Source: an uncultured Caryophanales bacterium | Lineage (GTDB): Bacteria; Bacillota_I; Bacilli_A; RFN20; CAG-449 | Reading direction: 5' to 3' | DNA length: 33,818 nt | Assembly: GCA_945929875.1 (NCBI GenBank) | Contig: CAMEOO010000011.1 | Location: 1-33,818 of the forward strand | In this document: in pieces, positions 1 through 33,818 of the stretch | How the letters are laid out: each line of letters starts with the position of its first letter | How positions within the stretch are numbered: the stretch's first letter is position 1 | The notes under the pieces: model-generated | Seen by the model: only the letters and a program-made list of their open reading frames with translations | Databases searched by the model: none | Told to the model about the DNA's origin: nothing | Translations under genes and position numbers: made by a program

Positions 1-3000
1 GATGAAGGAGAAGAAACATATACAAGTGCTTCATTTGAAAATAGTGCATTTAAAGCTCAAACAAAAGTAGTATCTATTGATGCAACTGGTCATACTATGT
101 CAGACTTCACAGTCATAAATAATAATGGAACTTTAGAGTTACATTCAAAGTGTTTAGATTGTGATGCTCTCGATGAAAATGTTATTACTTCAAAGGCCGC
201 TCCAGCAATTTCAACAGCAACATTTACAGTTAATGTAAAGGCAAATGGCACTTCTATAACTAGTACTCCATTTAGTGGAACTGAATATGAATTCACTAAC
301 GAAGGAAATGTTTATAAGAGTAACAATAAAGGTGTAAATAGTAGCTATGCAAATATGACAATCACAGCTACTAGTTCTGGAACAATTGTATTGCAATATG
401 ATATTTCTTCTGAATCTGCAAGTTATGATTACTTAGCTTTCTATAAAACTAGTGGAGAAAGTGATGTAAAAATAGGCGTTAATCATGGTGGAAAAGCAGG
501 AGAAAGTGACACTCTAGTAATTGATGTTTTAGAAGGCGATGTAATTACAATTGTATATCGTAAAGATAGCTCTACTTCTAGTGGAACTGACCAGGCAGTA
601 ATTGTATTAATGGGTAATGAATTGACAACTCATGTCGCACAATTTAATTCAATGGGAGCAAATGAAATATCACCAGATATCATTTTAAACGGTGATGTCA
701 CATTACCAACGCCAGAAAAAGCAGGATTCTATTTTGTAGGATGGTATAAAAATCAAGATTATACCGATGAATCACTAGTTACAGATGACACTTTGCTAGA
801 TTCTGATGTCACATTATATGCTAAATGGTTTGATGTTAATGATGCGTGTATATTAATGGGAAGTCATAATGGTATAGATGTTTATGGAACTGATAGTACA
901 CTATCTGTAAAATCATCAGCCGACACTACACTTGTAGTAGATTTCTTAGGTAGATATATTGCATCATATTATGAATCATATAGTAAATATTATACGGAAG
1001 GCGTATTAGGTGAATATAATTCAGAGACTGGTAAGTTTGCAACATCTTCTGGAAAAGTTGTGCATTATAATCAAGAAAGTGGAATTGTTGTTGTTGCACA
1101 AAGTGATACTTTCACAACAAGTACAAAATATACAATCTATGTATTAAATAGCAATACTCAGATTTATAGTAGCGCAGTTAAGGGATATAACTTTGATTCA
1201 GGAAACTATAGATTTGTAACATTGACTTATGGTGGCAATTCATACAATATGTACATTGATTCACTTAATAACGAAGTATTATTTGGGGTTCAAGCATATG
1301 ATTTAGATGGAAATGTCGTAAGTGCCTCGGATATTGGTAGTAAAATAGCTGTTGTCATTAAACAAGGAGAAACTGTTGTACGTACATTTGGTTATAATGG
1401 TACTAAACTAGTTACTTCTGATGAAAAAGTAGGTGTCTATACAATTGATGGTAGCGAAGATAAAGTCTATGTTTCTGGAGCTGGAACATTGGTTTATACT
1501 GGATATAATAGTAGCAGCAGAATTTCTTATACTACATATGAAGAAAATGAGAATAAATTAAATGCTCTTAATATATCTTCTTACAATTATGATTTTGATT
1601 TAAATATCGAAGAAAAAATAGTTGTTGTTACACCAAATAAAGTTTCAATCTCATATAATTGGATGGGTCATGAAGTAGAAGCTTCTATGACTACTGAGAT
1701 TTGGAAAGGATCATGGTTATATGTTCCATCAAACCCAACTGTGGATTCATACGTTTATGATGAAGAGACTTCTACTTATTATGTCTTTAAAGGTTGGTAT
1801 AAAGATGAAGAATTAACTGAAAAATACTCACAAACAAAATTAGATAATAATACTGTATTATTTGCAAAATGGGTTGTTGGCTATCAAGTAGCATTTAACA
1901 CTGATGGTGGTAATGAAATTCAATCCCAAGTAATTGCTACTGGAGAAAAGCCTACATTAACTACTCCTTCAAAAGACGGATATATCTTTAATGGTTGGAA
2001 AAATGGAGAATTAGATTTCACTTCTTCTGATGTCATTACTGATAATACTATTTTGGTCGCTTCTTGGGTTGAAGCTCCATACTTTGTTGGAAGTTACTAT
2101 GGATATAATTCAGATAATGATGGAAATGGTTATCAACAAACAACTAGTAAAACTGGTTCACAATCATTTGTATTTGGCGCTGATTTTACTACTTCTGGAA
2201 AATGGAGTAGTAAATGGAGTTTTGCAAATTGGAATAGTGAAGCAGGTACATTAAAATTAGATAATAATTCTGTCGTTCAATTTGTAAAAGCTTCTGATGG
2301 AACTGTGTTTGCAATTGCGGATTATTCTGAAGGAAATAGTTATATATGCGATGATGATTTCATGATTTATGTAAAAGGTATTGGAAGTAGCCAAATTGAA
2401 CATAAAACAATTTATTGGCTAAACGGATATCGTAAATTGATTGAAATCATAGTTAATAGCAAAACTTATAACATTTATATTGATGGCTATAGTTATTCAA
2501 AAAATCCAACTGGAGGAAAAGCTTATCTTGATGTAAGTTTTACAAACTTTGCTGGCGATCCACTTACATTTGCCGATGTCTATGATACAGTAAATAAAAC
2601 ATTTGCTAGTGAATTATGTATTTATTCATCAAATGATGATATGATTGCTAAATTTGGCGGTTCTGCGACTGGATTTGTCCTAGATGATGGTAAATCTGGT
2701 GTCTACACTGGAACAGTCGATGGAGTGGCTTCATCATCAGTAACTCTTGATGGATTTGGTAAAGCAGAAGTTAAAATAGGCGGAAGCACACTTAATGGTA
2801 CATATGTATTTAGTGATGAAAGCACATTAGTAGTCACTTTATCAGGAAAAGAATATACATTTACTATTAGTGGTTCATCATTAACTCAAGTGTTAGATGG
2901 ATTTGAAGGATCATATACTGGTGAATCTGGAACATTAATGGTTACAGGATATGGTGTATGTAGTCTTGGTGAAAACAGTGGAACATATGTAATAAGTGGT

Positions 3001-3423
3001 GGAAATATAAAGGCTACAATTAATGAAGTAGTGATTTATTATTCAGTTAACAAAGAGGCTATGACTTATGAAGTGTTAACTCTATCAAAATTCTCTGGTT
3101 ATACATTTGTTGGCACATATGTCGATGGATGGGGAGATTCTTGTTCCCTTAAATTTGTCTTTGAATCAGGCACCCCAGAAATAAAAGGTGTTATGTATGC
3201 TGGTGGTAGTTCATACTATTTCAATTTTAATGGATCATTTGATTCAAGTACTAATACATTAGTATTAATCATTACAAAAGCAATTGACAGCAATTGTGTT
3301 GGTAAAACAGTCACATTAACATTGAGTGATAAAACATTAACTGTAACTGGTACTTCAATTTCAAATAATGCATATAAAGTTAGCAACAGTGGATCTGCTA
3401 CCTGTGAAGATTTCGCAGGATAA
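1..3423 (+). CDS. Large modular surface protein with InlB B-repeats (5' end outside window)
   Basis: The frame is open from base 1 to the TAA at 3421-3423. The first in-frame ATG at 97 has no ribosome binding site, so the gene almost certainly begins upstream and 1140 codons are visible. Early codons (about 24-62) hold a GHT...CLDC motif resembling the GH...CxxC repeats of Firmicutes surface proteins. Three InlB B-repeat (Listeria/Bacteroides repeat) modules follow at about codons 211-277, 546-625 and 628-691, each ending in a GW...L(Y/F)AKW-like pattern. The rest is Gly/Ser/Thr/Tyr-rich beta-type sequence, with short G-x-Y-x-G modules near codons 895-1040. It has no LPXTG motif or C-terminal membrane anchor and ends in EDFAG, so any anchor must be N-terminal, as in the lipoprotein at 28802. 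A role in adhesion or binding is inferred from the modules only. Confidence 0.85.
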   Translation, partial: DEGEETYTSASFENSAFKAQTKVVSIDATGHTMSDFTVINNNGTLELHSKCLDCDALDENVITSKAAPAISTATFTVNVKANGTSITSTPFSGTEYEFTNEGNVYKSNNKGVNSSYANMTITATSSGTIVLQYDISSESASYDYLAFYKTSGESDVKIGVNHGGKAGESDTLVIDVLEGDVITIVYRKDSSTSSGTDQAVIVLMGNELTTHVAQFNSMGANEISPDIILNGDVTLPTPEKAGFYFVGWYKNQDYTDESLVTDDTLLDSDVTLYAKWFDVNDACILMGSHNGIDVYGTDSTLSVKSSADTTLVVDFLGRYIASYYESYSKYYTEGVLGEYNSETGKFATSSGKVVHYNQESGIVVVAQSDTFTTSTKYTIYVLNSNTQIYSSAVKGYNFDSGNYRFVTLTYGGNSYNMYIDSLNNEVLFGVQAYDLDGNVVSASDIGSKIAVVIKQGETVVRTFGYNGTKLVTSDEKVGVYTIDGSEDKVYVSGAGTLVYTGYNSSSRISYTTYEENENKLNALNISSYNYDFDLNIEEKIVVVTPNKVSISYNWMGHEVEASMTTEIWKGSWLYVPSNPTVDSYVYDEETSTYYVFKGWYKDEELTEKYSQTKLDNNTVLFAKWVVGYQVAFNTDGGNEIQSQVIATGEKPTLTTPSKDGYIFNGWKNGELDFTSSDVITDNTILVASWVEAPYFVGSYYGYNSDNDGNGYQQTTSKTGSQSFVFGADFTTSGKWSSKWSFANWNSEAGTLKLDNNSVVQFVKASDGTVFAIADYSEGNSYICDDDFMIYVKGIGSSQIEHKTIYWLNGYRKLIEIIVNSKTYNIYIDGYSYSKNPTGGKAYLDVSFTNFAGDPLTFADVYDTVNKTFASELCIYSSNDDMIAKFGGSATGFVLDDGKSGVYTGTVDGVASSSVTLDGFGKAEVKIGGSTLNGTYVFSDESTLVVTLSGKEYTFTISGSSLTQVLDGFEGSYTGESGTLMVTGYGVCSLGENSGTYVISGGNIKATINEVVIYYSVNKEAMTYEVLTLSKFSGYTFVGTYVDGWGDSCSLKFVFESGTPEIKGVMYAGGSSYYFNFNGSFDSSTNTLVLIITKAIDSNCVGKTVTLTLSDKTLTVTGTSISNNAYKVSNSGSATCEDFAG

Positions 3424-3532
3424 AACTGATGTATAAAATTCTATGCGCTATGTTTAGCATTAAAGTTTTGTAATGATAAACTAAACAGTTTTGTAAAATC
3501 TAATGGCGTTATAAGTCATGACCAAAACTAAG

Positions 3533-3555
3533 GTTCTCTAAGTAAAATTGGGGAA
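3533..3555 (+). repeat. Left terminal inverted repeat of the MITE-like element
   Basis: It begins GTTCTCTAAGTAAAATTGGG and continues GAA. Its reverse complement matches 3906-3928 at 22 of 23 positions; the only difference is G/A in the middle. Confidence 0.75.
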
Positions 3556-3610
3556 ACTGGAGGAAAATGTCTCAAATAAATAGGGGACAGCCAAATAAAA
3601 AGTAATCAAA

Positions 3611-3680
3611 AAAATGGGGGAAGCCACATGAACGTGTTTGATTAAAACGGACACGTTCCATTGGTAGCATCCCTCATTTT
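3611..3680. other. Long imperfect hairpin inside the MITE-like element
   Basis: The outer arms AAAATGGGGGA (3611-3621) and TCCCTCATTTT (3670-3680) pair over 11 positions with one G-T pair. The inner arms GAACGTGT and ACACGTTC pair perfectly around a short A/T-rich loop. A T-rich run follows at 3677-3687, so the hairpin may end transcripts coming from the surface-protein gene upstream. Confidence 0.5.
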
Positions 3681-3712
3681 TCTTTTGTCCAAAAATAAAT
3701 AATGTTCATGTA

Positions 3713-3829
3713 TTATTTTAATTTTCTTTTCTTTACATAAGGAAGTTTGTCTTGATCTATTTTATCTTTTGATTTAGGAATAGGTCTTGGTTCTTCATCT
3801 TTATTGAAAAAATTGATGATATATTCTTT
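3713..3829 (-). pseudogene. Possible C-terminal relic of a transposase
   Basis: On the minus strand a 38-codon frame runs from just after a stop codon (3830-3832) to a TAA at 3713-3715, with no start codon or ribosome binding site. It is rich in Lys and Pro and ends LPYVKKRKLK, as a basic protein tail might. It lies inside the 23-bp inverted repeats, where the 3' end of an IS gene would survive an internal deletion. The family cannot be named, and a chance open frame is quite possible. Confidence 0.3.
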
Positions 3830-3850
3830 TTAATTTGAAAAGCAAAAAAA

Positions 3851-3899
3851 CTTATCAAACAAGTGGGGGATTATTTTGACCCCACAAAATTTGATAAGC
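3851..3899. other. Nested hairpin inside the right end of the MITE-like element
   Basis: CTTATCAAA (3851-3859) pairs perfectly with TTTGATAAG (3891-3899). Inside it, GTGGGG (3863-3868) pairs with CCCCAC (3879-3884). Subterminal hairpins of this kind are common in small non-autonomous elements. Confidence 0.55.
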
Positions 3900-3905
3900 G
3901 AAGCG

Positions 3906-3928
3906 TTCCCCAATTTTATTTAGAGAAC
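3906..3928 (-). repeat. Right terminal inverted repeat of the MITE-like element
   Basis: Read on the minus strand it begins GTTCTCTAAATAAAATTGGG and continues GAA, matching the left repeat except for one base. Confidence 0.75.
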
Positions 3929-4078
3929 TGATGAACTTCTTGAATGAGTTCATCCCTTTTATTTGGCTTTTTTTTCAACATTTTTTTCATACTTAATAGT
4001 ATTATTATTTTTAAGGTATTATAATATGTGTATTTAAGACTGTTTTTTATTTTTAATAAAAAAAAGAAAGGAGTTTTA

Positions 4079-5221
4079 ATGAAAAGAAAGATTAAATTAT
4101 TCATTGTTAGTTTATTATCTTTGGTTAGTTTTTCTTCTTGTTCTAGTGGTTCCACTAAAAAGTATACTGGAGTGGCTACATTTTATCTAGAAGGAGGCAT
4201 TTGCCAAAATAATACAGAAAGAATAATGTATTCATATACTTTAAAAGATGAAAATTCTACAACATATATCGCTGATCCAAATGTGCTTAATGAGGGCGAT
4301 ATAAAGAAAGTAGGATATACTATTGAAGGTTGGTATAAAACAAAAATTGTAGATGGAGATAATGTTACATACCAAGATAGATGGAACTTTGAAACTGATA
4401 AGATGAGCGTTGACGGAGTTACTCTTTATGCAAATTGGAAAAAAGATATAGCACACACTTACGATATTTGTTTTAAAGATGAAAATGGTAAAGATGTCAT
4501 TGTTTACTCTTATGTAGTTGACGAAGGCGAAACATTTAAAGATATTTTAAATAAAGCCAATAGTAGGAAGGGATATACTGCCTTACCTGGATTCTACGAT
4601 GAACTTGGAAATCCTTGGGATAATTCGTTCACTCATCCAGGAGGAGATAGCGATTTATCAGTAAAGGTTTATGTTAATTATATTCAAGGAGAATATAAAC
4701 TAATATCTACTGCAGAAGAACTTTTAAAAGCTACGAATAAAGGTGTTTATTTATTAAATGATATCAACTTAGAGGGCGAAGAGATTTGCTTTAACGATTA
4801 CATCGATAAATCAATCAAGGGCAATGGACATAAGATTTATAATTTTAAAATTAAATGTGATCCAACTAATCTAACTAGTAGCCTAGTAGATGATTCGACA
4901 TCTTGGTCTAATCTTTATTGCGGACTATTTAGAAAAATAGAAAACTCTACGATAGAAAATATCACCTTTGAAGATTGTTCTATAGAAGTTGATACTAATT
5001 ATTCAAAGACTACATCAATTACAGTTAGTCCATTTGCTTCTAGTATAGTTAACTCTACAATAAAGAATGTTAGTTTTAATTGTGATGTTATAGTTACTGA
5101 TAAGACAAAGAATTTTGTCCAAAATAGGGGAATCGATTATAAATTAATAGATGATAATTTCTATTTAGTAAAAGACAATTCAACGATTGAAGAATCTACA
5201 ATAAATATTAATGTTAAGTAA
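4079..5221 (+). CDS. Surface lipoprotein with InlB-repeat-like and GLUG-like regions
   Basis: The product is 380 residues. The ATG at 4079 is chosen because AAAGGAG lies just upstream and it starts directly with a lipoprotein signal peptide; an earlier in-frame GTG at 4028 lacks these. The signal is MKRKIKLF plus a hydrophobic core and the lipobox FSSC, with Cys21 as lipid anchor. Residues about 30-120 resemble an InlB B-repeat (GYTIEGWYKT...LYANWK). Residues about 205-265 hold a DINLEG...KGNGHKIYNFKI pattern like the GLUG/beta-helix regions of bacterial adhesins. It lies 10 nt upstream of oppA and is probably co-transcribed, so it may help the peptide importer or merely share its promoter. 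A TATAAT at 4020-4025 could be its -10 box but has no good -35. Function is unknown. Confidence 0.8.
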   Translation: MKRKIKLFIVSLLSLVSFSSCSSGSTKKYTGVATFYLEGGICQNNTERIMYSYTLKDENSTTYIADPNVLNEGDIKKVGYTIEGWYKTKIVDGDNVTYQDRWNFETDKMSVDGVTLYANWKKDIAHTYDICFKDENGKDVIVYSYVVDEGETFKDILNKANSRKGYTALPGFYDELGNPWDNSFTHPGGDSDLSVKVYVNYIQGEYKLISTAEELLKATNKGVYLLNDINLEGEEICFNDYIDKSIKGNGHKIYNFKIKCDPTNLTSSLVDDSTSWSNLYCGLFRKIENSTIENITFEDCSIEVDTNYSKTTSITVSPFASSIVNSTIKNVSFNCDVIVTDKTKNFVQNRGIDYKLIDDNFYLVKDNSTIEESTININVK

Positions 5222-5231
5222 GGAGAAGAAT

Positions 5232-7805
5232 ATGAAGAAAAACAAATTATTAATTTTTACTGCCGCAATATTATCAACAATTGCTTTAAGTGGATGTAAT
5301 GGCTCAAAGTCAACTGGGTATTCAAATAGTGAAACCCCATTAATTTTCTCAACTCAAGAGGTTGATGGTGTATTTAACCCATTCTTTTCTACTTCCGCTA
5401 CAGATTCTAGTGTTACTGGATTAACTCAAATCAGCATGTTAGGTAATGATAAAGATGGAAAAGTTACTTATGGAGAAAAAGAAGCGGTTGTCGTATTAGA
5501 TTACGAAACTAGAGTTGAGGGAAGCGGTGAAGAACAAACTACTACCTATAATTTTGTTCTAAAGAATAACGTAAAGTTTTCTAATGGATCACCATTAACT
5601 ATTAAAGATGTTTTATTTAATTTATACGTCTATCTAGATCCAGTTTACAGTGGCTCTAGTACGATTTATTCAACTGATATCGTCGGATTAAAAGAATATC
5701 GTACTCAAGAGTCTAGCGAAAAGGAACAAGATGCATTTAAAAAGAAATTTGAAATTCAATCACGTACAAGAATCGATGCATTAATTGCTGCTTCAAATGA
5801 AATATTAGATAAAGATCCATACATTGGTATTGGAGATTTTACTACTAGATTAACTGCTTTAGCAAATAGCAATTCTACATATAAAAATGTAGTTACTGAT
5901 TTTAATAAAGCAAAAGAATTATTTACAGAAGAGTTAAATAGTGATTATTCTAATTCAGTAGATTCTTATGAGGACATTAAATTCTTTAAGGAAGATGGAA
6001 CTCAAAGTGATCACAAACTAACTAGTGATGTAGAGGCTTTCTTATATAATGAAGGATATATTTCATATAATAAGAAAACTGATGAATTAACTTATTCTTT
6101 AGGAGAAAGTTCAAAAAACTATACAAAAGATCAAGCGATAAATACCATAATTGACGCTAAATTACCTGGAGATATCGAAGAGATCGTTTCTTATTGGGCG
6201 ACTGCAACTAATCTATTTGATTTTTTAGTTAATGAAGCGATGGAACAATACTTCTCAACAATCGATAGAGAATTTAAGAATATCTCTGGAATTAAGTTCG
6301 CTAATAGAAATGGATCTGTAAGTGTAAAGGGTAAAACTTACGATACTCCTTCTTACAATAGCGATGGCTCAGTTAAAAGTGGAAACGAAGTATTATCAAT
6401 CACTATTCATAAAGTAGACCCTAAAGCGATTTGGAACTTTGCTTTTACAGTGGCTCCTATGTATTATTATTCAGATCAAGAACACATCAATAAATTTGAT
6501 TATGAAGAAAACTTTGGAGTTGAATATTCTTCTCAATCATTTATGAATAACGTAGTTAAAGCTCCAGAAAAAATTGGTGTACCAGTAGGTGCGGGACCAT
6601 ATCAAGCTTCAAAAGCTTCTGGAGGAACTGATAATGTTACTTCTGGTGACTTTAGATCAAAAGGTGTCATCTACTATGAAAGTAATCCACATTACTTAAT
6701 GGGTGAACCAAAGATCAAACATATTCGTTATCAAGTAGTTGCACAAAATAGAATGACTGATGCTTTATATAATAAAGAAATCGATTTTATTGAACCAAAT
6801 GCAAAACCTGAAACTATCGCAGAATTAAATAGCAAGAAAAAAGATGGAATTGGTAATAAATCAATTCAAACATCCGGATATGGATATATTGGAATTAATG
6901 CTGGTAAAGTGCCAGATATTGAAGTTAGACAAGCGATAATGCACGCTATAGATACTTCAGAATGTGTCGCTTATTATAAAAATACCGCAGAAGCAATTTA
7001 TAGACCAATGTCAAAAGCTAGCTGGGCATATCCAGAAGGATCAACTAGCTATTATCCTGCAGTGGGACAAACAGTTCCAAGCGATTTAAGTTTAGTTAAT
7101 CCATACTATAAAGAATATGTTGAAGATAATGGCTTAACTAGTGGAACAAAAATGACTAGCAATCAACAAATTGATTTTATTACTTCTTTAGTTGAAAGTG
7201 CTGGCTATAGTAAAAATGCCAGCGGAATTTATCAAAAAGGTACTCATCAATTAAAATATACCTTTACAATCGCTGGTGAAGAAACTGATCACCCTGCTTG
7301 GCAAGCCATGTATCACGCAAGTGAAATCTTAAATAAATGTGGATTCCAAGTTACTGTTACTACCGATGCGAATGCATTGAAGAAATTATCTTCTGGTGCA
7401 CTAACTGTTTGGGCAGCTGCTTGGGGAAGTACAATCGATCCAGATATGTATCAAGTATATCATAAAGATTCTAAAGCTACTTCTGTATTAAACTGGGGAT
7501 ATAAGCAAATCTTAGCGAATAATGGCGGCAAATATCAAACTGAATTTGATTTAGTTGGCAAATTGTCTGATTTAATTGATCAAGGAAGAGAAACGACAGT
7601 AGAAAAAGAACGTAAAGTAATTTATGAAGAAGCATTAAATGTCATTATGGAACTTGCTGTTGAACTTCCTACTTATCAAAGAGATGACTTATTTGCTTAT
7701 AATACGAATAAGATTGATGTTAATACTTTAACACCTGATAAAGATTTATCACCTTACAAAGGATTAACTAGCGATATTTATAATGTAAGTTTAAAAGAAA
7801 GATAG
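5232..7805 (+). CDS. oppA: Oligopeptide ABC transporter, substrate-binding lipoprotein OppA-type
   Basis: The product is 857 residues of SBP family 5: an extracytoplasmic lipoprotein that captures peptides and delivers them to OppBC. The start at 5232 follows TAAGGAGAAG and gives a signal peptide with lipobox LSGC (Cys22); an in-frame ATG at 5211 would place the stop of the previous gene inside the reading frame. The family core is seen at residues 33-75 (LIFSTQEVDGVFNPFF), with VKFSNGSPLTIKDVLFNLYVYLDP after it and GVPVGAGPYQASKASGG, ...IGINAGKVPDIEVRQAIMHA and YNKEIDFIEPNA further on. The protein is far longer than the usual ~540-600 residues because of an acidic, mostly helical-looking insertion at about residues 160-350. 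Substrate preference (oligo- or dipeptide) cannot be told from the sequence. Confidence 0.93.
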   Translation: MKKNKLLIFTAAILSTIALSGCNGSKSTGYSNSETPLIFSTQEVDGVFNPFFSTSATDSSVTGLTQISMLGNDKDGKVTYGEKEAVVVLDYETRVEGSGEEQTTTYNFVLKNNVKFSNGSPLTIKDVLFNLYVYLDPVYSGSSTIYSTDIVGLKEYRTQESSEKEQDAFKKKFEIQSRTRIDALIAASNEILDKDPYIGIGDFTTRLTALANSNSTYKNVVTDFNKAKELFTEELNSDYSNSVDSYEDIKFFKEDGTQSDHKLTSDVEAFLYNEGYISYNKKTDELTYSLGESSKNYTKDQAINTIIDAKLPGDIEEIVSYWATATNLFDFLVNEAMEQYFSTIDREFKNISGIKFANRNGSVSVKGKTYDTPSYNSDGSVKSGNEVLSITIHKVDPKAIWNFAFTVAPMYYYSDQEHINKFDYEENFGVEYSSQSFMNNVVKAPEKIGVPVGAGPYQASKASGGTDNVTSGDFRSKGVIYYESNPHYLMGEPKIKHIRYQVVAQNRMTDALYNKEIDFIEPNAKPETIAELNSKKKDGIGNKSIQTSGYGYIGINAGKVPDIEVRQAIMHAIDTSECVAYYKNTAEAIYRPMSKASWAYPEGSTSYYPAVGQTVPSDLSLVNPYYKEYVEDNGLTSGTKMTSNQQIDFITSLVESAGYSKNASGIYQKGTHQLKYTFTIAGEETDHPAWQAMYHASEILNKCGFQVTVTTDANALKKLSSGALTVWAAAWGSTIDPDMYQVYHKDSKATSVLNWGYKQILANNGGKYQTEFDLVGKLSDLIDQGRETTVEKERKVIYEEALNVIMELAVELPTYQRDDLFAYNTNKIDVNTLTPDKDLSPYKGLTSDIYNVSLKER

Positions 7806-7813
7806 AAAGGATT

Positions 7814-7837
7814 AAAAGGGGTTAATGACCCCTTTTT
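7814..7837 (+). terminator. Intrinsic terminator/attenuator between oppA and oppB
   Basis: AAAAGGGGT (7814-7822) and ACCCCTTTT (7828-7836) form a perfect 9-bp stem with loop TAATG, ending in five T's. It lies 9 nt after the oppA stop inside the operon. A leaky terminator here would give more binding protein than membrane and ATPase subunits, an arrangement known for binding-protein operons. Confidence 0.8.
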
Positions 7838-7845
7838 GGGGAATT

Positions 7846-8853
7846 ATGTTTAAATATATATTAAAAAGAATATTGATTTCGATTGTGGTCCTTTTAGGCG
7901 TTTCTATCATTATTTATACTCTAGTTAGAATGATGCCAAATGATTACGTTGATATCAAATTTGCTTCTCAACTTCAAAGCGGATCAATTACTCAAGCTGA
8001 TGTCGACGCATTTAAAGAATTGTATGGTATTGGCGATAAGAGCTTTAAAGGAATCGTATCAGGATATTTTAATTGGCTTGGAAATCTTTGCAAAGGCAAT
8101 TTAGGGCTATCATTCAAATATGAAAAATCAGTTGCAAGCGTTATTAGTGAAAACATGTGGGTTTCTTTTGCTATCGCTTTAATCGCTACAATTTTGCAAT
8201 TTTTGATAGCTATTCCTCTTGGAGTCTCTAGTGCCACTCACCAATATTCTGCAAGAGACTATATAGTTACCGTACTAACGATGATAGGTATTTCTTTACC
8301 TACCTATTTCTTTGGTGCAATCGTCATTAAAATTTTCTCGGTAGATTTAGGGTGGTTCCCATCAAATGGCTTAATTGATGCTAGCGCCACTTATCCAAAT
8401 ACCTTTGCTGGCTTTATGTCTAAACTAGGGGATATGGCTCATCACTTAGTTCTACCTATCTTTGTTTCAGTATTACTTTCTATTGGTGGCTTAATGAGAT
8501 ATACAAGAACAAACACTCTAGAAGTTTTAAATGCTGATTATATTAGAACCGCAAGAGCTAAGGGATTATCTGAAAGAAAAGTCATCTATACTCACGCTTT
8601 TAGAAATACGATGATTCCTCTTGTAACCTTACTTGCAGGAATTTTGCCTTCACTTTTCGGTGGTATGATGATCACTGAACAAGTATTTGGAATCGATGGT
8701 ATCGGTAGATTAGCTTATAACGCATTGAAAGATGGAGATATTCCATTCGTTATGGGATACAACATGTTTTTAGCGGTTTTAACAGTTATTGGAACTTTAT
8801 TTTCCGATATTATGTATTCAGTAGTTGACCCAAGGGTTAAACTTGGAAAGTAG
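7846..8853 (+). CDS. oppB: Oligopeptide ABC transporter permease OppB
   Basis: The product is a 335-residue membrane permease of the peptide/nickel transporter class that pairs with OppC. It opens with MFKYILKRILISIVVLLGVSI as transmembrane segment 1 and LVRMMPNDYV after it, the usual DppB/OppB start. The EAA motif for contact with the ATPase is DYIRTARAKGLSERKVIYTH, near residues 228-247. The C-terminus DPRVKLGK is also typical. An in-frame ATG at 7825 lies in the loop of the attenuator hairpin, so 7846 is preferred even though its upstream GGGG is a modest ribosome site. The gene is 8 nt from oppC. Confidence 0.93.
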   Translation: MFKYILKRILISIVVLLGVSIIIYTLVRMMPNDYVDIKFASQLQSGSITQADVDAFKELYGIGDKSFKGIVSGYFNWLGNLCKGNLGLSFKYEKSVASVISENMWVSFAIALIATILQFLIAIPLGVSSATHQYSARDYIVTVLTMIGISLPTYFFGAIVIKIFSVDLGWFPSNGLIDASATYPNTFAGFMSKLGDMAHHLVLPIFVSVLLSIGGLMRYTRTNTLEVLNADYIRTARAKGLSERKVIYTHAFRNTMIPLVTLLAGILPSLFGGMMITEQVFGIDGIGRLAYNALKDGDIPFVMGYNMFLAVLTVIGTLFSDIMYSVVDPRVKLGK

Positions 8854-8861
8854 GTGTTAAT

Positions 8862-10118
8862 ATGGAAGAAAAAAAGGCTACAAAAAAGAAATCACCTACT
8901 AGTAAAGTAAAAATGAATGTAGTAGAGAAAAAGAAAGAAGTTAAGGTAGTAGAAGAAAAAGAGTATAACGCTGAAATCATTGAAACTAATGAAAAGCCTA
9001 CTTCTTTTGAAAACGTGAATGAAGTTAGTAATATTGAATCTACAGATGATTCTGATGTGACAAATCTAAAAAAAGAAAATGAAGAAACTTCTACTAACGA
9101 AGAAGAAAAAGAAACGTATAAAGAAATGAGTCCGATAAGACTTATTTTGAGAAGGTTTTTTAGATCAAAACTTTCAATTGTCGGCTTAGTTATTATAGTA
9201 TTCTTATTTGTTTTCTCTTTCTTAGGACCTACTATGTATAATAGTAAAACTAGAGAACAATTTGGATTTGGATGGGACGAAACTGAAGTAGATCGTTCTC
9301 CAGTTGTCGAGATTGTTGAAAATCCTTACACGTATACTGATCCTGAAGGAGTAGAAATTGAAGTTATTCAACAAGTAGAAATTCATAAGTCGATAAATGA
9401 TAAAGCTGCACCAAGTTGGATTCATCCTCTTGGAACTGACGATAAAGGAATGGACGTCTTTGCTAGACTTATGTATGGAGGCAGAATATCTTTGATGATT
9501 GGATTTATCGTCGTTATTCTTGAAACTGTTTTAGGAGTAATTATCGGTGGAATTTCTGGATATTTTGGAAAATGGGTCGATCAAGTTATTATGAGAATCG
9601 TCGACATTTTCAATTGTATTCCAACTTTACCTATCCTTCTTATCGCTTCTGCAGTTTTGGACTCTTGGAATGTTCCTGGAAGTATGAGAATCTACTATTT
9701 AATGATCATTATTACCATTTTTGGTTGGAGTGGTACGGCAAGAATGGTTAGAGGTCAAATATTGAGTTTAAGAGAACAAGAGTATATGACCGCTACAGAA
9801 GTGATGGGATTACCAACTTGGAGAAAGATTTTTAAACATTTAATTCCTAATGTTATGCCTCAATTGATCGTTTCGATGACTTTAGGTTTAGGAAGCGTCA
9901 TTTTATATGAATCAACTTTAAGCTATTTAGGTCTAGGTGTTCAAGTTCCTTATGCTGCATGGGGAACTATGATTGCAACATCAAACGATCCAGTTGTTCT
10001 TTCGTATCACATGAATATGTGGTTACCAGCTGGATTTATGATTGTTCTTGCAGTTCTAGGATTTAATTTCGTTGGAGATGGCCTTCGCGATGCGATGGAC
10101 CCAAAGGCAAAGAAGTAG
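8862..10118 (+). CDS. oppC: Oligopeptide ABC transporter permease OppC with long charged N-terminus
   Basis: The product is a 418-residue permease, about 100 longer than typical OppC. Residues 1-87 are Lys/Glu-rich, low-complexity and without membrane segments. The OppC family begins at about residue 88 (SPIRLILRRFFRSKLSIVGL), with transmembrane segment 1 at about 102-122. A second enlargement, residues about 127-187, is an external loop before HPLGTDDKGMDVFARLMYG. The EAA contact motif is EYMTATEVMGLPTWRKIFKHL. The C-terminus GDGLRDAMDPKAKK is canonical. The start has GTAGGTG upstream. Confidence 0.92.
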   Translation: MEEKKATKKKSPTSKVKMNVVEKKKEVKVVEEKEYNAEIIETNEKPTSFENVNEVSNIESTDDSDVTNLKKENEETSTNEEEKETYKEMSPIRLILRRFFRSKLSIVGLVIIVFLFVFSFLGPTMYNSKTREQFGFGWDETEVDRSPVVEIVENPYTYTDPEGVEIEVIQQVEIHKSINDKAAPSWIHPLGTDDKGMDVFARLMYGGRISLMIGFIVVILETVLGVIIGGISGYFGKWVDQVIMRIVDIFNCIPTLPILLIASAVLDSWNVPGSMRIYYLMIIITIFGWSGTARMVRGQILSLREQEYMTATEVMGLPTWRKIFKHLIPNVMPQLIVSMTLGLGSVILYESTLSYLGLGVQVPYAAWGTMIATSNDPVVLSYHMNMWLPAGFMIVLAVLGFNFVGDGLRDAMDPKAKK

Positions 10119-10127
10119 GTGGTTATT

Positions 10128-11297
10128 ATGTTTAAGAAAAAAGATAAAAGTGGCTACTTAACTATTAAAGAAAGCCGAAAAATAATTAAATATAATATCA
10201 AACAAATGCGATATTATGAAAATGAAAAAAAGAAAAAAGTCGATCCAAGCGCTTATATTACTAAGATGAAGGATCCTAATAACTTAATTGAAATCGATAA
10301 CTTACAAACTCACTTCTTTACCGATAATGGGACGGTAAAATCAGTTAATGGAGTATCATTTAATATTCCTAAAAATAAGATCATTGGAGTAGTAGGTGAA
10401 TCAGGGTGTGGTAAAAGTGTTACTTCTTTAAGCATCATGCAACTTGTGCAAGCTCCTCAAGGGCAAGTAGTTGGAGGGGAGATTAGATTTAATAGCGATG
10501 ATCTATCTCTAGATGAAGAAGAAAATAAATTAGCCTATAATATTGTCAAAATGCCAACAAAAGAAATGTATAAGATTAGAGGTAAGGATATTACCATGAT
10601 TTTCCAAGAGCCAATGACTAGCTTAAATCCTGTATTTACTGTCGGCTATCAACTTGATGAAGTAACTTTTGTTCACTATCCTGAAAAAACTAAAGAAGAA
10701 GCCAAAAACCATAGCATAGAGATGCTAAAGCAAGTTGGTATCTCAATGCCAGAAAGAGTATATAAATCTTATCCTCACGAATTAAGTGGAGGTATGAGGC
10801 AAAGAGTAATGATTGCAATGGCCCTTTCTGGAGATCCTAAATTAATTATTGCTGATGAGCCAACTACCGCATTAGATGTGACTATTCAAGCCCAGATATT
10901 AGATTTATTAAAGAATATTCAAAAAAGAACTAAATGTTCAATTATGTTAATCACTCACGATTTAGGAGTAATTGCTGAAATGGCTGATGAAGTAGTAGTC
11001 ATGTATGCTGGGAAAGTAATTGAAAAGGGAACGGTTAGAGAGATATTCCACGATCCTAAACATCCTTATACAATTGGCTTACAAAAGAGTAAACCTTTAA
11101 TTACTTCAAATACTGATGAGCCTCTATATTCAATTCCTGGACAAGTACCAAATCCTATCAATATGCCAAATACTTGCTTTTTTAAGAGCCGATGCAATAA
11201 ATGCATCAAAAAGTGCTCAAATAAGTATCCAAGCGAAGTTAAGTTAACCGATACTCATGTAGTATCTTGCTATCTATATGAAAAGGAGGGGGAATAA
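10128..11297 (+). CDS. oppD: Oligopeptide ABC transporter ATP-binding protein OppD
   Basis: The product is a 389-residue ATPase that powers peptide import from the cytoplasmic face of OppBC. The start at 10128 has AGGTGG 5 nt upstream and is preferred to a GTG at 10119 that abuts the oppC stop. An unusual basic extension of about 50 residues precedes the ABC domain. Walker A is GESGCGKS (about residues 90-97), the Q-loop is FQEPMTSLNP, the signature is LSGGMRQR, Walker B is LIIADEPTTALD, and the H-loop is THDLG. The C-terminal oligopeptide-transporter domain holds a Cys cluster (CFFKSRCNKCIKKC...VSC) of the kind that carries an iron-sulfur cluster in some DppD/OppD proteins. It overlaps oppF by one base (TAATG). 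Confidence 0.95.
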   Translation: MFKKKDKSGYLTIKESRKIIKYNIKQMRYYENEKKKKVDPSAYITKMKDPNNLIEIDNLQTHFFTDNGTVKSVNGVSFNIPKNKIIGVVGESGCGKSVTSLSIMQLVQAPQGQVVGGEIRFNSDDLSLDEEENKLAYNIVKMPTKEMYKIRGKDITMIFQEPMTSLNPVFTVGYQLDEVTFVHYPEKTKEEAKNHSIEMLKQVGISMPERVYKSYPHELSGGMRQRVMIAMALSGDPKLIIADEPTTALDVTIQAQILDLLKNIQKRTKCSIMLITHDLGVIAEMADEVVVMYAGKVIEKGTVREIFHDPKHPYTIGLQKSKPLITSNTDEPLYSIPGQVPNPINMPNTCFFKSRCNKCIKKCSNKYPSEVKLTDTHVVSCYLYEKEGE

Positions 11298-12421
11298 TGA
11301 CTAACGAGAAAAAAGAAAGTGAATATAAAGATTCATTTGATTTAAATTTACCTCCTAATCCTAATTATATTTTGGAAGTGAGACACTTAAAAAAATATTT
11401 TCCTTTAGAAACCAATGTCTTTGGCAAGCCAAAAGCTTATCTTCACGCAGTGGATGACATTTCTTTTGGAATTGAAAAAGGAAAAACTATTGGAATCGTC
11501 GGCGAGTCAGGATGTGGTAAAACTACTCTTGGAAGAACGATTTTAAGATTATACGATATAACGGATGGAAAAGTTTTCTTTGAAGGAGAAGATGTTGCAA
11601 AAATGAAGACAAAAGAGCTTCGTAAGAAGAGAGTCGATATGCAACTTATTTTCCAAGATCCTTATTCTTCTCTTCCTCCAAGAATGACGGTTGGACAAAT
11701 TATTTCTGAAGCTGTCAAAGTTCATCATATCGTTCCAAAGGAAAAAGTAAGTGAGCACGTAAAAGAAATTATGAGAAAATGTGGATTAAGAGAACAATAT
11801 TTTGATCGTTATCCACACGAATTTTCTGGAGGTCAAAGACAAAGAATCTGCATTGCTAGAGCTCTTGCTGTTAATCCAAAATTAGTGATATGCGATGAGC
11901 CAGTTAGTGCTTTAGATGTTTCTATTCAAGCTCAAATCATCAATTTATTAAAGGAACTTCAAAAGGAGATGGGGTTAACTTACATCTTTATTTCTCACGA
12001 TTTATCAGTTGTCAAATATATTACTGATAAAATTGCAGTTATGTATCTAGGAAATATGATGGAAATTGGTAACACTAAAGAAATATTTAGTGAACCTCTT
12101 CACCCATATACTCAAGCGTTATTCTCCGCAGTTCCTGTTCCTGATCCTGACGAAAAGATGAATCGAATTATTCTAGAAGGAGATATTCCTTCTCCTGCAA
12201 ATCCTCCATCAGGATGTAAATTCCACACTAGATGTTCAAAGTGTATGGAAGTGTGTAAAGTTGAATGTCCAAAATTTATTCATTACAAAGACGATCACTA
12301 CGTCGCTTGCCATCTTTACGATGAATATATGCTAATGAAAAATAAGGAATTAGAAGAACAAAAGAAACTTCAAGATTTGCCACTAAAAGAAGAATCAAAA
12401 AAAGATGAAGAAAAAGACTAA
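11297..12421 (+). CDS. oppF: Oligopeptide ABC transporter ATP-binding protein OppF
   Basis: The product is 374 residues, the second ATPase of the importer and partner of OppD. The start codon overlaps the oppD stop and follows a strong AAAGGAGGGGG. Walker A is GESGCGKTT, the Q-loop is FQDPYSSLPPRMTVG, the signature is FSGGQRQR, Walker B is LVICDEPVSALD, and the H-loop is SHDLS. The C-terminal region has a Cys cluster (CKFHTRCSKCMEVC...ACHLYD) as in OppD and then a Lys/Glu-rich tail. The next small gene starts inside this tail. Confidence 0.95.
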   Translation: MTNEKKESEYKDSFDLNLPPNPNYILEVRHLKKYFPLETNVFGKPKAYLHAVDDISFGIEKGKTIGIVGESGCGKTTLGRTILRLYDITDGKVFFEGEDVAKMKTKELRKKRVDMQLIFQDPYSSLPPRMTVGQIISEAVKVHHIVPKEKVSEHVKEIMRKCGLREQYFDRYPHEFSGGQRQRICIARALAVNPKLVICDEPVSALDVSIQAQIINLLKELQKEMGLTYIFISHDLSVVKYITDKIAVMYLGNMMEIGNTKEIFSEPLHPYTQALFSAVPVPDPDEKMNRIILEGDIPSPANPPSGCKFHTRCSKCMEVCKVECPKFIHYKDDHYVACHLYDEYMLMKNKELEEQKKLQDLPLKEESKKDEEKD

Positions 12422-12638
12422 AAAAGAATATTATGACGATGGCCACACTATTTACAATATGGACGTCGATGGCTTTAAATGGCATGACAAAAAGAAAAAA
12501 GAAGCAAGTAGTAACGTTGATAAAAAAGATCGATGGGCTTTAATAAAATCTGCCTATAAAGCTTTTCTACCAAAATTATTAATTATTATTCTTGCCTTTA
12601 CTTTAGCGATTGTTCTTATCTATTTTTGGTTAAAATAA
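12405..12638 (+). CDS. Small single-span membrane protein at the end of the opp operon
   Basis: This 77-residue protein overlaps the end of oppF by 17 bp in another frame and is followed by the operon terminator, so translation is probably coupled. The N-terminal half is charged, with a DDGHTIYNMDVDGFKW stretch reminiscent of a DDGRTIADM-type motif I recall from short Firmicutes membrane proteins of unknown role. A basic linker follows, then a single hydrophobic segment at about residues 56-76 ending FWLK. The topology is probably N-terminus inside. No clear ribosome site is seen. Function is unknown, and a link to peptide import rests on position only. Confidence 0.65.
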   Translation: MKKKTKKEYYDDGHTIYNMDVDGFKWHDKKKKEASSNVDKKDRWALIKSAYKAFLPKLLIIILAFTLAIVLIYFWLK

Positions 12639-12655
12639 TCTTTATAATAATACTT

Positions 12656-12682
12656 AAATACGTCACATCGACGTATTTTTTA
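12656..12682 (+). terminator. Intrinsic terminator of the opp operon
   Basis: AAATACGT (12656-12663) pairs with ACGTATTT (12671-12678) around CACATCG, and T's continue after the stem. It is 18 nt past the small membrane-protein gene. Confidence 0.75.
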
Positions 12683-12772
12683 ATTTCTTAATAACATTTA
12701 CTACTTTTTATTTGATAATAAAAATTCATTAATTTTCATATCTTTATTTAGACTAATAGATTTGGAGAATAT

Positions 12773-13768
12773 ATGAAAAAGTATCGTCTAGGGATAGTCG
12801 GGGCTACTGGATTAGTTGGTAGAGAATTTATTAAGGTTATTGAAGAATATAAATTAGATCTTTATTTAAAACTTTTTGCTTCTAAAAAAAGTGAAGGAAA
12901 GAAATTAATATTTAATAATGAAGAAATAGAAGTAAAATCATTAAACGCTAATTCTTTTGATGATTTAGATTTTGTCTTGTTTTCAGCAGGAAGTAAAATA
13001 TCTAGAATTTACGCCCCTCTCGCAGCGAAAAATTCTATTGTGATAGATAATTCTTCTTATTTTAGAATGAATCCAAGCTGCGCTTTAATCGTTCCTGAAA
13101 TTAATTTTGAAGACTATAAGAAATTTTCAAAAATTATCGCTAATCCTAATTGTTCTACCATCCAATGCGTGATGGTGTTAAAGCCTTTGGATGATGAATT
13201 TGATTTAAAAAAAGTTGTATATTCAACTTATCAATCAGTTTCAGGGGGAGGACAAAAGCTAGTTAGTGACTTTTCTAGATGTAGAAATGGATTAAATCCT
13301 AATATTCTTCCTTACGATTTAACTAAGAACTTAATTCCAGAAATTGATGAGCCATCGATTGTTAATTACACAAAAGAAGAGATTAAAATGATTCAAGAAA
13401 CTAGGAAGATTCTAAATAAACCCGATCTTCTAGTAAGTTCTACATGCGTAAGAGTTCCAATAATTAGAACTCATGCAGTTACTCTTTATTGTGAATTTAA
13501 AAAGGAAGTTGATATCGATAAAGTATATGAAATACTTAGTAATACTATTGGAATAAAAGTATTAGATGATCTAGATAATCACATTTATCCTCTAGGTGAA
13601 AAAGCCCTAGGAAACGATTTAGTTTATGTTGGTAGGATTAGGAAAACCTTTGGAAACAAAAACGGGCTTCTTCTTTATGTAGTATCAGATAATTTAAGAA
13701 AAGGAGCATCAAGTAATGCTGTTCAAATATTAAAAAGAATAATTGAGGATAAAGAAAAAAATAAATAA
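12773..13768 (+). CDS. asd: Aspartate-semialdehyde dehydrogenase
   Basis: The product is 331 residues. It reduces aspartyl phosphate to aspartate semialdehyde with NADPH, the branch step toward diaminopimelate/lysine, threonine and methionine. It opens with the nucleotide-binding loop GIVGATGLVGREF. The catalytic Cys127 lies in NPNCSTIQ, SVSGGG follows, and a His near 234 lies in RVPIIRTHA, matching the family acid/base His. The length fits (B. subtilis Asd is about 346). The start has TTGGAGA 8 nt upstream. It stands alone between the opp terminator and pdp. Diaminopimelate made through this enzyme would serve the wall and be a precursor of the dipicolinic acid handled by the spoVA genes here. 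Confidence 0.95.
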   Translation: MKKYRLGIVGATGLVGREFIKVIEEYKLDLYLKLFASKKSEGKKLIFNNEEIEVKSLNANSFDDLDFVLFSAGSKISRIYAPLAAKNSIVIDNSSYFRMNPSCALIVPEINFEDYKKFSKIIANPNCSTIQCVMVLKPLDDEFDLKKVVYSTYQSVSGGGQKLVSDFSRCRNGLNPNILPYDLTKNLIPEIDEPSIVNYTKEEIKMIQETRKILNKPDLLVSSTCVRVPIIRTHAVTLYCEFKKEVDIDKVYEILSNTIGIKVLDDLDNHIYPLGEKALGNDLVYVGRIRKTFGNKNGLLLYVVSDNLRKGASSNAVQILKRIIEDKEKNK

Positions 13769-13964
13769 TCGCTTATCTTAAAAAAAAGCAAAAGAAATAT
13801 AAATGGACAACTATTAACAAGAAAAAGGCTATTTTATTTACTTTGTTTCAATTAATTATCTATTATCGTATATATACTATACTAAATAACAAGCCTTGAA
13901 TTTACATAACAGAATCCATATAATTATTATATATTCTATTTGATCTTGGAGGATAGTTTTAGTT

Positions 13965-15266
13965 ATGAGAATGGTAGATATAATTGTAAAAAAAAGAATG
14001 GGTGAATCCCTAACAAAAGAAGAGATAGATTTCTTTGTTAATGGATTTACAAATGGTCAAATCCCTGATTATCAAGCCTCTAGCTTAGCTATGGCTATCG
14101 TATTTCAAGGAATGAATAAGAAGGAAATTGGCCAATTAACTGATGCGATGTTACATTCAGGAGATACTATCGATTTATCTCAAATTAAAGGAATTAAAGT
14201 TGATAAGCACTCTACTGGTGGAGTAGGCGATAAAACCTCTTTAGTTTTAGGGCCTTTAGTCAGTGCATGTGGAGCAAAACTTGCTAAGATGTCTGGAAGA
14301 GGACTAGGCCATACTGGAGGAACTTTAGATAAGTTAGAATCAATTCCAGGAGTTAGTATCAATATCTCTAAAGAAGATTTTATTAAGCAAGTCAACGATA
14401 TTGGAATTGCTATTGTTGGACAAACTGGGAGTTTAGTTCCTGCGGATAAAAAGCTATATGCCTTACGTGATGTCACTGGTACAGTAGAATCAATTCCTTT
14501 AATTAGTTCTTCAATTATGTCAAAAAAACTTGCTTCAGGTTCTGATACTATTCTTTTAGATGTTAAATTTGGTTCAGGCGCATTTATGAAAACTTTAGAT
14601 CAAGCTAGAGAACTTGCTCATACTATGGTTGATATTGGCGATGAATTAAAACGTGATACTAGAGCGATAATCACTGATATGAATGAACCTTTAGGTTTAG
14701 CTATCGGTAACAACTTAGAAGTGATAGAAGCAATTAATACATTAAATGGACATGGACCAAGCGATCTAGTAGAACTATGTACAAAAGCGGGAGCAATTAT
14801 GTTAATGCAAGCAAAAGTAGTTTCAACTATGGAAGAAGGAGAAAAATTAATAGCTTCTAAAATTGAAAGTAAAGAAGGATTAGCTAAACTTGCTCAACTA
14901 GTTAAAGCTCAAGGAGGAGACGATAGCTACATTTATCATCCAGAAAAATTTGAAAAAGCAAAATATATCGTTGATGTATTAAGTTCTAATGAAGGCTACA
15001 TCAAAGAAATCAACGCATTAGAAATTGGTGAAGCGGCGATGAAACTTGGCGCTGGAAGGGCGACAAAAGAAGATGTAATCGATCCAACAAGTGGAATAGT
15101 TCTAAATAAAAAAGTTGGCTCTTTTGTCAAAAAGAACGACGTTCTTTGTACGATATACACAAATAAAGAAGATTACTCATCTTTATTAGAAGAAGTGAAG
15201 AATTCATTTAAATTTTCTAATGAAAAGGTTGAAGTTAACCCAATTATTTACGAAGTAATAGCCTAA
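13965..15266 (+). CDS. pdp: Pyrimidine-nucleoside phosphorylase
   Basis: The product is 433 residues, the same length as B. subtilis Pdp. It cleaves uridine, thymidine or deoxyuridine with phosphate to give the base and (deoxy)ribose 1-phosphate for salvage. The start shows the family's MRMVDIIVKKRMGE...LT. The phosphate-loop region KHSTGGVGDKTS is followed by the thymidine/pyrimidine phosphorylase signature SGRGLGHTGGTLDKLE and KLASGSDTILLDVKFGSGAFM. The C-terminal domain (GAGRATKEDVIDPTSG) is complete. GGAGG lies 12 nt before the ATG, a slightly long spacing. No salvage partners (deoC, cdd) are adjacent. Thymidine phosphorylase DeoA is a close relative, but the length and lineage favour Pdp. 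Confidence 0.93.
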   Translation: MRMVDIIVKKRMGESLTKEEIDFFVNGFTNGQIPDYQASSLAMAIVFQGMNKKEIGQLTDAMLHSGDTIDLSQIKGIKVDKHSTGGVGDKTSLVLGPLVSACGAKLAKMSGRGLGHTGGTLDKLESIPGVSINISKEDFIKQVNDIGIAIVGQTGSLVPADKKLYALRDVTGTVESIPLISSSIMSKKLASGSDTILLDVKFGSGAFMKTLDQARELAHTMVDIGDELKRDTRAIITDMNEPLGLAIGNNLEVIEAINTLNGHGPSDLVELCTKAGAIMLMQAKVVSTMEEGEKLIASKIESKEGLAKLAQLVKAQGGDDSYIYHPEKFEKAKYIVDVLSSNEGYIKEINALEIGEAAMKLGAGRATKEDVIDPTSGIVLNKKVGSFVKKNDVLCTIYTNKEDYSSLLEEVKNSFKFSNEKVEVNPIIYEVIA

Positions 15267-15493
15267 TTTATACTAAATAATAATTAAAGTGCCATTTAGG
15301 TGACTAATGATAGCTTGAAAAAATTGAAATAAAGAATAATATCAATTTTTCTAGTTTCACATTTTGGATTTAATATATAGTGCATATTCGCTAGCTTCTT
15401 CGATAAGAAGAGCATACTAAGTTATGTTAATTGTAATTGTTAGTGAATCTTGGAAAATATATCAGATATACAAAATTAGAGTATAGAAAATTA

Positions 15494-15522
15494 TTGAAAT
15501 AATATGGCATTTATGCTATATT
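15494..15522 (+). promoter_or_regulatory. Sigma-A promoter of the HTH-nuclease gene
   Basis: The -35 box TTGAAA (15494-15499) and -10 box TATATT (15517-15522) are separated by exactly 17 nt. Transcription would start near 15529, leaving a leader of about 11 nt that just includes the GAGGTGA ribosome site at 15529-15535. The preceding part of the 15267-15539 gap shows one hairpin at about 15393-15413 without a T-run and nothing else. Confidence 0.65.
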
Positions 15523-15525
15523 ATT
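15498..15525. promoter_or_regulatory. 28-bp palindrome over the promoter, likely operator
   Basis: The arms AATAATAT (15498-15505) and ATATTATT (15518-15525) are perfect. The inner GCAT/ATGC continues the symmetry and only the G/T pair between them breaks it. The palindrome covers the spacer and -10 box. The downstream gene encodes an HTH protein, so autorepression is the simplest inference. Confidence 0.6.
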
Positions 15526-15539
15526 TTAGAGGTGAACAT

Positions 15540-16775
15540 ATGGATATCTGTACTAAAGTAAAAAATATTAGAAAGCAACTAAAGATGACTCAAGTTGATT
15601 TTTCTAAAGAGTTAGGTGTTGATTATACGACTTTAAGCAGAATTGAAAGAGGTATATTTAAACCTAGTTATAGATTTATGGAAAAACTAAAAATAGTTTG
15701 CGGAAAATATGGAATTGAGATGGAAGAAGAAACAAACTTGTTAAATATTGAATCAGTCAAAACTACCGATTTATTTGATGACATTGTTAATGTAATTGAT
15801 TCATCTTATTCATTAGCAAATAAAACGGTTAATTACATATTAATACAAAGAAATTGGCTAATAGGAAAACGAATTGTTGAAACCGAATTAACAAATAGAA
15901 AAGATGATTATGGTAAGGCGGTAATAAAAGAATTATCACAGAAACTAACCCAAAAATATGGATCGGGTTTTGAAACAAGAAACATCTACTACTTTATTGA
16001 TTTTTACAATTCATTTCCAAACATTTTGCAATCAGTGAATGCAAATTCTTTATTAAGCTGGACACACTATGTAAAATTGCTACAAGTATCTGATGTTGAA
16101 GCAAGAAATTGGTATGCTTCCGAAGCAGTAAAAGAAGCTTGGAGTGTTAGAACTTTACAAAGAAATATATCGTCGCAATATTATAATAGAATGGTATCCT
16201 CTTTAGTAAAAGAGCGTGTTCATAATGAGATGGTGGAATTAAATAGGATTAATCAACAAAGCAAACTTGATTACATTAAGGATCCTATGATATTAGAATT
16301 TTTAGGTCTGAGTGAAAATAATACATATCTTGAAAGTGATGTTGAAAAAGCTATTATAAGTCACTTACAAAAATTTCTTATGGAGTTAGGCAAAGGATAT
16401 GCTTTTGTCGCAAGGCAACAAAGAATTCATACCGAAAAAGAAGATTATTTCATTGATTTGGTGTTCTATAATTATATTCTTAAATGCTTTGTACTTATTG
16501 ATTTGAAAACATCAAAGATTACTCACCAAGATGTTGGACAAATGGATATGTATATTAGAATGTATGATGAATTGAAGAAAGCCTCTGATGATAATCCAAC
16601 ACTAGGTATTGTACTTTGCTCAGATACGGATGAAGACATAGCCAAATATTCTATCTTGAAAGGTAACGAACAACTCTTTGCTTCAAAATATAAATTGTAT
16701 TTGCCAACAGAATCAGAATTAAGAAGCGAGATAGAAAAAGAAAAGAATTTTTATCTAGAAAAAAATAAAAAATAA
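15540..16775 (+). CDS. XRE-type HTH fused to YhcG/DUF1016 PD-(D/E)XK nuclease
   Basis: The product is 411 residues. The start at 15540 follows AGAGGTGA; an earlier ATG at 15504 lies inside the promoter palindrome without a ribosome site. Residues about 5-55 form an XRE-type helix-turn-helix (MTQVDFSKELGVDYTTLSRI). Residues about 80-215 match the DUF1016 N-terminal domain (NWLIGKRIVE...YGKAVIKELSQKL, GSGFETRNIYYFIDFYNSFP). Residues about 245-400 are the YhcG nuclease fold: Glu269 in ESDVEKAI, RQQRI, Asp306 in YFIDLVFY, Asp321-x-Lys323 in LIDLK, and Gln334, consistent with an intact active site. YhcG-type proteins are PD-(D/E)XK nucleases often found near restriction or mobile loci. Here the gene is alone, with its own promoter. 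A defence or self-regulated nuclease role is inference. Confidence 0.85.
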   Translation: MDICTKVKNIRKQLKMTQVDFSKELGVDYTTLSRIERGIFKPSYRFMEKLKIVCGKYGIEMEEETNLLNIESVKTTDLFDDIVNVIDSSYSLANKTVNYILIQRNWLIGKRIVETELTNRKDDYGKAVIKELSQKLTQKYGSGFETRNIYYFIDFYNSFPNILQSVNANSLLSWTHYVKLLQVSDVEARNWYASEAVKEAWSVRTLQRNISSQYYNRMVSSLVKERVHNEMVELNRINQQSKLDYIKDPMILEFLGLSENNTYLESDVEKAIISHLQKFLMELGKGYAFVARQQRIHTEKEDYFIDLVFYNYILKCFVLIDLKTSKITHQDVGQMDMYIRMYDELKKASDDNPTLGIVLCSDTDEDIAKYSILKGNEQLFASKYKLYLPTESELRSEIEKEKNFYLEKNKK

Positions 16776-16934
16776 AGTTAATCTAATAAGTAGTATTTAC
16801 TATTTTGTACATTGGATTTTTTTAAATAACATACCTATTAAATTGGTACTTTTTATTTTTGACTTAAATAAACATACTAATAGTCATATTTTATTTAAAT
16901 TATCAATATTTATTAAGTGAGGAGAATTAAATAA

Positions 16935-18092
16935 ATGAAACACTTCTTTTTAGTAAATATTATCGCTATTCTTTTTCTTTTAATATTCTCTCCATTACCT
17001 ACAAATGTCTCTGCGGAGCCATCTCTAGAATTAAATAGTCCTTATTATGTATTAATTGAACCAAAATCAAAAAAGGTAATTTGTGAATCAAATTCTAAAG
17101 AAAAACTTTATCCAGCATCGATGACAAAAATGATGGGGATGTTATTAGTTTTAGAATCTATTGAAAAAGGGAAAATTCATTTTGAAGATGAAGTAGTATG
17201 TTCAGAATATGCCTCTAGTATGGGTGGAACCCAAATCTTTCTTGAACCTCAAGAGAAAATGAAATTAGAAGATCTCTTTAAAGCGGTGGCAATCAATTCG
17301 GCAAATGATGCGATCGTTTGTCTTGGTGAATATCTTGAAGGTTCAAATGATGCTTTTGTTAGTAAAATGAATAAGAGAGCTCAAGAATTAGGTATGAAAA
17401 ATACTTCTTTTAAAAATGCGACCGGATTTGATGATAAAGAACATTATACTTGTCCTTATGACATGGGACTTGTTGCTTGTGAATTGTTAAAATATGAAGA
17501 TGTTGTATTAAAGTATTCTTCTTTAAAGGAAGCCTATATTAGAGAGAGCTCCTCATCTCCTTTTTGGCTTGTAAATACCAATAAATTATTAGGCCATTAC
17601 GAAGGTCTAGATGGATTAAAAACTGGATTTACTAATGATGCTGGATATAATCTTTGCGCGACGGCTAAAAGAAATGGCGTTCGTTTAATTAGTGTAGTGA
17701 TGAAAGAAGAAACCATTAAGAAGAGATCTCAAGATACTTGCAAATTATTAGATTATGGCTTTTCTTTATTAAAATCTGAAATAGTTTTTAATGCTGAACA
17801 AATCATTTCTTCTTGTCAAATTAGAAATTCTTTAACTAAGGAAATTGGAATAAAAGTCAAGCAAGATATCAAAGTGATTATGAATAAAGATGAAAAGATC
17901 GACGACTTAAAAATCGAAGTAGAAATTCCTCTAATTGAAGCTCCGATCAAAGAAGATGATATTATCGGAACTTTAAAAATAACAACTCCTTCTTTAAGAA
18001 CTTATACATTTGATGTTTTTGCTAGTGAAGAAGTAGAGAAAATATCATATGGGAAAGTATTTCTAAATAACTTAAAAATTATTTTTTCATAA
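16935..18092 (+). CDS. dacF: D-alanyl-D-alanine carboxypeptidase DacF (penicillin-binding protein)
   Basis: The product is 385 residues (B. subtilis DacF is 389). It removes the terminal D-Ala from peptidoglycan stem peptides outside the membrane. The N-terminal signal peptide covers about residues 1-27. The S11 peptidase motifs are all present: SxxK with Ser62 and Lys65 (PASMTKMM), SxN with Ser122-Ala-Asn124 (NSANDA), and KTG at 229-231 (LKTGFTND). A C-terminal beta domain follows, and a short hydrophobic/basic end may attach it to the membrane. Placement immediately before spoIIAA mirrors dacF-spoIIA of B. subtilis and supports a forespore or cortex role, but a terminator separates the two. 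The start has AGTGAGGAG upstream. General DacA/DacB function is the alternative. Confidence 0.9.
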   Translation: MKHFFLVNIIAILFLLIFSPLPTNVSAEPSLELNSPYYVLIEPKSKKVICESNSKEKLYPASMTKMMGMLLVLESIEKGKIHFEDEVVCSEYASSMGGTQIFLEPQEKMKLEDLFKAVAINSANDAIVCLGEYLEGSNDAFVSKMNKRAQELGMKNTSFKNATGFDDKEHYTCPYDMGLVACELLKYEDVVLKYSSLKEAYIRESSSSPFWLVNTNKLLGHYEGLDGLKTGFTNDAGYNLCATAKRNGVRLISVVMKEETIKKRSQDTCKLLDYGFSLLKSEIVFNAEQIISSCQIRNSLTKEIGIKVKQDIKVIMNKDEKIDDLKIEVEIPLIEAPIKEDDIIGTLKITTPSLRTYTFDVFASEEVEKISYGKVFLNNLKIIFS

Positions 18093-18222
18093 TAATTCTA
18101 GGCTACTAGGAAGAATTACTATCATAGATATAGCGTTAATGGAAATAGAATTGAAGATTTTATATAGGTAAATGTTGAATGATATTTAAAGAATTTAGCC
18201 TAATGATTTTTATTTATATTTT

Positions 18223-18246
18223 GTGGGAGTAATCCCACTTTTTTTA
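18223..18246 (+). terminator. Intrinsic terminator between dacF and spoIIAA
   Basis: GTGGGA (18223-18228) pairs perfectly with TCCCAC (18233-18238) across GTAA, followed by a T-run. It ends dacF transcription 130 nt after its stop. The spoIIA operon therefore needs its own promoter in 18247-18329, but I could not recognise a convincing sigma-A or sigma-H one. Confidence 0.85.
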
Positions 18247-18329
18247 TTAAAAAAATAGTTATTGTTAGAATTTGATTCGACAAGTTTCTCAAATGAAAAA
18301 TTGTATCATATTACCATGGAGGAAAGAAA

Positions 18330-18683
18330 ATGGAAAGCAAGATAAAAATCACCTCCTTTGAAGATGGAATTATCATTAAAATTTCAGGGGAATTAGATTC
18401 GTCAAAAACAATGCTGTATAAAGAGAAGATCCATCAAATCATGAGAACGCTTGGGCCTCGTTACATGATATGGGACTTGAAGGATCTCACCTTTTTAGAT
18501 TCCGCTGGAATTGGACTAATCCTTGGAAGATACAATGAAATTGAAAAGATTAGAGGAGTGATGGGACTTGTGGGACTAAATCCTTACTCAAGAAAAATCA
18601 TATCAATTTCTGGACTATTCCAGATTATGAAAGAATATAGTTCTATCAAAGCATTTATGAAGGAGGAGAAGATTAATCAATGA
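18330..18683 (+). CDS. spoIIAA: Anti-sigma-F factor antagonist SpoIIAA
   Basis: The product is 117 residues, identical in length to B. subtilis SpoIIAA. This STAS-domain protein frees sigma-F by binding the anti-sigma factor SpoIIAB, and it is inactivated when SpoIIAB phosphorylates it. The phosphorylation motif LTFLDSAGIGLILGRY places Ser at residue 58, the same number as the known site. The STAS core GELDSSKT is also present. The start follows GGAGGAAAG. The stop overlaps the spoIIAB start as ATGA. Confidence 0.96.
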   Translation: MESKIKITSFEDGIIIKISGELDSSKTMLYKEKIHQIMRTLGPRYMIWDLKDLTFLDSAGIGLILGRYNEIEKIRGVMGLVGLNPYSRKIISISGLFQIMKEYSSIKAFMKEEKINQ

Positions 18684-19129
18684 GCAATTCAATGGAATTA
18701 AAGTTTAAAGCATCGATTAGCAATGAACTTTTAGCAAGGCAAGCTATTGTAGCTTTCATTAGCCCAATTAATCCTACTTATGAAGAAATAGGAGAATATA
18801 AAACTATCGTGTCAGAAGCCGTATCTAACGCGATAATTCACGGCTATCAATTCGACGCTTCAAAAGACGTATATCTTAAGGCGACAATATACGATAACGA
18901 AGTGGAAATTGTCGTTAGAGATTACGGAGTAGGGATTAAAAATTTAGAGGAAGCAAGAACCCCTCATTATACTACTCGCCCAGATCTTGAACGAGCGGGT
19001 ATGGGGTTAACTATCATTGACACTTTAAGCGATTCATTTTCCATTTCTTCCGTCGAAGGTATGGGCGTTAAATTAGTTATTAGAAAAAAGTATTCATTAA
19101 ATAGAATTAGCGATGAACAAAGAGTCTAG
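18680..19129 (+). CDS. spoIIAB: Anti-sigma-F factor / serine kinase SpoIIAB
   Basis: The product is a 149-residue GHKL-type kinase. It holds sigma-F inactive in the predivisional cell and mother cell and phosphorylates SpoIIAA. The N-box is SEAVSNAIIHGY, the G1 box is VRDYGVGIKNLEEA, and the ATP lid/G2 is RPDLERAGMGLTIID, all close to the B. subtilis protein (146 residues). It overlaps spoIIAA by 4 bp, with AGGAGGAGA upstream, and overlaps sigF by 17 bp, consistent with translational coupling. Confidence 0.96.
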   Translation: MSNSMELKFKASISNELLARQAIVAFISPINPTYEEIGEYKTIVSEAVSNAIIHGYQFDASKDVYLKATIYDNEVEIVVRDYGVGIKNLEEARTPHYTTRPDLERAGMGLTIIDTLSDSFSISSVEGMGVKLVIRKKYSLNRISDEQRV

Positions 19130-19817
19130 AGATTATTTTCTCTTAAAGAAAATAAAAGAGAAAGATCAAAATGCTTTTAATGAATTCTATTTAAAAAATG
19201 AACCCTTAGTGTATTCTTTACTAAAAAAATACGTTCATAAGACTAAAGACTATGAAGAGTTAGTAATGTGTGCAAAATATGGACTAGTCCTAGCTATTTA
19301 TAATTTTGACTTATCTTATGATACGATGTTTTCAACTTACGCTGTTCCTCTTATTTTAGGAGAAATAAAAAAATACTTTAAGAATTTAAATTTGATTAAA
19401 GTATCAAGAAGAAATCAAGATCTCCATAAAAAAATAATACAAGCAAACGATCTACTTGAAAAAAAGTTCAATCGATCACCACAAGTAGAAGAAATTGCTT
19501 CTTTACTTAATGTCCCTTTAGAGGATGTAATTGAAAGTTTATCTTCATCTTTAAATGTCGGCTATTTAGATGAAGAGATTTCTGAAGACACTAGTAGGCT
19601 TGATCTAATAAGTGATAACGCCTTACCTTTAGAAAATAAAGTGGAATTAAATTTGGCATTAGAAAATTTAGATAAAAAGGAAAGATTAGTAATAGAACTA
19701 AGATATTTTTATGGATTTACGCAACAAGAAGTGAGCCAAAGGTTAAACATGTCTCAAGTTCAAGTGAGTAGAATTGAAACTAAAACTTTAGCTAAATTAA
19801 AAGAGATGATGATTTAA
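19113..19817 (+). CDS. sigF: RNA polymerase sigma factor sigma-F (SpoIIAC)
   Basis: The product is a 234-residue sigma-70-family factor for early forespore transcription. Region 2 contains FDLSYDTMFSTYAVPLILGEIKKYFK, close to the sigma-F/sigma-G/sigma-B pattern. Region 3 follows (IKVSRRNQDL, RSPQVEEIASLLNV). The region 4 helix-turn-helix is GFTQQEVSQRLNMSQVQVSR. It is shorter than B. subtilis sigma-F (255). At region 2.1-2.2 it reads EELVMCAKYGLVLAI where the family usually has EDLFQIGCIGLLKAI, an unusual change. The start inside the end of spoIIAB has no good ribosome site, so it probably relies on coupling. Gene order identifies it as sigma-F and not sigma-G. Confidence 0.93.
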   Translation: MNKESRDYFLLKKIKEKDQNAFNEFYLKNEPLVYSLLKKYVHKTKDYEELVMCAKYGLVLAIYNFDLSYDTMFSTYAVPLILGEIKKYFKNLNLIKVSRRNQDLHKKIIQANDLLEKKFNRSPQVEEIASLLNVPLEDVIESLSSSLNVGYLDEEISEDTSRLDLISDNALPLENKVELNLALENLDKKERLVIELRYFYGFTQQEVSQRLNMSQVQVSRIETKTLAKLKEMMI

Positions 19818-19861
19818 GTATATTTATTCATAATCTGAAAACAATAATTTTGAGGTGGATT

Positions 19862-20314
19862 ATGGATAGAGATACTTTTTATGAAATTGTTAAAAAGAAT
19901 CAAATAAAAAATAATATTTATAAAGACGGCTTTTTATCTTTTTTGGGTGGAGGCATTTTAGGAATTTTGTCGCAAGGATTAGTCGATATTTATTCCTTAA
20001 GTTTAGGATTAGACATCCAGATGGCTTTTTCTTTAAGTAGCATCACTATTGTTTTTATCGTGGCTACTTTAACTTCTTTAGGATTATATAATAATCTTGG
20101 CCAAATCTTTGGTGCGGGATTATTTATTCCCATCAGCGGTTTCTCTAATTCGATGGTCAGCGCTTCGCTTGAAGGAAGAAGTGAAGGGCCAATCTATGGA
20201 ATTGGATCAAGAATTTTTTCTCTTGCTGGTTCGGTAATAATCTATGGAATCGTCTCTAGTTTCTTATGCGCTGTAGGATATTACCTTCTATTATTGATGG
20301 GGGTAGTTTCATGA
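19862..20314 (+). CDS. spoVAC: Stage V sporulation membrane protein SpoVAC
   Basis: The product is 150 residues, the same as B. subtilis SpoVAC. It is a multi-span inner-membrane protein of the forespore, part of the channel that moves Ca-dipicolinic acid in sporulation and out in germination. It shows the family's FLGGGILGILSQGL near residues 25-38 and further Gly-rich hydrophobic segments (LTSLGLYNNLGQIFGAG). The ATG at 19862 has GAGGTGG 3-9 nt upstream; an earlier TTG at 19850 would include it. It lies 44 nt after sigF and overlaps spoVAD by 4 bp. Confidence 0.94.
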   Translation: MDRDTFYEIVKKNQIKNNIYKDGFLSFLGGGILGILSQGLVDIYSLSLGLDIQMAFSLSSITIVFIVATLTSLGLYNNLGQIFGAGLFIPISGFSNSMVSASLEGRSEGPIYGIGSRIFSLAGSVIIYGIVSSFLCAVGYYLLLLMGVVS

Positions 20315-21306
20315 AGCCATTGACCATTTCCTTTAACAATGTTTTTATCAAAGCGTGCTCTTCAGTTTCTGGGCCAAAAGAAAAAGAAGGACCTCTTGGA
20401 GAATACTTTGATTATAGCTTTTCTCATGAAAGAGCAAATCAAAAGTCTTTTGAACTAGGCGAAAAAGAAATGATCGAAAAGGCCATAGAAATTCTACTAA
20501 AAAAAGCTAAGATGCCTGTAGATAATATCTCTCTTATGCTAGGAGGAGATCTATCTAATCAAATAGCTATTTCTAATCTAGTAGCAAAGGATCTTCCTCT
20601 TTCTTTTATCGGATTATATTCTGCTTGTTCAACGATGATTTTATCTTTAAACTTAGCTAGCGTATTTGTCTCCAGTTCATATTGTGACAATGTATTATGC
20701 TTTTCAAGTAGTAACTATGGTACCAGTGAAAGGCAATTCCGTTACCCGCTAGAATATGGAGTTTTTAAAAAAGCTCAAACGACGATTACGGTTTCTGGAT
20801 GTGGAGCTTGTATCGTCTCTAATGAAAAATCAAGAATTAGAGTTAACAGCGCAACATTTGGAAAAGTAGAAGACATCAAGTGGGACGATGTCAGCGATAT
20901 GGGAAGTCCAATGGCTTACGCTGCTTATAAAACGATTAAAGGTCATCTAGAAAATAGAAAGCTAAATTCTAGCGACTACGATTTAATTTTAACTGGAGAC
21001 CTATCAACCTTAGGAACAAGAATCCTAAGAGAATTATTTGAAAAAGATCAAAATCCTCTTTTCAATCATTTAGATGCGGGAAATCTAGTGTACTCCTCTA
21101 GCGATAAAACAAAATTTATGGGTGGATCAGGATGTGGTTGCATCACTTTAGCATCATTTGGCTACATTTTTAAAAAGATGATTAAAGGCGATTATAAAAA
21201 AGTCCTTTTAGTGGGAACGGGAGCTTTACATTCTCAAACTAGCGTGCAACAAAAATTAACCATTCCAGTAGTCGCTCACGCGATAGAATTAGAGGTGGTA
21301 AAATGA
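20311..21306 (+). CDS. spoVAD: Stage V sporulation protein SpoVAD (dipicolinic acid binding)
   Basis: The product is 331 residues (B. subtilis 338). It is a thiolase-fold protein on the forespore membrane that binds dipicolinic acid for uptake. Recognisable blocks are GPKEKEGPLGEYFD, NQKSFELGEKEMIEKA, LMLGGDLSNQIAISN, the thiolase-like YSACSTM with Cys106, ERQFRYPLEYG, DLILTGDLSTLGTRIL and GGSGCGC. The ATG at 20311 follows GGGGGTAG and overlaps the spoVAC stop as ATGA. Confidence 0.96.
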   Translation: MKPLTISFNNVFIKACSSVSGPKEKEGPLGEYFDYSFSHERANQKSFELGEKEMIEKAIEILLKKAKMPVDNISLMLGGDLSNQIAISNLVAKDLPLSFIGLYSACSTMILSLNLASVFVSSSYCDNVLCFSSSNYGTSERQFRYPLEYGVFKKAQTTITVSGCGACIVSNEKSRIRVNSATFGKVEDIKWDDVSDMGSPMAYAAYKTIKGHLENRKLNSSDYDLILTGDLSTLGTRILRELFEKDQNPLFNHLDAGNLVYSSSDKTKFMGGSGCGCITLASFGYIFKKMIKGDYKKVLLVGTGALHSQTSVQQKLTIPVVAHAIELEVVK

Positions 21307-21656
21307 AATACCTCTATAGTTTTCTTTTTGCTGGGCTAGTATGTCTAATTGGCCAAATCATCTATGAAAAAACTAAATTATCTCCAGGTCATATCACTTC
21401 AATCTTTGTAGTTGTCGGTGCATTTTTAGGGGTTATCGGAGTATATGAATGGCTATTAAATAATATTGGAGGAGGGGCAAGTGTACTAATCACTAATTTT
21501 GGCTATCTTCTAGTAAAGGGTGGAGTAGAAGGAGCAAAAGAAAAAGGGATTCTTGGAATCTTATTATCACTTTTTAAATATTGCTCATTAACATTAAGTT
21601 TTACAATTTTAATATCAGTAATCTGTGGAATGTTCTTTAAGCCGAAAGACAAATGA
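21303..21656 (+). CDS. spoVAE: Stage V sporulation membrane protein SpoVAE
   Basis: The product is 117 residues, matching SpoVAEb of B. subtilis (about 116) and related to SpoVAC. Three or so hydrophobic segments are seen, with the family sequence SPGHITSIFVVVGAFLGVIG and a Gly-rich stretch NNIGGGASVLITNFGYLLVKG. It is an expected part of the SpoVA Ca-dipicolinic acid channel. The start follows GAGGTGG and overlaps the spoVAD stop by 4 bp; the stop overlaps spoVAF by 4 bp. No spoVAEa is present. Confidence 0.94.
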   Translation: MKYLYSFLFAGLVCLIGQIIYEKTKLSPGHITSIFVVVGAFLGVIGVYEWLLNNIGGGASVLITNFGYLLVKGGVEGAKEKGILGILLSLFKYCSLTLSFTILISVICGMFFKPKDK

Positions 21657-23005
21657 TTTCAAGAAAAGAACAAATATTAAATATTCTTAATTTAAAGAGC
21701 AATTTTGATATTTTTTATCGAAGGGTGAAAATATTAAACAAATACGTAGACTTAGTGTATTTAACAACTTTAGTGGATTCTTATTTAGTTTTAGAAACGA
21801 TTAAAAGCATTAAAGAAATAAATAATAAAAGTATTATTCAAGAAAAGATTTCTACCCCTCAAGTGAAATATGAAGAAGATATCTCTCTTCTTTTAGAGGC
21901 TTTCTATAATGGGGAAGTCTTGATCTTTTATCGTGAATATTCTTTTCGTGTCGATTGTAAAAAACTACCTGTAAGAAGTATTGATGAACCCTATTCAGAA
22001 AAGGCGATTCGTGGATCGCGCGATGGTTTTAATGAATCGTTAAATACTAATATAGGTTTAATTAGACTTAGGATAAAATCAAGCCATTTGACTACGGAAA
22101 TAATTAACGTATCGACTTATGGAAAGACTAGCGTTTGTTTAGTTTATCTTAACGATAAAGTAGATGATAAAATAGTTGATGAGCTTAAAAGAAGAATTAA
22201 TAATGTCAAAGCTAATTCTTTAATTATGACTGATCGAAGCTTAGAAGAGAAAATCTTTGATCAAGAAAAAATAATCTATCCTTTAGTTAGATATACCGAA
22301 AGGCCAGATGTAGGAGCTATTCATATTATGAATGGGAAAGTTTTAATTCTTGTCGACACCTCTTCTAGTGCCTTGATCACTCCAATTTCATTAATGGATC
22401 ATTTAAAACACGTGGAAGAATTTAGGCAAACCCCTCTTATTGGTACCTTTACAAAAATTCTTAGAGTGATTAGCATTGTGATGAGCTTGTTTTTATCTCC
22501 AACCATTTTAGCCCTTTATACTGATCATGACATTTCTAATTACTTTTCTTTAAGGACTTCTGCTACAAATGGACAACTAGGTTTTGAAATGATTGTGGGG
22601 ACCTTAATTCTAGAAATTTTTAGAATCGCCGTTGTTCATACTCCTACTCCTCTAGTTGGGGCTATCAGCTTAGTTTCCGCTTTAGTGCTTGGTCAAATTA
22701 GTATTGAACTAGGAATCTTTTCTAATGAAGTGCTCTTAGTAGTATGCATCTCTTCAATCTGTGGGTTTGCTACTCCAAGTTATGAATTATCATTGTCTAA
22801 TAAGCTAGTATCATTAATCCTTCTTTTAGTCGTAGCCATTTTCAAAATGGAAGGATATATTATTTGTTTAATCCTTTTATTCTTGTATTTAGTGAATATC
22901 AAAACCTTCGACATTCCTTATTTATACCCTCTATGTCCTTTAGATATAAAAAAACTACTTAGCTTTTTCATTAGGCCAAGTAGTGACGATAAGAAAAATT
23001 TATGA
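21653..23005 (+). CDS. spoVAF: Stage V sporulation protein SpoVAF (GerA family)
   Basis: The product is a 450-residue member of the GerA/SpoVAF family (B. subtilis SpoVAF is 493). The N-terminal soluble part contains the family block EPYSEKAIRGSRDGFNESLN. YTERPDVGAIHIMNGKVLI and SPISL-like sequence follow (VDTSSSALITPISLMDHL). The C-terminal half is a bundle of hydrophobic segments (LIGTFTKILRVISIVMSL, HTPTPLVGAISLVSALVLG, CISSICGFATPSYELSLS). It sits in the forespore inner membrane and is thought to help germination. Position as last gene of the spoVA operon separates it from GerAA. Its 3' end overlaps convergent ttcA by 6 bp, and no terminator is seen between them. Confidence 0.92.
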   Translation: MISRKEQILNILNLKSNFDIFYRRVKILNKYVDLVYLTTLVDSYLVLETIKSIKEINNKSIIQEKISTPQVKYEEDISLLLEAFYNGEVLIFYREYSFRVDCKKLPVRSIDEPYSEKAIRGSRDGFNESLNTNIGLIRLRIKSSHLTTEIINVSTYGKTSVCLVYLNDKVDDKIVDELKRRINNVKANSLIMTDRSLEEKIFDQEKIIYPLVRYTERPDVGAIHIMNGKVLILVDTSSSALITPISLMDHLKHVEEFRQTPLIGTFTKILRVISIVMSLFLSPTILALYTDHDISNYFSLRTSATNGQLGFEMIVGTLILEIFRIAVVHTPTPLVGAISLVSALVLGQISIELGIFSNEVLLVVCISSICGFATPSYELSLSNKLVSLILLLVVAIFKMEGYIICLILLFLYLVNIKTFDIPYLYPLCPLDIKKLLSFFIRPSSDDKKNL

Positions 23006-23839
23006 TTTTTTATCGTATTCATCTAAATAGAATACTTTTTTATCCCCGATTTTATATCCCAATATCTTGTCGATATTGACATTTTCTGCACTTTTAAAAA
23101 TATTTTGTTCGACTTGCTTATTGTAAGAGAGAAGGCTTTTAATTAGTTTCTTTGTTTCAGCTCTTTGAGAATTCACTTCTTTTTTAGTGATTCCTTCTGT
23201 AAACTTACAAGCGCATTGAAGGAAAGTTAACTCGTGATAATTCTTCCAAGCGTTAATGTCTCTTTCTCTAATAAAATACAATGGCCTAATTAGTTCCATT
23301 CCTTCAAAATTAGTCGAATGGAGTTTAGGAAGCATCGTTTGGAAAGATCCAGAATTTAGCATGTTCATCAAAGTGGTTTCAATGACGTCGTCATAGTGGT
23401 GACCAAGAGCAATCTTGTTGCACCCTAATCTTTTAGCGATGTTGTAAAGAGCTCCTCTTCTCATCTTTGCGCATAGAAAGCAAGGGCTTTTAGTTTGAGC
23501 GTTGGCAATTTCAAAAATGTTGGTTGGGATAATTTCTGCAGGAATATTTAATCTTTCTAGATTATGTTTAATTAAATCTAGATTAACTTGGCTATATCCT
23601 GGATCCATCACCACAAATTTGGCTTCAAAGTCAAAATCGGAATGCTTTTTTAGTTGTAAGAAAAGTTTAGCCATTAGCATTGAATCTTTTCCACCGGAAA
23701 TACAAACGCAAATTTTGTCATGCGGTTTAATTAAATCGTATTCTTTTAAGGCTTTTACAAATCTTGACCAAATTCTTGAACGATAACGTCTAGTGATCGA
23801 TTGTTCAAATTCGTCGGTTCTTTCTTCTCTTTCTACCAT
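23000..23839 (-). CDS. ttcA: tRNA 2-thiocytidine biosynthesis protein TtcA-type
   Basis: The product is a 279-residue PP-loop ATPase of the TtcA/TtuA family, which inserts sulfur into tRNA bases using an iron-sulfur cluster. The PP-loop is SGGKDS at residues 48-53. The Cys pair PCFLC is at 120-123 (CxxC), with a further Cys at 209 or 211 in FLQCACKF, fitting the three cluster ligands. GHHYDDVIET follows the family pattern. The N-terminus resembles TtcA more than TtuA, and no zinc-ribbon is seen at the start. It lies 13 nt after tcdA on the same strand with AGAAAGAAG upstream of the ATG. The exact base modified is uncertain. Confidence 0.88.
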   Translation of the reverse strand: MVEREERTDEFEQSITRRYRSRIWSRFVKALKEYDLIKPHDKICVCISGGKDSMLMAKLFLQLKKHSDFDFEAKFVVMDPGYSQVNLDLIKHNLERLNIPAEIIPTNIFEIANAQTKSPCFLCAKMRRGALYNIAKRLGCNKIALGHHYDDVIETTLMNMLNSGSFQTMLPKLHSTNFEGMELIRPLYFIRERDINAWKNYHELTFLQCACKFTEGITKKEVNSQRAETKKLIKSLLSYNKQVEQNIFKSAENVNIDKILGYKIGDKKVFYLDEYDKKS

Positions 23840-23852
23840 AACTATCTTCTTT

Positions 23853-24560
23853 CTATTTTATTAAGTCTTTGATAACTTCACTAGCGATAATTAATCCAAC
23901 CACGGAAGGGATGAAACTGACGCTTCCCGGAGTAATTTTTCCACTTTCTTCATTTTTAATAATCGTTTTAGGAGTTAACGCTTCTTCTTTAGAATAGACG
24001 ACCTTTAATTTTTTAACTCCTCTTTTTTTTAATTCTCTTCGCATGACTTTAGCTAAAGGGCATACGGAAGTACTATAGATGTCGCTAACTTCAAACATCG
24101 ATGGGTTTAACTTATTACCTGCACCCATAGATGAAATTAAGGGGATATTATTCTGGTCACATTTTTCACATATTGCAATCTTCGCACTTATCGTGTCGAT
24201 GGCATCGATCACATAATCGTAACTTTCTAGATTAAATTCGTCGATATTGTCTTTTAGAGCAAATTTATCTAGGACTTTTACTTCCACTTCATCATTTATT
24301 TCTAACATTCTTTCTTTCATCGCTTCGACTTTTTTTCTACCAATAGTTTTTCTAGTCGCGATTATTTGCCTATTGAGGTTAGAAGAACTAACCACGTCAT
24401 TATCTACAAGAGTAAAACTCTTTATTCCTGAACGGACTAAAGCTTCGACGCAATATCCTCCAACTCCTCCAAGACCAAAGATGATAATCTTCTTTTTAGA
24501 GAGTTTATCAAGAGCTTCTTCACCAAGAAGAAGCGAAGTTCTAGAAAAATAAGAATCCAT
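23853..24560 (-). CDS. tcdA: tRNA threonylcarbamoyladenosine dehydratase TcdA
   Basis: The product is a 235-residue member of the ThiF/MoeB/HesA E1-like family. It cyclises t6A at tRNA position 37 to the ct6A form using ATP. The nucleotide loop is FGLGGVGGYCVEALVRSG, followed by DNDVVSSSNLNRQIIA, DAIDTISAKI and SVCPLAKVMRRELKKRGV, typical of TcdA (YrvM/YgdL). The ATG at 24560 is chosen because GAGGAA lies 6-7 nt upstream; the ATG at 24593 has no ribosome site and falls next to a palindrome. It is the first gene of a two-gene minus-strand unit with ttcA, both acting on tRNA. Confidence 0.93.
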   Translation of the reverse strand: MDSYFSRTSLLLGEEALDKLSKKKIIIFGLGGVGGYCVEALVRSGIKSFTLVDNDVVSSSNLNRQIIATRKTIGRKKVEAMKERMLEINDEVEVKVLDKFALKDNIDEFNLESYDYVIDAIDTISAKIAICEKCDQNNIPLISSMGAGNKLNPSMFEVSDIYSTSVCPLAKVMRRELKKRGVKKLKVVYSKEEALTPKTIIKNEESGKITPGSVSFIPSVVGLIIASEVIKDLIK

Positions 24561-24572
24561 GATTATTTCCTC

Positions 24573-24591
24573 GAATGATATTTTATCATTC
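24573..24591. promoter_or_regulatory. 19-bp perfect inverted repeat before tcdA
   Basis: GAATGATA (24573-24580) and TATCATTC (24584-24591) pair perfectly across TTT. It lies 13 nt upstream of the chosen tcdA start, in its leader or promoter, and could be an operator or an RNA hairpin. It argues against the upstream ATG at 24593 as the true start. The rest of the 24592-24732 divergent gap shows a TTGACA on the minus strand (24660-24665) but no matching -10 box. Confidence 0.4.
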
Positions 24592-24732
24592 ATCAGTTAT
24601 TATTTAAAGAAATAAATTAGTATCTAAAAGAAGACAGCCTTAAACACTTTCACTTAATTTGTCAAAAAAACTTAAATAATAATAATTAATCTTAGTTTTC
24701 TTACTTTTTGCATAGTTTCGTTTTCATTAAGT

Positions 24733-24761
24733 TTGAATAAAAAATTGATTTCCATTATACT
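24733..24761 (+). promoter_or_regulatory. Sigma-A promoter for the TauE/SafE gene
   Basis: TTGAAT (24733-24738) and TATACT (24756-24761) are separated by 17 nt. The predicted start near 24768 leaves a leader of about 19 nt carrying AGGTG before the ATG at 24787. Confidence 0.7.
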
Positions 24762-24786
24762 ATTTTACTAGTAGGTGAATGATTAG

Positions 24787-25560
24787 ATGGAATTATTTAT
24801 TGAAATTTTAGTGTGTTTATTAGCTTCTCTTGGCGCTGGACTTGGCACTGGTTTAGCCGGTCTTTCTGCAGCTGCAGTGATTACTCCAATGCTAGTTACT
24901 TTTTTAGGTGTACCTGCCTATCAAGCGATTGGAATTGCTTTAGCAAGCGATGTTTTAGCAAGCGCAGTTTCTAGTATTACCTATGCAAAAAACAAGAATT
25001 TAGATGTAAAAAACGGTCTAATCCTTTTAGCGTTTGTTTTGATTTTTACATATGTAGGGAGCTATGTTTCTTCCTTAGTAAAAAGTGAAAGTTTAGGGTT
25101 CATGTCAATTATCTTTACTTTGATTCTTGGAATTAAATTTATCATTGCACCTAAAGTTCACGTCAAAGAAAATAAGAAGAATATGACCACAAAAAGTAAA
25201 GTGATCAAATCGATTATCTTTGGCTCGATGATTGGCTTTATCTGTGGTTTTGTTGGTGCCGGTGGAGGAATGATGATGCTAATGGTACTAACTCTTGGAC
25301 TTGGCTATGAACTTAAGATGGCGGTTGGAACAAGCGTATTTGTCATGTCATTTACTGCCTTGACTGGCTCTATTAGCCATTTTGTTATCGGAGGAATTTA
25401 CGATTACTTAATATTAATTTTATGTATCGTATTTACTTGTATATTCGCTCAACTTGCAAGCCTTTTTGCAAATAAAGCAAGTGAAAAGACCATGGGAAGA
25501 GCAACAGGAATAGTATTAACTATTTTAGGTGTAGTAATGCTAATATTTAATTTGATATAA
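24787..25560 (+). CDS. TauE/SafE family membrane permease
   Basis: The product is 257 residues with about seven or eight hydrophobic segments in two similar halves. The halves open with LGAGLGTGLAGLSAAAVITPML (residues about 14-35) and GFICGFVGAGGGMMMLMVLTLGLG, the repeated Gly-rich motifs of the TauE/SafE (DUF81) anion or sulfite exporter family. The middle is a basic cytoplasmic loop (KVHVKENKKN). Substrates in this family vary (sulfite, sulfoacetate, other anions) and cannot be named here. It has its own promoter and shares a transcript with the HAD gene 25 nt downstream. Confidence 0.85.
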   Translation: MELFIEILVCLLASLGAGLGTGLAGLSAAAVITPMLVTFLGVPAYQAIGIALASDVLASAVSSITYAKNKNLDVKNGLILLAFVLIFTYVGSYVSSLVKSESLGFMSIIFTLILGIKFIIAPKVHVKENKKNMTTKSKVIKSIIFGSMIGFICGFVGAGGGMMMLMVLTLGLGYELKMAVGTSVFVMSFTALTGSISHFVIGGIYDYLILILCIVFTCIFAQLASLFANKASEKTMGRATGIVLTILGVVMLIFNLI

Positions 25561-25585
25561 TTGATTTAAAGGTAGGAAGTATCGC

Positions 25586-26272
25586 ATGATTAAAGTAGTT
25601 TTATTTGATATTGATAATACAATATTAAGTTTTGATGCTCAAGAAGAGAGTTCTTTAAAAAAGTCTTTTAAGCATTTTTCCCTTGGAGAAATATCTTCTT
25701 CTATGATTCAAGAATACGATTTAATTAATAATAAGTATTGGGAAAAATACGAAAGAGGAGAAATTAAAAAAGATAAGGTGTTAATAGAAAGATTTAAAGA
25801 GTTCTTTAGTAATCATAATATTACGTGCGATCCCGTTGCATTTAATAAATATTATGAAGACCATCTTGCTGATACCATCGTCTTTAATGACAATGCTTTT
25901 GAACTTTTACAATATTTAAAATCAAAAGTAAAAATATATGCGGTAACAAATGGAAGCGTCGATGTTCAAACTAAAAAGTTAAATAAATCCAAATTAGTAA
26001 AAGTTTTTGATGATGTTTTCATTTCCGATGTGATGAAAGTCCAAAAGCCAAATGTTAGATTCTTTAATTATCTTTATAAAAGAATCGAAAAAGTAGAAAA
26101 AAATGAAATATTGATCGTTGGTGATTCTTTATCTAGCGATATGCTACTTGGAATTAACGCTGGAATTAAAACTTGTTGGTACAATCCAAAAAATAAGAAC
26201 AATTCTCTTCATTTAAAATTAGACTATCAAATTACTTCTTTAATGCAAGTTATCGATATTGTTAATGAATAA
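25586..26272 (+). CDS. HAD-superfamily hydrolase, YjjG-like nucleotidase/phosphatase
   Basis: The product is a 228-residue cytoplasmic phosphatase. Motif I is LFDIDNTIL, with Asp8 as nucleophile and Asp10. Motif II is VTNGS, motif III Lys is in VQKPNVRFFNY, and motif IV is VGDSLSSDMLLGINAG. A helical cap lies between motifs I and II, as in HAD subclass IA. The overall pattern (FDxDxTxxxF, followed by YxxxNxxxWxxxERGE) is closest to YjjG pyrimidine 5'-nucleotidases. The ribosome site AGGTAGGAAG is strong. It is followed by a terminator, so it ends the TauE unit. Confidence 0.85.
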   Translation: MIKVVLFDIDNTILSFDAQEESSLKKSFKHFSLGEISSSMIQEYDLINNKYWEKYERGEIKKDKVLIERFKEFFSNHNITCDPVAFNKYYEDHLADTIVFNDNAFELLQYLKSKVKIYAVTNGSVDVQTKKLNKSKLVKVFDDVFISDVMKVQKPNVRFFNYLYKRIEKVEKNEILIVGDSLSSDMLLGINAGIKTCWYNPKNKNNSLHLKLDYQITSLMQVIDIVNE

Positions 26273-26356
26273 AGATTTATCTTTAATAAAAAAATATCTC
26301 TTTTAAAACAATTAAATGTAACAATTAGGGGAATATTATTTAACTATATTTTTTAT

Positions 26357-26392
26357 AAAAGATGGAGAATTTGATAAATACCATCTTTTTTA
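26357..26392 (+). terminator. Intrinsic terminator after the HAD gene
   Basis: AAAAGATGG (26357-26365) pairs perfectly with CCATCTTTT (26381-26389) over a 15-nt loop and is followed by T's. It lies 84 nt past the HAD stop. Confidence 0.65.
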
Positions 26393-26440
26393 GTGCTTTA
26401 GACTATTATTTAAATAAAAATAACAATAAAACATAAAATT

Positions 26441-26480
26441 ATCTAGGTACCTTGATTTTTATTTTAAAAAGGTTTATTTT
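26441..26480 (+). promoter_or_regulatory. Promoter and candidate operator of the MarR/ABC unit
   Basis: A -35 box TTGATT (26452-26457) and a -10 box TATTTT (26475-26480) are 17 nt apart. A 16-bp inverted repeat, ATCTAGGTACCTTGAT (26441-26456), is symmetric except for one central-flank pair and overlaps the -35 box. MarR proteins bind inverted repeats of about this size, so autoregulation is likely. The leader would be only about 10 nt. Confidence 0.5.
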
Positions 26481-26496
26481 ATTTTGGGTGACTAAG

Positions 26497-26916
26497 ATGG
26501 AAAAAGATTTAAATTTAATGAAAACGATGAGGTGTTGTGGACATATTCTCTATCATCACTTTAGTATAAATGAAGCTCAAAATAAATTAGTGTTTTTGCT
26601 TTATCGACATGGAGAAATGAATCAAAATGATTTGTTAAAACGACTTGATATTAAATCTGGCTCACTTAGTGAATTAGTGGCAAAAGTTGAAAAGAATGGC
26701 TACATAACTAAAGAAAAGTTATTGGAAGATAAAAGAAATATTATTTTAAAATTAACTCCTTTAGGAGTATCTAAAGCTAAAGAATTCGAACTACAAAGAG
26801 AAAAAGACGCAGAACTATTATTTAAAGAATTAAGTGAAGAGGAAAAAGAAAAACTCCAAGAACTATTAGATAAGACTCTTGTCTCTTGGAAAAAAATATT
26901 GGAAGAAAGGAAGTAA
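26497..26916 (+). CDS. MarR-family transcriptional regulator
   Basis: The product is a 139-residue winged-helix dimer-forming repressor. The start at 26497 follows GGGTG and drops a hydrophobic 15-residue extension that the upstream in-frame TTG would add. The DNA-binding part contains GEMNQNDLLKRLDIKSGSLSELVAKVEKNGYI and the wing EDKRNIILKLTPLG (DKR in place of the usual DRR). The N-terminal RCCGHILYHHF holds Cys13-Cys14 and His residues that could sense oxidants or metal. The stop lies 4 nt before the ABC exporter gene, so it most likely controls that gene and itself. Confidence 0.88.
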   Translation: MEKDLNLMKTMRCCGHILYHHFSINEAQNKLVFLLYRHGEMNQNDLLKRLDIKSGSLSELVAKVEKNGYITKEKLLEDKRNIILKLTPLGVSKAKEFELQREKDAELLFKELSEEEKEKLQELLDKTLVSWKKILEERK

Positions 26917-26920
26917 AAAG

Positions 26921-28648
26921 ATGTTTAAAAGATTTATTAGTTATTATAAACCCCATATTAGAATGTTTACTTTAGATATGGTAGCTTCGTTACTTATTTC
27001 AGTTATTGGAATGTGTTATCCAATTTTAACTAGAAAAGTGTTTAATGATTTTGTCCCTAACGCAAATATCACGATGATTCTCATCTTTGGAGGAGTCCTT
27101 CTAGTTTTATATTTTATTAGAATGCTTCTAAGGTATTTCGTTCAATATTATGGCCATGTAATTGGAGTTAAGATGCAAGCTCAAATGCGTAGCGATATGT
27201 TTAAGCATTTAGAAGAATTACCTTATTCTTATTACGATGAACATGAAACTGGAAAAATTATGTCAAGAATGACAAACGATCTACAAAATGTCAGTGAGCT
27301 TGCTCACCATGGGCCAGAGAACTTATTTATCTGTGGGTTTATGGTAATTGGATCATTTGTATATCTTTGCACGATCAATTGGTTATTGTCCTTAATCATT
27401 TTTGCTTGCGTTCCCATTTTAGTGGCAATCTCATTAATTATGAGAAAAAGAATGAGAGAAGCTTTTACAGAAACAAGAAAAAATGTTGCAATCATCAACT
27501 CTTCTTTAGAATCTAGTATTTCTGGAATTAGAGTAACCAAAGCTTTCACTAATAACGATAAAGAAATTGAAAAGTTTGAAAAAGGAAATGTTCAATATGT
27601 AAAAAGTAGATCAAAAGCTTATAAGGCGATGGGGGCTTTTTCTAGCTCCACAAACTTTATCATGGATTTATTCTATCTTGTATGCGTAGTCGCAGGAGGA
27701 ATTATCGCTATTACTACAGACACATTTTCAACAGCAGATTATCTAGCGTTTGTCGTTTCTATTAGTTTATTTATCTCACCATTAACTACTTTGATCAACT
27801 TTGTTGAACAATATCAAGATGGAACTACAGGATTTAAAAGATTCTTAGAGATTATGGATGAGAAACCTGAAAAAGAAAATCCAAATGCGATAGAGGATGT
27901 CTCTTTACAAGGAAATATCGAATTTAAAAATGTTTATTTCTCATATGAAACAAAAGCTAATATTTTAAATGATGTATCTTTTAAAATTAATAAAGGAGAA
28001 ACTATCGCATTAGTTGGTGAATCTGGAGGAGGAAAAACTACAATTTGCCATTTAATCCCAAACTTTTACAAAGTTACAAGTGGGAAAATACTAATCGATG
28101 GAATCAATATCAATGATTTAAGTTTCAAGGCTTTAAGAAGAGCGATAGGAATTGTTCAACAAGATGTCTTCTTATTTAATGGGACGATTAAAGAAAATAT
28201 TCTTTATGGAAAGTTAGATGCTTCTTTTGAAGAAGTGGTTCTAGCTAGTAAAAGAGCAAATATTTATGACTACATTATGACTTTACCTGATGGCTTTGAC
28301 ACTGAAATTGGCGAAAGAGGAGTTAAACTGTCAGGTGGGCAAAAGCAAAGATTATCGATTGCTAGAGTATTTCTAAAAAATCCTCCGATATTGATCTTAG
28401 ATGAAGCGACTTCCGCATTAGACAATACAACCGAAATCATGATTCAAGATGCTTTAAATGAACTAGCAAAAGGAAGAACTACCATTGTTGTAGCCCATCG
28501 CTTATCGACAATTAAAAACGCTAATCGAATTTTAGTAGTCAACGCTGGAGTAATTGTCGAAGAAGGAAGCCATGAAGAATTATTATCTCTAAATGGTATT
28601 TATGCAAGATTATATAATTTGCAGTTTAGAAATGACCTTTTATCCTAA
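26921..28648 (+). CDS. ABC exporter, full half-transporter (membrane domain plus ATPase)
   Basis: The product is 575 residues, the normal size of a type IV (B-family) half-transporter that works as a homodimer to export drugs, lipids or peptides. The membrane domain with about six segments spans residues 1-310 and includes the coupling-helix region EETGKIMSRMTNDL-like sequence (HETGKIMSRMTNDL). The ATPase has Walker A GESGGGKTT (366-374, Lys372), Q-loop QQDVFLF, signature LSGGQKQR (470-477), Walker B ILILDEATSALD and switch His in VAHRLST. The start at 26921 follows GAAAGGAAG. It is co-transcribed with MarR, which suggests inducible export. The substrate is unknown. Confidence 0.92.
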   Translation: MFKRFISYYKPHIRMFTLDMVASLLISVIGMCYPILTRKVFNDFVPNANITMILIFGGVLLVLYFIRMLLRYFVQYYGHVIGVKMQAQMRSDMFKHLEELPYSYYDEHETGKIMSRMTNDLQNVSELAHHGPENLFICGFMVIGSFVYLCTINWLLSLIIFACVPILVAISLIMRKRMREAFTETRKNVAIINSSLESSISGIRVTKAFTNNDKEIEKFEKGNVQYVKSRSKAYKAMGAFSSSTNFIMDLFYLVCVVAGGIIAITTDTFSTADYLAFVVSISLFISPLTTLINFVEQYQDGTTGFKRFLEIMDEKPEKENPNAIEDVSLQGNIEFKNVYFSYETKANILNDVSFKINKGETIALVGESGGGKTTICHLIPNFYKVTSGKILIDGININDLSFKALRRAIGIVQQDVFLFNGTIKENILYGKLDASFEEVVLASKRANIYDYIMTLPDGFDTEIGERGVKLSGGQKQRLSIARVFLKNPPILILDEATSALDNTTEIMIQDALNELAKGRTTIVVAHRLSTIKNANRILVVNAGVIVEEGSHEELLSLNGIYARLYNLQFRNDLLS

Positions 28649-28728
28649 TTATTAATAATTGTTTATTTTAAAAAAATAAAAAAAGAGAAAGTAAAGATAA
28701 TGTAAAAAAGCAAAATTTTCTTTTTATC

Positions 28729-28758
28729 TATACAAAATTATTTATTTTCCTATATAAT
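28729..28758 (+). promoter_or_regulatory. Probable sigma-A promoter of the giant lipoprotein gene
   Basis: A perfect -10 box TATAAT (28753-28758) has a weak -35 TATACA (28729-28734) at 18 nt. The leader of about 36 nt contains short complementary pieces (CCGT/ACGG and ATCC/GGAT) before the ribosome site GGGAGGA. Confidence 0.5.
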
Positions 28759-28801
28759 GAAATTGCCGTGAATCCAAACGGATATGGGAGGAATTAAAAT
28801 A

Positions 28802-31800
28802 ATGGATAATAAAAGAAATGTCGCAACAAAGACTCTTTTAGTTCTTTCTTGCGCTTTTTTACTTGGATTAACTTCATGTACAAAGAAGCATCATCCAAGT
28901 AGTGATACTACTAGTAGCGCGCCAATAAGTGAAACTACTAGCGAATCTACTTCAGAAACTACTAGCGATATAACAACTAGCGAAGGTACTAGCGATGTAA
29001 CAACTAGCGAAGGTACTAGCGATTCAACAACTAGTGAAGAACCTTCAACTGATGTTTCTAGCGGAGATACTTCTTCAGAAGATCCAAGTAGCGATGTCTC
29101 AAGTGAAGATGCATCTTCAGAAGAATCTAGTAGCGAAGAAGTATTATTAGATTTTGGTGAAAATGTAAAATTAAGCGACAAAACAGTAACTTATAATGGT
29201 GAAGAACAAACATTGACTGTTGAAAATTTACCACAAGGCGCTGTAGTAACTTATGAAGGAACACATAAGTTCATAAATGCTGGTGAATATACAATTAGAG
29301 CAACTGTTTCTAAAGAAGGTTACAATAATAAAGTAGTATCCGCAAAATTAACAATTGCAAAAGCTAAGGTTGAAGTACCAACTGCAAAGACAAACCTTGT
29401 TTATACAGGTGAAACAATAGTTGGTGTTGATTCTCATAACTTATATACAGTTACTGGTGGATCAGCAGTAGAAGCTGGAACTCACGAAGCAACTGTCACA
29501 TTAAAAGATACTAATAACTATGAATGGGCTAGCGAGTTTGATGGTAAAGTATCATACACTATCGCTAAAGCAGAAATCTCTGTCTCTGGTGTTACTGCTC
29601 CTGAAATGAGTGTTGTTGATACTGGTAGTGCAATTAACTTTGTTGTTAATGGAGTTCCAAGCAACGTAAAAGCAACAGTTACTTACTATTCAGATGAAGC
29701 GATGACAACACCTGTTAGTGAAGCTAAAGGCGTTGGCGTTTACTTTGTTAAAGTTGAATTAGCTTCAAAAAGCACTAACTACAAATTAGTTGGAAAAACT
29801 ACATTAACTTCAAAATTAACAATTAGAGAAAATAATACTGGTGTTACTTTTGCTGGTGCTACATTTACCTATGATGGTACAGAAAAGACCATTGCAGTAG
29901 ATATGACTAATGCTAAAACTGATGGTGACTTTGAAGTTACTTACTTTATAGATGCAGAATGTACTACTCCATTTACTACCGCAACAAATGCAGGAACATA
30001 CAATGTTTATGCAAAAGTAGTTGACAAGAATCAAGTTTATAGTGAAACTGTTTTACCAGCTACATTAACAATCAATAAGGTTGCTGTTAAAGTTGTAGTC
30101 CAAAATAAAGAAGTTACTTATAATCAAGACGCTCCTACATTTACTTATGAAGTAGAAGGATTAGTAAATGGAGAATCCGCTGAAAATGTTATTGCAGGAA
30201 ATGCTACATTTACTTGCGCTTATGTAAAAGGATCAAATGTTGGAAAATATGATATTACATTATCTGGATTAACTGCAGATAACTATGAATTGACTTTTGA
30301 AAAAGGTAAATTAACTGTTAAAAAAGCAACTTACGATTTAAGTGGAGTAACTGTTAAAGAAGAAACTACTTACACATATGATGGAACTTCAAAAGAAATA
30401 GAAGTACCAGGAGTTCCTACAGGAGTAAGTGCTACTGTTACTTACTATTCTGATGCTGAACATACTACTCCAGTTTCTGAATGTAAGAAGGCTGGTACAT
30501 ATTATGTAGTTGTTACATTGACTTCTTCAGATACTAACTATAATGCAGTTGATGTTACAAAGAATGTTACTTTAACAATAAATAAAGCTAAAGTAGAAGT
30601 ACCAACTGCTAAAGATGGTTTAAAATATACAGGAACTGAATTAGTTGGTGTTGAGGAAAATGAACTATATACAGTTACTGATGGATCTGCGACAAATGCA
30701 GGTAAATATACCGCAAAAGTTACATTAAAAGATACAACTAACTATGAATGGGCTAATGCTGAATTTAATGGTGAAGTAGAATTTGAAATAGCTAAAGCCG
30801 ATGTTGTTTTAAGCAAAGTAGAAGTAGCAGGTTTAGGTGAAAAAAATGCTACAGCATATAGTGGAACAGTAAAAAAAGTTACTGTTACAGGATTACCAGA
30901 AGGAGTATTTAGCGCAAGTGTTGAGTATTATGCTGATGCTGAACATACTATTCCAGTTTCTGAATGTAAGAATGCGGGTATATATTATGTAGTTGTAACG
31001 TTTAATCAAGAAGATAAAAACAACTATAATACCACTTCTAAAGAACCAGTTACTGGTGAATTAATAATTAAACAAAAAGTATTAAGCGTTACTTGGACTG
31101 GTGAAACTGAATATACCTACGATGGAACAGAAAAAACTATTCCAACTTGCGTAATTAATGAAGGGCAAGTAATTGCAGGCGATGAAGTTAATTTAGGAGT
31201 ATACGGTGAATCTACAATTAAATTTGTTGGCGAATACGGCTATAAATTAGCGCTAGAAGGTGCGCAAGCTAGTAATTATGAAATCGATTATGAAAATGGA
31301 TCATATTTAGTTTCAATTTTAGCTCCTCAAAAAAATGTATTAAGCAATTGGTCAGAATTATTAGCGGATGACTTTACTTCAGGTCAATATGCATTTGTCT
31401 TTGGAAGTGAGTCCAAATACTATGCTTTGACTAATAATGTTAATACAACTAATAAACCAATCGGTGCAAATATATGTGAATCATTTACTTCGCTTGAAAG
31501 AATTAGCTTTTCAAATAGCAGCATTTGGACAATTTCTTCTACAGAAGGTGGTTACTATATTAAAGTAGAAGATAGTTATTTATCTGGATCTACTGATTCT
31601 GATGCTAAAACTGCATTATTGTTATTACAAGAAGCAGATAGTTCTTCTGTTTGGTCAATAGGTGGAAATTATGAAAGTGGATACTATTTCTATAATGGAA
31701 ATAGAGCAATATTGTTTAATGGCACATCATCTGTTGGATATTATGCAACAAGCAATTTATCTTCTTATTATAAATTAGACTTGTATAAACTTGGATATGA

Positions 31801-33730
31801 AGAGCCAGTTACATTGAAAGTAGAAGAAGTAGCAGCTGCAAATGGAACTATGACAGTAAAATCATCAACTGAACAATTAGTTAATTTAGTAGGTAGCGTT
31901 GATAAACTATCAATTAAAATTACTCCTGCTGAACATAAGATGCTTGTTTCTTTAGAAGTTGTTGATAATAATGGAGTAACATTAGAAACATTAGTTACAA
32001 CTAAGAATGAAGATGGTACATATACATATGATAAGGTTCCTTCTCATAGTGGTAAATTAGTTGCTACATTTGGAGATGCAGTTTCTTATAGTTTATCTCA
32101 AAGTACTCTTGAAAATGGTGAAATATCAGGATTATTAGAAAACTATTATGCTGGTGAAACTGTTTCATTTACTGTAACTCCTAATTCAACTTACTATGTT
32201 AAAAATGTAGTTGTAAAAGATGCGTCAAATACTGAAATAGAATTGTCATTAGAAGATGGTAAATATGTATTTGTAATGCCTGAATCAAATGTTACTGTAT
32301 CCGTTGAAATTGTTAAACAACCTTCTGTTACATTAGAGCAAACCGCGAATGGAACATTTGTTGTTAAACATGGAGAAACTACATTAGAAAGTGGTGTTTT
32401 AGTTAACGGGAATATAGAAGTAACTGTTGTCGCTACTCCAAATACTGCTTATGTAGTAGATCAAGTTTTAGTTAATGGAATAGCTGTTGAAAATAACGCT
32501 GTTACTATAACCGAAGATACTGTTATCAAGGTTACATATAAATTGATGTCTACTACTTCAATTGCGGATATTTTAGATGGTAAGATTTCTGATAATGAAA
32601 AGATCTTAGTATCAGGCACTATATCAAAATTAGGAGCAAGTAGTGATTCAAATTCATACATTTCTGATGATTCTGCTGAACCTAAGACTTTATTAGTCTA
32701 TAAATTTACAAATGGTGATAATTACAATAAAGTAAAAGAAGGCGATATGGTTTTACTATATGGTACTTATCAAAACTACAATGGAACTCATGAAATTAAG
32801 TTTGTTTATGTAATTGATTGCTTTACTGCTCCATCAGTAAGTTATATTGATGGAACAAAATTAGTATGGGATGGTAACGCTACAAGCTATGATATCTATT
32901 GCGGAACCGAAACTGCTAATACTGTAGTAGCTTCTAAAGTTGAAGGAAATGAATTAGACTTAAGTACAGTTGAAGGATTATCATTTACTGACAATACTTC
33001 ATATGTATTTAAAGTAGTAGCTCATAAAACTTCTTTAGCAGGAGATAACTGGGAATTAACTAGTGCTGAATTAAGCTGTGTATATAATACTTCTTACACA
33101 ATCACTTATAAATATAATGATGATGGTGTTACTCCTGATGGTACACTATCTAGTGTAACAAAGGTTACTTTACCTGAAAAAGATCCTACTAGAACAGGAT
33201 ATGTATTTGAAGGATGGTTTACTGATGCAGCTTGCACTAAAGCAGCAAAAAAAGATGAAGTACTAACTGGTAATCTTGTTTTATATGCTAAGTGGAAAGA
33301 TGCTAGTACAAATTATAAATATAGTTATTCATTTGTTTCCAAAGCTTTCAGTACTAATAATGAAACAGCAACCTTAGATGGTGTGGATTGGAAACTGGAA
33401 ATGGATTCTACTTATATTGGGGATTTAGATTCAAACAAAGGCTTACAATTTGGAAAAAGTAAGGAACCAGCGAAATCATTAGTCTTATCAACTTCAGACA
33501 TTAGTGGAACGATTAAAAGCATATCCATTAATACATCAGGTGCTAGTAGTATTAATGGCTCATTCACAATTACTATTGATGGTAAATCAGTTGGAACATC
33601 AACAACGTTAACTAGTACTGCTACTGATTATACATTCACTTGTGATAATAAAGGTGAAATTGTCATTACGTTTACGCAAAGTTCTTCTAAAGCAATTTAC
33701 ATTAAATCAATTACTATTGAATATTTGTAG
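28802..33730 (+). CDS. Giant modular lipoprotein with MBG-like, OB-fold-like and InlB modules
   Basis: The product is 1642 residues. The ATG at 28802 has GGGAGGA 9 nt upstream; an earlier ATG at 28784 overlaps that site. The signal peptide ends in lipobox LTSC (Cys26). Residues about 30-118 are a Ser/Thr/Glu/Asp stalk. About nine MBG/Ig-like modules of 70-90 residues follow (about 119-840), each with a TYDGTEKTI- or YTG-like start and an AGTY...V strand. Residues about 845-1000 are a separate beta region, then two or three bacterial-repeat modules (about 1010-1240). An OB-fold-like region (SIADILDGKISDNEKILVSG) comes next, then an InlB B-repeat near 1445-1500 (GYVFEGWFTDAAC...LYAKWK) and a C-terminal beta-sandwich-like part. 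No LPXTG is present; anchoring is by lipid. Surface adhesion or glycan binding is inferred from module types. Confidence 0.88.
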   Translation: MDNKRNVATKTLLVLSCAFLLGLTSCTKKHHPSSDTTSSAPISETTSESTSETTSDITTSEGTSDVTTSEGTSDSTTSEEPSTDVSSGDTSSEDPSSDVSSEDASSEESSSEEVLLDFGENVKLSDKTVTYNGEEQTLTVENLPQGAVVTYEGTHKFINAGEYTIRATVSKEGYNNKVVSAKLTIAKAKVEVPTAKTNLVYTGETIVGVDSHNLYTVTGGSAVEAGTHEATVTLKDTNNYEWASEFDGKVSYTIAKAEISVSGVTAPEMSVVDTGSAINFVVNGVPSNVKATVTYYSDEAMTTPVSEAKGVGVYFVKVELASKSTNYKLVGKTTLTSKLTIRENNTGVTFAGATFTYDGTEKTIAVDMTNAKTDGDFEVTYFIDAECTTPFTTATNAGTYNVYAKVVDKNQVYSETVLPATLTINKVAVKVVVQNKEVTYNQDAPTFTYEVEGLVNGESAENVIAGNATFTCAYVKGSNVGKYDITLSGLTADNYELTFEKGKLTVKKATYDLSGVTVKEETTYTYDGTSKEIEVPGVPTGVSATVTYYSDAEHTTPVSECKKAGTYYVVVTLTSSDTNYNAVDVTKNVTLTINKAKVEVPTAKDGLKYTGTELVGVEENELYTVTDGSATNAGKYTAKVTLKDTTNYEWANAEFNGEVEFEIAKADVVLSKVEVAGLGEKNATAYSGTVKKVTVTGLPEGVFSASVEYYADAEHTIPVSECKNAGIYYVVVTFNQEDKNNYNTTSKEPVTGELIIKQKVLSVTWTGETEYTYDGTEKTIPTCVINEGQVIAGDEVNLGVYGESTIKFVGEYGYKLALEGAQASNYEIDYENGSYLVSILAPQKNVLSNWSELLADDFTSGQYAFVFGSESKYYALTNNVNTTNKPIGANICESFTSLERISFSNSSIWTISSTEGGYYIKVEDSYLSGSTDSDAKTALLLLQEADSSSVWSIGGNYESGYYFYNGNRAILFNGTSSVGYYATSNLSSYYKLDLYKLGYEEPVTLKVEEVAAANGTMTVKSSTEQLVNLVGSVDKLSIKITPAEHKMLVSLEVVDNNGVTLETLVTTKNEDGTYTYDKVPSHSGKLVATFGDAVSYSLSQSTLENGEISGLLENYYAGETVSFTVTPNSTYYVKNVVVKDASNTEIELSLEDGKYVFVMPESNVTVSVEIVKQPSVTLEQTANGTFVVKHGETTLESGVLVNGNIEVTVVATPNTAYVVDQVLVNGIAVENNAVTITEDTVIKVTYKLMSTTSIADILDGKISDNEKILVSGTISKLGASSDSNSYISDDSAEPKTLLVYKFTNGDNYNKVKEGDMVLLYGTYQNYNGTHEIKFVYVIDCFTAPSVSYIDGTKLVWDGNATSYDIYCGTETANTVVASKVEGNELDLSTVEGLSFTDNTSYVFKVVAHKTSLAGDNWELTSAELSCVYNTSYTITYKYNDDGVTPDGTLSSVTKVTLPEKDPTRTGYVFEGWFTDAACTKAAKKDEVLTGNLVLYAKWKDASTNYKYSYSFVSKAFSTNNETATLDGVDWKLEMDSTYIGDLDSNKGLQFGKSKEPAKSLVLSTSDISGTIKSISINTSGASSINGSFTITIDGKSVGTSTTLTSTATDYTFTCDNKGEIVITFTQSSSKAIYIKSITIEYL
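28967..29047 (+). repeat. 27-bp tandem repeat coding the Ser/Thr stalk
   Basis: There are three copies of 27 bp at 28967, 28994 and 29021. The first two differ at one base (GATAT/GATGT) and the third is more diverged. They encode S-D-x-T-T-S-E-(G/E)-(T/P) nonapeptides, so copy-number change keeps the frame. Confidence 0.8.
30451..30512 (+). repeat. 62-bp direct repeat, copy 1, within MBG-like modules
   Basis: This 62-bp copy matches 30934-30995 at 58 of 62 bases, 483 bp apart and in the same frame. It encodes AEHTTPVSECKKAGTYYVVV, against AEHTIPVSECKNAGIYYVVV in copy 2. Confidence 0.8.
30934..30995 (+). repeat. 62-bp direct repeat, copy 2, within MBG-like modules
   Basis: This is the partner of 30451-30512. 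The low DNA divergence compared with the other modules points to a recent segment duplication or gene conversion inside the gene. Confidence 0.8.
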
Positions 33731-33778
33731 TCAGCTAGAACTAGATATCTATAATAAATATATTTAGTTTATAAATTT

Positions 33779-33818
33779 AGCCACAAATGAGTGTAATAAG
33801 CGCTCAAATGTGGCTTTT
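33779..33818 (+). terminator. Intrinsic terminator of the giant lipoprotein gene
   Basis: AGCCACA (33779-33785) pairs with TGTGGCT (33809-33815). Inside, TGAGTGT and GCGCTCA pair with two G-T pairs after a 2x2 internal loop. T's run to the window edge, where the element is cut. Confidence 0.8.

Follow-up and report, generated by a model that had tools for sequence, protein, structure and literature searches.

A solitary YhcG-family nuclease gene with a fused, probably autoregulatory XRE domain and a conserved palindrome over its own promoter

The 33,818-nucleotide stretch of DNA analysed here (the window) comes from an uncultured Caryophanales bacterium (contig CAMEOO010000011.1) and carries, on its forward strand at 15540..16775, a single open reading frame in which the Pfam domains HTH_3, DUF1016_N, and YhcG_C follow one another in this order. 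The N-terminal XRE/HTH_3 DNA-binding domain (residues 1-66; 15540..15737, forward strand) contains four predicted helices and is matched by HTH_3 at residues 7-50 with 40.4 bits (cut-off 23). It is followed by an all-helical DUF1016_N domain (residues 81-217; 15780..16190, forward strand; 133.6 bits, cut-off 32.8) and by a YhcG_C domain of the PD-(D/E)XK nuclease type (residues 244-398; 16269..16733, forward strand; 184.2 bits, cut-off 32.5), the latter delimited by Pfam, conservation, and predicted fold. The original prediction of an XRE helix-turn-helix joined to a DUF1016/YhcG nuclease in one gene is thus borne out by three domains above cut-off, and its YhcG-like assignment of the C-terminus by the profile search. 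The list of open reading frames gives this frame as 15504-16775 (423 aa); its ATG at 15504 was rejected as the start because it falls within the promoter spacer. The ATG at 15540, preceded by a ribosome-binding site recognized by inspection (AGAGGTG, 15528..15534, forward strand), is the likely start and yields a 411-aa protein, to which a 410-aa orthologue from another genome (G402) corresponds over its full length with 80% identity.

The catalytic residues of the nuclease domain, Glu269, Asp306, and Asp321-x-Lys323, had been described as intact in a numbering that fits the 411-aa form, and an alignment of 71 sequences agrees, with E269, D306, and K323 conserved throughout and D321 nearly so. 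An AlphaFold2 model built from these 71 sequences (mean pLDDT 70.5, pTM 0.43, with residues 259-283 less sure) features a four-helix HTH at a pLDDT of about 80-90, a helical middle domain, and, towards the C-terminus, a helix (265-283), three strands (287-297, 302-311, 316-323), a second helix (329-345), and a final strand (355-360); a poor model derived from 6 sequences (pLDDT 45.6) was discarded. This helix-strand-strand-strand-helix-strand order is that of the PD-(D/E)XK core. Fold searches with Foldseek were weak overall, with no match at E < 0.001. The best matches of the nuclease part were NucS/EndoMS (E 0.006-0.013), in agreement with the assignment of YhcG to the YraN/NucS-type nucleases in 2005 (PMC1189080), and the HTH matched the DNA-binding domains of SinR, DdrO, and C.Kpn2I. 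Motif and predicted fold together suggest that the C-terminal domain cuts nucleic acid by means of a Mg2+ site formed by E269, D306, D321, and K323. DUF1016_N is weakly similar to the HTH domains of ParB/Noc (Pfam HTH_ParB, E 0.004; Foldseek) and may constitute a second DNA-binding part. Domains, catalytic residues, and core fold all place the protein in the YhcG/DUF1016/COG4804 family (PF17761 plus PF06250), with which it shares the combination of DUF1016_N and PD-(D/E)XK nuclease as well as the catalytic motif. The best PADLOC match of the protein is PDC-S02 (PDLC04807; E 2e-133, residues 61-407), a phage defence candidate class; PDC systems have been described as awaiting characterisation (PMC10855318).

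A consensus scan places a sigma-A-type promoter directly before the gene (15494..15522, forward strand), consisting of a -35 element TTGAAA at 15494-15499, a 17-nt spacer, and an extended -10 element TATATT at 15517-15522 with a TG on its 5′ side. It matches the consensus at 10 of 12 bases, in keeping with the good sigma-A promoter of the original prediction, and is the top-scoring site of the region, where promoter-like sites number 11 against 12.7 expected from shuffles; the promoter is a consensus match alone. The palindrome foreseen over spacer and -10 was found at 15497..15526 (unstranded). It measures 30 bp, comprising two 14-bp arms, AAATAATATGGCAT and ATGCTATATTATTT, with one mismatched pair and a 2-nt spacer TT, and extends from the last half of the -35 element across the entire spacer and the -10 element. 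This likely operator, whose conserved core TATGGCATTTATGCTATA lies at 15503-15520, is the sole palindrome of such quality within the window. Simulations with the same dinucleotide content produce a comparable palindrome in 0.8% of 273-bp intergenic regions, and its dyad score is attained in 0.1% of 60-bp upstream stretches. As a single DNA strand the palindrome folds well (z -4.5).

Genes with the same domain order were found in six of 279 genomes of the order, namely that of the window (G000) and G402, G408, G416, G391, and G406. The G402 genome belongs to a different family from that of the window, whereas the remaining four, among which the G408 copy is cut by a contig end, fall into one further genus. 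In 392 genomes sampled across the phylum, no additional fusion turned up outside the order. YhcG genes without an HTH are very common: among the best 80 loci from the genome collection, through which alone Clostridia were covered for fusions, most match only from about residue 45-75 on, and no HTH was found in an N-terminal extension, in contrast to the window protein. Apparent long N-terminal extensions at L040, L020, L026, L065, and L076 were searched for an HTH and contained none. The HTH part, queried alone or as a two-sequence alignment, had no relative among viral contigs. Within the samples searched, the fusion is limited to one order. Placed on a YhcG tree, the fusions split into two clades that branch close to the base of a mostly unfused subfamily, with two label changes, and a single origin of the fusion may also be compatible with this tree; the six fusions do not amount to six independent events, G408, G416, and G391 being close relatives. 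Comparison of the window gene with its G402 orthologue (dN 0.26 for the HTH and 0.12 for the nuclease, dS about 1.8) indicates purifying selection on both parts. The window genome also harbors a second, unfused YhcG gene, solitary between housekeeping genes (L145:4357-5280, contig C17), and a G402 protein 90% identical to it (L200) is followed by a gene for a 65-aa XRE protein.

The upstream palindrome is conserved along with this domain order. A dyad described by TATRGCRTWWATGCNATA lies over the promoter of five of the six fusions (window, G402, G391, G416, and G408), which span two families and three genera. Each of the five genomes has a single copy when up to one mismatch is allowed, always at the fusion promoter, and the reversed pattern gave no match in them; as TATRGCRTWWATGCNATA was built from these very sites, the informative part is the lack of other copies. 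The same search found no copy in the G406 genome, whose fusion lacks the dyad and has a diverged HTH with the recognition helix TRATVNRL, as opposed to SFSTVNRL and DYTTLSRI in the other fusions. The G402 dyad, TATGGCGTTTATGCCATA, occupies the same position as that of the window; it pairs normally where the window has its mismatch but is broken at another pair. Taken alone it scores at chance level (0.41) and counts only as the orthologous site. It retains the -35 element and the promoter spacing, and from the -35 to the ribosome-binding site 32 of 39 bases agree with the window (16 of 18 in the core), even though 69% of the synonymous sites differ between the two genes and the sequence farther upstream is unalignable. 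The G391 and G416 fusions carry TTATATAGCATTAATGCGATATAA at -31 to -7, with an almost identical site in G408; judged by eye, it fills the spacer and -10 of a TTGTTT-17-TATAAT promoter. The dyad scores of these three are attained in 0.2-0.3% of simulated stretches. The g22 clade shows TATAGCATTAATGCGATA in the same promoter context, sharing 15 of 18 bases with the window operator, a level that a random palindrome reaches in about 1e-4 of draws. The HTH domains of the two fusion clades are just 31-36% identical, yet 14-15 of 18 operator bases are common to both. Nearby inverted repeats scoring at least 8 were present at four of 87 unfused YhcG genes, all different in sequence.

The closest relatives of the HTH are encoded by XRE genes of about 60-70 aa that head restriction-modification (R-M) operons of types I, II, and III or precede nuclease genes, their stop codon usually lying within about 20 nt of the start of the following gene. 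The 30 different downstream genes scanned, a set defined by the similarity of their XRE neighbors to the window HTH, include five matches to HsdM_N/N6_Mtase and five to HSDR_N, and further matches to D12 and N6_N4 methylases, a cytosine methylase, Tsp45I, MmeI, GmrSD, and YhcG. At a Ruminobacter locus (L048) XRE and YhcG are adjacent genes. Because its nearest HTH kin are short XRE genes heading R-M operons, the fusion looks like a controller joined to a nuclease, and the simplest history would be a controller and nuclease gene pair that later became fused. The same XRE family also occurs fused N-terminally to a cytosine DNA methylase in a 427-aa frame with inverted repeats upstream (L180 and L181, in G053 and G056), which parallels M.SsoII. 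Upstream of a short XRE gene that precedes a type I-like HsdR gene (L170, G082:C7) lies TATAGCA-AAAAG-TGCTATA, a palindrome made of the half-site of the fusion operator (TATAGCA) at a different spacing, and several other short XRE genes share AAAGTGATATAAT at the upstream position.

As far as the translations allow them to be named, we take the neighbors of the fusion in the window to be genes for thymidine phosphorylase, dacF, spoIIAA/AB, sigF, and spoVA. No methylase or antitoxin gene adjoins the fusion in the window or in the stretches read of G402, G416, G391, and G406, so that the complete fusions agree with the stand-alone arrangement that had been proposed; for the window copy, the intergenic regions on either side contained no small partner gene, and there was no defence gene nearby. 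While the window fusion sits between the thymidine phosphorylase gene and dacF, a 97%-identical piece (residues 263-411) lies beside lysS in the G007 genome (L143:2099-2703), where it also adjoins a RelB/RelE-like toxin-antitoxin pair. At the site of the window fusion, the congeners G001, G002, G005, and G007 presumably carry a Sir2-like gene after the phosphorylase gene, and G006 has a different gene of 331 aa. YhcG remnants flank the fusions of G402, G391, and G406 (L195:7345-7967, L207:69-359, and L208:726-1030), a sign of rapid locus turnover. Together with the patchy distribution, these arrangements suggest that the gene is horizontally mobile. A dispersed repeat, CATTAGTGCACTAACGATAGCGAGGGTAAATT, occurs at L197/L199 (G402:C72:21291 and 22036), L200, L201, L202, and L229-L234, and on contig C3 of the window genome (G000:C3:7206), with a terminator-like hairpin GGCATAACTTC...GAGGCTATGCCTTTT behind some of the copies. 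The repeat adjoins DUF1016 genes in G402 (three copies), lies near a DUF1016 fragment in G067, and elsewhere is found near other accessory-looking genes; the reversed pattern gave no match, and there was no Rfam match at these loci or in the window. About 240 bp 5′ of the fusion gene, CATTTAGGTGACTAATGATAGC (15290-15314) resembles the start of CATTAGTGCACTAACGATAGCGAGGGTAAATT with 4 mismatches in 19 and may represent a decayed copy.

The same design is known from characterized enzymes. CR.NsoJS138I, a fusion of a C protein with a restriction endonuclease (REase), is active both as an REase and as a regulator (Liang and Blumenthal 2013; PMC3850674). The window fusion likewise has an XRE-type controller N-terminal to a nuclease in one chain and a symmetric likely operator upstream; it differs in that CR.NsoJS138I combines a PvuII-type REase with a linked methylase, whereas the window fusion has a YhcG nuclease, no methylase, and its likely operator over the spacer and -10. 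It may work like a C-REase (CR) fusion, but its nuclease is YhcG_C rather than of the PvuII type and it is no member of that class; nor does it belong to the C-protein type II R-M systems, as there is no linked methyltransferase, or to the toxin-antitoxin modules, as there is no adjacent antitoxin. M.SsoII binds a 15-bp palindrome and represses its own gene, its two functions being mutually exclusive (PMC6100179), and the N-terminal HTH region of M.SsoII and M.Ecl18kI spans 55-71 aa and recognizes a site that is rare or unique in the genome (PMC6100179, PMC3978073). Here, too, an N-terminal HTH on a DNA-acting enzyme meets a palindrome in the enzyme's own promoter region, although M.SsoII and M.Ecl18kI are cytosine methylases whose HTH has the further effect of stimulating a partner REase gene. 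The short XRE genes of R-M operons belong to the same HTH family as the window protein but are separate genes of 60-70 aa.

Taken together, the locus probably represents a solitary mobile YhcG (DUF1016/COG4804) nuclease gene with an autoregulatory XRE domain, arisen by fusion of a controller with a nuclease. Since the dyad is kept at the same place in other genera, the protein very probably regulates its own synthesis through its own promoter, as the original prediction had it and as the conserved single-copy dyad in five genomes suggests; we strongly infer autoregulation, and repression is its most likely form because the dyad covers the spacer and -10. A dimer formed through the HTH would bind the dyad and block RNA polymerase, which would keep the nuclease level low. 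The ancestor of the HTH would have been a short XRE controller of the R-M-operon type, joined to a YhcG nuclease much as in the C-protein/REase fusions.

Activation, or activation followed by repression, as exerted by the C proteins of type II R-M systems, would hold the nuclease back when the gene enters a new cell. CR.NsoJS138I, with the same architecture, does activate its own promoter (PMC3850674), the XRE kin head R-M operons, and the gene is mobile; yet a dyad on the spacer and -10 rather than upstream of the -35 occupies the usual site of repression, a promoter with good consensus elements seemingly needs no activator, and no methylase is present that would require a head start, all of which renders activation distinctly unlikely. 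A hairpin role for the palindrome, as RNA or single strand, in translation control or as a terminator, rather than one as a protein site, is improbable in the extreme despite its good folding as single-stranded DNA, given that it lies upstream of the expected transcription start, that TTGTTT-17-TATAAT in G391 and G416 would begin the RNA at the ATG itself, and that the palindrome bears neither a terminator-like site nor an Rfam match.

The fusion of HTH and nuclease, where most short XRE relatives are separate genes, might also mean that the HTH aims the YhcG domain at particular DNA, such as foreign promoters or mobile elements, the upstream dyad being an incidental target. This is very unlikely: the site occurs once per genome, always at the gene's own promoter, and in both clades covers the -10 and spacer, a position that fits a regulator; a nuclease directed to this site would cut its own gene. 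Somewhat less improbable, albeit still unlikely, is an ordinary XRE repressor coupled to a YhcG part with another task, e.g., repair or structure-specific cutting, and with no role in defence. The resemblance of the domain to NucS/EndoMS, the link of the family to YraN/NucS-type nucleases (PMC1189080), and the lack of a defence gene nearby fit this explanation, whereas the patchy, mobile distribution differs from that of housekeeping repair genes, the family figures in PADLOC as a candidate for phage defence, and the HTH kin are restriction genes. For the autoregulated nuclease proposed above, use against incoming DNA would be the likeliest role, presumed from the PDC-S02 class, the mobility of the gene, and the kinship of its HTH with restriction-associated XRE genes. 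Candidates for what would spare the host are a low dose of the nuclease, a need for modified or unusual DNA, and the helical DUF1016_N domain. By analogy with M.SsoII, it is conceivable, if a long shot, that the operator serves as a safety catch: promoter binding and catalysis would exclude each other, the nuclease would be both scarce and idle, and its titration or displacement by incoming DNA would switch on synthesis and cutting at once. That damage or phage DNA releases the nuclease, as also put forward originally, found no backing in sequence or context.

Solitary genes for YhcG nucleases, candidates for a role in defence, are very common, which raises the question of how a lone nuclease spares its host. 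With a regulator physically tied to the nuclease and a single operator conserved across genera, control and activity would become testable on one protein and one 40-bp DNA, and the principle of the C-protein/REase and HTH-methylase fusions would extend to a methylase-free nuclease.
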